Below the pieces are notes generated by a model. The model was given only the letters and a program-made list of their open reading frames with translations. It was not told the DNA's origin and ran no database searches. 64,000 nucleotides of DNA from Pinibacter soli (lineage in GTDB: Bacteria > Bacteroidota > Bacteroidia > Chitinophagales > Chitinophagaceae): contig NZ_JASBRG010000007.1 in assembly GCF_029961145.1 (NCBI RefSeq), positions 1,814,173 to 1,878,172 of the forward strand, written 5' to 3'. Positions 1 through 64,000 of this stretch are shown here, piece by piece (positions within the stretch are counted from its first letter, which is position 1; each line of letters starts with the position of its first letter). The position numbers and the translations under genes are program-made.

Positions 1-813
1 GTGTGTAACATTTTTCCAGAAATCATCTCCGTATTTTTCTCTGCCATACGCCGTAAGCATGTAGCCAAGTGCATAATGATCCGGCACAAAATCGCGGAAA
101 GAACCGTTCCTTAATTTCATCCACGAATAATTCTTTTGCTCCTGCCATAGCGAACGGTAAGCATTGAAAAAGTACGGTAGTCTTCCCCTGCCCTGAAGGC
201 TCGTTTGTGTTTCATTAAACACGGCGTCGCCCTCCCAGAACCAGTTTGGCACTACGAGGCTATTCGCAAGTTCCTGTCCCTGCTGGCCAAATAAAATGCG
301 GAAGACCTTCGACAATCCGACATTAAAATTGTTGTATTGCTCCACGTGTCTGAATTCATGTATCGCCAACTGATCCACCCATGGCAAGCTTCCCAGCTCA
401 AAACTATTTTGCGAAGGTGTCATATAAAACTCGCTTCGATATGGCCCAAGCTGAACAAAGGCGTTTGAAATCAAAGATTGATTTTGCAAAACAATACTCA
501 CTGGCTTATATCGGTCGCCTATTGTTTTCGCAATTGATGGCTGAAAACAAGCCACAACATTTGCCACACGTTGCGCGACGCTGTCGAGACCTACCGGATA
601 AATAACACGGGCAGTTTTATTATTTACCTGCCGCCACTGCATTGAAGAAGGATTGCCACCAAAAACCTGGGCCAGAAGGTTATTTGCAATCAACAAGAGT
701 AGAACGGCGTTCAATATGAGAATCTTCTTAAATTTCTTGGGACGAACAGTAGAACAGTGAGCGACCTTTGTTGCGTCCGCCGAAGGCGGATCAACAGTAG
801 TAATGCTATTCAT
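1..813 (-). CDS. Gluzincin-like metallopeptidase, C-terminus cut by window edge
   Basis: An open frame runs without a stop from the ATG at 813 to base 1 (271 codons seen), so the gene continues beyond the window. A hydrophobic stretch at residues 31-49 ending in LLAQ looks like a signal peptide or anchor, preceded by an unusually long basic N-terminus. HEFRH at 152-156 fits a zinc-binding HExxH motif. WFWEGDA, with Glu194 about 40 residues later, fits the third ligand of gluzincin peptidases. In Bacteroidota such domains often precede TolB/PD40-type propellers, but that part is not visible here. The N-terminal codons contain the palindrome TCCGCCGAAGGCGGA (776-790). An in-frame ATG, GTG or TTG between this start and the hydrophobic core was not seen. 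Exact family is uncertain. Confidence 0.75.
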   Translation of the reverse strand, partial: MNSITTVDPPSADATKVAHCSTVRPKKFKKILILNAVLLLLIANNLLAQVFGGNPSSMQWRQVNNKTARVIYPVGLDSVAQRVANVVACFQPSIAKTIGDRYKPVSIVLQNQSLISNAFVQLGPYRSEFYMTPSQNSFELGSLPWVDQLAIHEFRHVEQYNNFNVGLSKVFRILFGQQGQELANSLVVPNWFWEGDAVFNETQTSLQGRGRLPYFFNAYRSLWQEQKNYSWMKLRNGSFRDFVPDHYALGYMLTAYGREKYGDDFWKNVTH

Positions 814-900
814 CGATGTGTTATAATTCTTTGTCAACCTACTATCAATTTGGGTTACAAAATAGGGATTGACATTGAATAACATGCAATTGAAGCATAG

Positions 901-1040
901 AAAATGTGAGAATTTGAAAATTTGAAAATTCATTCTGAGCGGCTTATCACTTTTAGAGCAAATACTCCCAATACCCCGGAGTAAATAAAAAAAATTCGAA
1001 GGCTCACCAAAGCATTTTCAAATTTTCAAATTTTCAAATT
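901..1040. repeat. Intergenic inverted repeat, AATTTGAAA word family (copy A1)
   Basis: The left arm at 911-930 is made of AATTTGAAA words. The right arm at about 1014-1040 is its reverse complement, made of TTTTCAAAT words. About 80 bases of non-repetitive sequence separate the arms. It fills the gap between the divergent peptidase and acetyltransferase genes. Related copies are at 1566-1722, 35916-36144 and 38272-38471. Confidence 0.8.
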
Positions 1041-1066
1041 GACAGCTAACATTGTAATTTGCATAC

Positions 1067-1567
1067 ATGGAAGACACGCTCGTTATTCGTTCCGCGGACA
1101 TTGAAGATGTTAATGCTATTGGTTTCCTCGCTTACCAAACATGGCCCTCCACTTACAAGGAGATTCTCACGCTTGATCAATTGCAATACATGCTACAAAT
1201 GATGTACAGTCCGGCCGCACTTCAGGAACAAATGCTGCAAAAGCACCATCACTTCTATATCGCAGAAATCGACGAAAATGAGGTAGGGTTTACTTCATAT
1301 TCAGAAACAGAGCCTGACACTTTCAAAATTCACAAAATATATGTACTGCCCGGTCTGCAAGGCAAAGGTGTTGGCAAGGCGTTGATGGATACGATTATTG
1401 AAGAAGGAAGAGAACACGGCGCAAAAAAAATCCAGCTAAATGTAAATCGTAACAACAAAGCCATCAGCTTCTACGAACGCAGCGGTTTTAAAATCATCAA
1501 AGAAGAAAATATTGATATCGGGAATGGATATTTTATGAACGATTTCGTGATGGAAAAAGACATTTAA
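1067..1567 (+). CDS. GNAT family N-acetyltransferase
   Basis: The 166-residue protein has the size and layout of a single GNAT domain, which transfers an acetyl group from acetyl-CoA to an amine. The acetyl-CoA binding motif A reads QGKGVGKAL at 98-106. The motif B region follows with N130 and KAISFYERSGF at 131-141, the usual Asn and Tyr context of the family. The ATG at 1067 is the only good start. It lies just after the right arm of a repeat. No neighbour points to a substrate. It stands alone between repeat elements, so only the fold and cofactor can be assigned. Confidence 0.9.
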   Translation: MEDTLVIRSADIEDVNAIGFLAYQTWPSTYKEILTLDQLQYMLQMMYSPAALQEQMLQKHHHFYIAEIDENEVGFTSYSETEPDTFKIHKIYVLPGLQGKGVGKALMDTIIEEGREHGAKKIQLNVNRNNKAISFYERSGFKIIKEENIDIGNGYFMNDFVMEKDI

Positions 1568-1722
1568 TTTGAAAATGTGGTAATGTGGTAATTTGAAAAT
1601 TCGCTGAGTGCACCATTCATTACAAAACATCTATTCTCTAAACCTTGGAGATTTTAGTCACGCACTTCTGGAGCCAGCACTCAAAGCATTTTCAAATTAC
1701 CATATTTTCAAATTTTCAAATT
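1566..1722. repeat. Intergenic inverted repeat, AATTTGAAA word family (copy A2)
   Basis: The left arm (1566-1602) begins inside the acetyltransferase stop codon and has GAAAATGTGG and AATTTGAAAATT words. The right arm (1687-1722) reads as their reverse complement. About 85 bases lie between. It sits between two convergent genes, where it could also act as a bidirectional transcription barrier (inference). Confidence 0.75.
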
Positions 1723-1730
1723 GGTTGCTG

Positions 1731-2534
1731 CTAGCCGGCAACCACCGGCTCATCCACCACCGGAGCCCCCATTGCAGCGGCTTTCATCCTGTGAGCGGTT
1801 TCGTGACCAAGGTATCGTTCTATCATTCTTTCCATTAAATAGATCAATGGCGTTAAAACAATTGCCATGGTGAATTTGTAGGTGTAGTTCACTATACATA
1901 TCGCCAGCACCAACTGCCAGCTCCAGTTATTACCAATTTTAAAAGCAATGAACAAAACGATAAAACTATCTACGAACTGTGAGATAACGGTCGAACCGGT
2001 TGCTCTTAACCAGATCCATTTATCTCCTGTTGCTCTTTTGATACGGTGAAACACCGTCACGTCAACAATCTGACTCACAAGAAATGCGCACAAACTTCCG
2101 AGAATGATCCACATACCCTGTCCGAAAATTGCATTAAAAGCGCCCTGCATATCCGGCACGCCTTGGTCCTGCTTGCTCCCCAGCCAAAAATTTGCGCCCG
2201 GCAAATGGATCGCGAAATAAAACATAACAAATGCATAGCTGATCAACGCAACAGCTATGTAAGAAATTCTTCTGACTGCTTTGGGGCCGTAATATTCATT
2301 CACAATATCTGTCAGCACAAATTCAAGTGGCCACAGTATAACGCCACAGGTCAGGTTAAATGACAATCCGGATTGCCCAAACAATGTAAAAGATGAAGGC
2401 TTCATGCCCAGAAAGCTTTCCAGTGAAAATATCTTTCCACCTATACATTCTGCTATCAGGGCATTTGCAACAAAAAACGCGGCAAAAGCTACGAACAGTT
2501 TGGTAGGTTTATCTTTAAGTATCTGGTGTATCAT
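1731..2534 (-). CDS. yhhQ: Queuosine precursor transporter (YhhQ/QPT family)
   Basis: This 267-residue polytopic membrane protein matches the YhhQ (DUF165, Vut_1) family, which imports queuosine precursors such as preQ0/preQ1 for tRNA modification. Family hallmarks seen are the DIVNEYYG motif after the third hydrophobic segment and RATGSTVISQFVDS near residue 180. Six or so hydrophobic segments are visible. The C-terminal tail of about 30 residues (ending PVVDEPVVAG) is variable and probably cytosolic. No queuosine biosynthesis genes are adjacent. Function is by family, not by context. Confidence 0.9.
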   Translation of the reverse strand: MIHQILKDKPTKLFVAFAAFFVANALIAECIGGKIFSLESFLGMKPSSFTLFGQSGLSFNLTCGVILWPLEFVLTDIVNEYYGPKAVRRISYIAVALISYAFVMFYFAIHLPGANFWLGSKQDQGVPDMQGAFNAIFGQGMWIILGSLCAFLVSQIVDVTVFHRIKRATGDKWIWLRATGSTVISQFVDSFIVLFIAFKIGNNWSWQLVLAICIVNYTYKFTMAIVLTPLIYLMERMIERYLGHETAHRMKAAAMGAPVVDEPVVAG

Positions 2535-2536
2535 GA

Positions 2537-2636
2537 GTGAGTTATAAGTTATACGTTATAAGTATAAGTATAAGTTTCGGTTTTAAGCTGTCAAAAAGAC
2601 CATCCCACTTAAAACTTATAACTTACCACTTACTAC
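2537..2636. repeat. Intergenic inverted repeat, TTATAAGTATAAG word family
   Basis: The left arm at about 2540-2575 is a run of TTATAAGT and ATAAGTATAAG words. The right arm at 2608-2636 reads ACTTATAACTTACC. It occupies the 80-base gap between two same-strand genes and overlaps the 3' end of the downstream-encoded small membrane protein. Confidence 0.7.
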
Positions 2637-2897
2637 TAAATAGATCTGTAAAATAAAGAAAAGTCCGTTTATCAAAAGCAACCAGCGGGGTAATACGTTT
2701 TGCTTTTTGAAAAGCAGGAGTAATATTACCCAAACATTCACCACAGCGTTTGTCACAAAAGAGAGTATATATCCCGGAATTGCCAGTGCATTTTTAAAAT
2801 TGCCATCCGGTAAAAAATGGAAATATTTAGTAAGTATCAACAACAAAAGGCAAAGATTGAAGATAAAAGCAACTTTTGCCAATAACGAGATCTTCAT
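2616..2897 (-). CDS. Small three-helix membrane protein, function unknown
   Basis: I do not recognise this 93-residue protein. It shows three hydrophobic segments at about 4-24, 40-63 and 70-90. The last carries an aromatic-rich stretch and the protein ends VVSGKL. There is no signal peptidase site, so it is likely an inner-membrane protein. It lies upstream of yhhQ on the same strand, but the intervening inverted repeat argues against tight coupling. Hydrophobicity pattern and absence of a competing frame support a real gene. Confidence 0.6.
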   Translation of the reverse strand: MKISLLAKVAFIFNLCLLLLILTKYFHFLPDGNFKNALAIPGYILSFVTNAVVNVWVILLLLFKKQNVLPRWLLLINGLFFILQIYLVVSGKL

Positions 2898-2921
2898 AAT
2901 GGGCGTGAAGATAGCAAGGGT

Positions 2922-3004
2922 TCAGGAATTAGGAGTTAGAAATTAGCTGGATATGATTGCATTTTCCCCTCTAATTCCTAATTCCTGCTTTCTAATTCCT
3001 AATC
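2922..3004. repeat. Intergenic inverted repeat, GGAATTAGGAGTTAG word family
   Basis: The left arm (2922-2946) reads GGAATTAGGAGTTAGAAATT. The right arm (2970-3004) has CTAATTCCTAATTCCTG and a further CTAATTCCTAATCC. It lies between the divergent small membrane protein and yfhO. Single-arm pieces of the same word occur at 47670-47690 and 58272-58285. Confidence 0.75.
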
Positions 3005-3057
3005 CTTCATAAGAATCAGTAAAATAGTTTATTTTGCCAACCAAAATTTTTTTAGCA

Positions 3058-5706
3058 ATGCAACCAACCTGGCTTAAGAAGGTTCTACCTCACGTAATAG
3101 CAATATTGGTCTTTCTTGTTATTACCCTTATTTATTGCAGACCGGCTCTTGAAAGTGGAGTGACAATGGTACAGTATGACAATACCGGCGTTGAAGGAAT
3201 GACACATCAGATAAAAGAGCATCAAAAAGCCACCGGTGTTGCACCGCTCTGGAATACGAATGCATTTAGCGGAATGCCGAACTTTAATATTTTATATCCG
3301 CTGCCTACATCTCCATTAAATGTAATAGACAGTGCAATGCATTTGTGGCTGCCACAGCCAATGAGCTTCTTTTTCCTGGCTTGCGTTTGCTTTTACATAC
3401 TCTGTTTGTGCGTCGGGATCCGGCAAGCCGGTGTTGCTATTATTGGTAGCATTGCTTTTGCGTATTGCACCTACGATCCTATTATTGTTGCAGCTGGGCA
3501 CACAACCAAGATGCTGGCCATGGCATATATGCCGGCATTGTTAGGAGGTGTTCTTTTATTATATCGAAAAAAATACATTGCCGGTTTCGTTTTAACTACA
3601 TTGTTTACGGCGTTGCATCTAGCGCAAAACCACCAACAGATAAGTTATTACATCTTTATCGTTATTGCGATAGCATCATTGAGCTTTATTATTTTCTCTG
3701 TTAGAAAAGGAGAAGTAAAACCAATGTTGAAATCACTTGGTCTTATTGCCATTGCAGGTTTGCTTGGTCTTGCCGCTAACTCCTGTAACCTGTTGACCAT
3801 TGCAGATTATACAAAAGATACAAAGAGAGGCGGCGTATTGGTAATGGACCAAAAAGGTGAAGCTTCGCATAAAAGCGAGGGCCTTACTTCTGAATACGCC
3901 TTCATGTGGAGCTATGGCAAAATGGAAACATTCTCTTTAATGTTTCCGGCGATTCAAGGTTATGGTTTCCACTACGCTCAAAAAGATGGCGACCAGTGGA
4001 TGTTCCCAAAACTGGACGAGAATTCAAAAACAGCCAAATATTTTTCTGAAAAATTAAATGTCCCGGAAGATCAGGCTACGAACTATGCTGTTTCAATGAG
4101 CCAAAGTCTTTACTGGGGACCGCAACCATCTACTGATGGTCCTGTCTTTTTAGGTGCAGTGGTTTGTGTTCTGTTTATCATTAGCATGTTCTTTATTGAC
4201 AAAGAATACAAATGGTGGCTCCTCGCTGCGAGCCTTGTTGCAATTGTAATGGCATGGGGCAACAATTTTGCAGCTATTAATGATATTCTGTTTAAGTATT
4301 TGCCCTTGTACAATAAGTTCCGTGCGCCATCCATGACGCTCGTTATTCCGCAATTATTATTCCCGTTGGGTGCCGTTTTAGGCATTCAGCAAATCTTAGC
4401 TGCTACTGACGAAAAAGCGACATGGAACAAAATCAAAAATGCTGCGTATGTAACAGGCGCCATTTTTGTAATTGTTGGCGGGTTTTATTTTACAAGCGAT
4501 TTCAGTAAAGAAAATAAAGAAAGAAAAGCGGCATTTGTAGATATGCTGAAAACTGATTCCACACATATGCAAGCCGCATACAACGCATTGAATCAGAAAT
4601 ACCAGCCTAAAACAGATAACCAGCTTTTTGAGCAGCTCATGCTTAATACAGGAGGAAAAGAAGATATAGCAAGTGGCGTGGTGAGAGCTGTTCGCGAAGA
4701 CAGAGCGAATTTCCTGAAGAAAGATATTTTGATCGCGTTGGTATATTCATTGCTCGTATTTGGATTGCTGTATGCATTCATAACAAAGAAAGTAAACTGC
4801 ACCGTTCTACTTGTTGGTATTGGATTAGTGATGGCTATTGAGTTGTTTACTATCAACACTAAGTATTTAAACAATTACAACTTCGATTCTAAGGAAAAAT
4901 TCCAGGAAGATGCATTTCCTTTAACCGATGCTGATAAAGCGATCTTACAGGATAAAGATCCTGATTACAGAGTTTTAAACCTTGCAGAACGTGCAGATCC
5001 TTTCCAGGATGCAAAACCATCTTATTACCACAAATCAGTGGGAGGTTACCATGCTGCTAAACTTAGCATTTACGATGATCTGGTTAGCTATCAATTATCA
5101 GGCAAATTGAATCCATCGGTTTTGAATATGCTGAATACAAAATATTTGATTCAGTCAAATCCGCAAACCAACAAACCGATTGCGATTCCAAATCCGGAAG
5201 CGCTTGGCAACGCGTGGTTCGTGAAAGCCGTTCAGTTTGTAAATGGACCTGCACAGGAAATGAAAGCGCTTGATCAGTTTTCACCTAAAGACACGGCGAT
5301 CGTAGATGAGAAATACAAGCAAGTAGTAAATGGACAATTTACATTTGACAGTACTGCGTCTATCAAACTCACCAAGTTTGACAACGATGCCATCACTTAC
5401 GAAAGCAACGCTGCGACTGCACAACTGGCGATATTCAGTGAAATATACTACAAAGACTGGAACGCATATGTAGACGGCAAAAAGACTGACGTAATCAAAG
5501 CCAACTATGTATTGCGCGGAATGATCGTGCCTGCAGGCAAACATACTATCGACTTTAAATTCGAGCCTAAAGTATATTTAAGAAGCTTTACAATAGATAC
5601 AATAGCAGGTTGGTTAATTTCCATACTGGCGCTTGGCTGGTTGGTAAAAGAATTTTTGAACAGTAGAAAATCAACGCAACCGGCACCGGCGCAAAAGAAG
5701 GCTTAG
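3058..5706 (+). CDS. yfhO: YfhO family polytopic membrane protein (putative GT-C glycosyltransferase)
   Basis: About 880 residues with a dozen or so membrane-spanning segments and a large C-terminal extracytoplasmic part with one final helix before a short basic tail. Overall layout and motifs such as YDNTGVEGMTHQIKEH near the N-terminus and YFKDWxAYVDG-like FSEIYYKDWNAYVDG near the C-terminus are those of the YfhO family. YfhO proteins are regarded as GT-C-type enzymes that transfer sugars from undecaprenyl-phosphate carriers to envelope polymers. I chose ATG 3058 over an in-frame TTG at 3034. The two glycosyltransferase genes follow at once (2-base gap, then 1-base overlap), so the three form an operon for surface glycan decoration. 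Substrate unknown. Confidence 0.85.
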   Translation: MQPTWLKKVLPHVIAILVFLVITLIYCRPALESGVTMVQYDNTGVEGMTHQIKEHQKATGVAPLWNTNAFSGMPNFNILYPLPTSPLNVIDSAMHLWLPQPMSFFFLACVCFYILCLCVGIRQAGVAIIGSIAFAYCTYDPIIVAAGHTTKMLAMAYMPALLGGVLLLYRKKYIAGFVLTTLFTALHLAQNHQQISYYIFIVIAIASLSFIIFSVRKGEVKPMLKSLGLIAIAGLLGLAANSCNLLTIADYTKDTKRGGVLVMDQKGEASHKSEGLTSEYAFMWSYGKMETFSLMFPAIQGYGFHYAQKDGDQWMFPKLDENSKTAKYFSEKLNVPEDQATNYAVSMSQSLYWGPQPSTDGPVFLGAVVCVLFIISMFFIDKEYKWWLLAASLVAIVMAWGNNFAAINDILFKYLPLYNKFRAPSMTLVIPQLLFPLGAVLGIQQILAATDEKATWNKIKNAAYVTGAIFVIVGGFYFTSDFSKENKERKAAFVDMLKTDSTHMQAAYNALNQKYQPKTDNQLFEQLMLNTGGKEDIASGVVRAVREDRANFLKKDILIALVYSLLVFGLLYAFITKKVNCTVLLVGIGLVMAIELFTINTKYLNNYNFDSKEKFQEDAFPLTDADKAILQDKDPDYRVLNLAERADPFQDAKPSYYHKSVGGYHAAKLSIYDDLVSYQLSGKLNPSVLNMLNTKYLIQSNPQTNKPIAIPNPEALGNAWFVKAVQFVNGPAQEMKALDQFSPKDTAIVDEKYKQVVNGQFTFDSTASIKLTKFDNDAITYESNAATAQLAIFSEIYYKDWNAYVDGKKTDVIKANYVLRGMIVPAGKHTIDFKFEPKVYLRSFTIDTIAGWLISILALGWLVKEFLNSRKSTQPAPAQKKA

Positions 5707-5708
5707 TA

Positions 5709-6722
5709 ATGACAGATCTATCGATCATATTTGTAAATTATAAATCGGCCGGATTATTAATTGATTGCCTGGATAGTATTTATAAAGAAACGACGGGCAT
5801 TTCCTTCGAAATAATTGTAGTAGACAATAACTCTGAAGATAATAGTCAGGAAAAAGTAACCAGGTTGTATCCAAATTTAAAATGGATACAACTTGATTAC
5901 AATGCCGGCTTTGCCCGCGGCAATAACGCCGGCATTCCACATGCTACCGGACGAAACATTCTTCTCTTAAATACCGATACTATTATCCAGGAAAATGCCT
6001 TGTACAAAACAGTAGCGCTGTTTGAAGAGCATAAGGAATATGTTGCGTGTGGTGTTCAATTGCTGAATACAGACGGCACACATCAGATATCCGGAGCGCA
6101 TGTTATGAAAGGCGGTTTGAATACACTGCTTCCACTGCCTTATCTAGGCTCGTTTGTAAGATACTGGGGCTATAAACTCAATGCCAAAATTCCGAGCGTA
6201 ACAACTGTTGCCGCCATTACTGATGTAGACTGGGTGATCGGTGCTTTTGTTATGGTAAGAAAAGATGTTCTCTCGAATTCAGGCTTACTCGATCCCGATT
6301 TTTTCATGTACGCAGAAGAAATAGAATGGTGCGCAAGATTAAAGAAACAGGGCAAGCTTTGCTTGTTTGAAGAACCGAAAGTTATTCATATCGGGGGCGG
6401 TACGAGCAGTGATTTCTATGATGAAAAGGAATGGAACAATGGCAAAAATTTGTGGAACCGTCGCGGCCGCCAGGTAATTGTGTCGACGCAACTACGCATC
6501 CGCAAAGAGTTTGGCATTGGTTGGTTCCTTGTGCTTACATTCTTTTATGTGATTGATGTGCCTGTTTTCTTATTTGGATTAATTATTGAAAAATTATTCA
6601 AGGGAAAGGAAGCCCGGTACAGCTGGCAAAATTTTATTGAATACACTAAAAACATTGGCGTGTTGCTAGGGTACTTTTTCAAAATGCTACGCAACAAACC
6701 TTTTTTTTATAAAGTGAAGTAA
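5709..6722 (+). CDS. Family 2 glycosyltransferase (WbbL-like)
   Basis: 337 residues with an N-terminal GT-A fold: the nucleotide-sugar region VVDNNSEDNS at 38-46 and the metal-binding motif NTDT at 88-91. The segment DVDWVIGAFVMVRKDV and the FMYAEEIEWCARLK stretch around residue 200 are typical of WbbL/rhamnosyltransferase-type GT2 enzymes. A hydrophobic stretch at about 270-295 suggests membrane attachment. Second gene of the yfhO operon. Sugar and acceptor cannot be read from the sequence. Confidence 0.9.
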   Translation: MTDLSIIFVNYKSAGLLIDCLDSIYKETTGISFEIIVVDNNSEDNSQEKVTRLYPNLKWIQLDYNAGFARGNNAGIPHATGRNILLLNTDTIIQENALYKTVALFEEHKEYVACGVQLLNTDGTHQISGAHVMKGGLNTLLPLPYLGSFVRYWGYKLNAKIPSVTTVAAITDVDWVIGAFVMVRKDVLSNSGLLDPDFFMYAEEIEWCARLKKQGKLCLFEEPKVIHIGGGTSSDFYDEKEWNNGKNLWNRRGRQVIVSTQLRIRKEFGIGWFLVLTFFYVIDVPVFLFGLIIEKLFKGKEARYSWQNFIEYTKNIGVLLGYFFKMLRNKPFFYKVK

Positions 6723-7579
6723 TGCAACTATCTATCATCATTATCAACTACAATACTTTTACGTTAACGTGTAATTGTATCCGTTCCATACACGAAAAGC
6801 TAACGGGTCTTTCTTATGAAATTGTATTGGTAGATAATGCATCCGTTGAGCGAGATCCAACTGAATTTAAGGCACAGTTTCCTGATATTGTTTTGGTGGC
6901 CAGCAAAGAAAACACCGGCTTTACAGGGGGTAATAATATTGGATTAAAGCACGCTTCAGGTGAGTACATCCTTTTACTCAATAGTGACACAGAACTCATC
7001 AACAACGCGCCTAAAATCACTTACGATTATTTGATCGAACATCCGGATACCGGCATGACCACTTGCCAGCTGTTGTATCCTGATGGAAGAAAGCAATACA
7101 ATGCCCGCCGGTTTCGCACTATTGGCTGGGAGCTCCTCGAAATCTTTCCGTTGTACAAACTAATGCCGAAGGAAAAAAGGGAATCTTTAATGCTGCACCA
7201 TTACTTCGATCATGAGAGAGAGATGGATTGTGATTGGGTGTGGGGCACATACATGATGTTTCCTAAAAGAATAATCGATCAACTTCCCAATAAAGAACTT
7301 TCAAACATTTTCTTCATGTATAGTGAAGACACGCTCTGGTGCTGGGAATTCAGGCAATTGGGTTATAAGATTCACTTCTTGCCGCAGGCTAAGGTAATGC
7401 ATATACACAAGGGAAGTTCAAGTAAAGAAAAGCACCTTCAGGTTAGAAAAACGGGCATTAAAAACCATGCAGCTTTCATGCATAAATTTTACCCAAATTG
7501 GCGCTGGTATGTTTTTGCGGCTATTTATTATACTAAACAATATGCAGCACTGACGGCCACAAGACTATTGGGTAAATAG
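6722..7579 (+). CDS. Family 2 glycosyltransferase
   Basis: 285 residues, GT-A fold. The metal-binding motif is NSDT at 87-90. DCDWVWGTYMMFPK and FFMYSEDTLWCWEFR resemble the preceding enzyme, so the two are probably diverged paralogues. Its ATG overlaps the upstream TAA by one base, which means translational coupling. It lacks the long C-terminal hydrophobic part of its neighbour but ends with an aromatic amphipathic tail. It ends only 10 bases from the convergent glycosyltransferase at 7590, and no terminator is visible between them. Confidence 0.9.
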   Translation: MQLSIIIINYNTFTLTCNCIRSIHEKLTGLSYEIVLVDNASVERDPTEFKAQFPDIVLVASKENTGFTGGNNIGLKHASGEYILLLNSDTELINNAPKITYDYLIEHPDTGMTTCQLLYPDGRKQYNARRFRTIGWELLEIFPLYKLMPKEKRESLMLHHYFDHEREMDCDWVWGTYMMFPKRIIDQLPNKELSNIFFMYSEDTLWCWEFRQLGYKIHFLPQAKVMHIHKGSSSKEKHLQVRKTGIKNHAAFMHKFYPNWRWYVFAAIYYTKQYAALTATRLLGK

Positions 7580-7589
7580 TCATTCCATT

Positions 7590-8600
7590 TTATTTCAAAA
7601 CAGGTTTCCTGTACATTTTCTTGAACATAAGGAACAAGCTTCGTCCAAGCGTGCTTCTGTCAATCATAGCTGCGAGCTTAATACTTTGCTCCCTCATCGG
7701 ATCAAATGATTTACGAGGAATTAATCTCTTTGCATACCCCACAAATGTCTCAATAGTATTTTTAACGCTTAATTCAGAGCCTCCATTTTGCCTCGGCGTC
7801 CTTAACAACCGATGGCACATCGCCTTGCATTCGCTTAGTAAAAATGCTTCACCGTTTTCAGCAATCACTTTAGCATACTCAGCTCCGGAGGCTTGAACAT
7901 CCTCAAGATATTTTACAAACCTTTCGAAAGCATCCTGGATCTTTTTATCAGATGATGTAGTAGTTGCGCTTTGATGAATTCTAAAAGAAAAACAATTCTC
8001 TTCTGCCGTTACTTTATAGCCAAGCCTCGTGAGATTCAGCCACAGTTCGTAATCGGCAAACAGCAATCCCGGATAATCAGGAATGCCGCCGAGCTTGTCA
8101 TAATCCGCACTGCGCATCAAAAAGCCTGTTCCAACAATATCAAACTTTTTTGTCATTATGCTCGTCAAAAAAGACTCCGCGTTTTCGACAGCCTGCATTG
8201 GCCTCGCGGATCGTATGACTTTACTTTGAGAGTCGATCAGATTAAAGTGAGTTTGAAACAAACTTGCACCGGGATATTTGCTGATCAGCTTATTCATCAC
8301 TTCGAGGTAATTACTTTCCAGCACATCATCATGCCCGATCAATGTAATATACTCATTTTTGGGAACGGCTACAGCCCTCGCCCAATTTTCTTCAATTGAC
8401 AATGATTTATCGGAACGGTAAATAACGATCCTTGGATCATTCAGGCTTTCAAGCCATTCAGCCGTACCGTCTGTGCTGCAGTTATCAAGTACAATGAAAT
8501 TGAAGTCCGAATACGTTTGCGAAAGAATGCTTTTAGCACACTCCTTTACATATTCTCCGCCATTGCGAACGGGTAGTATGATGCTAAATCTATAATGCAT
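7590..8600 (-). CDS. Family 2 glycosyltransferase
   Basis: 336 residues with a clear GT2 start (FSIILPVRNGGEYVKECAKS) and metal-binding HDDV at 90-93. A middle region with FADYELWLNLTRLG matches the acceptor-side motif of GT2 enzymes. A long helical, basic C-terminal tail follows. It is the last gene of a nine-gene - strand operon (15505 to 7590) with gaps of 0-30 bases. It probably adds a sugar, possibly the branched sugar made upstream, to a surface polysaccharide. Confidence 0.9.
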   Translation of the reverse strand: MHYRFSIILPVRNGGEYVKECAKSILSQTYSDFNFIVLDNCSTDGTAEWLESLNDPRIVIYRSDKSLSIEENWARAVAVPKNEYITLIGHDDVLESNYLEVMNKLISKYPGASLFQTHFNLIDSQSKVIRSARPMQAVENAESFLTSIMTKKFDIVGTGFLMRSADYDKLGGIPDYPGLLFADYELWLNLTRLGYKVTAEENCFSFRIHQSATTTSSDKKIQDAFERFVKYLEDVQASGAEYAKVIAENGEAFLLSECKAMCHRLLRTPRQNGGSELSVKNTIETFVGYAKRLIPRKSFDPMREQSIKLAAMIDRSTLGRSLFLMFKKMYRKPVLK

Positions 8601-8624
8601 GATTCCGTTTCCAAACTAAATAAG

Positions 8625-9353
8625 TTAAACAGACTTTACTTTCTTGATTATTTTATGTAACAAAGTCCTTTGGGAAGCCATTGGATCCTCATTATGTGCT
8701 ATTGTTTTTTCACCTTTGGTTACATGCTCCGGAGCTTTTCTGCGAAGCTTCTCAAAAATCACCATGCTATCATAAAAGTGAATGGCATTTGTAGAACGTG
8801 TAATATCGTTTACTTTAAACTTTTTACTTTCACTATGCCAGGCATACAAAGAGTCAATCAGTTTCTTGGAATACTCAATAAAAGAGCCTCTTCTATGAAG
8901 GCCCCCACCATATTCATACCAGTATGAAGTACATGTATCTTCACACACATAAACGCCGTCGTCTTTCAAATGCTGATATAACGCTTCAAATGTAACAATC
9001 TGTTGTTTCATGGTGTGTCCGCCGTCATCAATGATAAGGTCAGGAGCCGGTATTTGCTTTATAATATCCGATAAAAAATTTTTATCCTCCTGGGATCCGA
9101 TAAATATCGTAACATTTTCCTCTTCAAGTTTTTTGCAATCCGGATTGATATCTACAGCATAGATTTTGACTTTAGAACCAAAATACTTTTTCCAAATCTG
9201 AAAAGAGCCGCCGTGCGAAATACCAATCTCCAAAATAACGAGCTCTTTATCTCTATACTTCTCAAAGTATCGTTCGTAAATTTCAAAGTAGTGGTCAAGC
9301 TTATGAATTAAGTTGCCTGAATGTTCATTAAAAATTTCTCTAAGACTTTTCAT
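8625..9353 (-). CDS. Class I SAM-dependent methyltransferase
   Basis: 242 residues. The SAM-binding glycine motif EIGISHGGS is at 42-50, the acidic ribose-binding position is in AVDIN at 66-70, and DDGGH is at 109-113, followed by a VCEDTC stretch. This pattern is that of the Methyltransf_24 / macrocin-O-methyltransferase-like group that methylates sugars or their natural-product conjugates. In this operon it most likely O-methylates a glycan residue. The substrate is inferred from context only. Confidence 0.85.
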   Translation of the reverse strand: MKSLREIFNEHSGNLIHKLDHYFEIYERYFEKYRDKELVILEIGISHGGSFQIWKKYFGSKVKIYAVDINPDCKKLEEENVTIFIGSQEDKNFLSDIIKQIPAPDLIIDDGGHTMKQQIVTFEALYQHLKDDGVYVCEDTCTSYWYEYGGGLHRRGSFIEYSKKLIDSLYAWHSESKKFKVNDITRSTNAIHFYDSMVIFEKLRRKAPEHVTKGEKTIAHNEDPMASQRTLLHKIIKKVKSV

Positions 9354-9383
9354 GGTTGTATGGTTACTAAATGATCATATTAA

Positions 9384-10253
9384 TTATCGCAATTTGCCAA
9401 CATAATTTCTTCGATAGTCGATATATCCCCTGACAATCATACACAGGGATATCCATTTATTTTTATTGTACAAAAGGTTGTTTTTAAAAACATGTAGAAT
9501 ATCCACATCCTTCTTCTTAAAGTCTGCAGGAAAATATTGTTTGTATCTTTTCCGCATAATTAAGTAATTACGCGTCATGTAATAGAGCCTAATTGGAACA
9601 TGCAAAAAACGGTCTGTTTTTTTCCAGTTTATTATTGATCGTGCTGCTATGTTTTGCCCCAGACTGTGTGTCATATAAATCCCTTTACACAACAGGGATT
9701 TAAAACCCTTCAAAGCTATTTTGTAGGAAAAATCAGAATCCACTTCATCAATAAACAGGTCCTCATCCATCAATCCCACTTTAAAAGCAATCTGCACATT
9801 TACAAATGTTCCTGAAGTTATCAATAATGTTACAGGTTCGCAAACAACGTTTTCATCCGGCTGTTGTCCATCCCTTTTATACTGCACACCTATTTGACCT
9901 ATATCACTGTCCTGTTCTGCATGTTCGTTGAGCTTCGCTACATAAGCTTCCAAGTTAGCAGCCGAAAAATTTGAATCCTGGTCCATTGTAAGCAACCATT
10001 TGAAGCCATGCTGCAAAGAAGCTTTCAATGCAAGATTTATCCTGTTGCCAATACCCCTGTTTACGCCATCGCTCAGCACTTCAACATCTGTTGGCAATGA
10101 TTGAAGGTCCACCAGCGCCTCATGGCTTTTCTCGGAGTTATCAATTATCCAAAGCTTTTCCAAAACCGGGGCATAACTTCTAATGTTATCGACAACATCT
10201 GTATCAGGATTATAAAGAATAACAACCCCTGCCAGTCCTTTTATTGGTTTCAT
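9384..10253 (-). CDS. Rhamnosyltransferase-like family 2 glycosyltransferase
   Basis: 289 residues. It begins GVVILYNPDTDVVDNI, and TMDQDS at 89-94 carries the metal-binding aspartates. This form is typical of the RfbN/WbbL-like rhamnosyltransferase branch of GT2. The downstream FIDEVDSDFSYKI region matches the conserved acceptor motif of that branch. 28-30 base gaps to both operon neighbours. The donor could be a 6-deoxy sugar, which fits the deoxysugar genes upstream (inference). Confidence 0.88.
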   Translation of the reverse strand: MKPIKGLAGVVILYNPDTDVVDNIRSYAPVLEKLWIIDNSEKSHEALVDLQSLPTDVEVLSDGVNRGIGNRINLALKASLQHGFKWLLTMDQDSNFSAANLEAYVAKLNEHAEQDSDIGQIGVQYKRDGQQPDENVVCEPVTLLITSGTFVNVQIAFKVGLMDEDLFIDEVDSDFSYKIALKGFKSLLCKGIYMTHSLGQNIAARSIINWKKTDRFLHVPIRLYYMTRNYLIMRKRYKQYFPADFKKKDVDILHVFKNNLLYNKNKWISLCMIVRGYIDYRRNYVGKLR

Positions 10254-10281
10254 AAAAACGCATCTTCGATTTTCGAACTTT

Positions 10282-11010
10282 TTAATTTAAGTTCTTTTCC
10301 TTCACCACTACCACCACATTATTCATATACAAATCATCTCCTTTGGGCCAAAATAAATTACCAACTACAGCCAATATGTTAAATACAGTCATAAAAGCAT
10401 AGCTGACTGCAGTTCGAACTCCGGGAATTTTTCCAAACAGTCTTCTTATTATATGGGTTTGAAAATAACTGATGAATAACTGACTGATCGTTTGAAAGGC
10501 AGATCCGGCTTTATCAAATTCGATAACCTTAAATCCATTACGCTCCAGCAGCGCCTTTAATCCAAAAGAAGTGTAGCGTGCAAAGTCTACCGGCTGCTCA
10601 TGTTCGCAAATAGCAAAAGGACAGGTTATCAGCATTTTGCCTCCTGTTTTCAATACCCTGTTGAGTTCCTTCAAAATATCTTCAAGATTAAAAACGTGTT
10701 CAAATACTTCAGTAGAAAATATTCCATCAAACCTATTGTCGTCAAAAGGTATATGCACGCCATCATAGAATACGTCAATGGATTCATTTACGTGAGAATG
10801 TCCTTCTCCATTGTAGTCAACTCCTACATACTCGTCAACGGTAAACAGACTTTTATACGGCTTGGACCCACACCCAAAATCCATAATCGAGCCACTTAAT
10901 TGATGTACATGTTTTATAACAGCTTTCAACAAAACTTTTCGAATCAGATAAGCAGTCAGATGTATTCCAGGGTTAAATTGAGAAGGAATAGACTTCAAAT
11001 TAGGTTTCAT
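10282..11010 (-). CDS. Class I SAM-dependent methyltransferase (Methyltransf_11 type)
   Basis: 242 residues. The SAM motif DFGCGSK is at 44-50. An FSTEVFEHVFNLEDIL segment and KTGGKMLITCPF follow, the typical post-motif layout of small-molecule methyltransferases. A hydrophobic C-terminal stretch (VSYAFMTVFNILAVVGNLFW) may contact the membrane, which would suit a lipid-linked glycan substrate (inference). Its start overlaps the stop of the upstream epimerase by one base. Confidence 0.85.
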   Translation of the reverse strand: MKPNLKSIPSQFNPGIHLTAYLIRKVLLKAVIKHVHQLSGSIMDFGCGSKPYKSLFTVDEYVGVDYNGEGHSHVNESIDVFYDGVHIPFDDNRFDGIFSTEVFEHVFNLEDILKELNRVLKTGGKMLITCPFAICEHEQPVDFARYTSFGLKALLERNGFKVIEFDKAGSAFQTISQLFISYFQTHIIRRLFGKIPGVRTAVSYAFMTVFNILAVVGNLFWPKGDDLYMNNVVVVVKEKNLN

Positions 11011-11870
11011 TATCGTGTTTTATTTTCTACTTGACTAATCTTTGTATCATCTCCCCAGAAAGCCATCGGTTCATAGTCGGGATATGGATAAAATCCAAGA
11101 TTAAGTTTTATGTCTTTGTTTTTTTCTTTCAAATAATTTTGAACCAGCTCTTTAACTGTGATGGGCACACCACTGCAACAGTTAATAACGCCTGTTACTT
11201 CTTTTTGCAAGGCAACTTTTACTATATATCCGGCAACCTTTGTCACCGGCAAATAATCCCGCACCTGCTCTCCCCCACTCATGTTAAACACCTTCTCCCC
11301 TGCGTCTAATGCCTTGTCCAGTTGTGATAGCAAGGATTTGGGGTTCTGTCCCTTTCCGTACATGTAAAACAACCGGAGCCATTTGAATGAGAATGAGAAA
11401 CTATTTTGCAAAGCCTCTACCTGTTTTCTCAATTCGTCTTTTGCTTTTGCATAAAAGTTGTCTGGGTGAGTTGGCATATCCTCGCTTAGTTTGCCTTCCT
11501 GCATGCCGTATTCAAAGCAAGTACCTGTTATGCTTATGTCCGTTGCTCCATTCCTAACCAAGTTGCTTATAAATTGAAAATGCCTTGGCAGATTAACTTC
11601 GTAATGATAAGCTTCTTTATAAAAAGGCAAACCTTCCCAGGCAAGATGAATTATAACATCCGGTTTGCCAAAGAAATCGAAGTAATTTATTGTATCGTCA
11701 AAGAGCGTAAAATCAAAAGCCTTATAGATCACTTGCGAAAACCAGGTAAACTCCTTTGCTTTATTAATGTTTGATGATGAAGCGATCACCATGCATTCAT
11801 TCTTCAACAACTCATTTACCACATAATTTCCAATAAAGCCGGTGGCACCGGTTACAAGGACCTTTTTCAT
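11010..11870 (-). CDS. NAD(P)-dependent epimerase/reductase of the SDR family
   Basis: 286 residues of an extended SDR. The dinucleotide-binding motif GATGFIG is at 8-14 and the catalytic YAKAK (Tyr140, Lys144) is preceded by TGTCFEYG. Position after CDP-4-keto-6-deoxyglucose formation, 3,5-epimerisation and C-methylation suggests it is the 4-ketoreductase that finishes the CDP-sugar (inference). It could instead be a C2 or C4 epimerase. The gene starts one base after the C-methyltransferase stop. Confidence 0.85.
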   Translation of the reverse strand: MKKVLVTGATGFIGNYVVNELLKNECMVIASSSNINKAKEFTWFSQVIYKAFDFTLFDDTINYFDFFGKPDVIIHLAWEGLPFYKEAYHYEVNLPRHFQFISNLVRNGATDISITGTCFEYGMQEGKLSEDMPTHPDNFYAKAKDELRKQVEALQNSFSFSFKWLRLFYMYGKGQNPKSLLSQLDKALDAGEKVFNMSGGEQVRDYLPVTKVAGYIVKVALQKEVTGVINCCSGVPITVKELVQNYLKEKNKDIKLNLGFYPYPDYEPMAFWGDDTKISQVENKTR

Positions 11871-11871
11871 T

Positions 11872-13098
11872 TTACAGTATTTGCAGTTGAGGTATTGGAA
11901 TTACAAACTTTCCACCCCAATCCTTAATATAAGCCAGCTGGTTCACTATCTCTTCTTTCAAGTTCCATGGAAATATGATGACAAATTCCGGCTTTTGCGC
12001 TTTCAAATATGCTTCGTTCACCACCGGTATATGACTTGCCGGCAAAAACTTATTCTGTTTGTGCGGGTTGGCATCAACTACAAAATCAATCAAATCGTTT
12101 TTAATACCGCAATAGTTCATCAATGTATTTCCCTTTGCTGCGGCGCCATATCCGGCTACACTTTTATTGTTTCTTTTTTGTTCCAATAAAAAGCCGAGCA
12201 AATCCAATTTTATTTTAAGGGCCTTGTCCTGGAAGTTATTGTAGTACTCCATTGACGTCATGCCTTTATTCTTTTCTTTCAAAAGAAGCGCTTCCACATT
12301 TGGAGAAATAGCTTTCGAGCCATCCTCTTTATGCTTTGCATAAATTCTCAGCGATCCACCATGTGTTGGAATTTCTTCCACGTCAAACATTTCCAGTCCC
12401 TGTGCTGCAAAAATTTCTTTTACGGTATAGAATGATAAATAGGAGAAATGCTCGTGATAAATGGTATCAAACTGATTGTTTTCTACCAGTTGCATCAGGT
12501 GCGGAAACTCCATTGTGATAACGCCATCATCTTTCAAAATCGTCTTCATACCCTTTACAAAATCCACGATGTCCGGAACGTGAGCAAGCACGTTATTACC
12601 CAACAGGAGATCAGCTTTGGTTCCTTTATCAGCAAGGTTTCTAGCAAGCGTTGTTCCGAAAAAATCCACCACTGTTTCTACGCCTTTCCCTTTTGCCACT
12701 TCAGCTGTGTTTGAAGTTGGCTCAATACCCAAAACAGGAACATTTTTTTCCTTGAAATATTGAAGAAGATAACCGTCGTTTGAAGCTATTTCAATTACAA
12801 GTGAATTATTGTTGAACCCAAAACGGTCGCACATTTTATCAGCATATTTTTTCGCATGCTGCAACCAGCTTGTGGAGTATGAAGAAAAATACACATAGTC
12901 GCTATTGAAAATAGCATCAGATTTTTTGTACTCATCAACCTGCACCAGGAAACATTTTGGGCAAGTGTAAACTTTCAATGGATAGTAAGCCTCCGGCTCA
13001 TTCAATTGCTCCTTCGTTAAAAATGAGTTAGACGCCGGTGAATTGATGAGATCAATAAAAGTGTCGGTTAATTCTCTTTTACAAAACCTGCAATGCAT
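11872..13098 (-). CDS. NDP-hexose C-methyltransferase (TylC3/TcaB9 type)
   Basis: 408 residues with the three-part layout of sugar C-methyltransferases. An N-terminal zinc site has C3/C6 and C46/C49. A central SAM domain carries EIASNDGY at 103-110. A C-terminal Rossmann-like domain has GYGAAAKGNT. The catalytic YHEH motif is at 214-217. Characterised relatives methylate C3 of a 4-ketohexose nucleotide. With a CDP-glucose 4,6-dehydratase upstream, the likely substrate is a CDP-4-keto-6-deoxyhexose, giving a branched 3-C-methyl sugar. Confidence 0.92.
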   Translation of the reverse strand: MHCRFCKRELTDTFIDLINSPASNSFLTKEQLNEPEAYYPLKVYTCPKCFLVQVDEYKKSDAIFNSDYVYFSSYSTSWLQHAKKYADKMCDRFGFNNNSLVIEIASNDGYLLQYFKEKNVPVLGIEPTSNTAEVAKGKGVETVVDFFGTTLARNLADKGTKADLLLGNNVLAHVPDIVDFVKGMKTILKDDGVITMEFPHLMQLVENNQFDTIYHEHFSYLSFYTVKEIFAAQGLEMFDVEEIPTHGGSLRIYAKHKEDGSKAISPNVEALLLKEKNKGMTSMEYYNNFQDKALKIKLDLLGFLLEQKRNNKSVAGYGAAAKGNTLMNYCGIKNDLIDFVVDANPHKQNKFLPASHIPVVNEAYLKAQKPEFVIIFPWNLKEEIVNQLAYIKDWGGKFVIPIPQLQIL

Positions 13099-13113
13099 AT
13101 TATATTTCGCTTA

Positions 13114-13659
13114 TTATATTCCTTTAAAATTGTTGTCTATTAATGAATGATTCAAATCTCTTTCTGACACATTCACGGCCTGCAACGGCCACTGTATACC
13201 AATTACAGGATCATCATATCTTATCCCGCTTTCCACACCCGGCTTATAAAACTGGCTATGATGGTATATCAATTCTGCGTCATCGCTTAGTGTTTGAAAC
13301 CCGTGAGCAAATCCTTTTGGAATGTAAAGCATCCTTCTGTTTCCTGCAGAAAGCTCTGTTCCAAAATATTGCAGGAAGGTTGCCGAATCTTTCCTCAAAT
13401 CAATTATCACATCATACACAGCACCACTGATGCAACGGACCATCTTTATTTCCTCAAACGGCGGTAATTGAAAGTGCATTCCGCGGATCGTTCCTTTCTT
13501 GCTGGTAAAAGAATGATTCATTTGCACCCACTCAGCATCGTGTCCAATTTGCGCAAACTCGTCTTTGCAATATGTACGCGCAAACCACCCTCTGTCATCC
13601 TTAAAAACATTCAGATCTACTACAAAGCTAGCCTGCAGCGATGTTGATGTAAAGGTCAT
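13114..13659 (-). CDS. rfbC: NDP-4-keto-6-deoxyhexose 3,5-epimerase (RmlC family cupin)
   Basis: 181 residues, the usual RmlC length. DDRGWFARTY, RGMHFQ with His62, the cupin core IPKGFAHGFQ at 113-122 and GIRYDDP at 145-151 are family signatures. The segment that is usually LYxxTxxYY in RmlC reads IYHHSQFY here, so substrate handling may differ from dTDP-rhamnose synthesis. It overlaps rfbG by 4 bases. No rmlA, rmlB or rmlD is present, so it probably acts on the CDP-linked intermediate made by its neighbours. Confidence 0.9.
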   Translation of the reverse strand: MTFTSTSLQASFVVDLNVFKDDRGWFARTYCKDEFAQIGHDAEWVQMNHSFTSKKGTIRGMHFQLPPFEEIKMVRCISGAVYDVIIDLRKDSATFLQYFGTELSAGNRRMLYIPKGFAHGFQTLSDDAELIYHHSQFYKPGVESGIRYDDPVIGIQWPLQAVNVSERDLNHSLIDNNFKGI

Positions 13660-14726
13660 AGCGCAAGGTATTTTTTTATTTGCTCAAAAGTAAAATCCAG
13701 TTTGTTTGCATCGGGTTGCTTATACCAATTCAGCGTCCATTCTATTGCCTGTGCAGCGTCTAGTTTAGGTTGCCATTCCAGTTCTGTCATTGCTTTTGTG
13801 ATATCCAGCTGCAACAAATTTGCCTCGTGTGGCTGGTTTTTATCAGAAATATCGTTCCAACTTCCTTCTCCCCAGGCTTTGATGGAAACTTCTACCAATT
13901 CTTTAACAGATAAATGGTCTTTTGGCTGAGGGCCAAAATTGTAGGCTCCGCTGTATTTTTCAGGTGCGGCATCGAGCAAAGCTCCAAGTATTAAATATCC
14001 TGCCAGCGGCTCCAGCACATGTTGCCATGGACGTACGGCATGCGGACTGCGAACGTCAATTGCAAGTTCTGCAACGAGCGAACGCACAATATCCGGAACA
14101 ATTCTGTCCTGGCTCCAATCTCCGCCACCTATTACGTTCCCTGCCCTGGCACTTGCCAGTGCTTTTTGATGCGAAGCGTATTTTTGTATATTAAAAAATG
14201 AATTTCTAAACGAATTCACCACGAGTTCAGTACAAGCTTTGCTTGCACTATACGGATCGTAACCGCCAAGCACATCATGCTCTTTATATAATGTTCCGTT
14301 TTCTTTATTCTCGTATACCTTGTCGGTGGTAATCACCACCACAGTACATTTTTTCTGTAAAGCAGTTACGGCTTCAAGCACATTCGCCGTGCCGACTACA
14401 TTTACTTCAAATGTTTCCGCAGGAATTTTATATGATCTTCTAACCAGCGGTTGTGCAGCCAAATGGAAAACAAAGTCTGGCTGAAAGCTTTCTATTTCAG
14501 CATTCAACTTTTGCTTGTCCCTTATATCTGCAATAATGGTTTGTTCGATTAAGTTTTGCTCTGTAAGGTGAGCGAACAGACTGCCCTCGTACTCCGGCTC
14601 GAGTGCATAGCCTTTTACGTGAGCACCCAATATGCGCAAAACAGAGACGAACCAACTGCCTTTAAACCCAGTGTGGCCGGTTACAAAAACCTTTTTTCGA
14701 CGATATGCGTTTTCAAGATTGTTCAT
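13656..14726 (-). CDS. rfbG: CDP-glucose 4,6-dehydratase
   Basis: Extended SDR enzyme that makes CDP-4-keto-6-deoxyglucose. The NAD motif TGHTGFKG at 16-23 is diagnostic for RfbG. LAAQPLVRRSY at 89-99, TTDKVYEN at 133-140 and the catalytic Tyr159/Lys163 in YSASK follow. I chose the ATG at 14726, two bases past the rfbF stop. An in-frame ATG at 14744 would overlap rfbF by 16 bases and add six residues. It is translationally tied to rfbC by a 4-base overlap. Confidence 0.95.
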   Translation of the reverse strand: MNNLENAYRRKKVFVTGHTGFKGSWFVSVLRILGAHVKGYALEPEYEGSLFAHLTEQNLIEQTIIADIRDKQKLNAEIESFQPDFVFHLAAQPLVRRSYKIPAETFEVNVVGTANVLEAVTALQKKCTVVVITTDKVYENKENGTLYKEHDVLGGYDPYSASKACTELVVNSFRNSFFNIQKYASHQKALASARAGNVIGGGDWSQDRIVPDIVRSLVAELAIDVRSPHAVRPWQHVLEPLAGYLILGALLDAAPEKYSGAYNFGPQPKDHLSVKELVEVSIKAWGEGSWNDISDKNQPHEANLLQLDITKAMTELEWQPKLDAAQAIEWTLNWYKQPDANKLDFTFEQIKKYLAL

Positions 14727-14728
14727 CG

Positions 14729-15505
14729 TTACCAAACTTTCCATTTTGCCTGATTATTTTTCCAAAGGTTCTCCAGTTCAATCTTATCCCTTAGCGCATC
14801 CATGCATTTCCAAAATCCTTTATGCTGATAAGCTACGAGTTCGTTATCCTCGGTAAGTTTTTCCAAAGGCTCATCTTCCCACATCATCTGGCTCATATCT
14901 GTTTGCAGGTATTTAAAAACTTCTGGTTTCAATATGAAAAAGCCAGCATTGATCCATTTTCCTTCATCTTTTGCTTTTTCTCTGAACGATTCAACTTCGC
15001 CATTAGCGGCTAGATCCATCCCTCCAAAACGAGCCTCGAGCTGCACTGCAGTAACAGTGGCAATTTTATTATGAGATTTGTGAAAGGCAATCAAGTCATT
15101 GATATCCACGTTGCATACGCCGTCTCCGTAGGTCAACATAAAATCTTCGTCGCCAATATATTTTTGCACTTGTTGAAGTCTGCCGGCTGTTTTTGTATTA
15201 AGACCTGTTTCTACCAGGGTTATTTTGAAATTTTCACTTTGCGTTCCCAGCACTTCCATTTTATTGCTGGCAACGTCTATGGTTATGTCCGAATTATGCA
15301 AAAAGTAGTGCATAAAATACTCTTTAATAACATAACCTTTATAACCGAGACAGACTATAAAATCGTTAAAGCCATAATGGCTATATATTTTCATGATATG
15401 CCACAAAATAGGTTTACCACCTATCTCAACCATTGGTTTTGGTCTGATATCAGTTTCTTCGGAAATCCGCGTGCCTAAGCCGCCGGCAAATATGACAACT
15501 TTCAT
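14729..15505 (-). CDS. rfbF: Glucose-1-phosphate cytidylyltransferase
   Basis: 258 residues, full length for RfbF, which forms CDP-glucose from CTP and glucose-1-phosphate. The nucleotide-binding start FAGGLGTR at 6-13, the RPKPMVEIGG stretch (Lys23) and the metal-binding YGDG with Asp128 are visible. MMWEDEPLEKL near residue 205 is typical of the CTP-specific subgroup. First gene of the - strand glycan operon. It is divergent from the giant adhesin, with 291 bases between them. Confidence 0.95.
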   Translation of the reverse strand: MKVVIFAGGLGTRISEETDIRPKPMVEIGGKPILWHIMKIYSHYGFNDFIVCLGYKGYVIKEYFMHYFLHNSDITIDVASNKMEVLGTQSENFKITLVETGLNTKTAGRLQQVQKYIGDEDFMLTYGDGVCNVDINDLIAFHKSHNKIATVTAVQLEARFGGMDLAANGEVESFREKAKDEGKWINAGFFILKPEVFKYLQTDMSQMMWEDEPLEKLTEDNELVAYQHKGFWKCMDALRDKIELENLWKNNQAKWKVW

Positions 15506-15796
15506 TAAAAATATTTTTCTAAGATCGCAAAATCACCAAACTACACATTACAAAAAACAGCACTTTATTTAATATAAGTGGGGTAAAACTAATACTTTAT
15601 GGAATACTATCATCAGTAGCCGTATTTTTTGCCATTTTTTTTATTTGTTTCCAAATTGAAGCAAAACGTTTGTTATAAATCATTTAGGAACTTGGCGTTG
15701 GTTGCGTCATTCATTTACAACTTAATAACACGAAAATTTACCACCGTCAGAAAAAAGTATTTTTTTTGCATAACTCTAAACTCCCGGTAAACCCTT
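15506..15796. other. Divergent promoter region between rfbF and the adhesin gene
   Basis: AT-rich 291-base gap that must hold both promoters. I looked for exact TAnnTTTG boxes on both strands and saw none. No hairpin or word-repeat element is evident, which makes this one of the few long gaps in the window without one. Confidence 0.5.
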
Positions 15797-18700
15797 ATGT
15801 TGTTAGAAAAAGAACTTAAGCCTATCCTATTGTGTTTTTTATATTTCTGTATTCTTGTCTCTGTGAGCTCTGCTAATGATGGCAGAAAATCGCTGGCGAA
15901 GAGGAACGCTGCAAATACACACAACAGATTAAAAGAAAACTCATCTACCGAAAACTCACCTGCATCGATATCCTGCAACAATTGGTTGAAAATAGGCTCT
16001 GAACCCTCTTTTGTCAAACTTGGAGACATTGACGTTTCTGGAAATACAGTAACTGTAGAAGCACTTATTAACAGGACCACACCTTGGAGCGGCGGTAGAT
16101 TCTACGCCGGAGATGTGGTTTCAAAGCATACCGGCCCTAACAATACGAACTATCTTCTGCGGCCCAGCACCGCCGAAATAACCACAACCAATGGCTATTT
16201 TGCAACACCCCAGATCTGCGACATCCAGTTAAACAAAACCTACCATGTTGCACTCGTATATGATGGGGCTACGTTAAAATTTTATAGAAACGGGCAACTG
16301 ATGAGCTCGGTAGCTGCTACCGGAAATCTATATCAAAACGATCTAATGACGCAGATTGGATATATGGATGGTAATAACCCAGGAGAAAATTTTATTGGCT
16401 ACATCAATGAAGTGCGTATTTGGAAAGTGGCAAGAACCCAGGCGGATATACAAACATACATGAACGGTAGCCTGCCGTCGCCAACAACCCAAACGGGCCT
16501 CGTAGCTTACTATACATTTGACAATCTTTTGAACAAGCAGGGGAACACACAATGGAACGGAACTTTGTCTGGCAATGCGTCGATCAACAATACAAATCCA
16601 AATTGCGCTGATGTTAAACAAGAATCCTGCTGCCCTATTCTTTCAGGTACGCTAACAGGAACACCTACATGCAGAAACGCTCAACCGTCACTGACCTTTA
16701 CTTCATTAGCAGGACAGGCCCCTTATACTATAACCTATACAAATGGCACGCAAACCTTCACGCAAACCAATGTAATTAGTGGCGTAGCTTTTACAGTTCC
16801 GGAAACTATTCAAAACAACACTTACTATACGCTCTTAAACATTAAAGATGCAAACGGTTGTAGCAGCAATGTGTCAACAACCAGCGGAGGAAGCAATCTT
16901 ATAGCAAATGGAGATTTCTCGCAAGGCAATACAGGTTTCACATCTTCCTATCATTATACCTCGAACAATGTTACGGAAGGCGAATATTATGTGGGGTCAA
17001 ACTCCTACGTTTGGAATCCGCACACTGCTCAATGTTTTGACCACACGAGCGGAAGCGGAAATATGATGCTTGTGAATGGCGCACCCACGGTAAATGTGGG
17101 TGTTTGGAAACAGACTATTACAGTAACTCCGAACACCAATTATGTCTTCTCAGCCTGGATCGAATCTATTTCCCCCAACAATCCGGCAATGCTGCAGTTT
17201 TCTATAAATGGTACTCAGCTTGGAAATGTTTTCCAGGCATCCTCCACAACGTGTTTGTGGCAACAGTTTTATACAACCTGGAACTCTGGCAATAACACCA
17301 CTGCCGTTATTAGTTTGATAAATCAAAACAATATAGTTCAGGGCAATGACTTTGCAATTGACGACATTTCATTTACAGGAATAGTGCCTGTAAATGAAAA
17401 AACTTTAGTAGAAGTAAAAGACTGTGGTACCCCATCTGCAAGTTTCACAGCACCGGATACTGTTTGCGTAAACACGCCTGTAAACATTACCAACACTTCC
17501 GTTCTCGGCAATTCATTTTATTGGAATTTTTCTGTAGCTGACATAAACAAAACGCCCATCGGTCAAAACATAGGCAACATTGGAGGAATGCTTTCAAGTC
17601 CCGTCTTTATTGATGTAGTTTCAGACAACGGCAACTACTATGGCTTCCAAACCAATTATGTCGGCGGGCATCTTATAAGATTTGATTTTGGTAACAGTAT
17701 GCTTAACACACCTGCCGCGACGGATCTTGGCAATTTTGGAATGCTGCCCACTCCCATTGGTGTGGAGGGCATACAGGTTGTAAAAAATAATGGCAAATGG
17801 TATGCAATTATCGTGGGAGGCGGTGCGATTGCGGGAAACAGCGCCAGAATAGTTAAGATAGATTTCGGGACCAATATTGCCAACAACGCTCCTACAGCAA
17901 CCAATTGGGGCAACCTCGGAGGCATGGAACAACCAATCGATTTGAACATGTTTGAAGAAAACGGAAATTGGTACGGCTTTACCGTAAATGCAGATAACAA
18001 CACCGTTACCAAGTTTTCTTTCGGCAACAATGTTAGTAATCCTCCGGTGGCAACCAATCTTGGAGGTTTTGGCTTGCTAAACTACCCTACAGGTATTAAT
18101 GCTATCCACGAAAATAATAACTGGTATGTGTTCATAACAAATGCTACCAGTTCAACGATCACGAGACTTGATTTCGGCAACTCATTAAACAATACACCCA
18201 CAGCAGTAAACCTTGGCAACCCAAGCAATGCATTGAACCAACCAAGAGACCTGATCATCATGCGCTTTTGCGGTCAGCTGATTGGGTTTGTGGCAAACGG
18301 CAAGGATCCCAATCGCCCATCATCAAATGATCTTACAAAACTGGACTTTAATGACCTGATCACGAACGTACCAACAGGCACTTCATTGGGCAATATTGCC
18401 AATTTCCAGTTTCCGCACTCTTTGTCAAGGCTGTTCCGTGAAGGTTCTGATCTTTACACATTTATTCCAAACGTACAAAACAACACGCTTAGCCGTTTGA
18501 AGTTTGCAGGAAGTAATGACGTTAACATTCCTAATTCCCCATTGAAAACTCCTCCTACAATTACCTATTCCAAACCCGGCATTTACAACGTCAATTTATT
18601 AATGGATGAGGGTTTGCCAACGCAAAGTTCTTTTTGTAAATCTATCGTTGTAGTTGCTCCGGAAACAGCCTTCCTTGGAAGCGATGTTTCCACTTGCGAC

Positions 18701-21700
18701 AAGACCTACACAATCGATGGAACAAGACCAAATGCCAAAAGCTATCTATGGAGCAATGGTGCAACCACACCAACAATTACGGTTAACCAGTCAGGCGACT
18801 ACTGGGTAGAGGTTACAACAAATACACCTTGCCCTGCGAGAGATACAATCAATATCACTTTCACCCAATGCGTTGTTGCGAGCTTTGCGGCACCGGACAC
18901 AGTATGCGTGAATACTCCCGTAACCATCACCAACACCTCTACATTGGGGTCAATTTTTTACTGGAACTTTTGTGTTGCCAATGTTGGCCAACCACCACTG
19001 GGAGATAATATGGGGACTATCGGCGGTTCTTTTAACAGACCGGTTTATATCGATTACGTTTTAGACAATGGCAATTATTACGGCTTCGTAACCAATAACA
19101 GCTCATCCAGTCTTATTCGTTTGGACTTCGGTAACAGTCTGCTCAATACACCTACGGCAGTCAATCTTGGTAATCCAGGAGGTGTGCTTCCTTCCGCATC
19201 AACGGAAGGTGTACAAATTGTAAAAAATGAAGACAAGTGGTACGTGATAATAGTTGGTGGTGACCCCGCATTTAACTTCCAACCTTTTGTTGCAAAAATT
19301 GAGCTCGGTACAAACATCACGAACAACGCTCCTACAGGAACTAACTGGGGAAATATCGGCGGCCTTAATTATCCGCACGACCTATTTGTGTTTAACGACA
19401 ATGGACATTGGTATGGAATGACTGCCAACACTTCAAATAGCACGATTACCCGCCTCGACTTTGGCACCAGTTTTTCCAATATACCAACAGGTGTAAACCT
19501 TGGTAATGTAGGGCAATTGACTAATCCAACAGGTTTGCACGCAATAAAGGACAATGGGCGCTGGTTTGTATTTGCGACTAACGTTAACAGCCAATCGATA
19601 ACAAGACTTGATTTTGGAAGCTCGTTACTGAATACACCTACTGGTTATAACCTGGGCAATGTAGGCGGCCAATTCAAAAATCCATGGGATATTTATGTGA
19701 TGAACTTTTGCGACAGCATTGTTGCATTTGTAAGTAACTCTTCCGACGGCACTTTAACCAAACTCAACTTTGGCGGAAGTTTGCTCAACAACAACCCTAC
19801 CGCTGTAACTTTTGCCAATGTTGGTAATCAAAATTTCCCGCACTGTCTTTCTAAAATATTCAGAGTAGGATCAGATTTGTTTTCGTTTGTGATGAATGTA
19901 AACAATAACACCATCACAAGACTGAGGTTTCCCGGCTGCACGAATTCAAGTATCCCAAATTCAACATTGAAAGATCCTCCATCAGTTACCTATTCTATTC
20001 CCGGCGTATACAATATTAACCTTGCGGTAGATGAGGGCCTTTCTACGCAGACTTCATTTTGTAAGTCTGTAGTTGTACTCGCAGCACCTGACGTTCAACC
20101 GCTGCTTGACACATTCCTGTGTCGCGGCGATAGCTTAAAACTGCAGGCTAACTTCAAATACGGCAAATATCTGTGGAGTAATGGCGCTACTGATTCAGCA
20201 ATCTTTGTTAAAACCGCAGGTAATTTCTCTGTAGAATATGATTACTATGGTTGTAAAGGAAAAGACGACTACACGACTACTATAAAAGAACTTCCGCTTG
20301 TTAATCTTGGCGTTGATACAAGCATTTGTAAAAATGATTCGTTGTTGCTGGATCCGAAAAATCTTGGAGCTAAATTCTTATGGCAAGATAAAAAGATAGA
20401 TAGTGTCTATTGGGCTAAAACAGCGGGAAGCTACAATGTAAAAGTTACCGATGCATTTGGTTGTGTTCAAAAAGATACCGTCGCCGTTGGCATATTCGCT
20501 TTGCCAAACATAGGCTTACCAGACAGCAGCTATTACTGTAAATATGACTCACTGCAACTGGATGCAGGAAAGAACGCGATTATCTATTCGTGGGATAATG
20601 GTGCCGCTACGCAAACCATCTGGGCAAAAAGTGTTGGCAACTACATTGTAAAAGTTACCGATGCAAATGGCTGCATCAATAAAGACACCAGCTATATCAG
20701 TGAAAGAGCTTTGCCTTTAATTGATTTGATCGAGGATACTTCCATTTGTAAAAACGATTCGTTGTTGCTAGATGCGGGAACAAACGCAGTGAAGTATGCA
20801 TGGCAGGACGGTTCTTTAAAAAATACTTTCAAAGTAAAGCAAGCTGGGTTTTATAAAGTTATCATTACAGACAGATACGGCTGCAGTAATAAAGACTCTT
20901 TGACAGTTAGCACATTGCAGCTTCCGGTAGTGAACCTTGCAAGCAATGCATCTATTTGTAAAAATGATTCGCTTTTGCTTGACGCCGGCACTAATGGCGT
21001 AAAGTATTTATGGCAAGACGGTTCTTCACAGCAAACAATTTGGGCCAAACAAGGAGGAAATTATGTTGTAGCAGTTACTGATGGGAACAATTGTACAAAC
21101 AAAGACACCACAGCACTTTCTATACTACAGTTACCGGTAATAACACTTGCAGATAACACGACCATTTGTATCGGAAGTGCTGCGCAAATAAATGCATCCT
21201 CTGCAACAGGAACAATCTATGTGTGGTCTTCATCTCCTACACTGTCAGCTATCAATATTTCGAATCCTATTGCCACACCCACAGACACAACTAAATATTA
21301 CTTAAAAGTGACCGACGCCAATAACTGTTCGAATAAAGATTCTATAACGGTTAATGTGGTCGCAGTGCCAACTGTAGCCATGTCGAAGGATACCGCAATA
21401 TGTTCTGGCTCATCCATCGTTCTAAAAACACAGGCAACCTCTACAAACAAATATGACTGGTCGCCTGCAACGACGCTTGACAACCCGTCTATTGCAAATC
21501 CAACAGCTAAGCCTGCCGCAAAAACAACCTATACCGTCAAAGCAAGTAATGAGGGTTGCGCTGCGAATGGGCAGGTAACCATAGATATTTTGCCGCTGCC
21601 AACGATTGTCAAAAGTAATGACACCACAATTTGTATTCCCGGCAGCGCACAACTCAAAGCTTCAGGTGGCGTGTCTTACAAATGGTACCCGGTATTGGGA

Positions 21701-22573
21701 CTGAGCAATGCGCTTATTGCCAACCCGGTTGCAACAACCAACAACAGTACTTATTATAAAGTGCAGGTTACTGACGCAAACAATTGTAGTAAGCTGGATT
21801 CTGTTTTAGTAAAAGTTTTGCCGAAACCAGTATTCGCAATTGATCCCGGAAATCCTGCTCTGTGTATTAATGACTCGCTACTCGTAACGGCAAGCGGCGG
21901 TGATGTTTATCAATGGACGCCAGCGACAAATATCTTGAACACAAATAATGCGGCAGCGACAGTGTTCCCGAATGCAACAACTGACTACGTAGTTACCATC
22001 ACCAATAAAGTTTGTAATGTAACAGATGTTTTAACGGCACACATAAAAGTAAATCCATTGCCAACGATCAGTATGCGCAAATCAAACGATATTGATTGTA
22101 TCAACCCGAGCACAAACATTGCTGCTTCAGGAGGTATAGAATACAAATGGTGGCCGGCTGAATACCTCAACGATCCGACAGCCATCAGTCCAGTGGCGAG
22201 CGTGCTCCAAAACACAGAATTTTATGTAGAAGTGACCGACAAAAACACCTGCTCAAACACCGATAGTATAATGGTGAACGTTACACACGATGGAGAAAAC
22301 CTCTTCGTTGTGCCTAATGCATTCACTCCAAATGGAGACGGTCAGAACGACTGCTTCAATATCCGACATTGGGGCGTAAACAACAAGCTGATCGACTTTA
22401 GTATTTATGATAGATGGGGCACAAAAGTGTGGGCAACTTCAAACATTGCAGATTGCTGGGATGGAACATTCAAAGGACAACCTGAACCGGGAGGCGGATT
22501 CGTGTATATCATTCACGCTAAAACTATTTGCGGGGATATCGTAAGAAAAGGCATGGTGATGTTGGTGAGGTAG
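15797..22573 (+). CDS. Giant modular secreted adhesin with LamG-like domain and CHU-type C-terminal sorting domain
   Basis: 2258 residues. A signal peptide covers about 1-27. A LamG/concanavalin-like domain (about 70-265) contains GYINEVRIWKVARTQADI. A jelly-roll-like segment (about 370-530) starts IANGDFSQGNTGF. Two homologous modules start at about 545 and 1024. Each begins ASFxAPDTVCVNTP and holds several propeller-like units with the word RLDFGNSLLNTPT. Between them is an Ig-like unit at about 960. From about 1430 to 2170 there is a series of Ig-like repeats with SICKNDSLLLDAG and YVVKVTDxNGC. The end (about 2172-2258), from VPNAFTPNGDGQNDCFNI, is the gliding-motility-type domain used for type IX secretion and surface anchoring. 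Likely a cell-surface adhesin; ligand unknown. A terminator-like hairpin follows at 22633. Confidence 0.9.
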   Translation: MLLEKELKPILLCFLYFCILVSVSSANDGRKSLAKRNAANTHNRLKENSSTENSPASISCNNWLKIGSEPSFVKLGDIDVSGNTVTVEALINRTTPWSGGRFYAGDVVSKHTGPNNTNYLLRPSTAEITTTNGYFATPQICDIQLNKTYHVALVYDGATLKFYRNGQLMSSVAATGNLYQNDLMTQIGYMDGNNPGENFIGYINEVRIWKVARTQADIQTYMNGSLPSPTTQTGLVAYYTFDNLLNKQGNTQWNGTLSGNASINNTNPNCADVKQESCCPILSGTLTGTPTCRNAQPSLTFTSLAGQAPYTITYTNGTQTFTQTNVISGVAFTVPETIQNNTYYTLLNIKDANGCSSNVSTTSGGSNLIANGDFSQGNTGFTSSYHYTSNNVTEGEYYVGSNSYVWNPHTAQCFDHTSGSGNMMLVNGAPTVNVGVWKQTITVTPNTNYVFSAWIESISPNNPAMLQFSINGTQLGNVFQASSTTCLWQQFYTTWNSGNNTTAVISLINQNNIVQGNDFAIDDISFTGIVPVNEKTLVEVKDCGTPSASFTAPDTVCVNTPVNITNTSVLGNSFYWNFSVADINKTPIGQNIGNIGGMLSSPVFIDVVSDNGNYYGFQTNYVGGHLIRFDFGNSMLNTPAATDLGNFGMLPTPIGVEGIQVVKNNGKWYAIIVGGGAIAGNSARIVKIDFGTNIANNAPTATNWGNLGGMEQPIDLNMFEENGNWYGFTVNADNNTVTKFSFGNNVSNPPVATNLGGFGLLNYPTGINAIHENNNWYVFITNATSSTITRLDFGNSLNNTPTAVNLGNPSNALNQPRDLIIMRFCGQLIGFVANGKDPNRPSSNDLTKLDFNDLITNVPTGTSLGNIANFQFPHSLSRLFREGSDLYTFIPNVQNNTLSRLKFAGSNDVNIPNSPLKTPPTITYSKPGIYNVNLLMDEGLPTQSSFCKSIVVVAPETAFLGSDVSTCDKTYTIDGTRPNAKSYLWSNGATTPTITVNQSGDYWVEVTTNTPCPARDTINITFTQCVVASFAAPDTVCVNTPVTITNTSTLGSIFYWNFCVANVGQPPLGDNMGTIGGSFNRPVYIDYVLDNGNYYGFVTNNSSSSLIRLDFGNSLLNTPTAVNLGNPGGVLPSASTEGVQIVKNEDKWYVIIVGGDPAFNFQPFVAKIELGTNITNNAPTGTNWGNIGGLNYPHDLFVFNDNGHWYGMTANTSNSTITRLDFGTSFSNIPTGVNLGNVGQLTNPTGLHAIKDNGRWFVFATNVNSQSITRLDFGSSLLNTPTGYNLGNVGGQFKNPWDIYVMNFCDSIVAFVSNSSDGTLTKLNFGGSLLNNNPTAVTFANVGNQNFPHCLSKIFRVGSDLFSFVMNVNNNTITRLRFPGCTNSSIPNSTLKDPPSVTYSIPGVYNINLAVDEGLSTQTSFCKSVVVLAAPDVQPLLDTFLCRGDSLKLQANFKYGKYLWSNGATDSAIFVKTAGNFSVEYDYYGCKGKDDYTTTIKELPLVNLGVDTSICKNDSLLLDPKNLGAKFLWQDKKIDSVYWAKTAGSYNVKVTDAFGCVQKDTVAVGIFALPNIGLPDSSYYCKYDSLQLDAGKNAIIYSWDNGAATQTIWAKSVGNYIVKVTDANGCINKDTSYISERALPLIDLIEDTSICKNDSLLLDAGTNAVKYAWQDGSLKNTFKVKQAGFYKVIITDRYGCSNKDSLTVSTLQLPVVNLASNASICKNDSLLLDAGTNGVKYLWQDGSSQQTIWAKQGGNYVVAVTDGNNCTNKDTTALSILQLPVITLADNTTICIGSAAQINASSATGTIYVWSSSPTLSAINISNPIATPTDTTKYYLKVTDANNCSNKDSITVNVVAVPTVAMSKDTAICSGSSIVLKTQATSTNKYDWSPATTLDNPSIANPTAKPAAKTTYTVKASNEGCAANGQVTIDILPLPTIVKSNDTTICIPGSAQLKASGGVSYKWYPVLGLSNALIANPVATTNNSTYYKVQVTDANNCSKLDSVLVKVLPKPVFAIDPGNPALCINDSLLVTASGGDVYQWTPATNILNTNNAAATVFPNATTDYVVTITNKVCNVTDVLTAHIKVNPLPTISMRKSNDIDCINPSTNIAASGGIEYKWWPAEYLNDPTAISPVASVLQNTEFYVEVTDKNTCSNTDSIMVNVTHDGENLFVVPNAFTPNGDGQNDCFNIRHWGVNNKLIDFSIYDRWGTKVWATSNIADCWDGTFKGQPEPGGGFVYIIHAKTICGDIVRKGMVMLVR
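17426..20085 (+). repeat. Tandem pair of about 1.2-kb homologous modules inside the adhesin gene
   Basis: Module 1 (about 17426-18655) and module 2 (about 18868-20085) have the same order of motifs. Both start APDTVCVNTPV, run through repeated DFGNS-LNTPT units and end with a PGxYNxNL-DEGL-TQ(S/T)SFCKS stretch. A 70-residue Ig-like spacer separates them. The copies are clearly diverged, so this is an old intragenic duplication. Confidence 0.85.
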
Positions 22574-22579
22574 AAGTGA

Positions 22580-22770
22580 GAACGCAGATGACGCTGATTA
22601 GACGGATTTACACAGTTTTTTTTGCAAGTATGAAGCCAGCTTGAATTATCAGGCTGGCTTTTTTATTTGCAAAGACTTTGACAGATTCAAGCTAACACTC
22701 CGTGGCTCTGTCTAATTATCAAAAAAATCTGTGTAAATCCGTCTAATCCGTGTCATCTGCGTGCTATTCT
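22580..22770. repeat. Intergenic inverted repeat, GATGACGCTGATTAGACGG family (copy H1)
   Basis: The left arm (22585-22620) and the reverse complement of the right arm (22722-22765) share about 40 bases. The core reads CGCAGATGACNCNGATTAGA and continues CGGATTTACACAG. The arms enclose the adhesin terminator. A second full copy is at 61590-61767, and a single right arm is at 58375-58415. Confidence 0.85.
22633..22666 (+). terminator. Rho-independent terminator of the adhesin gene
   Basis: Stem AAGCCAGC / GCTGGCTT (22633-22640 with 22653-22660) around a 12-base loop, followed by a T-run. Its sequence is nearly the same as the dnaK terminator on the other strand. Confidence 0.85.
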
Positions 22771-22773
22771 CTA

Positions 22774-22808
22774 TCAAAAAAAGCCAGCCTGATAACTCAG
22801 ACTGGCTT
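22774..22808 (-). terminator. Rho-independent terminator of dnaK
   Basis: On the - strand, the stem AAGCCAGTCTGA pairs with TCAGGCTGGCTT (one T-G wobble) around the loop GTTA, followed by TTTTTTT. It lies about 25 bases after the dnaK stop. Confidence 0.88.
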
Positions 22809-22830
22809 TGTATTTTACTGTAATCCGTGA

Positions 22831-24738
22831 TTATTTCACTTCTTCGAATTCTGCATCAGTTACGTTTTCACCTGCATCGTGATGACCGTTTCCTTGCTGA
22901 GCACCGCCGTCTTGCGGTTGTGCACCACCTTCTGCTTGAGTCGCTTTGTAGATCTCTTCGCTTGCAGCTGTCCATGCAGCGTTCAGTTCATTCACTGCTG
23001 TATCGATCTGAGCAATATCCTGAGTTTTGTGCGCTTCTTTCAACTTGGTTAAAGCTGATTCGATAGGCGCTTTTTTATCTGCAGGCACTTTGTCGCCATA
23101 TTCTTTTAGTTGTTTTTCTGTCTGGAATATTAAGCTATCTGCCTGGTTGATCTTTTCAACTTTTTCTTTTGCTTCTTTATCGGTTGCTTCATTGGCTTTC
23201 GCTTCGGCTTTCATTTTTTCAATTTCTTCCTTGCTTAAACCACTACCTGCTTCGATACGGATCTTTTGTTCTTTACCAGTTCCTTTATCTTTTGCAGTAA
23301 CGTGTAAGATACCGTTAGCATCGATATCAAATATTACTTCGATTTGAGGAACGCCTCTTGGAGCCGGAGGAATACCATCAAGGTTGAAGATACCTAAGCT
23401 CTTATTTTGATTTGCCATTGGACGCTCACCTTGCAATACATGTATCTGTACGCCTGGTTGATTGTCGCTGGCTGTAGAGAATGTTTCAGATTTCTTAGTT
23501 GGGATCGTTGTGTTGGACCCGATCATTGTTGTCATTACACCGCCCATAGTTTCAATACCAAGGCTCAATGGAGTAACGTCAAGCAACAATACATCTTTCA
23601 CTTCTCCGGTCAAAACAGCACCTTGAATTGCAGCACCGATAGCTACCACTTCATCAGGGTTAACACCTTTATGTGGTTTTTTACCGAAGAATTTTTCCAC
23701 CATTTCCTGTACTTTAGGAATACGTGTAGAACCACCCACCAGAATCACTTCGTCGATTTGAGATGCAGACAAGCCAGCATCTTTCAACGCAGATTCACAA
23801 GGTTTCAAACAACGTTCAAACAGTCTGTCTGCCAGTTGTTCAAATTTGGCACGAGTCAGTTTTTTTACAAGGTGTTTAGGCACTCCGTCAACTGCTGTGA
23901 TATATGGAAGGTTGATTTCTGTTTCGCTTGAAGAAGACAATTCGATCTTTGCTTTTTCAGCAGCTTCTTTCAAACGTTGCAAAGCCATAGGGTCTTTGCG
24001 CAGATCAACAGCTTCGTCAGCTTTAAACTCATCAGCTAACCAGTCCATGATGATTTTATCGAAGTCATCACCACCTAAGTGAGTATCACCATTGGTAGAT
24101 TTTACTTCAAATACACCATCACCCAGCTCTAATACAGAGATATCGAATGTACCGCCACCAAGATCAAATACAGCGATCTTTTGATCAGCGTGTTTTTTAT
24201 CCAAACCATACGCCAACGCAGCGGCTGTAGGTTCGTTTACAATACGGCGTACGTTTAAACCAGCAATTTCACCTGCTTCTTTTGTAGCCTGGCGCTGAGC
24301 GTCGTTAAAGTAAGCCGGAACGGTAATAACCGCTTCGTTTACTTCCTGTCCCAGATAATCTTCAGCGGTTTTCTTCATTTTCTGAAGAACCATTGCAGAA
24401 ATTTCCTGCGGAGTATATAGGCGTCCGTCAATGTCAATACGAACGGTATTATTGTCACCTTTTGCTACTTTATATGCCCAGTGGCTTATTTCCTCGGTCA
24501 CTTCGTCGTGACGACGACCCATAAACCTTTTCACTGAACTGATAGTATTTTGTGGGTTAGTGATGGCCTGACGTTTTGCAGGATCACCCACTTTTCTTTC
24601 ACCATTTTTCAAAAATGCCACTACGGAAGGCGTTGTGCGACGTCCTTCATCATTGGCAATCACCACCGGTTCGTTGCCTTCCATTACAGCTACGCAACTA
24701 TTCGTGGTTCCCAGGTCAATACCTATAATTTTTCCCAT
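22831..24738 (-). CDS. dnaK: Chaperone protein DnaK (Hsp70)
   Basis: 635 residues, full length. The ATPase domain starts [20 protein letters not shown] and has [13 protein letters not shown] and [13 protein letters not shown]. The substrate-binding domain starts near residue 385 ([18 protein letters not shown]). A helical lid follows, and the end is TDAEFEEVK, the standard DnaK tail. It folds and refolds proteins with DnaJ and GrpE, neither of which is adjacent. It appears monocistronic, with its own terminator. No CIRCE-like inverted repeat was seen in the 175 bases upstream. Confidence 0.98.
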
Positions 24739-24913
24739 ATAATTGATTCCTTTTAGGTTTGTGTTTTAATATATCGCATAGTAATTGGCAATCCTTATGC
24801 CAATGGCAGCGTATGTGAAAAATTGACAGTTTGGGAATGAGGGAGTTGTCAGAGTGGGAATAAAGGAACGGAGAAGCTTCTTAAATTGTCAGCTTAATAC
24901 CCGTCCAATGCAA

Positions 24914-25234
24914 TCAGTCAACATACATTTCCTTTATAATACCCTTTATCAGCGCTATGTCCCCGAGAGAAAGCGTAGAATATATTTTTTTGATGCGCCT
25001 TTTATCTATTGCCCTTATTTGATCGAGAACAACACTTCCAGGCTGGTAATTAATGATAACCTTCGCCCTAAATGGCACTTCTTTAATGGTAGAAGTCAAT
25101 GGTGCCACCACAACAGTATTTAGATTGTTATTTAAATCATCTGGCGAAATTATAACACAAGGTCTGGTTTTGTTTATTTCACTACCCATTGTTGGGTCTA
25201 AGTCTACTAGTACTACTTGATATTGCTTTGCCAT
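24914..25234 (-). CDS. mazF: MazF/PemK family toxin (type II toxin-antitoxin)
   Basis: 106 residues, the usual size of PemK/MazF endoribonucleases that cleave mRNA. Family features are VVLVDLDPTMGSEINKTRPCVIIS at the start, with TRPCVII as the hallmark, then VVAPLTS and a QIRAIDKRRI segment near residue 75. The start overlaps the antitoxin gene by 22 bases, so the two are co-translated. Likely a stable small TA module; the RNA target is unknown. Confidence 0.92.
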   Translation of the reverse strand: MAKQYQVVLVDLDPTMGSEINKTRPCVIISPDDLNNNLNTVVVAPLTSTIKEVPFRAKVIINYQPGSVVLDQIRAIDKRRIKKIYSTLSLGDIALIKGIIKEMYVD

Positions 25235-25470
25235 TCATCGAAATTTTCGTCTTCAAAAACGTCAGGTATAAGCAATTGGTCGTCTCCGCTTTCATGTAAT
25301 TCTTTTGCAAATTTCCCCCAACCAGCACGAGGCGTTTTTTGTGGCACTAGCACAATGCGCTCATCTTCCAGAATTATTTCCAGCGAATCGGTAATGTTAT
25401 ATTTTTCAAGTACCTTTTTGGGTAACCTGATTCCTCTACTATTTCCAATTGAAACTACAGCTACTTGCAT
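25213..25470 (-). CDS. mazE: MazE/AbrB-type antitoxin
   Basis: 85 residues. The N-terminal swapped-hairpin AbrB domain reads VVSIGNSRGIRLPKKVL at 5-21 and NITDSLEIILED follows. The acidic C-terminal tail (DVFEDENFDEW) is the usual toxin-binding part. It precedes and overlaps the toxin gene and probably represses the pair's promoter in the short AT-rich region upstream, as is usual for the family. Confidence 0.92.
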   Translation of the reverse strand: MQVAVVSIGNSRGIRLPKKVLEKYNITDSLEIILEDERIVLVPQKTPRAGWGKFAKELHESGDDQLLIPDVFEDENFDEWQSNIK

Positions 25471-25587
25471 AACTCACAAAATTAAGTAATTACAAAGTAA
25501 TTACATTTCATCAAAACATCCAAATGAATTTGAAGCCGGGTTGCTGCATCACAAAACTAAGGAATTGCTATTATAATTAATTGACTT

Positions 25588-25612
25588 TCTTTCAGTTACT
25601 CAGTTATTCACC
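25588..25612. repeat. Single arm of the TAACTGAGTAACTGAATAACTGA word family
   Basis: TTCAGTTACTCAGTTATTCA lies directly beside the tamL stop. The same word forms a full inverted repeat at 50412-50523. No opposite arm was seen here. Confidence 0.6.
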
Positions 25613-25614
25613 TC

Positions 25615-27918
25615 CTAAAACGGATACCCGATCGCGATATTCAGTACCAAATTGTCTTTTCGCCACTGCGAATTGCCCAGATCAACCTGATCCAGCACCC
25701 ATTTGTGCCCTTCGGGATACCATGGCTTGCGAAGCGGAATACCCAGGTCAAGCCGCAACACGAGAATAGACACGTCGAACCGCAAACCGAATCCGGTATT
25801 CACAGCAATATCATCTAAAAAATGCTTGGTGAACTTTCCGCCGGGTTGGGCAGGATTTTCATTGTAGAGCCAAATATTTCCCGCATCAACAAACACCGCG
25901 CCGTACACGATACTGAAGAGTTTGGCCCGCAGTTCAGTATTAAGTTCCAGTCTTATATCACCACTTTGATCTGGGTAGAAACCGGTCAGTGTATCAGGAT
26001 AAATATATGATCCCGGACCGATGGAGCGGCTTCTGAATCCTCGCAAGCTGTTATTACCGCCAGCGAAAAATTGTTTTACATAAGGCAATGAATAGGAGTT
26101 CTTATAAGGGAACCCTACCCCGGCAAATATGCGGTTGGCCCAAATCGTGGTCTTTCCAATTTTATGATATACCCTGAAATCCGCATCAAAACGAGCGTAC
26201 TGTGAAAACGGTGCGTTGAAGATTTTTGCAGTGTCGCCATTTTTTACATCATTCTTTGTAAACAGTCCAACAATATTTCCTGAAAGATCAACTCCGCCCC
26301 TGAAATAAAGTCCGTCCTTCCGCCTTGACGTCAGCAAAGTATTATAAGTGTAAGAATAAGTAGAACCGAGAATAAACTGCTTTTCTATTGCTTTTTGAAG
26401 GGTTACATTTCTGCTAGCACTGTCACGATATTGATCAGTTACGTTTATGGGCTGTACATAGTTTACACTGATTGGATAGAGCTGGTGCTCCTTTGCCAGT
26501 GTTTCTTTCCAAACATAACCGTAAGCCACACGGAACGAATTCAGAGTGTATTGTTTTTGTTTATTTAACCAGTCATAGCCCAGTGTAATATTTGTTTTTG
26601 GCACATAGCCACCACTGGTGTTCAGCTTGAATACCGGCACAATAAATTGCGGGAAGGACAATGTTCCTTCTATGCCATACCGGAACGTATTGTATCCGTT
26701 AAACTGTCCGCCGTATTGAATTTCAAAGCCACCATATGTTTTTATCGTCAACAGTTCACCTCCTTTAAAAGTGTTCCTGTTTTTCCATGCAATGGTAATT
26801 TGAGAACCTGTGAGATCGTTTGATTTTGTAGTTCCTGCTATTTCTGTATTGACAGATTTCTTTGGATATGGAGTCAGATAGTAGTAAGTGTTCAACTTTG
26901 GCGAATCAACATTTGGAACATCTTCAAATCGATTCTTTACAAATTTGAACAGGCCAAGACTTGTTAATCGCTGCAGTGTTTGGTTATGAGCTCTTCTATT
27001 ATAAACACTATCGGTTTTGAAAAGCATTGCTCTCTCAAACATCTGCGGCTTGTACAAATGCTTTCTGTCTACCACATAGTAACCTTTGTAGTAAAATGCA
27101 TTCTTCGTGGAAGTATCGGCGGCATTTACATTATTCAATCTATAACCAGGATAGATGAAAATATCGTTGATACGGTAAATATCTTTTGCTGCGGGAGGCG
27201 TTCCACTCTTCACCCTCACGTACATGTTCACCTGATTTTTGCCGATAGTACTATCGACGTCAACGATGATAAAGTCCTGGTTAAAATAATAAAAGCCTCT
27301 GTTCTTCAAACGCGAATCAATGCGCTCCCTTTCTGCCTTTATTATATCCAGATCGTAAGGGTCTCCCTTTTGTAGCAAAGTCCTTCGCGTAGTGCGGGCG
27401 ATTGCTTTTTTTAAATCGCTGCTATCAAGATCAAATTTGACTTCGTTGATCGTGTATTGTACACTGGGAACCACTGTATAAATAGCTTCCCCTTTTTTCC
27501 TTTTTATAACAGTGTCGCCTTTTACAGCTGCCTGGAAAAAACCTTTGTTCTGTAGGTGATTTGCCAGTATTTGTTCATTGATGCCTGGATTCACACTGCT
27601 CATCAACACTGGCGGTTCGCCAAACTTAAACTTTAACCAGCCAAACAACCCTTTGGTGCTCGTGCGATTTTTTCCGGCAATGTTATAGGCGTATAATTTT
27701 ACACGCAGTCCTAATATTTTTTTGTTGGGCTTAGGTCTTGTAAGATCTTCAACCTGCTCCTTAATTGCCTTTTTCTTTTTCTTCGAGTAAACAGAATCCA
27801 CCACCTTTATCTTCGAGCCTGTATACAAAGCTTCACCTTCCGGCAAATACTTTGTATTGCTGCATGATGAGATGATGAAAACACCAAATAGAATAATGTA
27901 TAATGAGAAAAACTTCAT
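25615..27918 (-). CDS. tamL: TamL-type Omp85 outer-membrane lipoprotein
   Basis: 767 residues. A lipoprotein signal ends ISSCS with Cys19. POTRA-like units cover about 30-400, including KNRGFYYFNQDFIIVDVDS. The C-terminal 16-strand barrel contains the Omp85 signature SLRGFRSRS near residue 625, and the protein ends with a terminal aromatic residue (IGYPF). In Bacteroidota, lipidated TamA-like proteins (TamL) work with TamB in outer-membrane biogenesis. tamB lies directly upstream on the same strand (138-base gap with a repeat). A second, truncated relative is at 62525. Confidence 0.9.
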   Translation of the reverse strand: MKFFSLYIILFGVFIISSCSNTKYLPEGEALYTGSKIKVVDSVYSKKKKKAIKEQVEDLTRPKPNKKILGLRVKLYAYNIAGKNRTSTKGLFGWLKFKFGEPPVLMSSVNPGINEQILANHLQNKGFFQAAVKGDTVIKRKKGEAIYTVVPSVQYTINEVKFDLDSSDLKKAIARTTRRTLLQKGDPYDLDIIKAERERIDSRLKNRGFYYFNQDFIIVDVDSTIGKNQVNMYVRVKSGTPPAAKDIYRINDIFIYPGYRLNNVNAADTSTKNAFYYKGYYVVDRKHLYKPQMFERAMLFKTDSVYNRRAHNQTLQRLTSLGLFKFVKNRFEDVPNVDSPKLNTYYYLTPYPKKSVNTEIAGTTKSNDLTGSQITIAWKNRNTFKGGELLTIKTYGGFEIQYGGQFNGYNTFRYGIEGTLSFPQFIVPVFKLNTSGGYVPKTNITLGYDWLNKQKQYTLNSFRVAYGYVWKETLAKEHQLYPISVNYVQPINVTDQYRDSASRNVTLQKAIEKQFILGSTYSYTYNTLLTSRRKDGLYFRGGVDLSGNIVGLFTKNDVKNGDTAKIFNAPFSQYARFDADFRVYHKIGKTTIWANRIFAGVGFPYKNSYSLPYVKQFFAGGNNSLRGFRSRSIGPGSYIYPDTLTGFYPDQSGDIRLELNTELRAKLFSIVYGAVFVDAGNIWLYNENPAQPGGKFTKHFLDDIAVNTGFGLRFDVSILVLRLDLGIPLRKPWYPEGHKWVLDQVDLGNSQWRKDNLVLNIAIGYPF

Positions 27919-27943
27919 GTTCTTTTTTTTATCTCAGCTTACT

Positions 27944-28039
27944 GAGAAAGTTAGCCACAGAAAAACAGAGGAACAGAAAATAGCCATCGCTTCTATAGAT
28001 CCGAACTTTCTCTGTTCTTCTGTTTTTCTATGTCAGCCT
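27944..28039. repeat. Intergenic inverted repeat, CAGAAAAACAGAGGAACAGA family
   Basis: The left arm GCCACAGAAAAACAGAGGAA (27954-27973) matches the reverse complement of the right arm (28007-28036) in about 20 of 26 positions. It lies between tamB and tamL, which suggests it may modulate read-through (inference). Confidence 0.7.
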
Positions 28040-28056
28040 CTAAGATGCAAAGCATC

Positions 28057-31000
28057 CTAACTACTCGTTTTCTTTTTCTTCCTTGTCGACTTTTCCAAAT
28101 CATCCTGCCTTTGTTTTTTCTTTTTAAAAATATTTTTGAAATTATTGTAATCAATTGTGATGATAAAACCAACACCCGTCTCAACTACATAACCCTCAAG
28201 CACGCCCTGGTAATCACTTCGCTGGTACACACGTACCATGTACCTGCCGTCTTTACTTAGTTTGTATGCAGCTGAAATATTGCTAAGCATCGACGCAGCA
28301 TTTTGCGTTGCTGCCTGTGGACCTTCCAGCTGGAAGTTGCTGCCAACAGAAACTACTAACCGGTCATTCAACAAACGCTTTGACACGTTCACATTCAAAT
28401 CTGTCTTCTGTTGCTCGGTTCCGGTAGAATAATCCGCTTCCGACTGCACATCGAAATTGATGTCAACAAAATTTATAAGATCAGAGGCAAATTGATTCAA
28501 CTGATCCGTAATCAACTTACTCACACTTTGTCTTGCAAAACCTTCAGCAGTCACGCCGCCGGCACTGGACTCAAAGGGATTATCCTGTACAAACCTGTTG
28601 AGCAACAGCAATGCAAAAACCTGTTTATTTATTTCCGAAGGATCCTGTCTCAAAATAAACAGCTTGTTGTTAACTGTTGTTATCACATCTCTGCCAACCC
28701 CATAGTTGTCGTTTTCCGGCAATTGAATATCAAAAGTGATCAATGGCTTCATCAACTCTCCTTTCATGTTCAATAAGACCTTAAAGGGAAGCTTTTGTCT
28801 GTATACAGCTTGCTGCCTGGAATCCATGTCCGATATCTGCTGCTGAACAAGATCAATAGGCGCAGCGCGGGATACATATAAGGCGGTAATGTCCACATCC
28901 GCGCTGGTGGGTTCACCAGTCCATGTGAGACGGCTGCCTTTCTGTATATCAAACTTGCGGTGAATCATATTGAATGTTAGCTCATACGAGCCTGCATCCA
29001 ATTCGTAAGAACCCGAAAGCGTAATCTTTCCGCTTTTGTCAATACCTCCGTTGAGTGTGGCTTCGCCTTTAAGACTCAGGAAGTCGCCGTTGCCTTCGTC
29101 AATGATCAGGCTTAGCTCAGCATCTTTCTTTATCTGGATATTTACGTTAACATCAAAATCACGCAGGGATGACATGTTCAGCGTATCCATTTTTTGCATA
29201 AATAAAGAATCGCTCTCGGGAGCATCCATATCTATGAAATTCACAACACCATCTCTTTTCTCAACGCCCGGCTCGTTTTGCGGAAGCACAACTGTCAGCT
29301 TTGTCTTGTCGTCGATAGTAAGTGTTCCATCAACCTTAGGCGAACTCTCCGTACCTTTTACATTCAGGTTTGTAGTAAGATAAACCTGCCCGTAATAAAG
29401 CTTGTTGTCTTTCCTGGTGGTGTTCAACGCACGGAAGTTGCGCGAACGGATTGTCATATCAAAATTGTAGTTGCGCAGATTTGAAGTAAGCGCATCGCCA
29501 TCCATGACAAATTTGTTGCTTGCAGAATCCTGTATAGTAAACGTGTCTAAATGAATTCCTTCTTTGTCAACCATTACGGTGTCTTGCGGAATCATGAAAT
29601 AGTTATTCAACATGGATAAGTTGAACGCAGCTTTATCAAAAACCAGGTCACCGTCAATAGCAGGCTGGCTGGCGGTTCCGGACACATCGAACTTCCCAGA
29701 CAACGTCCCGGAGGATTTGCTGATCGCTCCCATTGTCGCACCTTCTATAGTGTTGAGTTGCAATTTGTTCATCAACAAGTTAAAATGAAAGTCATTGTTG
29801 TTGACGGGCGTCAAATAATATTGCCCTTTTAACGTAACGTCATTTCCCTTTCCAGTTATCGCAACATCTGCATCAAGAGCATCATCAGTTGTGTTGTTTA
29901 CTTTAATGGCGATGTTACCAATGGTATCCTTGCGCATCTGGAAATCTGTAATGGTAAGATCGCTGGCAAATTTCATTTTTCCCGTAAGGTCATCCACTTT
30001 CAAATTTCCATTTAACACACCGTCTGCAAACAAAGAATCGGCCTGTACAAAGCCCGTTAAGGTGGCAATGCGGAAGTTGTTGAAATCAATCAGCAGCGGC
30101 GCATTTTTCTCCTCTGATTCGCTTTTGATACTCAGCTTTTGGTTACCGTTGCTTAGTTCGAAATCTTTTACATTAATGCCGGTTTTGCCATAAGAAATAC
30201 GATTACTGTCAGTCGTGTTCCATTTGGCGTAATTCAGCACCAGCGAATCTTTTCTCAAAGAAAAAACATAATCATCTTTTTGTGGTTGCTGAAAGTCGAG
30301 ATCGAAGAAATATTTTTGTTTTCCAACTTTATCCTTTATACCAATCCTTGCATTGATCTTATTGTCCTCCAATTTACTGTTGATCGTGATACCATGCATG
30401 GAAACGCTTTTACCGATCATTACTTTTTGCACCCCAATCGTTACCAATGCGGCACTGTCAATATTCCCAGCTTTTAATACAAAGTTTTGAATTGTATCCG
30501 TTGAGTAAATAATCGACGGCGCTTCCATATGCACTCTCCATTCAGGTTCGGAGAAATGGCTAAGAAGAGTTATGTCGCTCAGGTCCTTAAGATTCGGCTC
30601 GAAGGCCTGTAATGTTTTATTGTTTCTTATCGTGCCTGTTAAAGTAAAATCATAGGGTCGCAGTTTTTTCATCGCCGTGTCATGCATGATGGCAAAATAC
30701 GGTTGAATGGCCTGCTGAAAAACAGTTGCTACTTCGGATAAATAATATTGTCCACGCAAATGCAGATCTGCAATATCACTGCGCAATGTTATAAACTGGC
30801 CGCTGTCTGTTTTTCCGGAAGCCAAAATAATGCTGTCCATTTGCACACGCCTGCCGTTCAGGACGAGCAATGATTTTGCAATGGAAGCCTCGCCTTCCAA
30901 ACTATCAATGTTTACTCTTGGAAAATCGCCAGTAATCTCGCCTCTGTAAATAATTGAATCTGTTGTAAAATGCAACTGCGCTGTTTTCACACTGTCAACC

Positions 31001-33132
31001 ATAATATGAAATTTTGCAGATGGATCTTTGGCCGCAAAATTTCCTTCACCTTCTAAACTGATGTCAATATTTTGGTCATGAATAGAGGCATCAGCCTTTA
31101 GCAACTGCTCTGCAATCGCTGCGTTGAAGTTGAAGTTTCTGTACTCATACTTTTTTATTACACCACTTTTCAAAGTTCCTTTCACTACAGCGTTTGCAGT
31201 TTTCGGATTGTAGCCTTTTCCTTTCGCACTCGCTGTGAGCGTGAATTTGCCGAGCATTTCTTTATTCTGCAAAATAGTGCCGAGATCAAGCGATCTTGTT
31301 TCTAGCGCTACATCATACACTGTTTTATTTTTGTCAGTGAAATTTTTTCCGCTCCCTTTCACTTTTGCTGTACCAAGATTGGTAGTTAGCAACAGATCAG
31401 CGTTTGCTGCGGTCATGCCGCCGGAAAATTTTCCCTGCAATGCGATCTTGTCAGGCAGTGTGATATTCTTAGGCAAAGTATTCGGTGGCAAAAAAAGATC
31501 AAGATCTTTTTTACCGGTTGCTATTTTATTGATGGTAAGATTTGCTTCGATTTTTTTTACATCAGGCAAACCTTTTAATGTGCCGCTTACGTCAACAGAT
31601 GTTTCATTTAAACCACTCACCTGCAATTTGGGAATGATGAGGCTTGACAATTTTCCTCTTACTATTCCGTTTAGGAACCATGTTTTTGAAGGATCAGCAA
31701 ATGCAGGCTGCTTACGCAAATCCGGCACAAAAGTGAGAATATCTTTTACCTGCACACGGCTGTTTTGGAGGTTTAGCTCGAGTTGCAAATTTTTCAAGTC
31801 TTTTGCCAGCGCATCGATTGATGAATAGTATATAGTAGCTTCTCTTCGAAGTTCCGTTCCCGGCGTTTTAAGGTACAGACCTTTGAGATGAGATTCTTTG
31901 GAACCATATAAAAATTCTGTTTGCAATTGCTGCAACACAAAACCACTTTGTTCTTTCACACTTCCTTTCGTAACGGTGCCGGCAATTTTATCATCGTTGT
32001 ACACAAAGTCATCCACATGAAGCGTGAGTGAGTCTGCTTTTATGTGGCCGTAGTCCATGCCATATTTTTGATGAGGACTATTATCGTTGTCAAACTTAAT
32101 ATTGTTTTGATCCAGTGAAATGTTCGCCACGCTTACATTCCAGCCTGCTTCCTTTTGGGCAACTACCTCCTGTTTTGCCTCTTTCGCTACCACTTTTGCC
32201 TCTTCTTTCTTTCCTAACCGTATATCTGCAGTTGTCTGCTGAAGCGTCACTTCTTTTAACTGGATGATCTTTTTTTGCAAATCAATTTTCTCTACACCTA
32301 CTCCGAGTTTTGTAAGATTAAGATTTGTATAAAATGCTGACACATCATTTCTGAAATCAACATTTATTTTCGTGAGATCTATATTTTTTAAAGCAATAGA
32401 AATAGCGGAAGGTTTCTGTGCATCCTGAATGTCTTTTTCCGAAGGCTCAGATTTCACCAACGGTTTGTTTTGATAAATTTTTCCGGATAAACCATCAAGA
32501 TTGATGCGGGGAATGTCGAAGGCTTTTTTATCCAGATCAAATTTGTCAATCTTCGTATCGAAGTGGTTTAACCAAAGCTCCACATCATTGCCGGTTACCG
32601 CATCTTTATACACGACGCGAATTTTATTGAGAGCAATTTTGTTTAAGGAAATATTGATTGAAGATGACGTTGTATCTTTTGGCTTCGCTGGATCTTTACT
32701 GGCGAACGCATTTATAATAAACTGGAAATTGAAAGTCGTATCGGGCAGTGTGCGTTTTACTTTTGCGGTAATGTTGTCCAGTTCGATATTGTTTACCTCA
32801 ACGTCGCTTTTGAGTAATTTAAACAACGCTATGTCTACACTTATTTTCCCTCCGTACAGTAAAGTATCTTTTGAGCGATCTTCAAGATAAATATTTTCCA
32901 GCACCACGCTTTTGGGCAATCCTATAAAAATACGGCCAACTGTAACCTTTGTTTTTAATTTTTGCTGCAGATATGTCTCTGCTTTCCCTTTAATGAATTG
33001 CTGAACAGGAGGTGTGAGGATAAGTACTACAATGAGAATAAAAAAGAGTATAAGCCCTACGACTATTTTTAAAATAATACGGATCGTTTTTTTAATAAAA
33101 GCAGCATTAAAATTGAGTTTCTTCAAAACCAT
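28057..33132 (-). CDS. tamB: TamB family translocation/assembly module protein
   Basis: 1691 residues. A single N-terminal membrane anchor covers about 15-42. A very long repetitive beta-rich body fits the extended groove of TamB/AsmA-like proteins thought to bridge the inner and outer membranes. The C-terminal DUF490/TamB domain covers roughly 1300-1650, with LNRFVQDNPFESS and LNVNVSKRLLNDRLVVSVG near the end. The tail is very basic (KKKKQRQDDLEKSTRKKKK). tamL follows, which gives the usual Bacteroidota pair. Length is at the large end for the family. Confidence 0.93.
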   Translation of the reverse strand: MVLKKLNFNAAFIKKTIRIILKIVVGLILFFILIVVLILTPPVQQFIKGKAETYLQQKLKTKVTVGRIFIGLPKSVVLENIYLEDRSKDTLLYGGKISVDIALFKLLKSDVEVNNIELDNITAKVKRTLPDTTFNFQFIINAFASKDPAKPKDTTSSSINISLNKIALNKIRVVYKDAVTGNDVELWLNHFDTKIDKFDLDKKAFDIPRINLDGLSGKIYQNKPLVKSEPSEKDIQDAQKPSAISIALKNIDLTKINVDFRNDVSAFYTNLNLTKLGVGVEKIDLQKKIIQLKEVTLQQTTADIRLGKKEEAKVVAKEAKQEVVAQKEAGWNVSVANISLDQNNIKFDNDNSPHQKYGMDYGHIKADSLTLHVDDFVYNDDKIAGTVTKGSVKEQSGFVLQQLQTEFLYGSKESHLKGLYLKTPGTELRREATIYYSSIDALAKDLKNLQLELNLQNSRVQVKDILTFVPDLRKQPAFADPSKTWFLNGIVRGKLSSLIIPKLQVSGLNETSVDVSGTLKGLPDVKKIEANLTINKIATGKKDLDLFLPPNTLPKNITLPDKIALQGKFSGGMTAANADLLLTTNLGTAKVKGSGKNFTDKNKTVYDVALETRSLDLGTILQNKEMLGKFTLTASAKGKGYNPKTANAVVKGTLKSGVIKKYEYRNFNFNAAIAEQLLKADASIHDQNIDISLEGEGNFAAKDPSAKFHIMVDSVKTAQLHFTTDSIIYRGEITGDFPRVNIDSLEGEASIAKSLLVLNGRRVQMDSIILASGKTDSGQFITLRSDIADLHLRGQYYLSEVATVFQQAIQPYFAIMHDTAMKKLRPYDFTLTGTIRNNKTLQAFEPNLKDLSDITLLSHFSEPEWRVHMEAPSIIYSTDTIQNFVLKAGNIDSAALVTIGVQKVMIGKSVSMHGITINSKLEDNKINARIGIKDKVGKQKYFFDLDFQQPQKDDYVFSLRKDSLVLNYAKWNTTDSNRISYGKTGINVKDFELSNGNQKLSIKSESEEKNAPLLIDFNNFRIATLTGFVQADSLFADGVLNGNLKVDDLTGKMKFASDLTITDFQMRKDTIGNIAIKVNNTTDDALDADVAITGKGNDVTLKGQYYLTPVNNNDFHFNLLMNKLQLNTIEGATMGAISKSSGTLSGKFDVSGTASQPAIDGDLVFDKAAFNLSMLNNYFMIPQDTVMVDKEGIHLDTFTIQDSASNKFVMDGDALTSNLRNYNFDMTIRSRNFRALNTTRKDNKLYYGQVYLTTNLNVKGTESSPKVDGTLTIDDKTKLTVVLPQNEPGVEKRDGVVNFIDMDAPESDSLFMQKMDTLNMSSLRDFDVNVNIQIKKDAELSLIIDEGNGDFLSLKGEATLNGGIDKSGKITLSGSYELDAGSYELTFNMIHRKFDIQKGSRLTWTGEPTSADVDITALYVSRAAPIDLVQQQISDMDSRQQAVYRQKLPFKVLLNMKGELMKPLITFDIQLPENDNYGVGRDVITTVNNKLFILRQDPSEINKQVFALLLLNRFVQDNPFESSAGGVTAEGFARQSVSKLITDQLNQFASDLINFVDINFDVQSEADYSTGTEQQKTDLNVNVSKRLLNDRLVVSVGSNFQLEGPQAATQNAASMLSNISAAYKLSKDGRYMVRVYQRSDYQGVLEGYVVETGVGFIITIDYNNFKNIFKKKKQRQDDLEKSTRKKKKTSS

Positions 33133-33387
33133 ATTATTATAAAAAATAGTTCTTTATTGTTGAAACAAAGCAATTAACAGACCGCCTAAACACAAAGCTT
33201 TTCGCAAATGGTTGCATAAGCTCAGGAAAAACCTGTGCATTTATTTCTACAATTATTTACTCAAAAGGTTTCTGCCGTTGTTACAAGATTTTTTACCCGT
33301 GAGTAAAATTTGTTTGTAGAAAATAATGCTCAGTAACGCCACATTTCAAGGGCAGCTTTTGGGCATAGAATTTTAGCTTAAAAAGGC

Positions 33388-33588
33388 ATGAAGTCAAACG
33401 TCATTAAAATTAACGACTACCTGCCTCCAAAAGGTAATACGGTACTGAAAGTAATTATGTATCCTGGGAAGCGAGCCACAGTGAGACCAATGAAGGAGCA
33501 GTCAAAAATGCTTGAGGTATTAAAATTGAAACACCCGAATTTGCCGGAGTGTAATAACCTGGCATATAAAGATGTTGTTCTATTTTAA
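33388..33588 (+). CDS. Small hypothetical protein, 66 residues
   Basis: Not recognised. The ATG at 33388 opens a 66-residue basic protein with no membrane segment or signal peptide. It is the only coherent frame in the roughly 700-base stretch between tamB and the cupin gene. A rho-independent terminator lies 104 bases after its stop, which supports transcription on this strand. It could still be a chance frame. Confidence 0.45.
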   Translation: MKSNVIKINDYLPPKGNTVLKVIMYPGKRATVRPMKEQSKMLEVLKLKHPNLPECNNLAYKDVVLF

Positions 33589-33691
33589 ATACTCATTGCC
33601 ATTATACCTTGATCTTCCTAAAACTTATCTCTGGCTTACTTCAAATTACTTTTCGAAAACCATTTTTCCATTAACCTATTCTTGAAAAATT

Positions 33692-33716
33692 GCCGGTCGT
33701 TTGATCGGCTTTTTTT
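33692..33716 (+). terminator. Rho-independent terminator
   Basis: Stem GCCGGTC / GATCGGC with one G-T wobble, loop GTTT, followed by TTTTTTT. It lies downstream of the small 33388 gene. Confidence 0.75.
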
Positions 33717-33737
33717 ATTGTATAACTCGCTAACTGG

Positions 33738-33870
33738 CGAATTAATAATTAACAATTAATAATTAATAGAGGGCCATTCATTGCACATAATGACATCGTA
33801 AATATCGACCAATGGAATGCTGCCTTCTGTCCATATGCTACACCTCATTAATTCTTAATTCTTAATTATC
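33738..33870. repeat. Intergenic inverted repeat, AATTAATAATTAA word family (B1)
   Basis: The left arm (33740-33772) reads ATTAATAATTAACAATTAAT and onward. The right arm (33845-33869) reads CATTAATTCTTAATTCTTAA. The right arm contains the stop codon of the convergent cupin gene. Relatives are at 51797-51943 and 55757-55847. Confidence 0.75.
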
Positions 33871-34380
33871 TGCAAAGCATCCTGATCACATTACTTAAAT
33901 GGGGATATTGGAGGAGCAAACTCTCCTTTCGGGCTAATTCAAAATCGGCGAAATCGAAGCCTGGGGCCACTGTACAGCCAACTAACGAATAAGAACTTTC
34001 TTTTGCAGGCATTGCACCAAACCAGCTGCCTGCTTTTACAACACATTGAAATCGTTCACCGGCTTCGAAGTTAGCGCCCAGCTCATGTTCGATCAACTCA
34101 CCGGTCGTTGTAATCTCAAACACAATAAGAGGATCGCCGTAATAAAAATGCCAGATCTCATCTGATGCAATTTTATGCAACGCTGAAAACTGGCCCTGTT
34201 GTAACAAAAAATATATACTCGTTCCTGCGTTGCGATTTCCTTTAAAATCTTCTGACAACACGGTTTGAGGAATACCATCTCCGATCTGTAAACTTCTTTG
34301 AAAGCACCACCTTCAATATGTTCCTGCAGGTGCAGTTTTTCTATCCAATATGCGGCGGACCTGAGCTGGTTGTTACTCAT
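33866..34380 (-). pseudogene. DUF985 cupin family gene, interrupted by a frameshift near 34280
   Basis: Two overlapping frames together make one complete DUF985/YML079-like cupin of about 170 residues. The first (from ATG 34380) gives AAYWIEKLHLQEHIEGGAFKEVYRS. The second gives TVLSEDFKGNRNAGTSIYFLL, SDEIWHFYYGDPL and the terminal cupin half. Family order is continuous only if one base is added at about 34280-34290, where TCGGAGATGG would become TCGGAGGATGG and restore SEDGIPQTVL. Either a real mutation, an assembly error or recoding. Codons on both sides otherwise look intact, which suggests a recent event. The start overlaps the upstream gene's stop (TAATG). Confidence 0.8.
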
Positions 34381-35366
34381 TATTTTTCAATTCGCACTTT
34401 GTTGAGAAAAAAGCGTGTCAGTGAATCTTTAATATGGGTCGTATCACTGTACACAGAAGGAATTAAAAAATATAGCTTGAAGCTGGAAGAATCCGGTGCA
34501 ACGTCCATTTGTACTTTGTTTCCATTTTCCCTCAACTGCGTAAATCTTTTTAATGCCCTGTATTTGTTGGCAGTCACTTCAAGCACATATTTTAAAGGCA
34601 TTTTGCCTGTTGAATCCAGCTGTTGTGAACCATTTTGCAAAGCTGCTAAACTATCAGCTTTTCTTTTCATTGCTGCACTGTCTCTTGCGATCAGGTTGCT
34701 GTCAGGCATGTAAGCATTGCCGCTTTGCCTGTTTGGCAGATCGGTCACCACTGCATTTGCAACCGTATCTGACACTTCGGTTTCTGTAGCTTTTTTGTGA
34801 GCGTTGCTTTGATACAAATAATAGGCGCCGCCACCAACAATAACAAGTGTTATCAAAGCCGCAACACCTATCAAAAGCTGGCGGGCATTGTTGCCGGAAG
34901 ATTCACGCCTGGAGAACGTTTCTTCGTGTCTTCTTGGCTCAGTGGATTCTCTGATCACTGTAATATCCTCCAATTTGGCGGAGACATAACTGCCTGGAGT
35001 GAAGTTCAATCTGCCATCCTTCCCTTTTATCAAAGTGCCGATGCCATCAACGTATAGCGGATTACCAATATTGAGTAATTGGGAACTTAAAGAAATATAA
35101 GACTCAATATCTGATACGGCCAACGGACGTATTTTGCCCGTATGACTGCGGATAAATTCAATCAGTTCTTCTTCTATTTTAGGGGCCGATTTTGAATCGT
35201 ATGTGATGCCAGTAACCGCACTGCGTTGTTTTTCAGTATCATCAGGGATAGCGGCCGCCGGATCAAGAGTGAATGTGCCGATGCCCGGCAAAACCAGCTT
35301 TTTGTGCTGGTACAAGTATTGGGAAAATAATATGTCTAGTTTCAAAGTATTGGCTTTTGTGTACAA
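34380..35366 (-). CDS. Membrane-anchored protein with N-terminal HU-like (CCDC81-type) domains
   Basis: About 328 residues. The N-terminal half (1-130) contains LVLPGIGTFTLDPAAAIP and PLYVDGIGTLIKGKDGRLNFTPG, the paired HU-like folds seen in Bacteroidota HU-CCDC81-type proteins. A single membrane helix is at about 162-184. A C-terminal region (about 255-328) resembles a small SPOR-like fold: YVLEVTANKYRALKRFTQL then YFLIPSVYSDTTHIKDSL. The soluble N-terminal part is probably cytoplasmic and the tail periplasmic, suggesting a link between DNA or division site and envelope (inference). The start is a TTG at 35366 or possibly an in-frame TTG at 35345; no ATG is suitable. Confidence 0.75.
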   Translation of the reverse strand: MYTKANTLKLDILFSQYLYQHKKLVLPGIGTFTLDPAAAIPDDTEKQRSAVTGITYDSKSAPKIEEELIEFIRSHTGKIRPLAVSDIESYISLSSQLLNIGNPLYVDGIGTLIKGKDGRLNFTPGSYVSAKLEDITVIRESTEPRRHEETFSRRESSGNNARQLLIGVAALITLVIVGGGAYYLYQSNAHKKATETEVSDTVANAVVTDLPNRQSGNAYMPDSNLIARDSAAMKRKADSLAALQNGSQQLDSTGKMPLKYVLEVTANKYRALKRFTQLRENGNKVQMDVAPDSSSFKLYFLIPSVYSDTTHIKDSLTRFFLNKVRIEK

Positions 35367-35450
35367 TTTAAAGTAAAAATACGTTAAGAGATTGATTTAT
35401 AACAGATCAATAAAAAGAAAATCCTTGATTTTGCTGCATCTGGGGCAAAG

Positions 35451-35572
35451 TCAAAAGGAAAAAGTAAAAATTCAAAAGTAAAAACGACCGCTTAACCGGA
35501 CAGTGGGTTCAATGCAAACTTAGCTCGACTGTATAATGAGCTTTTGACTTTTTCCTTTTTCCTTTTGACTTA
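35451..35572. repeat. Intergenic inverted repeat, AAGTCAAAAGGAAAAAG family
   Basis: The left arm (35451-35484) reads AAGTCAAAAGGAAAAAGTAA and onward. The right arm (35540-35572) reads CTTTTTCCTTTTGACTT after an extra GCTTTTGAC word. It fills the divergent promoter region between the HU-like gene and the 114-residue gene. Confidence 0.8.
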
Positions 35573-35580
35573 ACACCAGG

Positions 35581-35588
35581 TATCTTTG
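35581..35588 (+). promoter_or_regulatory. Bacteroidota -7 box TATCTTTG
   Basis: Exact match to the TAnnTTTG consensus of the primary sigma factor, 13 bases before the ATG at 35601. If used, the leader would be only a few bases. No convincing -33 TTTG at the expected distance was identified. Confidence 0.4.
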
Positions 35589-35600
35589 CAAAAAAATCCG

Positions 35601-35930
35601 ATGACTGATCACGAGCTGCGATTCATAGAATACTGGGAGAAAAACAGGGATAAAGAAAGGAAGATAACAAAGCAATGGTACATAGGTTTACCAATCGGAC
35701 TTGCATTTGCCGTTCCCATCGCCATCAACTTTTCGTCGGGCTGGTACAAAAGAGCACAAATGACCGCCATGGCAGAATTTAACCCGATGGTACTCGTGAT
35801 CGCACTTCTCATCATCATTACATTCATCGCTATTTTTTACAAGCGTCATCAGTGGGATATGAACGAGCAGAGGTATAAGGAGTTTATTGCGAAAAGAACT
35901 TTAGAAGAGAAGCGAAAAATTGAAAATTGA
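35601..35930 (+). CDS. Small two-helix membrane protein, function unknown
   Basis: Not recognised. About 109 residues from the ATG at 35601 (an in-frame TTG lies 15 bases upstream, inside the promoter box). A charged N-terminal helix (HELRFIEYWEKNRDKERK) is followed by two hydrophobic segments at about 30-50 and 65-85, then a charged helix with KRHQWDMNEQRYKEF. Its last codons (KRKIEN) and stop are written by the AATTGAAA repeat word of the adjacent element, so the C-terminus may have been reshaped by the repeat. Confidence 0.7.
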   Translation: MTDHELRFIEYWEKNRDKERKITKQWYIGLPIGLAFAVPIAINFSSGWYKRAQMTAMAEFNPMVLVIALLIIITFIAIFYKRHQWDMNEQRYKEFIAKRTLEEKRKIEN

Positions 35931-36144
35931 AAAGGAGAATGCAAAATGTGGCAATTTGAAAATTTGAAAATGAGCGGCTGCGTCAGCGTGAGGATTACGC
36001 ATCACGTCGATGCCAATAAGGATTTTTAAAATATTGAATTTTACACATTATGCAATTTAGCTACCGCATAAGGAATATTGCACAGAAATCATTTTCAAAT
36101 TTTCAAATTGCCACATCCTGCACTTCAACTTTCAATTTTCAATT
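35916..36144. repeat. Nested intergenic inverted repeat, AATTTGAAA family (copy A3)
   Basis: Left side, outside to inside: AATTGAAAATTGAAAA, then GCAAAATGTGGC, then AATTTGAAAATTTGAAAAT. The right side mirrors this: ATTTTCAAATTTTCAAATT, then GCCACATCCTGC, then CAACTTTCAATTTTCAATT. The centre holds TGCGTCAGCGTGAGGA, shared with copy A4. The left edge lies inside the preceding gene. Confidence 0.88.
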
Positions 36145-36215
36145 AACTACGCGCAGCTTTCCTCCCCTCTCATTTGTCATATTGTTGTATCTTCCTATTC
36201 CAATACTTACTATAA

Positions 36216-36701
36216 ATGAAGAGAATTGTTCTGTGTTTGTCGATCCTGGCCCTTTTAACGATAGTTGCTACCGGCTGTTCGAAAAAAAGCAAATCCTGTG
36301 ATCCCGTTCCTGTTGCAAAAGAGGAACCGGACATTTTAAAATATATTTCTGAAAATGGCATTACTGCGAGTCGCGATAATTCAGGCATTTATTACCAGAT
36401 CATTACTCCCGGCACCGGAATTTCTCCCAGCAATACTTCAAAAGTAACTATCAATTATATCGGCAAATTACTTAGCAATGTTGTTTGCGACAGTGCGTCA
36501 AATAAGGAATGGCCCGTGACCAGCCTTGTTACAGGCTTTCAGATTGGCTTACCGCTTATTAAGAAAGGTGGCAAAATAAAACTTATTCTTCCATCTTCTT
36601 ATGGCTATGGCTGCACTCCCATTTTAGATGCAAGCAACAACGTGAGGGTACCTGCAAACTCAATCCTGGTTTTCGACATAGAATTATTAAACGTTCAATA
36701 G
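36216..36701 (+). CDS. FKBP-type peptidyl-prolyl isomerase lipoprotein
   Basis: 161 residues. A lipoprotein signal ends VATGCS with Cys21. The FKBP fold covers about 60-161: SGIYYQIITPGTG, KVTINYIGKLL, LVTGFQIGLPLIKKGGKIKLILPSSYGYG and VPANSILVFDIELL. It should catalyse proline isomerisation in periplasmic or outer-membrane proteins. The loop with the usual DSS motif is altered (VCDSASNKEWP). Monocistronic, with a terminator 22 bases after the stop. Confidence 0.92.
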   Translation: MKRIVLCLSILALLTIVATGCSKKSKSCDPVPVAKEEPDILKYISENGITASRDNSGIYYQIITPGTGISPSNTSKVTINYIGKLLSNVVCDSASNKEWPVTSLVTGFQIGLPLIKKGGKIKLILPSSYGYGCTPILDASNNVRVPANSILVFDIELLNVQ

Positions 36702-36723
36702 ATTTTCTATTTTAATTGATTTC

Positions 36724-36746
36724 GCTCCGCAATGCGGGGCTTTTTT
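36724..36746 (+). terminator. Rho-independent terminator after the FKBP gene
   Basis: Stem GCTCCGC / GCGGGGC with one T-G wobble, loop AAT, followed by TTTTTT. Confidence 0.85.
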
Positions 36747-36789
36747 GTGATCAAAATACCGGTGTTTGCCTGTTTTATTGTAATGTATG

Positions 36790-36797
36790 TATATTTG
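36790..36797 (+). promoter_or_regulatory. Bacteroidota -7 box TATATTTG
   Basis: Exact TAnnTTTG match about 49 bases before the serine dehydratase start. It lies past the preceding terminator and is the best promoter candidate in this gap. Confidence 0.4.
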
Positions 36798-36845
36798 AAA
36801 AATGTGTATTCATCACACTTTCTTATTTTGCAAAAAAATTAAACA

Positions 36846-38270
36846 TTGAGAGAGGCAATATCCGTATTTGACATATTTAAAATTGGCGTGGGGCCTTCCA
36901 GTTCGCATACTTTAGGACCATGGAAGGCTGCATTGCAATTCCTTCAATCACTGAAAAACCAGGGCAAACTGGATACGGTAAAATCGTTGAAAGTATTGCT
37001 ATACGGCTCGCTTGCCAAGACCGGCAAGGGCCACGGAACCGATGTTGCAGTATTGCTTGGACTTTGCGGAGAGGATCCTGTAACGATTGACGTAAATGAG
37101 ATCAACAACAAAATACTCGCGATAAAAAATGATTGCAGCTTAACACTCGATGGTTCGCATAAAATCGATTTTATCGTTGCTGATGATCTTACATTTCTTT
37201 TTAACGAGTCGCTTCCCTATCACCCAAACGCTTTAAGTTTTCTCGCAACGTTTGAGGATGGCAATAACATTTGCGAAACCTACTACTCTATCGGTGGGGG
37301 TTTTGTAGTGAAGGAAAATGAATCGATCGCTTCAAAAGACATCGTTCAATTGCCTTTCCCTATCGACAAAAGCGAAGACTTGTCGCACTGGTGCATGAAG
37401 ACCGGGCTTGCTATTCATGAAGTAGTAATGGAGAATGAAAACGCATGGCGCAGTGAAGCTGAAACACGCAAAGGCATTTTGCAAATATGGAAAGCCATGC
37501 GCGAATCCATTTATCGTGGCTGTCACCAACAGGGCATATTGCCCGGTGGTTTATTGGTAAGAAGAAGAGCCGCTGATCTGAATAAAAAACTGATTGCCGG
37601 CCGCCCTTACAACGATTACGAAAGTTGGGTAGAAGCGATCCGCGCCGGTGGAAATGATTTCAAGTATATACTTGATTGGGTAAGTTGTTTTGCGCTCGCG
37701 GTGAATGAAGAGAACGCATCGTTTGGTCGTGTGGTAACAGCGCCTACAAACGGCGCAGCGGGCGTTATTCCTGCCGTTTTGCAATATTTTATTATTACAG
37801 ATAATGCTTTGAATGACGATAAGATCATTCAGTTTATGTTAACCGCTTCTGAAGTGGGAAGCATCTTTAAGAAGGGTGCTACTATTTCTGCAGCAATGGG
37901 CGGATGCCAGGCGGAGATCGGTGTTTCATCTGCAATGGCTGCTGCTGCGCTTACAGAAAGCCGCGGTGGCACACAACGACAAGCATTGATGGCCGCAGAG
38001 ATCGCCATGGAGCATCACCTCGGACTAACCTGTGATCCTATCGGTGGTCTTGTGCAAGTGCCATGCATTGAAAGAAATACAATGGGCGCCATCAAAGCGA
38101 TCACAGCATCATCACTGGCATTGCAAAGCGCCCCGGACTTCGCAAAAGTATCTCTCGACACTGTTGTAAAAACCATGTGGGAAACCGCTCTCGACATGGA
38201 CAGCAAATACAAAGAAACTGCTGACGGCGGCCTGGCGGTACATATACCGTTGAGCTTGAGTGAATGCTAA
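36846..38270 (+). CDS. sdaA: L-serine ammonia-lyase (iron-sulfur dependent)
   Basis: 474 residues, a fused single-chain L-serine dehydratase that converts serine to pyruvate and ammonia. The beta-domain start [17 protein letters not shown] is near-diagnostic. The alpha-domain has [36 protein letters not shown] and [18 protein letters not shown], which hold the cysteines that ligate the 4Fe-4S cluster. The start must be a TTG at 36846: no ATG precedes the first conserved motif. Monocistronic. It ends next to a repeat element instead of a clear terminator. Confidence 0.95.
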
Positions 38271-38271
38271 A

Positions 38272-38471
38272 ATACATAATGTGGGAATTTGAAAATTTGA
38301 AAATTTGAAAATGAACGCGTGCGTCAGCGTAAGGAATGTATGCCTCATCAATTGTCCAAAAGCATTTTGAAAAGAATTGAACTTTACAGATAGTGCAATT
38401 CAGCAACCACACAAGAAATGCCGCACAAAAAGCATTTTCAAATTTTCATATTTTCAAATTTCCACATTATG
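38272..38471. repeat. Intergenic inverted repeat, AATTTGAAA family (copy A4)
   Basis: The left arm CATAATGTGGGAATTTGAAA (38276-38295, then more words to 38312) matches the reverse complement of the right arm ending TTTCCACATTATG (38434-38471). The centre contains TGCGTCAGCGTAAGGA, nearly the same as copy A3, and the right interior is also alignable with A3. The right arm includes the stop codon of the 1222-residue gene. Confidence 0.88.
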
Positions 38472-41400
38472 CTTTCTCCGTGCTTTCCGCCGTTTTCCTG
38501 TCAAACAATTTTATCAATGCAGGTACCAATGACACAAGACCTGAAATGATCGCTGCAATTTTTGTAGAGACTTCCTGGCGTGTGATAATGAGATATGCAA
38601 AGACCATCAGCAGTGTTACGAAGAAAATATTTTGAATCAATTTCCATGTGCCGCCACGGTTTACAATTCTTCGCAATCTTTCAATCTCTGCCGTGTCTGA
38701 TTTACTGATAAGATAATTTCTGAAACTATAGGTCATCAATATCAACCCTCCATTTTCTCTGTCCTGGCGAAGCAATCCTTTTTTAAACAAACCATACAGT
38801 GTGTCAGGATTTTTGTAGTTAGTAAAGCCATCCAGTGCAAAGTCAAAAAGAATGAACTTTTCTTTTTCCGATAATTCTTTCCAGATATCATCATATGTTG
38901 ACGTAAGAATGGACTGCATCCTTAGGACATTTGCATAGTTGCTTTTCTCCATTTCCTCCGACTCGTAGCCATAAATATGACTGTGTGAGATGGTGAATTT
39001 TTCATGCCTCAATAACTTGTCGCCATTTGCGCCCGGATCATCCAAATCATCATCTCCGGCTGCATCAACTTTTCGTTTACGATGCGAACGCTCCACTTCT
39101 TCCAGCAATCCCATATCATGTTCAGCAACCGTCTTAAGATTTACATGTCTGTCGATCCAGTTCTTATCAGTATGATCGCTGATGTCAATTCCGGGGAACT
39201 CATTCAAAAACACACGTCTAGCTAATGCTTTGATCACTCGAAAATGAACAATGAGGGAAGTTACAAGTACTGACAGCAATATCCATCCAAGGAAACTTTT
39301 ATAGAGATCTGTTATCAGACTAAAATCGAGACCCAGCAAGCTTGTTTCAATCAACAAAGCTCTATTGTCGTTGCTGTTGATATCTTTTTTGTAATAGAAG
39401 TTGACGGTATTCTTACTCACTTTATCTGACCAGCCATAATAAGGAGTGTTATTAAAAAAATCGGAGTGATCGCTTGGCAGAAAAAGAAACTGCGTGACCA
39501 CTTTATAAAAACTATCTACACTGTTTGGCCGCTTTGGAAATGATGGCACGACAGTATCCAGCACGTTACTAAACGCCGAATAAATGCCATAGCCCATTTT
39601 GTATTTTACATTGTTTATAAACGTTGAATCTTCCGGTTGGTGATATTTTGAAATTTTAGTTAGACTGAATGCTGAATCAATAAAAGAACTACGCTGTACG
39701 ATTCGTTCTGCCAAATATATCTGCCGCGATTTTACCTGCAAATATTTTTCATGCTCCAATGCATATTTGAAAAAGATAAAAGTGGGAAGTACACTTATCA
39801 AAATGATAGAAAGAAAAATCGCCCATACATAATGCTGCAAATAATCTCTCTCCATAAATCTGAAATGCGGCATGCTGCCTATCTTGAAAACGGCCCCCAA
39901 TACAATGATGGAAAATATCCATGGTATGGTTAGCCACCACAAACTTTCCGTATAGAAAACAATTATAAGCGAAATCAAAAACAAAATCAACGCAAAAAAT
40001 AACAGTATCTTTCTATGTGGATATAAAAGTTTGCGATAGCTTATTTGCTCAGCACGCCTGTTCGTCGGCACTCCTTTTTTCATAATATAATAACCGGTAA
40101 CAGCAAGGAAGCAAGAGAGAACTGCCATATCAAGTATTAACCAATGGGCATTGCAAAACTCGAAAATAACGATCGATACGATTATTATCAATGCAATAAG
40201 CATTACAAAAAACACTACCAGTTTTTTATAGTATAACTCTTTTCTTATTGCAGGCTTCATCCAGTCAGATTCGCCTGGCGAAAATAACAACGGCGATACT
40301 TTTCTTCCCACCAGATAATACAAATACAAAAAGAACAACAACGAAATCAGCACGACACTTATACATACAAATGAAAATGCTGATATGTGATAAACAAAAT
40401 AGTTTTGCTCACGCTTGTTATAAAAGCCGGCAAGATAAAATGGCAATCCCTTTATAGGCGTGATCAACATTTTAACATCGTTGTCATACATGTTTACCGA
40501 TGAAACAAGTACGCTATCGTTGTGTTGCACCGCATTTAGCACTTCAGGGTTGTTGTCGCACTCGTCAAACAGGTTTTCATGCAAAGCTCTGGCCGACTGG
40601 GAATGAAACAATACATCTCCATCTTTATCAATAATGGCGAAGCTGTACGGCCGCGGCAACACAGGATTGTAAGTGGAATAAATAATACTGCCAAGCGTTA
40701 CAAGGATAGCACGTTTTTTCTCATTGCCCACATCAAACTCTTTATGGCTTGGTATTGCAACGCTAACAGAATAATCGCCGCTTGACCACGATAACGTTGG
40801 CTGAATAAAAATGGAGTCTTTCTTCATCACGAACCCTTTTCCAAACCTGATGGCTTTGAAGTAGTCGCGCCCTGACACATTGAGGAAACTAATCGCGTTG
40901 TTTTTGAGAAAACTCCACTTGCCAATTTGGGTACCGCTTTTTTCCACCCAGCTCACATTGTCAAACAACTTATAGGTGCGTGGATAAAAGAACGCGTCAG
41001 ACGGTGGTTTTATGGCGGTATCCATTAGCCCAAAATTATTTCCGTCGATATTTTGATCGTACTCTTTCAGCTGAGCAACCATACTGTCGAGTTCACGCGA
41101 AAAATTTCTCTTTATCTGCGCATGCAGATCAAGCATTATTTTATTGGAGATGTTATCACTGATGCTGTACGATTTTATGATCAGCAATGCCATTACAAAG
41201 AAAACAGGTGCAACGGTAAGTGATACCATTAGCATGCGAACATCAGTAATAACAATATTTTCCTGCTTGCCGAGCAAAAAAAGTTTTAGCGTGGGGAGAT
41301 TAATCATTATAGACAACAACAGCACTATGATTACCAAATACGCCCACGACGAAGAAGAGGTTACGCCTATCTTATATCCCTGATCTTCTATAAAGCCCGT

Positions 41401-42135
41401 TAAATAAAAGTGTTGATTATTGAAAGCAAATGGCATTAAAAAAACTTTATACTTCGCTCCTTCCACTTCCATATCGTGAATGGTAGCAAACCGAAAAGCA
41501 TCCTTCTTCATTAATGAATCAATGTAGATGCTATTGTCGATGGCAAGTCCGGGAGACTTATAGATCAACCTTTCCGAACGACGTTTTCCCGGAACGGCGG
41601 CGGTGTCCCTTACTTTGTTGATCAGCAAAATGTAATCAAAAGTTTGCTGATGCATTGCCTGTATTGGTTGTATGATCTCATCTATCGATTTTACCAGTAC
41701 GTCTTGAGCATTGCCCCGACCGGTATCTGCCGCGTCTTTTGCATAGCGAAAGATCACTGAATCCGTGATAAAGTCTATAGTGCAGGTATCTTTCTTTATT
41801 GAGTTGGAGAGTCCATTCACGGTGATAAGGCTACGGATTCGGTTTCCTGCAGACTCCGGATCATGCATATACAGGCTCCACTTTGTTGTGTCGAGCTTAA
41901 ACTTTTTTGTTTCATCGTGGTTCTTTTGAAAATAGTCCGCATAGCCTTTTACCCGCTGTATAAAATCATCAGCTTCTTCGTGCATAATGCGAAAGGCTTT
42001 CCTGTTAAACTCACTTTGCTGGCGGGGAATAAACACGAGATAGTTCAATGCAATAAAGGCGCTCAACAATGCAATGATTGAAAGCAGGATATACGTATTG
42101 CGAAGCAAAGGACCTTTTGAGTTATCCTTAGGCAT
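38467..42135 (-). CDS. Very large polytopic sensor-like membrane protein, family not recognised
   Basis: 1222 residues. Hydrophobic segments occur at about 14-36, 263-283, 300-323, 577-608 and 637-658, then several to about 810, then near 945-970, and a final pair at about 1165-1218. Large presumably periplasmic parts lie at about 37-260, 325-575 and 815-940. The first two read like Cache-type sensor domains (for example FAIIDKDGDVLFHSQ near 505). A cytosolic region at about 980-1160 has DIWKELSEKEKFILFDFALDG and may be winged-helix-like. No kinase, cyclase or methyl-accepting motif was found, so the output is unknown. It stands alone with a repeat at its 3' side. Real by length and coherence; the function is open. 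Confidence 0.8.
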   Translation of the reverse strand: MPKDNSKGPLLRNTYILLSIIALLSAFIALNYLVFIPRQQSEFNRKAFRIMHEEADDFIQRVKGYADYFQKNHDETKKFKLDTTKWSLYMHDPESAGNRIRSLITVNGLSNSIKKDTCTIDFITDSVIFRYAKDAADTGRGNAQDVLVKSIDEIIQPIQAMHQQTFDYILLINKVRDTAAVPGKRRSERLIYKSPGLAIDNSIYIDSLMKKDAFRFATIHDMEVEGAKYKVFLMPFAFNNQHFYLTGFIEDQGYKIGVTSSSSWAYLVIIVLLLSIMINLPTLKLFLLGKQENIVITDVRMLMVSLTVAPVFFVMALLIIKSYSISDNISNKIMLDLHAQIKRNFSRELDSMVAQLKEYDQNIDGNNFGLMDTAIKPPSDAFFYPRTYKLFDNVSWVEKSGTQIGKWSFLKNNAISFLNVSGRDYFKAIRFGKGFVMKKDSIFIQPTLSWSSGDYSVSVAIPSHKEFDVGNEKKRAILVTLGSIIYSTYNPVLPRPYSFAIIDKDGDVLFHSQSARALHENLFDECDNNPEVLNAVQHNDSVLVSSVNMYDNDVKMLITPIKGLPFYLAGFYNKREQNYFVYHISAFSFVCISVVLISLLFFLYLYYLVGRKVSPLLFSPGESDWMKPAIRKELYYKKLVVFFVMLIALIIIVSIVIFEFCNAHWLILDMAVLSCFLAVTGYYIMKKGVPTNRRAEQISYRKLLYPHRKILLFFALILFLISLIIVFYTESLWWLTIPWIFSIIVLGAVFKIGSMPHFRFMERDYLQHYVWAIFLSIILISVLPTFIFFKYALEHEKYLQVKSRQIYLAERIVQRSSFIDSAFSLTKISKYHQPEDSTFINNVKYKMGYGIYSAFSNVLDTVVPSFPKRPNSVDSFYKVVTQFLFLPSDHSDFFNNTPYYGWSDKVSKNTVNFYYKKDINSNDNRALLIETSLLGLDFSLITDLYKSFLGWILLSVLVTSLIVHFRVIKALARRVFLNEFPGIDISDHTDKNWIDRHVNLKTVAEHDMGLLEEVERSHRKRKVDAAGDDDLDDPGANGDKLLRHEKFTISHSHIYGYESEEMEKSNYANVLRMQSILTSTYDDIWKELSEKEKFILFDFALDGFTNYKNPDTLYGLFKKGLLRQDRENGGLILMTYSFRNYLISKSDTAEIERLRRIVNRGGTWKLIQNIFFVTLLMVFAYLIITRQEVSTKIAAIISGLVSLVPALIKLFDRKTAESTEKA

Positions 42136-42376
42136 AAATAATGTGGTTAGTAAAAAAGATGTAAGGATTGAAAAACCGCTATTGTCTTCTGCTGTAAGGG
42201 ATGGATCATGTAGCCTGAGAAGCAGTAAAAACTTTACTTTTCAAAAATTAACACTCGGAAACGTAATATGCAAGCGGGTTTCAGGAAAGTTATTCATCAA
42301 TGTGCATTCTTTTTAACGCCACGCAAACAAACAGACCGCTTCATTTGTTCGTATCTCTTCACTAATTTTTACTACA

Positions 42377-42844
42377 ATGAAACTGCAACAATTGATCGCT
42401 CAGCATATCCTTGACGTTCATAATGGCACTAACTGGACTGAGGTTAACATTGCAGATGTGTTAAAAGATGTGTCGTTTAAAATGGCTGTTACGCAAACAA
42501 AAGCTTCGAAAAACACCATAGCTTCTTTATTGTATCATGTGACTTTCTACAACGATGTAATGTTAAAAAGACTCGAGGGGCATCCTCCTGTAATTAACGA
42601 TGCTAATGGTTTTGACATGCCTCCACTACATGATGAAGCAGCCTGGCAGGAGCTTAAACAAAAAAATATAACTTCTGCAAATGCGCTTGCTGAAGCCATA
42701 CAAACTATTCCTGATGAGAAATTATTTGAACCTATTTTGCCCGGTTATTCTCAAACCTACAAATCGTTACACGGTATTGCAGAACATGCACACTATCATC
42801 TGGGGCAAATAGTGCTGTTGAAAAATCTGATCCAGGGAAAATAG
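42377..42844 (+). CDS. DinB family putative metal-dependent enzyme
   Basis: 155 residues forming a DinB/YfiT-like four-helix bundle. Three histidines in the expected places probably bind a divalent metal: His54 in LLYHVTFYND, and His137 and His141 in EHAHYHLGQI. Family members include thiol-dependent transferases (bacillithiol-type), but this subgroup is mostly uncharacterised. It is divergent from the large sensor, with 241 bases between and no motif I recognise there. It shares a bidirectional terminator with the convergent altronate dehydratase gene. Confidence 0.88.
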   Translation: MKLQQLIAQHILDVHNGTNWTEVNIADVLKDVSFKMAVTQTKASKNTIASLLYHVTFYNDVMLKRLEGHPPVINDANGFDMPPLHDEAAWQELKQKNITSANALAEAIQTIPDEKLFEPILPGYSQTYKSLHGIAEHAHYHLGQIVLLKNLIQGK

Positions 42845-43058
42845 AACGCAGTTTTTCATGATTGTCATGATTTGTTATGATTTTAAAATTTGAAATAGAA
42901 CGCCTGATGTCTTTTTGAGTTTCGATATAAAACAATAGTCAGGGCATTGAGACAACCGTCTGGGTTTAATAAAAGAAGAAGCCCTTGTTGAATTTACAAC
43001 AAGGGCTTCTTTATATAAAAATCATAACAGATCATGACAATCATGAAAATCTGTGTTC
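42842..43058. repeat. Intergenic inverted repeat, CATGATTGTCATGATTTGTTATGATTTT family
   Basis: The left arm (42846-42888: GAACGCAGTTTTTCATGATT and onward) pairs with the right arm (43017-43058: AAAATCATAACAGATCATGA and onward to CTGTGTTCC). It encloses the bidirectional terminator at 42978-43009 and lies between convergent genes. Confidence 0.85.
42978..43009. terminator. Bidirectional rho-independent terminator
   Basis: Perfect 13-base-pair stem GAAGCCCTTGTTG / CAACAAGGGCTTC with a 6-base loop. T-rich on both strands outside the stem. It serves the convergent DinB and uxaA genes. Confidence 0.9.
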
Positions 43059-43070
43059 CATTCTTCTCTG

Positions 43071-44723
43071 CTATAGCGAAACACCGCGTTTCCACGGAAT
43101 AAAATCGTCCTGACCGTGACGTACTGCAGCCACTTCAATTTCGCCGCTGGCAATGCCAATCACATATTCCAGAATTCTTTCGCCCGCTTGCTGAATGGTT
43201 TCTTCACCTTCGATGATCGTTCCCGTGTTGATATCGATGATGTCGCGCATTTTGTTGTATAGCTTTGTATTACTCGCCAATTTCGCAACAGGCGTGATCG
43301 GGTTACCGGTTGGCGTTCCCAAACCAGTTGTGAACAATACGACTGTAGCACCGGAAGCAACTTCCGCAGTGGTAGATTCCACGTCGTTACCCGGAGTACA
43401 CAATAAATTCAATCCAGGCTTTGAAACCTTTTCAGGATAGTCCAACACATCTACAACAGGCGATGTACCACCCTTCTTCGCTGCGCCTGCAGACTTGATC
43501 GCATCAGTGATCAATCCGTCTTTAATATTGCCCGGAGAGGGATTCATATCAAATCCTGAACCTACTGCTTTCGCCCTGCTATCATAAGTATGCATTAGGT
43601 GCGAGAAGCGTTCAGCGATATCAACGCTAACACATCTGTCACTCAGATTTTGTTCAACACCGCATAATTCAGGAAACTCAGATAATATGACCGAACCGCC
43701 CAAAGCCACCAACAGATCGGAGGTATACCCAATCGCCGGATTTGCAGAGATACCGGAAAATCCGTCTGAACCACCACACTCCAAACCGATGACCAACTTG
43801 CTCAACGGCGCAGGTTTTCTTTCATTCTTGTTGGCCAGTATCAATCCTGCAAAAGTTTGCTTGATCGCTTCAGATAAAAAGTCAGATTCTTTTCCAATTT
43901 TCTGTTGCTCCAAAATAAACAATGGCTTATCAAAATTTGGAACACGTTTCTTAATTTCTTCCTGCAAGATATCAACCTGCGCATGCTGACAACCGAGGCT
44001 CATCACCGTCGCACCCGCAACATTTGGATGCGTGATATAACCCGCCAGCAACGCACACAATGCATCTGAATCATCTCTTGTACCACCGCAACCTCCATCG
44101 TGTGTAAGGAATTTTACGCCTGTTACATTTTCAAACAAACGCTGTTTATTGTTCTTGCTATAATCTGCGCTGATATCTGCCTGTAAAATATCTTCAACGC
44201 TTTTACCCGCTTTATACAGTTCGATCAATTGCTTTGCCTGATTCTGGTAAGTGACATTGCGCCCGTAGCCCAAATCTTCTACCAGTGCCTGCTGCAGTAC
44301 TTTTAGATTTCGGTTTTCGCAAAACACCATTGGTATTACCAACCAATAGTTGCCTGTACCCACACTTCCATCATTGCGATGATAACCGTTGAATGTACGG
44401 TTGGCAAATTTTGAAACATCAGGTTTTACCCAATTCGTTTTTCTCTCACCCGTTGTAAAATCACTTGCTGCGTGTTTTACATTTCCTATGCTGATCAGGT
44501 TTCCCTTTTGCAATGGCTCCTGCGCTTTACCCACCAACACGCCATACATATGAATGGGATCACCCGGGTTCAAATCTTCTGTAAGAAATTTATGTTTTGC
44601 TGCAACATCATCATGCAGCGTATAGCTATTTCCGTTATAGTCAATTTGCTCACCCTTTTTCAAGTCTGTAAGCGCAACCAGTACGTTATCATCCGGGTGC
44701 ACTTTTAATACGCGTTGCTTCAT
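43071..44723 (-). CDS. uxaA: Altronate dehydratase family protein (UxaA)
   Basis: 550 residues. An N-terminal SAF-type domain covers about 1-85 (DNVLVALTDLKKGEQIDYNG). The C-terminal GalD/UxaA catalytic part has HDGGCGGTRDDSD, VMSLGCQHAQ, GLECGGSDGFSGISANPAIG and ELCGVEQNL, with the iron-binding cysteines. The family dehydrates aldonates such as D-altronate to 2-keto-3-deoxygluconate. The adjacent fucose-type permease, mutarotase and lactonase mean it could act on L-fuconate instead, or serve both routes. Last gene of the - strand catabolic group, separated from eda by strong hairpins. Confidence 0.9.
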   Translation of the reverse strand: MKQRVLKVHPDDNVLVALTDLKKGEQIDYNGNSYTLHDDVAAKHKFLTEDLNPGDPIHMYGVLVGKAQEPLQKGNLISIGNVKHAASDFTTGERKTNWVKPDVSKFANRTFNGYHRNDGSVGTGNYWLVIPMVFCENRNLKVLQQALVEDLGYGRNVTYQNQAKQLIELYKAGKSVEDILQADISADYSKNNKQRLFENVTGVKFLTHDGGCGGTRDDSDALCALLAGYITHPNVAGATVMSLGCQHAQVDILQEEIKKRVPNFDKPLFILEQQKIGKESDFLSEAIKQTFAGLILANKNERKPAPLSKLVIGLECGGSDGFSGISANPAIGYTSDLLVALGGSVILSEFPELCGVEQNLSDRCVSVDIAERFSHLMHTYDSRAKAVGSGFDMNPSPGNIKDGLITDAIKSAGAAKKGGTSPVVDVLDYPEKVSKPGLNLLCTPGNDVESTTAEVASGATVVLFTTGLGTPTGNPITPVAKLASNTKLYNKMRDIIDINTGTIIEGEETIQQAGERILEYVIGIASGEIEVAAVRHGQDDFIPWKRGVSL

Positions 44724-44780
44724 TACGTTGTATTTATAATTTGTTTGTTTTCACAAACAATATTTTTATTTCTCACAGCC

Positions 44781-44803
44781 TCGGTTCGTGTCCTCACGAA
44801 CCG
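44781..44803. repeat. Hairpin CGGTTCGTG-TCCT-CACGAACCG, first of two
   Basis: A perfect 9-base arm pair around a 4-base loop. The same arms recur as the inner half of the larger hairpin 40 bases on, with a different loop. Confidence 0.8.
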
Positions 44804-44826
44804 AAATCCTGCAAAAAAAGTCTACC

Positions 44827-44870
44827 GCCAAGCGCCCCGGTTCGTGAAGACACGAACCGGGGCGCTTGGC
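44827..44870. terminator. Very strong hairpin after eda (20-bp perfect stem)
   Basis: The arms GCCAAGCGCCCCGGTTCGTG (44827-44846) and its exact reverse complement (44851-44870) flank the loop AAGA. On the + strand it runs into GCTTTTTTT. On the - strand, T7 follows about 7 bases later (44813-44819). It lies 7 bases after the aldolase stop and likely ends or attenuates transcription before uxaA. Confidence 0.88.
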
Positions 44871-44877
44871 GCTTTTT

Positions 44878-45537
44878 TTACTTGCTTTCTTTAATCAAAT
44901 CCAATGCACGTTTGGTCTCTTTTTCCAGCAAATCATAACTCTTATTTTCCAACACCGCTTTACTAATCAATTTGCTGCCCATACCTACTGCGCAAACACC
45001 TGCTTTGAACCATGTTGCAATGTTTTCTTTCACAATTTCAACACCACCTGTGGGAATGAATAATTGTCCCTGGAAAAGTTCTTTGATAGAACTCATAAAC
45101 TCCGGTCCAAGAATGTTTGCAGGAAACAGTTTGATCAACATGGCGTTGTTTTGCTGCGCAGTGTAAATCTCCGTAGGCGTCATACAGCCCGGGATCCACA
45201 GCATATCTTTTGATTTGGCAATAGCAGCCACCTCTGGATTTACAATAGGAGAAACCAAAAAGTCGGCCCCTCTTTCAATAAATGCATTTGCCTCTTCAGG
45301 GCTTTTAACCGTACCAATACCGAGATACAGATCCGGCGCTTCGGTTTTTAATTTCTCTTTTAAGAAAGAAAAATTATCCAACGCCTTTGGTCCGCGATTA
45401 GTATATTCCAGCACACGCACACCTGCTTTGTATAATGATCTGATTATTTCAAGACTCACTGTCGCATCGTCCCAATAAAACAATGGCAACATGCCCTGAT
45501 CCAATATGCTTTGAAGTATTTCCTTTTTTGAAGCCAT
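44878..45537 (-). CDS. eda: KDPG/KHG aldolase (2-dehydro-3-deoxy-phosphogluconate aldolase)
   Basis: 219 residues, class I aldolase cleaving KDPG to pyruvate and glyceraldehyde-3-phosphate. The catalytic Glu lies in RVLEYTNRGP near residue 43 and the Schiff-base lysine in IKLFPANILGPEF. FIPTGGVEIVKENIATW matches the phosphate-binding GGV loop. With kdgK and uxaA it makes the lower half of the hexuronate pathway. It sits between repeat and hairpin elements, so expression relative to its neighbours may be adjusted there (inference). Confidence 0.95.
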   Translation of the reverse strand: MASKKEILQSILDQGMLPLFYWDDATVSLEIIRSLYKAGVRVLEYTNRGPKALDNFSFLKEKLKTEAPDLYLGIGTVKSPEEANAFIERGADFLVSPIVNPEVAAIAKSKDMLWIPGCMTPTEIYTAQQNNAMLIKLFPANILGPEFMSSIKELFQGQLFIPTGGVEIVKENIATWFKAGVCAVGMGSKLISKAVLENKSYDLLEKETKRALDLIKESK

Positions 45538-45544
45538 ATGATAA

Positions 45545-45642
45545 GTTGTTTGTTATTAATTAATAATTGTTAGATCCGTTCTTTGCTGATAGTACTTTGT
45601 TGTTAGCCTTCATGCTTCACATCTTCAACTAACAACCATCAA
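45545..45642. repeat. Degenerate inverted repeat, TTGTTAGTTG word family
   Basis: Left words AAGTTGTTTGTTATTAATTA and ATTGTTAG oppose the right words CTAACAACCATCAAC. Less regular than the other elements. It fills the kdgK-eda gap. Confidence 0.55.
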
Positions 45643-46677
45643 CTATAAACTTTTCTCAATTTTCAATTTATCTTTAATTTCTTCCGCGCTCATTTTTGTC
45701 GCATCGCTTTCGATAAACAGCTTCTGATATGCCGCAGCCGTCGCAAATTCCAGCGTTTCCTGTGAAGAGAGTTCGTTGTACAAACCATAAATAATTCCGC
45801 CCATAAAGCAGTCACCGCTTCCCACCTTGTCCACTATTTTCTTTGCGAAATATTCGTGTGAAACAAACAGTTTATTATCGTTAAACAACGCGGTGTAATA
45901 ATTAATTCCCTGCTCTGCATGATCGAAGCGGAAAGTATTCGCAACCGTTTTTACTTTGTCAAACTGTTGCAAGATCGCTTTGCTTGTATTTTCTGCTTGC
46001 AGCAAATAATGTTCTTTAGTGCTGTTCTCATTAATGATTGAAGCATCAACCGGAATACCAAGCATTTTTTCTGCTGCCCAAATATTACCCATTACTACAT
46101 TACAATACTTTACGAGTTCAGGAACGACATCATGCGGCTGCTTGCCATACTGCCAAAGCTTTGCACGGTAGTTTAAGTCGATAGAAACTGTAATGTTTTT
46201 TCTTGATGCGGCTTCAGCAGCTTCTTTACATACATCGGCAACATTTTGATTCAGCGCCGGTGAAATGGCACTGAAGTTGAACCAACTCACATCTTTCAAT
46301 ACTTCATCCCAATCAATTGTTCCCGTTTTCAAATTGGAGAAAGAAGAATAATTTCTGTCGTAAATAACTCCGGCATTTTTTAGATCTTTTCCTTTCGGCA
46401 AATAATACAAACCGATGCGTTCGCCGTTGTACAACATTTTAGAAACATCTACTCTGTTGCTTTCAAGATATGCGGCGATCTGTTTTGCCATCATGTTATC
46501 CGGCATGGCAGACATGTAAGCAGATGGCACATCCCAAAGAGCCAACGCCGTTGCTACGTTGCCTTCTGCACCGCCCACATAAAATGGCAAACTATTGTCC
46601 TGCAACCATTCGCCATTTGTATCAGGACAAATGCGCAACAGGATTTCTCCAAATGATAGAACTTTTCCTTTTTTCAT
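45643..46677 (-). CDS. kdgK: 2-keto-3-deoxygluconate kinase (PfkB family)
   Basis: 344 residues from the ATG at 46677 (an in-frame TTG two codons upstream is less likely). The PfkB fold shows LSFGEILLRI, FYVGGAEGNVATALALW near residues 31-47 and the catalytic anion-hole motif DKVGSGDCFMGG near residue 285. It phosphorylates 2-keto-3-deoxygluconate to KDPG, the substrate of the adjacent eda product. Other sugar substrates are possible for PfkB proteins, but the neighbours make KDG the best call. Confidence 0.9.
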   Translation of the reverse strand: MKKGKVLSFGEILLRICPDTNGEWLQDNSLPFYVGGAEGNVATALALWDVPSAYMSAMPDNMMAKQIAAYLESNRVDVSKMLYNGERIGLYYLPKGKDLKNAGVIYDRNYSSFSNLKTGTIDWDEVLKDVSWFNFSAISPALNQNVADVCKEAAEAASRKNITVSIDLNYRAKLWQYGKQPHDVVPELVKYCNVVMGNIWAAEKMLGIPVDASIINENSTKEHYLLQAENTSKAILQQFDKVKTVANTFRFDHAEQGINYYTALFNDNKLFVSHEYFAKKIVDKVGSGDCFMGGIIYGLYNELSSQETLEFATAAAYQKLFIESDATKMSAEEIKDKLKIEKSL

Positions 46678-46685
46678 TGTCAATC

Positions 46686-46775
46686 TTTTATGGAAAATTG
46701 TTTATTGTTAGTTTTCTGGCCAAAAGTAATAACCCAAAATTACAACAACCTTGAACTAACAACAATCAACTTATT
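46686..46775. repeat. Inverted repeat, TTGTTAGTT word family
   Basis: The left arm AAATTGTTTATTGTTAGTTT (about 46692-46711) opposes the right arm GAACTAACAACAATCAACTT (46752-46771). It lies between the lactonase and kdgK genes. Confidence 0.65.
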
Positions 46776-46780
46776 TCTGT

Positions 46781-47659
46781 TCAGAGGTTATAGAAACTCA
46801 CCGCGTTACCTCCGTAAAATGCTTCTTTTTCACTTTCCGAAAACGACGCAAAATAATCATCCACAATACTCTTCATCACATTATACGATGCAGCAACATT
46901 GCACACCGGCCAATCTGAACCAAACATCAGCCTTTTCATGCCAAATGTTTCCACCACCACATCCATGTAAGGGTAAAAATCTTCCTTTTTCCAGTTTTTC
47001 CAATCTGCCTCTGTGACCATGCCTGAAATTTTACAGGAAACGTGCTTGTGATCTTTAAAAGCACTGATATCTTTTTTCCAATCGGCAATTTCCTGCGCTT
47101 TGATCAAGGGCTTCGCTAGGTGGTCTATTACAAAAGGCTGGTCAGGAAATTTCTTTGCGAACTCAAGTGAATATTGCAGTTGATCTGTGAAAATCAAAAT
47201 ATCATAGGTATAGCCAAACTTTTGCAGCAATGAAATTCCGTTCAAAAACGCTTCGCCCAACATATGGTCACGCTGCGGCTCACCCTGCAGCACATGTCTG
47301 AAGCCTTTTAGTTTTTCAAACTGTTTATAATGCGCCAATCTTTCTTCTACATTCGCTGCTTTTAAATCTATCCAGCCAACAACGCCTTTAATAAAATCAT
47401 TTGCAGCTGCATTATGCAATTGAAATTCATTTTCTACTTCGGATTGATCTGACTGCACAACAACACATCCGTCAAGTCCATTTTCTTTTAATATTACTTC
47501 CAAATGCTCAGGCAAAAAATCGCGTTGTATCGCACTCATCTCCTCATTGATCCAGCTATCGCGAACAGGATCAAATTTCCAGAAGTGTTGATGAGCGTCT
47601 ATTTTTAAATTCAAGTTGTGAGTTTTGAGTTGTGAGTTATGAGTTTTTGGATGACGCAC
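46781..47659 (-). CDS. Amidohydrolase, L-fucono-lactonase type (COG3618)
   Basis: 292 residues. TIM-barrel amidohydrolase with IDAHQHFWKFDP at the start, FVIDHLAKP, HVSCKISGMVTEADW and MFGSDWPVC, the pattern of L-fuconolactone / L-rhamnonolactone hydrolases. It would open the lactone formed by sugar dehydrogenation. The first 15 codons from ATG 47659 are written by an AACTCACAACTC repeat word and read KTHNSQLKTHN. Conserved sequence begins at the TTG at 47614, so that TTG may be the real or ancestral start. Between the mutarotase and kdgK genes. Confidence 0.9.
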   Translation of the reverse strand: MRHPKTHNSQLKTHNLNLKIDAHQHFWKFDPVRDSWINEEMSAIQRDFLPEHLEVILKENGLDGCVVVQSDQSEVENEFQLHNAAANDFIKGVVGWIDLKAANVEERLAHYKQFEKLKGFRHVLQGEPQRDHMLGEAFLNGISLLQKFGYTYDILIFTDQLQYSLEFAKKFPDQPFVIDHLAKPLIKAQEIADWKKDISAFKDHKHVSCKISGMVTEADWKNWKKEDFYPYMDVVVETFGMKRLMFGSDWPVCNVAASYNVMKSIVDDYFASFSESEKEAFYGGNAVSFYNL

Positions 47660-47690
47660 TATTCTAATTCCTAATTTCTCGTTCTAGTTC
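47613..47690. repeat. Single-arm repeat words GTGAGTTTTGAGTTGTGAGTTATGAG and CTAATTCCTAATTTCTC
   Basis: Two different word families side by side, both without a nearby opposite arm. The first lies inside the lactonase N-terminal codons. The same word in opposite orientation occurs at 58428-58460. The second matches the 2922-3004 element. Confidence 0.65.
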
Positions 47691-48022
47691 GTCTCAAATA
47701 TTTTATCCATAATAATCCACTTCTCTCCTTCCTTCGCCCAAGGCAAAGGCTGCTGAAATTTCCACATCAATTTTTCCCATTCCTGCACTTTTTCGTTGCC
47801 TGCATCAGCGGCTCCCTTAGCTTCGAAGCTGAATGAATCGTTTGTTTCCATTATCATAAACAGGCGGTTGCCGGTTCTGTATATTTCCATATGCTCAATG
47901 CCGCTTCCTTTAATGCTTTCCAATATTTCGGGCCACACAGATTTGTGATAAGCTTCATATTCTTCGATCAACGCCGGATCATTTTTCAGGTCGAGTGCAA
48001 GACAATATTTTTTCATCATCAT
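47684..48022 (-). CDS. L-rhamnose/L-fucose mutarotase (YiiL/DUF718 family)
   Basis: 112 residues, the usual length of this small alpha/beta-barrel family that interconverts sugar anomers. YEAYHKSVWPEILESIKGSGI carries the conserved His and Trp. YRTGNRLFMIMETNDSF and the late WEKLMWKFQQPLPWA stretch are typical. Directly adjoins the permease gene (no gap), so the two are surely co-expressed. L-fucose is favoured by the neighbouring FucP-type permease. Confidence 0.9.
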   Translation of the reverse strand: MMMKKYCLALDLKNDPALIEEYEAYHKSVWPEILESIKGSGIEHMEIYRTGNRLFMIMETNDSFSFEAKGAADAGNEKVQEWEKLMWKFQQPLPWAKEGEKWIIMDKIFETN

Positions 48023-49273
48023 TTAGTGAGATGCGGCAAGTTTAATTTGCTGCACTTTAATATTTTTAAATGCGAACAACATTACTACTATGAAACAAGC
48101 AGCAGGTACAAGGTACGCTGTCTGAATATTCGTATGATCAGAAACCTGGCCCATAATTACAGGGAATATAGCGCCTCCTACAATTGACATAATGATCAGA
48201 GATGATCCTTCTTTTGTTTTGGAACCAAGTCCGCGAATGCCGAGAGAAAATATTGTAGGGAACATGATCGACATGAAGAACTCTACACCTGTGATCGCAT
48301 ACACAGAAACCATTCCTTTGCTCATCACCGCAAATACAAGCAATAGTATATTCAGGATGCTGTAGGTAGCCAACAATTTTGGAGGAGCGATGAAACGCAT
48401 TAAGAATGTGCCAACGAATCTGCCGATCATAAAACCAACCATCGCACCGGCCAGCAACCCCGCTGCAACCTTTTCTTCCAGCCCGGCGGTTCTTTCTGAG
48501 AAACGGATAAAAAAACTGCTCACACAAACTTGTGCCCCAACATAGAAGAACTGCGCCAACACGCCAAACATCAAATTCTTTTCCTTGAGAATAGAACCTT
48601 CCACCTCAAGCGAATCATCCTGTTCTTTTATTTCAGGCAACGCTGTTTTCCATAATAACAACGCCACACATAGCACAACCAGTCCTATTATAATGTAAGG
48701 CAACTTAACTGATGCAGCTTCGTGATCCAGGTACGCACTTAAGTCTGTCGCAGACATCGCACCCTTTTGCTGCTCTGTCAATGACTTTCCTGAAAGAATA
48801 AACGTTCCCCCGAGTAGTGGTGCAAGGAACGCTGCCAAACCATTGAACGATTGGGCAAAATTGATACGTTGTGTTGCGCTCTCAGGATCGCCCAACACCG
48901 TAATGTAAGGATTGGCCGCTGTTTCCAGAAATGCTAACCCACTTGCTATAATGAACAATGCACCAAGGAAAAATCCATAGGACCTTGTAATGGCTGCAGG
49001 ATAAAATAAAAATGCGCCCAAGGCAAATAACATCAATCCGAAAATGATGCCTCCTTTATAACCATATCTCTTCATGAACAGACCAGCAGGAATGGCCAAT
49101 AAAAAATAGGCGATGTATGACGCAGAATCAATAAATGCAGATTGTGTGTCGGAAAGCTGACAAGCCTTTTTCAGGTGCGGAATCAATATAGGATTAAGAT
49201 TCAGCGCAAATCCCCATAGAAAAAACAATGAGGTAATTAGAATAATCGCGAGCTTGTTTTTGTTTGTAGGCAT
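48023..49273 (-). CDS. fucP: L-fucose:H+ symporter family permease (MFS)
   Basis: 416 residues with 12 predicted membrane helices. The start has FFLWGFALNLNPILIPHLKKACQLSD, then GYKGGIIFGL and GLAFLETAANPYITVLG, with NPYITVLG and the acidic/Asn pair being hallmarks of FucP-like porters. It likely imports L-fucose or a related sugar. First gene of the - strand catabolic operon, divergent from the AraC regulator. Confidence 0.9.
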   Translation of the reverse strand: MPTNKNKLAIILITSLFFLWGFALNLNPILIPHLKKACQLSDTQSAFIDSASYIAYFLLAIPAGLFMKRYGYKGGIIFGLMLFALGAFLFYPAAITRSYGFFLGALFIIASGLAFLETAANPYITVLGDPESATQRINFAQSFNGLAAFLAPLLGGTFILSGKSLTEQQKGAMSATDLSAYLDHEAASVKLPYIIIGLVVLCVALLLWKTALPEIKEQDDSLEVEGSILKEKNLMFGVLAQFFYVGAQVCVSSFFIRFSERTAGLEEKVAAGLLAGAMVGFMIGRFVGTFLMRFIAPPKLLATYSILNILLLVFAVMSKGMVSVYAITGVEFFMSIMFPTIFSLGIRGLGSKTKEGSSLIIMSIVGGAIFPVIMGQVSDHTNIQTAYLVPAACFIVVMLFAFKNIKVQQIKLAASH

Positions 49274-49536
49274 GATAAAAAAGCAATTCGTTATGTTATG
49301 AAAACAAAGAAACTATTTTTCCCGCGTTCGGGTTTTCCCCTATTTATCCAACTATTAAGCTATTTTAACATCATTTTGCCTAAATTGTGGTTTTGGGAGA
49401 TAAATTATGAAACGGAGCGGAACAAATTTTCGCGCATAAGAATGCATCTGCGGAGTTCCCTGCCCGACCAAGGCCATTCAGGCGGGCATCCAACTAAAAA
49501 TAATCGCAGCGTTAGCGGCAAACAAAAAATATCCGG
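49274..49536. other. Divergent regulatory gap between fucP and the araC-type gene
   Basis: 263 bases. It contains a modest imperfect hairpin around 49450-49490 (GCCCGACC ... AGGCGGGC) and no word-type inverted repeat. Operators for the adjacent AraC-type regulator are expected here, but no clear direct repeat was recognised. A frame of 80 codons at 49298-49540 lacks any protein-like features. Confidence 0.4.
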
Positions 49537-50409
49537 ATGAAAGCGAAATTGCTTAAAGTATTGGTCACGCCAACCCGTTCTTTTAACGTGCGGGAAGATC
49601 TTGTCCCGAATGTGATCAACAAGTGGCATTACCATCCCGAGGTAGAAATCATCCAGGTGCACAAAGGTACAGGTACGCGTTTCGTAGGCGATGACATTAA
49701 ACACTTTGCGCCCGGAGACATTGTACTGCTCGGCTCTAATTTACCGCATTACATCCGGTACGACGATCCTTATTTAAGGGTTACAGAAAGCAAAACGCCT
49801 TTTGCTACCGTTATACATTTCACCGAAAACTTTTGGGGAGAACAATTCCTTTCACTACCGGAGAACGCGTCGATAAAGGTCTTTCTTGAAAAAGCGAGAT
49901 ATGGTGTTGTGGTAGAAAAAAAATACAGCGAACAGATCAGCGCGACTATTAAAAAAATAAGGACAACCGAAGGCGCAGAACGGATCATTGCATTGCTGGA
50001 ATGCCTGACAGCGTTTTCAAAGATGGAGAAGATCACAACGCTTTCATCTATCGGCTACCGCAACGATTTTCAATTGCAGGAAAATGAACGCATGACCGCC
50101 ATTTACGATTACGCATTCAAAAATTTCAGACAAAAAATCTCGCTTGACGACATCGCTGCAGAAGCGGGCCTCGTAACCAATTCATTTTGTCGATACTTTA
50201 AAAGCCGCACTGGCAAAACGTTTACAGGTTTTCTTATAGAGCTTCGTGTTGGCTATGCCTGCAAACTATTGATAGAAAACCGGAAAACGATTAAGCAGAT
50301 CTGCTACGATAGCGGCTTTAATAATTTCACCTGTTTTCATAAATACTTCAAAGCGAATACAGGCAAAACGCCGCAGCAGTATTTGAACGAATATTTGGAG
50401 AAGGAGTGA
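49537..50409 (+). CDS. AraC family transcriptional regulator
   Basis: 290 residues. The N-terminal cupin sensor domain has NKWHYHPEVEIIQVHKG at about 27-43 and the proline/His-rich FAPGDIVLLGSNLPHYI stretch. The C-terminal two-helix-turn-helix domain (about 188-288) has SLDDIAAEAGLVTNSFCRYFK and QICYDSGFNNFTCFHKYFK-like motifs with GKTPQQY. It is divergent from fucP and likely controls that operon in response to a sugar or sugar acid (inference). Confidence 0.93.
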   Translation: MKAKLLKVLVTPTRSFNVREDLVPNVINKWHYHPEVEIIQVHKGTGTRFVGDDIKHFAPGDIVLLGSNLPHYIRYDDPYLRVTESKTPFATVIHFTENFWGEQFLSLPENASIKVFLEKARYGVVVEKKYSEQISATIKKIRTTEGAERIIALLECLTAFSKMEKITTLSSIGYRNDFQLQENERMTAIYDYAFKNFRQKISLDDIAAEAGLVTNSFCRYFKSRTGKTFTGFLIELRVGYACKLLIENRKTIKQICYDSGFNNFTCFHKYFKANTGKTPQQYLNEYLEKE

Positions 50410-50411
50410 CG

Positions 50412-50523
50412 AATGGCTTAATAACTGAGTAACTGAATAACTGACCTTGAAAAACAGCTTGTCATCAATAATTCAATTATTCAGTTATTTGACCTTTCAG
50501 TTATTAAGTTACTCAGTTATTCA
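50412..50523. repeat. Intergenic inverted repeat, TAACTGAGTAACTGAATAACTGA family
   Basis: The left arm (50416-50444) reads TTAATAACTGAGTAACTGAA and onward. The right arm (50473-50523) reads TTCAGTTATTTGACC, then TCAGTTATTAAGTTACTCAG. It lies between convergent araC and the repeat-protein gene. A single arm is at 25588. Confidence 0.85.
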
Positions 50524-50527
50524 ATCA

Positions 50528-51748
50528 TTAAAAAAAGCTCACTCCCACTGTCCAGCCAAACCACGCATAAGTATTGTCCCACCAATGCATCACACCATAG
50601 GAAGGCATTGCTTGTTTGTAATCTTTCACGTCTGTGTGCTGATCGGTGTAGTACAGTGAAAACGATGGGCCTGCATACAACGTAAGACCTTTTGCAACAG
50701 TGAAATTGAAATTGGCCGAAAGTTTTTGCAGAAGATTTGTGTACTGCCAATCACCTGTATACATGTACTGCGAGGTGATTTCAGGATTAATGCTAATGTT
50801 GTGTGCAAGCTTTACTGCACCTCCAAAACCTGCACCAAAGGTGTACAGCTTTTTATTGTCACTTGGGTTGGCACCGCCTAACAGAATGCCATAAAAATTC
50901 TTAGTACCGGAGCGGAAGGCAACGTTCACGCTGTTACTCTCATTGGCATAAAGAGAGAATTGATAAAAACCATTCTTAGCAATATTGATCAAACCAATGC
51001 TACAACCTTCGGAAGTATCTGCAATATTGATAAGCCCGATTTGCACTCCTTTCAGTTTTTTTGTGTGATTCACAAGTCCCGCAACCTGGAGCCCTTCCAC
51101 TTCTTTCGTACTATTAAATAAACCTGCTACCGTCATACCTGTCACCTTTCCTTGCACCTTATTAACAAGTCCTCCGACTTGAAACCCTGCTACATTACCA
51201 TTCACAATATTTGTCAATCCTCCAACCTGCGAGCCAATAACACTTTTGGCAACATTGTTATACAGGCCGGCAACCTGTATGCCGATAACACTATCGCCCA
51301 CCATATTAAAGAGTCCAGCGACTTGCGCACCCCTTACTTTTTTATTAACTGTATTAAACAATCCTCCCACCTGTGCACCTATCACACTATCGCCAACTGT
51401 ATTGAACAAGCCTGCAACCTGTGCTCCCATAACGTTTCCGCCGACAGTGTTAAAAAGGCCAGCTACCTGCGTGTATGCAACATTTTTTTGATCGACATTG
51501 AACAAACCGGCAAATTCAAATCCGGTTACACTGTTATTTTTTCCTCCGAGTACATTGAATGAAACGCCTCTTATGTCAAGCACTTGCCTGCCATTCGTTC
51601 CTACTCCCGGAGCAAATGATATTTGCGCCGGGACTACCGGGCCGAATGGCCATGCTTTCCTTTGCGTTGTATCTTTTTCCTGTGCGTTTGCCAATGTCAA
51701 AAAATTCATACAAACCATTACCACTATACATTGTTTAATTGTTCTCAT
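50528..51748 (-). CDS. Outer-membrane protein with eleven 16-residue GLxN repeats (short paralogue)
   Basis: 406 residues. A signal peptide covers about 1-22. Residues about 74-245 are about eleven 16-residue units of the form (V)xGxQVAGLFNTVGDS. The last reads IGLINIADTSEG. A C-terminal region (about 250-406) looks like an eight-strand-type beta-barrel and ends with aromatic FF, as outer-membrane barrels do. The repeats plus barrel are clearly homologous to the 641-residue protein at 53679, but this copy lacks the STN and carboxypeptidase-like domains. It resembles the surface-repeat (LA_2272-like) group by pattern; that link is by eye. Its promoter carries the locus-wide TAGGGGT-N14-TTGTC signature. 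Confidence 0.85.
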   Translation of the reverse strand: MRTIKQCIVVMVCMNFLTLANAQEKDTTQRKAWPFGPVVPAQISFAPGVGTNGRQVLDIRGVSFNVLGGKNNSVTGFEFAGLFNVDQKNVAYTQVAGLFNTVGGNVMGAQVAGLFNTVGDSVIGAQVGGLFNTVNKKVRGAQVAGLFNMVGDSVIGIQVAGLYNNVAKSVIGSQVGGLTNIVNGNVAGFQVGGLVNKVQGKVTGMTVAGLFNSTKEVEGLQVAGLVNHTKKLKGVQIGLINIADTSEGCSIGLINIAKNGFYQFSLYANESNSVNVAFRSGTKNFYGILLGGANPSDNKKLYTFGAGFGGAVKLAHNISINPEITSQYMYTGDWQYTNLLQKLSANFNFTVAKGLTLYAGPSFSLYYTDQHTDVKDYKQAMPSYGVMHWWDNTYAWFGWTVGVSFF

Positions 51749-51762
51749 ATTGATTCTTTAGG

Positions 51763-51792
51763 GTGAGACAACGAAGTGGAACTCGACCCCTA
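51763..51792 (-). promoter_or_regulatory. Putative ECF promoter P1 (TAGGGGT-N14-TTGTCTCAC)
   Basis: On the - strand, TAGGGGT at 51792-51786 and TTGTCTCAC at 51771-51763 are separated by exactly 14 bases. It ends 15 bases before the ATG of the 406-residue protein. The same arrangement occurs at 51946 and 55850. Confidence 0.75.
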
Positions 51793-51796
51793 TGGG

Positions 51797-51943
51797 GAAT
51801 TAATAATTAATAATTAAAAATTAATAGGTGCTACAGCTTGGGACTTGCCCAGTCTTTGCTGTTAGGCAAGCAGCAAGTTTACTCTCTATTTTTCCGCAAC
51901 ACACAAAGCATTCTTAATTCTTAATTATTAATTATTAATTCTC
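51797..51943. repeat. Inverted repeat of AATTAATAATT words between promoters P1 and P2
   Basis: The left arm (51797-51827) and right arm (51910-51943) are AT-rich and mirror each other. Each sits directly upstream of a TAGGGGT box, one on each strand, so they could act as UP-element-like sequences for the divergent ECF promoters. The roughly 80-base centre is unremarkable. Confidence 0.8.
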
Positions 51944-51945
51944 CG

Positions 51946-51975
51946 TAGGGGTAAACGCCTCTCCGCTTGTCATAC
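51946..51975 (+). promoter_or_regulatory. Putative ECF promoter P2 (TAGGGGT-N14-TTGTCATAC)
   Basis: TAGGGGT at 51946-51952 and TTGTCATAC at 51967-51975 with a 14-base spacer, about 60 bases before the sigma factor ATG. This suggests autoregulation of the sigma operon. Confidence 0.75.
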
Positions 51976-52002
51976 TGGAAAGAAAAAATTGGCAGAAGCT
52001 AT

Positions 52003-52010
52003 TATATTTG
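52003..52010 (+). promoter_or_regulatory. Bacteroidota -7 box TATATTTG
   Basis: Exact TAnnTTTG match 23 bases before the sigma factor ATG. It may provide a basal housekeeping promoter beside P2. Confidence 0.4.
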
Positions 52011-52033
52011 AACCAAGTTATCAATGTATAAGA

Positions 52034-52615
52034 ATGGAAATCAGCCATCCGCAAAGTAATGCCTTGCTTACGAGCGACTGGAAAAACAACTTCGAATCAG
52101 CCTTTAAAACGCATTTTAAAGGCTTGCATGCCTATGCATTTACGGTTGTAAAAGACTCCACCATCGCAGAAGAAATCGTACAGCAGACATTTTTTAAGAT
52201 ATGGGAAAAAAAGGATCAACTGAATATTGACACTTCTCTCACCGCCTATCTATACAAAACAGTGTATAACCACAGCCTCAATCATTTAAAACATGAGAAA
52301 GTGAAACAGGCCTACCAGGCACATACCGTTCACCACATGAAAAACAATACCGATAACGCAGAAAAGAAAGTGCTGCTTACAGAGCTGCAGCAGAAAATCA
52401 GTGTGGCGCTTAGTGAATTGCCGGAACAATGCCGCACCATTTTCCAAATGAGCCGCTTCGAGGAATTGAAATACAGTGAGATCGCACAGCGTCTCGGCAT
52501 TTCTCCCAAAACCGTTGAAAACCAAATGGGCAAGGCATTGAAGCTCCTGAGAGTGAAGCTTGTCGACTACCTGCCTATCATTCTAATCATCTTACCCAAC
52601 CTCCTAATCCAGTAA
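52034..52615 (+). CDS. ECF-type RNA polymerase sigma factor
   Basis: 194 residues from the ATG at 52034. A longer TTG-started version from 51989 would span the -7 box and is not preferred. Region 2 is FKTHFKGLHAYAFTVVKDST followed by IAEEIVQQTFFKIWEKKDQL. Region 4 is LSELPEQCRTIFQMSRFEEL with the HTH YSEIAQRLGISPKTVENQMG. No sigma regions 1 or 3. A FecR-type anti-sigma gene follows 3 bases after the stop. It most likely reads the three TAGGGGT/TTGTC promoters in this locus (inference). Confidence 0.95.
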   Translation: MEISHPQSNALLTSDWKNNFESAFKTHFKGLHAYAFTVVKDSTIAEEIVQQTFFKIWEKKDQLNIDTSLTAYLYKTVYNHSLNHLKHEKVKQAYQAHTVHHMKNNTDNAEKKVLLTELQQKISVALSELPEQCRTIFQMSRFEELKYSEIAQRLGISPKTVENQMGKALKLLRVKLVDYLPIILIILPNLLIQ

Positions 52616-52618
52616 ACA

Positions 52619-53605
52619 ATGAACACAGATCTACACGATATAAACGATGAACTACTGGTAAAATTCCTGCTGGGAGAAGCATCTCCGGCAGAAAGCACGA
52701 GCATTTCTCAATGGATCGCCACCTCTGCCGATAATGAAAAATATTTCAACGACTTCAAACTGATCTGGGATAACAGCCTGGAACTTGCTTCCAAAAGCAC
52801 TGTTGATGAAAATGCTGCCTGGCAAAGGTTTCAGCAAATGATTGCGGCAAAGGAAGAATCTGCCAAAGCACCAGTTGTACCTATTACCGGAAAAAATAAT
52901 TGGCTGAGAGTTGCCGCAATTGTGTTCGTAGTTATTACCGGCGCGATTAGTTATTTCATTTGGCAGGAAAATAAACCGGCGGCACAGATAAATATAGCAT
53001 CTACCAGTGCTACTCTTAACGATACACTGCCAGACGGTTCGATGGTTACACTGAACAAGAACACAAAGATTTCCTACGCTGATCATTTCAAAGGCAAAAC
53101 AAGAAACCTAAAACTGCAGGGAGAAGCTTTCTTTAAAGTTGCGACAGACAAAGACAAACCGTTTATTGTAAATGTAAATGATGTCACCATCACTGTATTA
53201 GGAACTTCTTTCAATGTAAAAAATAACAATGGAGAAACAGAAGTGATTGTCGAGAGCGGCCTTGTTCGCGTGGAGCATTTGGGTAAGAAAGTAGATTTAA
53301 AACCAAATGAAAAAGCTGTTATCAGTAGTAGCAACGCGGCTTTACAAAAAGAGTCCTCCACAGATAAATTGTACAATTATTATAGCAGCAGGCAATTTGT
53401 TTGCGACAAAACGCCACTGTGGAAGCTTGTTGAAAAACTGAATGAGGCTTACGATGTGAACATCACAATTGAGAATCCGTCTGTAAAATCTTTACCACTT
53501 ACCACCACATTTAATGACGAATCTTTAGATAATGTTTTAAAAATCATTTCAGAAACTTTGGATGTTAAAGTGGAAAGAAATGGAAACAACATTACACTGA
53601 AGTAA
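52619..53605 (+). CDS. FecR family anti-sigma factor with DUF4974 domain
   Basis: 328 residues. The cytoplasmic N-terminal part (1-94) includes ELLVKFLLGEASPAES, a membrane helix is at about 95-115, the periplasmic FecR domain is at about 128-235 (LPDGSMVTLNKNTKI, LQGEAFFKVA, TVLGTSFNV), and the C-terminal DUF4974 domain is at about 255-328 (PLWKLVEKLNEAY). It should hold the sigma factor until a periplasmic signal, usually from an STN domain, arrives. Here the STN domain is in the next gene, on a repeat protein instead of on a TonB receptor. Confidence 0.95.
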   Translation: MNTDLHDINDELLVKFLLGEASPAESTSISQWIATSADNEKYFNDFKLIWDNSLELASKSTVDENAAWQRFQQMIAAKEESAKAPVVPITGKNNWLRVAAIVFVVITGAISYFIWQENKPAAQINIASTSATLNDTLPDGSMVTLNKNTKISYADHFKGKTRNLKLQGEAFFKVATDKDKPFIVNVNDVTITVLGTSFNVKNNNGETEVIVESGLVRVEHLGKKVDLKPNEKAVISSSNAALQKESSTDKLYNYYSSRQFVCDKTPLWKLVEKLNEAYDVNITIENPSVKSLPLTTTFNDESLDNVLKIISETLDVKVERNGNNITLK

Positions 53606-53678
53606 AAACAATGACGACGAGCGATGGACAAATTTACAGGTAGAAAAAGAATTTGTTCATGGCATAAAAAAAGAGATC

Positions 53679-55604
53679 ATGCAGCGATTAACCCTGATTA
53701 TACTTGTATTCACAACTTTTCTATTTCACAAAAACGCAGGTGCACAAAGCATTCTAAACAAAACCATTTCTGTAGAAGTAACCCGTCAACGAGTGGAGGA
53801 TGTACTGGAGATCATCAGCAACAAAGGCGATTTTTATTTTTCTTACAATAGCAATATCATTAACAGAGATAGCCTTGTAACCATATCGGCGCCGAACAAA
53901 ACGATCAAACAAATTCTTGATCTCATCTTTAAATCGGGCTTTGAGTTTAAGGAAAGCGGCAATTATATCATTATCCGCCGCACACCGATAAAGCTGACTT
54001 TGGTAACGAACCAGGCAGTGAGTGAAGATAATTTTTTCACCGTGACAGGCTACATCATCGACGAGCAAACAGGCGAAAGAGTCAGGGATGCAAGTATTTA
54101 TGAAAAACAAAAACTACTCATAGCCACCAGTGATGACAAGGGTTATTTTAAATTGAAAATCAAAAACAAGTACAAGAGCATTGCGCTAACGGTCAGCAAA
54201 GAAAATTACCAGGACACGACGGTGAACATTCAACCCAACTACAACCAGCAGATACGTATAGCCATTGTGCCCATCGATATTTCCAGCCGATCAATTATTA
54301 TAACGCCGCAAAGCTTGTACGCGCCGGACTCCATTTACGTTGCCGTTCAACAACCAGATAGCAGTATCTGGTTGTACACGTATAAGAAGCTTGACTCATC
54401 ATTGGTAGAAACTACCAGGCTGGGCCGCTTGCTGCTTTCATCAAGATTGAAAATCCAATCTGTTAACCTGAACAAATTCTTCACTGTGCGTCCCGTACAG
54501 GTTTCAGTACTTCCCAAAGTGAGCACGAACGGGAAGCTGAACTCGCAGGTGGTTAACAATTTCTCTGTCAACATTCTCGGCGGTTATTCCGGCGGGGTAA
54601 ACGGATTTGAAATGGGTGGTTTGTTCAACATTGATAAGAAAGATGTGAAGTATTTTCAGATCGGCGGTTTATTCAACAGTGTTGGTCAAAGCGTAACCGG
54701 CGTTCAGATTGGCGGCATTAACAACACAGTGATGGACAGCGTTGTAGGTATGCAGGTGGGTGGAATTACCAACTACGTGAAAAATAGTTTTCACGGCGTT
54801 CAGTTGGGCGGCATCTATAATCACATCGGCAAAAGTGCAACTGGTTTACAAGTTGGCGGCATTGCAAACTATCTGAGAAATGACTTGCAGGGAATGCAAC
54901 TTGGCGGCATTTACAATCACGTAAATTCCGGAACACAAGGTGCACAGATCGCAGGCATCACCAACTATTCAAACCGTTACATGAACGGATTCCAACTTGC
55001 GGGTATTGCCAACGTTACAAATAATTTACAAGGTGTTCAGATAGCCGGGATTGTTAACTACGCAAAAAAAATGAAGGGCCTTCAAATCGGATTGATCAAT
55101 ATTGCCGATACTTCAGAAGGTGTGAGCCTTGGATTGATCAATATAATTCTTAAAGGTTATCACAAACTTGCCTTGTACAACAATGAAGTCACTGATGTTA
55201 ACATCGCGTTCAAATCCGGCACAAAATATCTGTATTCAATTTTAACCGCCGGAGCAAAACTCGATAAAAACCAAAAAGCATACAGTGCAGGCTACGGGCT
55301 AGGTACAGATATTTCCTTTACTCCACGATTTGGTATCAACCCCGAACTTACCGGTAGTTTGATCTATTTAGGCGATTTTGATAATGCCAATATTCTATCT
55401 CGTTTCAATCTGAATGTTCATTACAACATCACCAAACATTTTTCTATTTTCGGAGGACCGGCGTACAGCTTGTACTATTCTAAACAAATAACAAAAAATC
55501 CTGGCTACGCAACCGTCATCCCTTCAGAAGGTTATAGCGTGCGCAGTTTTGACAATCACCTTACAGGATGGATTGGCTGGAATGTGGGCATAGCGTTGTT
55601 TTAA
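53679..55604 (+). CDS. STN-domain outer-membrane protein with eleven 16-residue GLxN repeats (long paralogue)
   Basis: 641 residues. A signal peptide covers about 1-22. An STN (secretin/TonB N-terminal) domain is at about 28-100 (VEDVLEIISNKGDFYFSYNS, KTIKQILDLIF). A carboxypeptidase-D regulatory-like domain is at about 120-190 (VTGYIIDEQTGERVRDASIY). A linker follows. About eleven 16-residue repeats at 307-480 have the form VxGxQVGGIxNxVxxS. A barrel-like C-terminus ends VGIALF. The last 330 residues align with the 50528 gene product. STN domains normally contact FecR from a TonB-dependent transducer. Here the domain is fused to a repeat barrel, a possible direct input to the adjacent FecR. 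Third gene of the sigma operon; 73-base gap. Confidence 0.88.
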   Translation: MQRLTLIILVFTTFLFHKNAGAQSILNKTISVEVTRQRVEDVLEIISNKGDFYFSYNSNIINRDSLVTISAPNKTIKQILDLIFKSGFEFKESGNYIIIRRTPIKLTLVTNQAVSEDNFFTVTGYIIDEQTGERVRDASIYEKQKLLIATSDDKGYFKLKIKNKYKSIALTVSKENYQDTTVNIQPNYNQQIRIAIVPIDISSRSIIITPQSLYAPDSIYVAVQQPDSSIWLYTYKKLDSSLVETTRLGRLLLSSRLKIQSVNLNKFFTVRPVQVSVLPKVSTNGKLNSQVVNNFSVNILGGYSGGVNGFEMGGLFNIDKKDVKYFQIGGLFNSVGQSVTGVQIGGINNTVMDSVVGMQVGGITNYVKNSFHGVQLGGIYNHIGKSATGLQVGGIANYLRNDLQGMQLGGIYNHVNSGTQGAQIAGITNYSNRYMNGFQLAGIANVTNNLQGVQIAGIVNYAKKMKGLQIGLINIADTSEGVSLGLINIILKGYHKLALYNNEVTDVNIAFKSGTKYLYSILTAGAKLDKNQKAYSAGYGLGTDISFTPRFGINPELTGSLIYLGDFDNANILSRFNLNVHYNITKHFSIFGGPAYSLYYSKQITKNPGYATVIPSEGYSVRSFDNHLTGWIGWNVGIALF

Positions 55605-55640
55605 GAAAGTTGTTAGTTGATAGTTTTTGGTTGTTAGGCT
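55605..55640. repeat. Single arm of the TTGTTAGTTG word family
   Basis: AAGTTGTTAGTTGATAGTTT directly follows the stop of the 641-residue gene. No opposite arm is seen in the same gap. Confidence 0.55.
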
Positions 55641-55756
55641 TTGTGTTCAACTTGGCTTCATTTGTCGTCCGTTGACTGAATTCAACGGCAATATGGCTCA
55701 ATTATTTTTACCATTCCTGAAATTCCTTTTCAATAATGCTTGTTGCACCGAAACAA

Positions 55757-55847
55757 TTCTTAATTCCTAATTCTTAATTCTTAATTCTTAATTAATTCCC
55801 CTCTCGCACACCTCTTATTAATTATTCTTTATTAATTATTAATTCCT
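55757..55847. repeat. Tandem TTAATTCTTAATT words upstream of promoter P3
   Basis: A long run of AATTCTTAATT and TTATTAATTATT words ends directly at TAGGGGT of P3, as at P1 and P2. Only one orientation is present here, so it is half of the arrangement at 51797-51943. Confidence 0.75.
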
Positions 55848-55849
55848 CA

Positions 55850-55879
55850 TAGGGGTATGTCTTTCATCAATTGTCTCAC
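55850..55879 (+). promoter_or_regulatory. Putative ECF promoter P3 (TAGGGGT-N14-TTGTCTCAC)
   Basis: TAGGGGT at 55850-55856 and TTGTCTCAC at 55871-55879, 14-base spacer, 20 bases before the TonB receptor ATG. Confidence 0.75.
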
Positions 55880-55899
55880 TTCCATAAACCTTACAAAGT

Positions 55900-58257
55900 A
55901 TGACAGCAAAGACTTTAAGGCACTTGTTTTTAACAACAGCTTTACTACTAACCTTCTCTTACGTTACAAATGCACAACTTACTCAAACCATTCGTGGCAC
56001 TGTAACGGATCAATTGTTACAAAAATCATTAGATGGTGTAACAGTTACCATTACTGATCTCAACAGAACAACAACAACCGCAGCAGACGGAAGCTTCAGG
56101 TTCGCAAACGTACCTGTGGGACTGCATCACGTGCATGTAACACACATAGGCTATAAGGACGCAACTATTGAAAACATAACGTTAAATTCTGGTAAAGAAT
56201 ACGTCGTATCAATTTCTCTTGATGTAGATCCAAAGGCGCAGGAAGAAGTTATAGTGAAAGCAAAGAGCAAAAGAAACAGGCCGCTTAACGAAATGAGCCT
56301 GGTTAGTGCAAGAGCTTTCACCGTTGAAGAAACTCAAAAGTATGCTGCAGCAGTAAATGATCCGCTGCGCATGGCGACAAGCTTTCCGGGTGTCATAGGA
56401 GCAGATGATGGCCGCAATGACATTGTCATCCGCGGTAATTCTCCTACCGGATTGCTATGGAAAATGGAAGGCATGGATATTCCAAATCCTAATCACTTCA
56501 GCAATCCTGCGAGTAGTGGCGGTGGCATTAGTATATTGAGTGCGCAATTGCTTTCTAATTCGGATTTCATAACCGGCGCATTTGCGGCAGATTACGGCAA
56601 CGCATTGAGCGGCGTGTTTGACATTCATCTAAGACAAGGCAACAATGAAAAAAGAGAATACACTGCACAGGCTGGCGTGCTTGGCTTGAACCTGGCAGCA
56701 GAAGGACCTTTCTCAAAAAACTACAAAGGCTCTTACTTGGTAAACTATCGTTATTCTACTTTAAGCATATTGGACAAAGTGGGTGTGAATGTAGGCGATG
56801 GCACTACAAACTTCCAGGACCTTTCTTACAATATTTTCCTTCCTACGAAGAAAGCAGGAGACTTTACCATCTTCGGTTTTGGAGGACTAAGCAATCAGGA
56901 TTACAATGGAGAAAAGGATTCATCAAAATGGGAAGATGACTACGACAGAGTAAGATCAACTTTTACATCAAACACAGGGTTCGCCGGCATTAAACATAAC
57001 ATTGCTTTATCCCGCAGCACACGTCTTACTTCCGGTGTTGGCTATTCCATTGTTGGAGCAAAATACAATGAGAACTACGCAGAAAACCCAGACAGCATTG
57101 TGAACACTTACGACGATAAATACACCACTAAAAAACTCTCTGTTACAACAACACTGAATCACAAAATAAATTACCAACAAACACTTCGTGCAGGCATGAT
57201 TGCGAACTTTTACAATTTTAATTATTATCAGCGTTCTAGAGAAAATCCAACGGAGCCTGTTACCCAAAAAATAAACACAGCCGACAAAACCCAAACCATT
57301 CAAGGCTTTGCGGAATGGCAGTACAAACCTGTAAACAACGTAACTGTCGATGCCGGTTTGCATTATTTGCAATTACTCTACAATGATTCAAAATCCATAG
57401 AGCCGCGGGCAGCCATCAAATGGGATGTAACAAAAACAAACACGATCGGACTTGCCTACGGCCGTCACAGTCAAATGCAGGCTTTGGGTGTTTACTTTGC
57501 GGAAACAACTGACAACACTGGTAAGATATATCATCCCAACAAAGACCTGGGTTTCACCAAAGCAAACCACTATGTGTTCTCGTACAGTCATCTGTTCTCA
57601 AGGAACCTTCGTTTCAAAACAGAATTTTATTATCAGCAATTATTAAACGTACCAGTTAGTACAAGTGATACCAACACCTTGTCAACATTGAACTTAATGG
57701 GCGATTACACCACCGATCCGATGGTGAACAATGGCAAAGGTAAAAACTACGGCGTTGAAATTTCATTAGAAAAATACATGTGCAACTATTTCTATTTTCT
57801 TGCGAGCGGCTCTTTGTTTCAATCGAAATACACTGCATCAGACGGCATTGAAAGAAACACACGTTTCAACAGCAACTATGCAGCAAACTTTACAGGCGGT
57901 AAGGACTTTGTCTCAGGCAATGGTCGCAGAACGTTTGGTGTAAACATAAAAGTGATCTATACAGGAGGTTTCAGGGACACACCAATCGATGTAGAAAAAT
58001 CAAAGGCTTACGGCTACACTTACTACATCGACAAGGAGGCATACAGCCTGCAAAATCCCGCATACTTTAGAACCGATCTACGCTTGAGCATGAAATGGAA
58101 CAGAACAAAACATACCAACACGCTATCGCTCGATCTGCAAAATCTTACCAACAGACAAAACTATTACGGCCAATATTTTGACCCTACAAAAGGCACTGTA
58201 CAAACCGCTTACCAAACAGGATTGATACCTATTTTAAATTATAAAGTGGAATGGTAG
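55900..58257 (+). CDS. TonB-dependent outer-membrane receptor (CarboxypepD_reg-like N-terminus)
   Basis: 785 residues. A signal peptide covers about 1-25. A carboxypeptidase regulatory-like domain is at about 29-115 (IRGTVTDQLLQKSLDGVTVT). The plug domain, about 125-240, has VIGADDGRNDIVIRGNSPTG and MEGMDIPNPNHFSNP. The long beta-barrel ends LNYKVEW. No STN domain is present, so it cannot itself signal by the classic route. It shares the P3 promoter signature with the sigma operon and is probably induced by it. Substrate unknown; no SusD partner is adjacent, which argues against a polysaccharide-utilisation role. Confidence 0.93.
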   Translation: MTAKTLRHLFLTTALLLTFSYVTNAQLTQTIRGTVTDQLLQKSLDGVTVTITDLNRTTTTAADGSFRFANVPVGLHHVHVTHIGYKDATIENITLNSGKEYVVSISLDVDPKAQEEVIVKAKSKRNRPLNEMSLVSARAFTVEETQKYAAAVNDPLRMATSFPGVIGADDGRNDIVIRGNSPTGLLWKMEGMDIPNPNHFSNPASSGGGISILSAQLLSNSDFITGAFAADYGNALSGVFDIHLRQGNNEKREYTAQAGVLGLNLAAEGPFSKNYKGSYLVNYRYSTLSILDKVGVNVGDGTTNFQDLSYNIFLPTKKAGDFTIFGFGGLSNQDYNGEKDSSKWEDDYDRVRSTFTSNTGFAGIKHNIALSRSTRLTSGVGYSIVGAKYNENYAENPDSIVNTYDDKYTTKKLSVTTTLNHKINYQQTLRAGMIANFYNFNYYQRSRENPTEPVTQKINTADKTQTIQGFAEWQYKPVNNVTVDAGLHYLQLLYNDSKSIEPRAAIKWDVTKTNTIGLAYGRHSQMQALGVYFAETTDNTGKIYHPNKDLGFTKANHYVFSYSHLFSRNLRFKTEFYYQQLLNVPVSTSDTNTLSTLNLMGDYTTDPMVNNGKGKNYGVEISLEKYMCNYFYFLASGSLFQSKYTASDGIERNTRFNSNYAANFTGGKDFVSGNGRRTFGVNIKVIYTGGFRDTPIDVEKSKAYGYTYYIDKEAYSLQNPAYFRTDLRLSMKWNRTKHTNTLSLDLQNLTNRQNYYGQYFDPTKGTVQTAYQTGLIPILNYKVEW

Positions 58258-58258
58258 A

Positions 58259-58465
58259 ACGCCGAAGGCGCAATTAGGAATTAAAAATTAAGAATTCTTT
58301 CAGTGTCACATGCGATATTGAAACTGATTATCAAGAATGGTGAAAAATTACTGGTGAATGTTCAACCTAATACAATCTGTGTAAATCAGCTAAATCAGCG
58401 TCATCTGCGTGCCTTCAAAAAACACAACTCATTACTTAAAACTCACAACTCATAACACAACCCTT
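58259..58465. repeat. Composite of unpaired repeat words between the TonB receptor and DUF2807 genes
   Basis: Contains GCCGAAGGCGC, then AATTAGGAATTAAAAATTAA, then at 58375-58415 a single H-family arm (AATCAGCGTCATCTGCGTGC), then at 58428-58460 AACTCATTACTTAAAACTCA and relatives. These belong to four different word families seen elsewhere as pairs. No ECF-type promoter signature was found in this gap. Confidence 0.7.
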
Positions 58466-58511
58466 AAAACAACCAACATTAATAAATCAATTTTAAATTT
58501 TTAAAGCCCAA

Positions 58512-59228
58512 ATGATGAAACAGATTAGTGTGATTATTGCCTCTATTGCGATTCTCTTTTCGATGAACGCATGTAAGAAGGTTGTCGGTGAAGGACCTGT
58601 GGTAACGCAGGAAAGAACAACATCTGCATTTACTGCATTGCATTCTAAATTATCTGGCGATGTTTTCTTTAGCAATGGAAACGAATACAAGGTAAAGATC
58701 GAAGCACAGCAAAACATCATTGATGTGATGGAGACAATCATTAGCGGCAGTGAATTGCAGATAAAATTTCGAAATGATGTGAATATTAAATCCCATGAAG
58801 CAGTCAAAGTGTATGTTACTGCTCCGGAAGTGAAAAGCTTTACACAAAGTGGATCTGGCACCGTGAATGTGCAAAATGATTTAACGGTTGACAATTTGAA
58901 CTTACAAATAAGCGGTTCAGGAAACATCAAAATAAGCAAAGTAGAAAGTGATCAAATCTATTCACACATCAGTGGTTCAGGAAACATACAAGTCGCCCAG
59001 GGTACTGCAAGCAAAATGACCGCAGACATTAGCGGCAGCGGTAATATTGACCTGATCAATGTGCTGAGCAAAAATGCATCTACCACAACGAGTGGTTCAG
59101 GAGGCATCAAAGTATATGTAACAGACAATCTTGATAGCAGGATCTCCGGCAGCGGCACTGTTTGGTATCGCGGCAATCCTCGCGTCAATGCAAATATTTC
59201 AGGATCAGGGAGAGTTACTCCTTATTAA
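58512..59228 (+). CDS. DUF2807 (head-GIN domain) lipoprotein
   Basis: 238 residues. A lipoprotein signal ends MNACKK with Cys21. The rest is a repetitive beta-helix-like DUF2807 domain. Recurrent SGSGNI/SGSGTV/SGSGRV turns start near residue 115 and repeat about every 18-25 residues. The head-GIN family is common on Bacteroidota surfaces and has no established function. Start at 58512 or the next codon (MM). A terminator follows. It may belong functionally with the sigma locus, but it lacks the shared promoter. Confidence 0.9.
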   Translation: MMKQISVIIASIAILFSMNACKKVVGEGPVVTQERTTSAFTALHSKLSGDVFFSNGNEYKVKIEAQQNIIDVMETIISGSELQIKFRNDVNIKSHEAVKVYVTAPEVKSFTQSGSGTVNVQNDLTVDNLNLQISGSGNIKISKVESDQIYSHISGSGNIQVAQGTASKMTADISGSGNIDLINVLSKNASTTTSGSGGIKVYVTDNLDSRISGSGTVWYRGNPRVNANISGSGRVTPY

Positions 59229-59241
59229 TCAAGTCAAGTCA

Positions 59242-59276
59242 GCAGCGAAGTGCGATTCTGCTTCGCTGCATTTTTA
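59242..59276 (+). terminator. Rho-independent terminator after the DUF2807 gene
   Basis: Stem GCAGCGAAG / CTTCGCTGC (9 bp) with a 10-base loop, followed by ATTTTT. Confidence 0.85.
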
Positions 59277-59314
59277 AACATTCGCTTTTTTTTAACCTTA
59301 CAAAGCTTTTAACA

Positions 59315-59533
59315 ATGACAATTCATCCACAATTCACGTACAGCGAAACCGGCGAAGCCACAGGTGTTTTCTTAAACATGCAGGACTGGCAGGCACTTCT
59401 GCACGAAAGCAACAAAGAACTAAAACAACAATCAAACGGTTTCGTTCTGCAAAAGAGCAAACCCGCTCAAATCGTTTGCTGGGGCGAATATCCGATCAAC
59501 TCAGAGGGTGAGCTGGTGCGATCATTTATGTGA
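59315..59533 (+). CDS. Small protein, weakly antitoxin-like (Phd/RelB-type N-terminus)
   Basis: 72 residues from the ATG at 59315, placed right after a terminator. The beta-strand start IHPQFTYSETGEATGVFLNM and QDWQALLHE resemble the N-terminal part of short Bacteroidota antitoxins (strand, then FEALL-like helix). The C-terminal half (QIVCWGEYPINSEGEL) is not antitoxin-like. No toxin gene follows, so if this is an antitoxin it is an orphan. Coding nature is supported by an orderly sequence and an upstream terminator; the function is a guess. Confidence 0.5.
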   Translation: MTIHPQFTYSETGEATGVFLNMQDWQALLHESNKELKQQSNGFVLQKSKPAQIVCWGEYPINSEGELVRSFM

Positions 59534-59642
59534 ACGCCTAATGCCTAACGCTTAAGGCCCAATGCTTAACGCTTAACGCCTAACGCATTAGGCGCTGCAC
59601 ATTCAGCGTTGGGTGTTAGGCTTTCTGCGTTAAGCGTTCCGC
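59532..59642. repeat. Inverted repeat of AACGCTTAACGC words
   Basis: The left part (59532-59592) repeats AACGCCTAATGCCTAACGCT and similar. The right part (59605-59642) reads CAGCGTTGGGTGTTAGGC and TGCGTTAAGCGTTCCG in mirror orientation. It is more GC-rich than the other families but has the same structure. Confidence 0.82.
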
Positions 59643-59712
59643 CCCGGCTCTTATATATAATTACATTTAATACAGCTACTTATATGCCCTTTCTTTCTTG
59701 CTTTTTTTAGTG

Positions 59713-59720
59713 TACCTTTG
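59713..59720 (+). promoter_or_regulatory. Bacteroidota -7 box TACCTTTG
   Basis: Exact TAnnTTTG match 19 bases before the helicase ATG. It decides against longer TTG/GTG starts that would overlap it. Confidence 0.5.
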
Positions 59721-59739
59721 CGCAAATTTTTATTTTTAT

Positions 59740-61428
59740 ATGATGACATTTGAAGAGTTGGGTATTGACGAGCGATTGGTAAAAGCTACATCAGCATTAG
59801 GATTTGTGAATCCCACGCAAATACAGGAAAAAGCGATCCCTGTTTTGCTTAGCGGCACTAAAGACTTTATAGGTCTTGCGCAAACTGGTACAGGTAAAAC
59901 TGCCGCATTTGGTATTCCATTATTGCAAGTTATTAATGCTGCAGAGAAACACCCCCAGGCGCTAGTGGTATGCCCAACAAGAGAACTGTGCATGCAAATT
60001 GTGAACGAAATTGAATTGTTCAAAAAATTCATGACAGGCGTGCAGGTAGTCGCTGTATACGGCGGAACATCTATCAGCACACAAATTCGCGACCTTAGAC
60101 GCGGCGTACAAATTGTTGTAGCCACTCCGGGTCGCCTTATCGATCTTATCGAAAGAAAAGCCATTCAGCTTGACAAAATCGAGTACGTTGTACTTGATGA
60201 AGCAGATGAAATGCTGAACATGGGTTTCCAGGATGATATCGAGTTTATTTTACAAAACACTCCAAACCGTAACAGCACATGGCTTTTCAGCGCTACCATG
60301 CCACCGGAAATCCGCCGCGTGAGCAAACGCTATATGAAGGAGCCTGTTGAAGTTACTGTGGGTAAAGTAAACACCGGCAATAAAAACATCGATCACCAAT
60401 ACTATATTGCGGCAGCTCCTAACCGTTATGAAACATTAAAAAGGATCATCGACTTTAACCCGGGCATCTACGGTATTATTTTCACGCGTACCAAAATGGA
60501 TGCGCAGGAAATTGCTGAGCGCCTTACCCGCGAAGGTTATGACATCGATGCTTTGCACGGCGACCTTACACAGGTTCAGCGTGACAAGGTGATGAAAGCT
60601 TTCCGCGAAAAAACGTTACAGCTGTTGATCGCTACAGACGTTGCGGCCCGCGGTATCGACGTTCAGGGTATCACCCACGTTATCAACTACGAATTACCTG
60701 ATGACGTTGAGGTATACACGCACAGAAGTGGCCGTACCGGTCGTGCAGGTAACACCGGTATTTGTATCTCCATCATCCACAATCGTGAAGGTTTTAAACT
60801 TCGCCAGATCGAAAATATCGTTCAGGCTAAATTTAACCGTCTTGATATTCCTTCCGGTAAAGATGTTTGCCGCAAACAGTTCTTCTCTTTTATGGAGAAA
60901 TTACTGCAGGCAGATATCAGCCACGGCGACTACGAAACGTATGTGCCAATGCTGGAAGAGAAATTTGCAGATGTTTCCAAAGAAGATGTATTGAAACGTG
61001 TTGCTGCGATGGAGTTTGACCGTTTCCTTAAATATTACGAAAACGCTGAGGACCTTAACATCCGTGAGGAAAGAAGGGCGGCTCGCGGAGATAGACGTGA
61101 ACCCGGTGGACGCGAACAGGGCGGACGTGATCAGGGTAACAGAAGACGTGACACAGCAGGACGTGAGTTTGGCGGTAACGGCAATGGTAACTACATGCGC
61201 TTGTTTGTAAACCTCGGTACCAAAGACGGATTTTACAAAGCAAGTTTCCTTCAGTTCATTCTTGACATGAGCGACCTTAAGAAAGAAGTTCTTGGACGCA
61301 TTGACATGAAAGAAATGAATAGCTGGGTTGAAATCGATAAAAACGCAGCCGGCAAAATGATCAAATCAATCGACGGCAAAACTTTCAAAGGCAGACGCAT
61401 TCGTATGAACGATGCGAATAGCAGATAA
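59740..61428 (+). CDS. DEAD-box RNA helicase with C-terminal DbpA-type RNA-binding domain
   Basis: About 562 residues. Motifs are AQTGTGKT at 47-54, PTRELCMQ, DEAD in VVLDEADEML near 150, SATMPPE, ARGIDVQGITHV and HRSGRTGRAG. A charged Arg/Gly linker (REERRAARGDRREPGGREQG) near 440-475 precedes a DbpA-like RNA-binding domain, which starts MRLFVNLGTKDGF and ends FKGRRIRMNDA. Such CsdA/DeaD-like helicases act in ribosome assembly and RNA decay, often at low temperature. The start is ATG 59740 or the directly following ATG at 59743. Confidence 0.95.
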   Translation: MMTFEELGIDERLVKATSALGFVNPTQIQEKAIPVLLSGTKDFIGLAQTGTGKTAAFGIPLLQVINAAEKHPQALVVCPTRELCMQIVNEIELFKKFMTGVQVVAVYGGTSISTQIRDLRRGVQIVVATPGRLIDLIERKAIQLDKIEYVVLDEADEMLNMGFQDDIEFILQNTPNRNSTWLFSATMPPEIRRVSKRYMKEPVEVTVGKVNTGNKNIDHQYYIAAAPNRYETLKRIIDFNPGIYGIIFTRTKMDAQEIAERLTREGYDIDALHGDLTQVQRDKVMKAFREKTLQLLIATDVAARGIDVQGITHVINYELPDDVEVYTHRSGRTGRAGNTGICISIIHNREGFKLRQIENIVQAKFNRLDIPSGKDVCRKQFFSFMEKLLQADISHGDYETYVPMLEEKFADVSKEDVLKRVAAMEFDRFLKYYENAEDLNIREERRAARGDRREPGGREQGGRDQGNRRRDTAGREFGGNGNGNYMRLFVNLGTKDGFYKASFLQFILDMSDLKKEVLGRIDMKEMNSWVEIDKNAAGKMIKSIDGKTFKGRRIRMNDANSR

Positions 61429-61466
61429 TTTGAGAATTTGAAGATTTGAAGATTTGAAAATGTGAG
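61427..61466. repeat. Single arm of the AATTTGAAA family (A5)
   Basis: AATTTGAGAATTTGAAGATT and further words begin inside the helicase stop codon. No mirrored arm was found before the terminator at 61543. Confidence 0.65.
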
Positions 61467-61542
61467 GTGCAAGATTCTTCAATTCCTTTTATCACTTCGA
61501 AAGTTGGAAATATAATTAGGTACTGAGCATTTGTGGTACTAT

Positions 61543-61580
61543 TAAGCTGAAGTTGCGTCGCACACTTCAGCTTTTTTATT
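61543..61580 (+). terminator. Rho-independent terminator after the helicase gene
   Basis: Stem AAGCTGAAGT / ACTTCAGCTT (10 bp) with a 10-base loop, followed by TTTTTATT. Confidence 0.88.
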
Positions 61581-61589
61581 TCTAGTGAG

Positions 61590-61767
61590 CGAAGAGGGAG
61601 CACACGGATGACGCTGATTAGACTGATCTACACGGATTTTACCCTAAATGGAGAATGACTGGAACAGATTTGGTACTTGTTAAAAAAGAGATTTAATAAA
61701 GTTGATGTCACCTGCGGCAAAAGATGAGTACAAATCAGTCTGATCAGCGTCATCTGCGTGCCCTCTC
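61590..61767. repeat. Intergenic inverted repeat, GATGACGCTGATTAGACNG family (copy H2)
   Basis: The left arm (61590-61632) has GCACACGGATGACGCTGATT. The reverse complement of the right arm (61722-61767) has GCACGCAGATGACGCTGATC. The two arms agree at about 80 percent over 40 bases and closely match copy H1 at 22580. The right arm reaches the stop codon of the RNA methyltransferase. Confidence 0.87.
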
Positions 61768-62500
61768 AAAGCACATGCGAAAGCACAATGCCCGTTGCAA
61801 CCGCCGCATTCAGCGATTCTGCCTCGCCTATTCTTTTGATGGTAATTTTATGTGTAGCGAGTTGCTGAATCGCTTCACTAATACCTTTCGATTCGTTGCC
61901 AGTAACGATGATTCCGCTTTTTATTTTCCCGACTTTTTCGATGGGCTGACCATTAAGCAGCGTGGCATATACTCCCAGCGAAGCATGATCTTTAATAAAA
62001 TCAGGAAGGTCGGTATAAACGACTTCTACCCTCGCAATGCTGGCCATGGTTGACTGCACCACTTTTGGATTGAAAACATCTGCAGATTCTTTGCTACAAA
62101 CAACTTGCTCAATTCCGAACCAGTCAGCGATCCTCACCAGAGTTCCAAGGTTTCCCGGGTCCTGGATGCCATCAAGCGCAAGTATAATCTGATGATCCTT
62201 GTCAACAAATGTTGGTTTCTTAAAAAGACAAAGCACTTTATTGGGAGTAGAAAGAAACGAAATGCGTTCAAGTTCTGATTCGCTAATAACATTTACCTGA
62301 TCCTGTTTCAGCCCAGAAACCAGGCCACCATTGGTATCCAGCCATTCCTGCACCGCAAAAACTTCAACAGGTTGTATATTTTTACAAAGTAAAAGTTCAT
62401 GAACAATTTTTGGGCCTTCTGCTACAAATACGTTTTCTTCGTCTCTTAGTTTTTTCTGGCTTAAACTTTGAATATATTTGGCCTTCGATTTTACCAACAT
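61766..62500 (-). CDS. TrmH/SpoU family RNA 2'-O-methyltransferase
   Basis: 244 residues. An N-terminal substrate-binding part (1-90) is followed by the SPOUT catalytic domain: LALDGIQDPGNLGTLVRIADWFG, IIVTGNESKGIS near residue 195 and IGEAESLNAAVATGIVL near the C-terminus, the three motifs that build the knotted SAM site. It would methylate a ribose in rRNA or tRNA. Divergent from the Omp85-like gene with only 24 bases between starts, so both promoters must overlap the opposite genes or be very compact. Confidence 0.95.
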   Translation of the reverse strand: MLVKSKAKYIQSLSQKKLRDEENVFVAEGPKIVHELLLCKNIQPVEVFAVQEWLDTNGGLVSGLKQDQVNVISESELERISFLSTPNKVLCLFKKPTFVDKDHQIILALDGIQDPGNLGTLVRIADWFGIEQVVCSKESADVFNPKVVQSTMASIARVEVVYTDLPDFIKDHASLGVYATLLNGQPIEKVGKIKSGIIVTGNESKGISEAIQQLATHKITIKRIGEAESLNAAVATGIVLSHVL

Positions 62501-62524
62501 TTATTATTAGCGTTTACTTTCTTT

Positions 62525-64000
62525 ATGATATTTAAGCGGCAAGTTAATTCATCCACCTTCATTTACAGCACTTGCCTGGCATTGGTACTCGTTTTCTTTT
62601 TGGGATCGTGCCTTACGGTAAAAAACTTTCCGCCAAACAAACCATTCGTCTTCAAATCAAATATAAAAATTGAGAGTAAGCAGCCAATTAACCAAAAGGA
62701 TGAACTAAAGGAAAAACTGCTTATCCAGCTCGACGACAGCATTAAGAACCGCATTGTCACCAAATTACTTATCAGGCAAAAACTCGATAAACCACCTGTT
62801 TTTGATACTTCGTACGCTGTTCGGAGCGCAACCTTCATGAAGGCCCTCTTAAAAAGCCAGGGTTACATGAGCGGAACCGTCACCTGGGACTCTACCCTGA
62901 TCGTTAAAAAGAAGAAGAAAAAGCAACAACTCCGTGTTATAACAACGTTTACCGTTACACCGGGGATACTGACCAAAATTGACTCAATCAGCTATAATTT
63001 TAGAGATACATCTTTGCAGGCCCTTGTTATGCGCAGCTTACGGCGCTCAGATCTTAAAAAAGGCGATGCATACAAAAAAGAGGCGATCTCTGCCGAGCTG
63101 GACAGGTTGATCGACCAGTTTAAAAACAACGGTTATTACAAAATCAGTCGTGAAGATATTTACGCAGAAGTCGACACAGTAGAGGCCCGGCTCATTAACC
63201 CAAACATTGACATCTTTGAAAGAGCACGTTTGTTGGCTGAATTGCAAAAAAGAGGACAGAACCCAACTGTAGATATCGTATTTAAACAGCGGGCGAAAGA
63301 GAACCCTTCGCATCTAAAGAAATTCTACATTGACAAGGTTACCATTTACCCCGACCTTACCATTAGAGACGACACCGTGGAAACGGTTTCCAGGAAAGAC
63401 ACGATCAGAAACGTAACGATTATTTCCAAATACAATCTCTTTAAACCCAAATTCGTTGAAGCTCACAACTACCTGAAACCCGGCGCCCTTTACAGCCAAC
63501 GCAACTATATAAGAACGATAAACAGCTATAACCAGCTTGGCGCATGGCAGCAAACTGCCATTGATATTTTTTCAAATGATTCTCTTGGCAAGCTAAACAT
63601 GGATGTCCGTCTTTACCCGGCAGTAAGACGTAACCTGAACATTGGTTTGGAAGCGAGCAGGAACGAAAGCGACGTTGTTGCCACCAACTTGTTTGGCCTG
63701 GGTGTTACATTTGGCATTACCGATAAAAACATTGCGAAACAATCTGTACAAAGTAGCCTTAACACGCGTTTCGGTGTGGAATTGGGACAAGAATTGCTGC
63801 AAACCATTCAGACTTCCATCAACTACACGCTGCATTTCCCCAAGTTCATCCTGCCGTTTAAAGACAGCAGCCGCGTGAAGGGAAAAATCAGCACTGAAGG
63901 GACAAACCTTAGTATCAACGCCTCAAACACTTTGAGAAAGGATTTCTATACTTTACAAAATGCCAATATTTCATGGTCGTACGATTGGACAAAGGGCCGC
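62525..64000 (+). CDS. TamL/Omp85-type outer-membrane lipoprotein, C-terminus cut by window edge
   Basis: An open frame of 492 codons runs from the ATG at 62525 to the window end. The lipoprotein signal ends FLGSC with Cys29. Then come POTRA-like repeats (LLKSQGYMSGTVTWDS, LIDQFKNNGYYKISREDIY, YLKPGALYSQRNYIRTINSY) and the first strands of a barrel (NIGLEASRNESDVVATNLFG). Organisation matches the 767-residue TamL at 25615, so this is a second member of the same family. No TamB gene is near, so it may work alone or as a BamA-like assembly factor. About 250-300 residues of barrel are probably missing. Confidence 0.88.
   Translation, partial: MIFKRQVNSSTFIYSTCLALVLVFFLGSCLTVKNFPPNKPFVFKSNIKIESKQPINQKDELKEKLLIQLDDSIKNRIVTKLLIRQKLDKPPVFDTSYAVRSATFMKALLKSQGYMSGTVTWDSTLIVKKKKKKQQLRVITTFTVTPGILTKIDSISYNFRDTSLQALVMRSLRRSDLKKGDAYKKEAISAELDRLIDQFKNNGYYKISREDIYAEVDTVEARLINPNIDIFERARLLAELQKRGQNPTVDIVFKQRAKENPSHLKKFYIDKVTIYPDLTIRDDTVETVSRKDTIRNVTIISKYNLFKPKFVEAHNYLKPGALYSQRNYIRTINSYNQLGAWQQTAIDIFSNDSLGKLNMDVRLYPAVRRNLNIGLEASRNESDVVATNLFGLGVTFGITDKNIAKQSVQSSLNTRFGVELGQELLQTIQTSINYTLHFPKFILPFKDSSRVKGKISTEGTNLSINASNTLRKDFYTLQNANISWSYDWTKGR

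Follow-up and report, generated by a model that had tools for sequence, protein, structure and literature searches.

Gene organization of the locus

The window, a 64,000-nucleotide stretch of the Pinibacter soli genome, contains a compact module of genes and predicted promoters (Table 1). The sigma factor encoded there scores 170.8 bits against the TIGR02985 model, for which the curated cut-off is 126.4, and matches the Pfam families Sigma70_r2 and Sigma70_r4_2. The fecR gene, which in loci of this type almost always lies directly 3' of the sigma gene, encodes a regulator that is probably inhibitory toward the sigma factor. The 406-residue protein encoded on the opposite strand is a paralogue of the 641-residue putative sensor and aligns with residues 267–641 of the latter at 44% identity, the STN and carboxypeptidase-regulatory-like (CPD) domains being absent. 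Both proteins pass the cut-off of 25 for the LA_2272 family of surface repeat proteins (NF047436), with 56.8 bits for the 406-residue protein and 38.6 bits for the 641-residue protein, and it is to this family architecture that the putative sensor adds the N-terminal STN and CPD.

The DUF2807 head-GIN gene is syntenic in many loci. It has no promoter motif of its own in Pinibacter soli, where it may belong to the regulon only by read-through. A SusC-SusD pair was not seen in the module.

Table 1 Features of the sigma factor module in the window.
Feature	Position	Strand	Basis
406-residue sensor paralogue (solenoid-barrel part), predicted regulon output	50528..51748	-	44% identity, LA_2272 repeat
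Predicted promoter of the 406-residue repeat-barrel gene	51767..51792	-	Exact TAGGGGT-N14-TTGTC; PWM 21.9
Predicted autoregulatory promoter of the sigma-fecR-sensor operon	51946..51971	+	Exact TAGGGGT-N14-TTGTC; PWM 36.3, best of window
ECF sigma factor, 208 residues from probable start TTG 51989	51989..52615	+	TIGR02985, Pfam regions 2 and 4
FecR-type anti-sigma factor / sigma regulator, 328 residues	52619..53605	+	Pfam FecR and FecR_C over cut-off
Putative surface sensor, 641 residues	53679..55604	+	STN, CPD, LA_2272-type repeat solenoid, C-terminal barrel
Predicted promoter of the TonB-receptor gene	55850..55875	+	Exact TAGGGGT-N14-TTGTC; PWM 31.1
TonB-dependent receptor, 785 residues, predicted regulon output	55900..58257	+	CPD and barrel, weak plug match, no STN
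DUF2807 head-GIN-domain protein	58512..59228	+	Pfam DUF2807 142.4 bits; conserved neighbour

Promoter motif in the window and the genome

An earlier note on this DNA had described the motif TAGGGGT-N14-TTGTC upstream of the 406-residue repeat protein, the sigma operon and the TonB receptor. The window contains exactly three matches, located at these places and each with a spacing of 14. The bases that follow TTGTC are also those described, namely ATAC at the sigma operon and TCAC at the other two sites. Between TTGTC and the start codon lie 18 nt for the repeat protein (ATG 51748) and 24 nt for the TonB receptor.

Genome-wide work was carried out as pattern searches and on chosen stretches. 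The pattern search returned no further exact match in the 5,912,437-bp genome, even when spacings of 12 to 16 were allowed. The earlier note had also named, as an outcome that would refute its reading, a random occurrence of the motif over the genome with no preference for envelope genes; this outcome is contradicted by the genome, which holds three sites, all of them before genes of the module. A search of 149 related genomes for the pattern read backwards gave 62 occurrences, or ~ 0.4 per genome, so that three sites within 4.1 kb are not a product of chance. Thirteen sites with one mismatch lie elsewhere in the genome, 11 of them inside long open frames. They were checked as candidates for a wider regulon in Pinibacter soli and none was convincing, their scores against the position weight matrix (PWM) described below being at most 10.8, compared with 21.9–36.3 for the three exact sites.

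Conservation of the module and its motif

Among named organisms, Pinibacter aurantiacus is the closest relative; its sensor protein shows 96% identity. The 641-residue protein finds matches in 99 of the 149 family genomes, many of which are merely STN-domain matches to other proteins, and ~ 40 loci in these genomes have the sigma, fecR and sensor genes in a row. In these family loci the sensor gene is usually followed by the genes for the TonB receptor and the GIN protein and, in many cases, by a second repeat-barrel gene. Gene order is mostly the same in 80 named loci, which belong to Niastella, Terrimonas, Flavihumibacter, Chitinophaga, Taibaiella, Dyadobacter and others. A phylum-wide draw of 296 genomes yielded strong sensor matches in 15, distributed over several families.

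The motif travels with the module and precedes corresponding genes in dozens of related genera. Counted between TAGGGGT and TTGT over the 80 named loci and the window, the spacing is 14 at 100 sites before module genes, and any other value occurs at most six times. The consensus is TAGGGGTA-N12-GTTGTCnTA. A PWM trained on 125 distinct sites, with the Pinibacter genus left out, ranks the three window sites on top (36.3, 31.1 and 21.9), the next score being 9.4. At the threshold of 12 that was used for counts by gene class, the motif precedes 70 of 76 sigma genes, 49 of 56 TonB-receptor genes and 22 of 23 second-barrel genes, which leaves six sigma loci with no clear site. The corresponding counts are 0/77 for fecR, 8/88 for sensor-like genes and 5/49 for GIN genes, which mostly sit downstream in operons. 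Random segments reached the same threshold in 2.7% of cases, a control that includes real promoters and thus overstates the background.

The exact pattern occurs 120 times in the 149 genomes, versus 62 times for the reversed pattern. About 51 of these sites are in module loci and about 69 elsewhere, the latter number being close to that of the reversed-pattern control; the excess of the motif over the control lies in module loci. Several of the off-module exact matches in relatives are accounted for by AGGGGTCGCAAGTTCGAATCTTGTC, which was recognised by eye and which we take to be a tRNA T-loop sequence. Further off-module sites in relatives precede a GIN gene (locus L078), stand-alone repeat barrels (L087 and L088) and sigma genes (L083, L084 and L093), and a distant TonB-receptor orthologue located elsewhere in another genome keeps the promoter motif (L075). 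In other families of the phylum the site is present in 9 of 11 loci and absent in two. A stricter 43-bp pattern added little across the family.

Start codon of the sigma gene

The start of the sigma gene had been placed in the earlier note at ATG 52034, which gives a protein of 193 residues. This codon is preceded in frame by the peptide LxEAxIFxxxYQ, which is conserved in sigma orthologues and is opened there by TTG, sometimes GTG or ATG, most often at a distance of 16–18 nt from the -10 box; the deeper lineages have an ATG 8–10 nt downstream of that box. The end of TTGTC in Pinibacter soli is 62 nt from ATG 52034 and 17 nt from TTG 51989. Because of the conserved N-terminal peptide and the start-codon distance, translation most likely starts at TTG 51989 rather than at ATG 52034, yielding a protein of 208 residues, and the sigma message would consequently be almost without a leader.

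Proposed regulon

Comparison of these sequences leads us to propose, with a probability of roughly 0.87, that the module is a small self-amplifying cell-surface-signalling regulon run by the TIGR02985-type ECF sigma factor via TAGGGGTA/GTTGTCnTA. The sigma factor, translated from TTG 51989, would recognise TAGGGGTA as the -35 box and GTTGTCnTA as the -10 box at one fixed distance, and would drive three units, namely the sigma-fecR-sensor operon to which it belongs, the receptor gene at 55900 and the gene of the 406-residue repeat barrel at 50528. FecR would keep the sigma factor at the inner membrane. The 641-residue outer-membrane protein would offer its periplasmic STN domain to FecR in the manner of FecA-type transducers, such that a change in its barrel or solenoid would lead to release of the sigma factor.

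Structure and proposed role of the putative sensor

The CPD was identified in all 38 sensor orthologues and the STN domain in 37 of them, and a TonB plug or TonB-receptor match in none of the 38 at E values up to 0.1. The AlphaFold2 model of the sensor, with a mean pLDDT of 78 and an overall pTM of 0.49, comprises the STN domain and the CPD, followed by a linker of low confidence, repeats of short strands and, at the C-terminus, a barrel. The chain ends in Phe 641, an invariant residue. The model of the 406-residue paralogue has a pLDDT of 87.5 and a pTM of 0.72. Its residues 36–289 resemble the β-helical antifreeze domain 3p4g with a Z score of 21.7 and 2.5 Å over 224 residues, and residues 257–406 resemble eight-stranded outer-membrane barrels with Z scores of ~ 12–14, fold likenesses that show no function. 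The barrels of both proteins align with OprF, NspA and OmpA with VIA-align Z scores of ~ 13–14 over ~ 110–130 residues, at Foldseek E values of only ~ 1e-3 to 1e-2.

In the known systems FecA, FpvA and PupB, STN is the part that touches FecR (PMC9249621). By analogy, the STN domain of the 641-residue protein would talk to the FecR of the module, making this protein the probable sensor. Its missing plug also fits a different and rather unlikely arrangement, in which the promoter link is right and the 641-residue protein is itself an output, a surface structure, while the TonB receptor or FecR receives the signal; the predicted co-regulation of a TonB receptor, a class that usually signals, points the same way. 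However, the STN domain is carried by the 641-residue protein in all but one of the 38 orthologues and is not found on the receptor, the same domain touches FecR elsewhere (PMC9249621), and the 641-residue gene lies directly 3' of fecR in nearly every locus.

With the 641-residue protein taken as the sensor, we tentatively suggest, at somewhat less than even odds, that it may represent a new class of transducer, consisting of a small plugless outer-membrane barrel, a rod-like β-solenoid and, at the opposite end from the barrel, an STN domain for reporting to FecR. The activity of the ECF sigma factor would then be set by the state of the outer membrane and not by a transported substrate, and the STN-less paralogue produced from the same regulon could serve as feedback or effector.

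Comparison with known systems

The presence of an ECF sigma factor beside FecR is shared with the FecI-FecR-FecA system of E. coli ferric citrate uptake and with FpvI/FpvR/FpvA and FoxI/FoxR/FoxA of Pseudomonas. The likeness to the FecI-FecR-FecA type extends to an outer-membrane protein with an N-terminal STN domain and to a TonB receptor in the regulon. The FecIRA transducer is a TonB-dependent receptor with both plug and STN, whereas in the module a solenoid-barrel protein with no plug carries the STN domain, which is missing from the receptor. Moreover, the sigma operon of the module appears to be autoregulated, whereas fecIR is transcribed by sigma70 (PMC9249621). As judged from sequence, the module may be described as a variant of FecI/FecR/FecA signalling with a plugless STN protein as the putative sensor.

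In Bacteroidota, pairs of TIGR02985 ECF sigma factors and FecR occur beside SusC-like transporters in polysaccharide loci. The module has in common with them the sigma subfamily and a FecR with FecR_C; unlike them, it has no SusC-SusD, its promoter is sharply defined and it has a single conserved target set. ECF-type control of Bacteroidota envelope genes is also a feature of Flavobacterium psychrophilum SM6 (PMC9723704) and of P. gingivalis PorXY-SigP (PMC4800418). The -10 box of SM6 promoters is CGT and their targets belong to type IX secretion (PMC9723704), in contrast to the GTTGTCnTA -10 box and the other envelope proteins predicted as targets in the module.

A literature search on Bacteroidota sigma motifs, the LA_2272 repeat and STN/CPD proteins found nothing on this system. 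The principle of ECF autoregulation is already known; what appears new, relative to the systems compared here, is a defined and widely conserved promoter code together with a putative plugless STN sensor. To our knowledge, few ECF promoters of Bacteroidota have been defined, though their genomes can hold dozens of such sigma factors. At this module the promoter code, the sigma factor, the regulator and the target list can all be read from the sequence, and the arrangement suggests that STN/FecR signalling is not bound to TonB-dependent transport.

Probable recognition of the motif by the sigma factor

The Pinibacter soli genome contains 54 matches to TIGR02985, 14 of which exceed the cut-off. 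A scan of the 700 bp upstream of 30 ECF-like sigma loci placed the site at the module sigma gene only (36.3, the others scoring at most 2.3). Most lineages have C as the last base of the -10 box (TTGTC) and some have T (TTGTT). When the sigma promoter is paired with the receptor or the barrel promoter at one locus, the two share this base in 60 of 65 pairs, compared with 39.7 expected by shuffling. Mapping C or T on the sensor tree requires five or more changes, of which only two fall on supported branches; at each of these two the other promoter changes likewise. A single shared reader would produce such a concerted change; the events are too few for a significance test and the pattern is suggestive. 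The sigma residues that covary best with the -10 base include 60, 66, 67 and 78 (numbered from ATG 52034), positioned at or just after the region 2.3–2.4 loop, which reads the flipped -10 base in known ECF sigma factors (PMC6411747). Considered as proof of recognition, the covariation was downgraded to suggestive because of shared ancestry.

The module sigma factor is the probable reader of the motif, as judged from its association with the genes, its autoregulatory position, its fixed spacing and the concerted change of separate promoters. With the rarity of the motif added, these observations bear out the earlier proposal that the sigma factor drives all three promoters, its own included, and it is very probable that one sigma factor governs both the operon that encodes it and a small set of outer-membrane genes. 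It is improbable that another regulator, either a different ECF sigma factor or a DNA-binding activator, reads the motif while the local sigma factor controls something else. The ~ 50 ECF-like sigma matches in the genome provide candidates for such a role, but none of the other 29 sigma genes in the scan has the motif upstream, the excess of the motif in relatives follows the module, and its -10 base covaries with residues of the module sigma factor. In addition, two boxes with one fixed spacing are typical of ECF promoters, and ECF sigma factors require a rigid promoter spacer (PMC6411747).

AT-rich words near the promoters

The same AT-rich words had been noted before all three promoters. 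They are indeed present but not specific, since TTAATTATTAATTATTAATT, with at most one mismatch, has 321 occurrences in the genome. These heptads often form inverted pairs ~ 100 bp apart that enclose a short unit often starting with AATTAATAGGTGC, and one inverted pair sits between the two divergent promoters at the module locus. The AT-rich words were rejected as a part of the promoter and assigned to a genome-wide intergenic repeat. The heptads beside all three sites could suggest that the upstream regions are copies of such a repeat element and not selected promoters, but this is very improbable, as TAGGGGT-N14-TTGTC itself occurs just three times in the genome, the three sites have different 14-bp spacers, and in other genera the motif is conserved without heptads. 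A modest A/T-rich stretch (AT 0.86) at 20–11 nt ahead of the motif is a general feature.

Probable sigma gene start and possible further promoter sites

The sigma gene probably starts at a TTG codon lying just 17 nt past the -10 box, and in some deeper lineages an ATG is positioned 8-10 nt past the -10 box of the sigma promoter. Because the start codon is so near this box, the sigma-gene messages may be leaderless.

The module is also present in Dyadobacter sp. LHD-138 (locus L164), of a genus outside the Chitinophagaceae, which it perhaps reached by transfer; the promoter match there is weaker (TTTAGGGTA, score 10.4). At loci L091 and L092, sites close to extra sensor copies precede outer-membrane-barrel-like proteins of 335-340 residues. 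These are of another kind and are possible additional regulon members in their genomes. Locus L079 (G106:C51), whose genome has no match to the sensor, carries a TAGGGGTA-N13-TTGTC site ahead of a FecR-type gene and another site 3.9 kb further upstream (the two are at 933 and 4792), and may represent a cousin system with a similar promoter.

Intergenic repeat and adjoining genes

Inverted pairs of AT heptads occur genome-wide (for example at L217, L219 and L221, loci elsewhere in the genome), and the heptad word has 321 matches in the genome, allowing up to one mismatch. The intergenic units between such pairs are ~100 bp long, frequently open with AATTAATAGGTGC, and are possibly small mobile or processed repeats.

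Features in the window
Position	Feature
45643-50409	Adjoining genes that, by eye, resemble a set for the catabolism of a deoxysugar (fucose/rhamnose): kinase, amidohydrolase, mutarotase, sugar symporter, AraC-type regulator
51797-51940	Inverted pair of AT heptads (TTAATTA repeats) flanking an intergenic unit
51989-52033	Region concerned by the probable sigma start (TTG at 51989)
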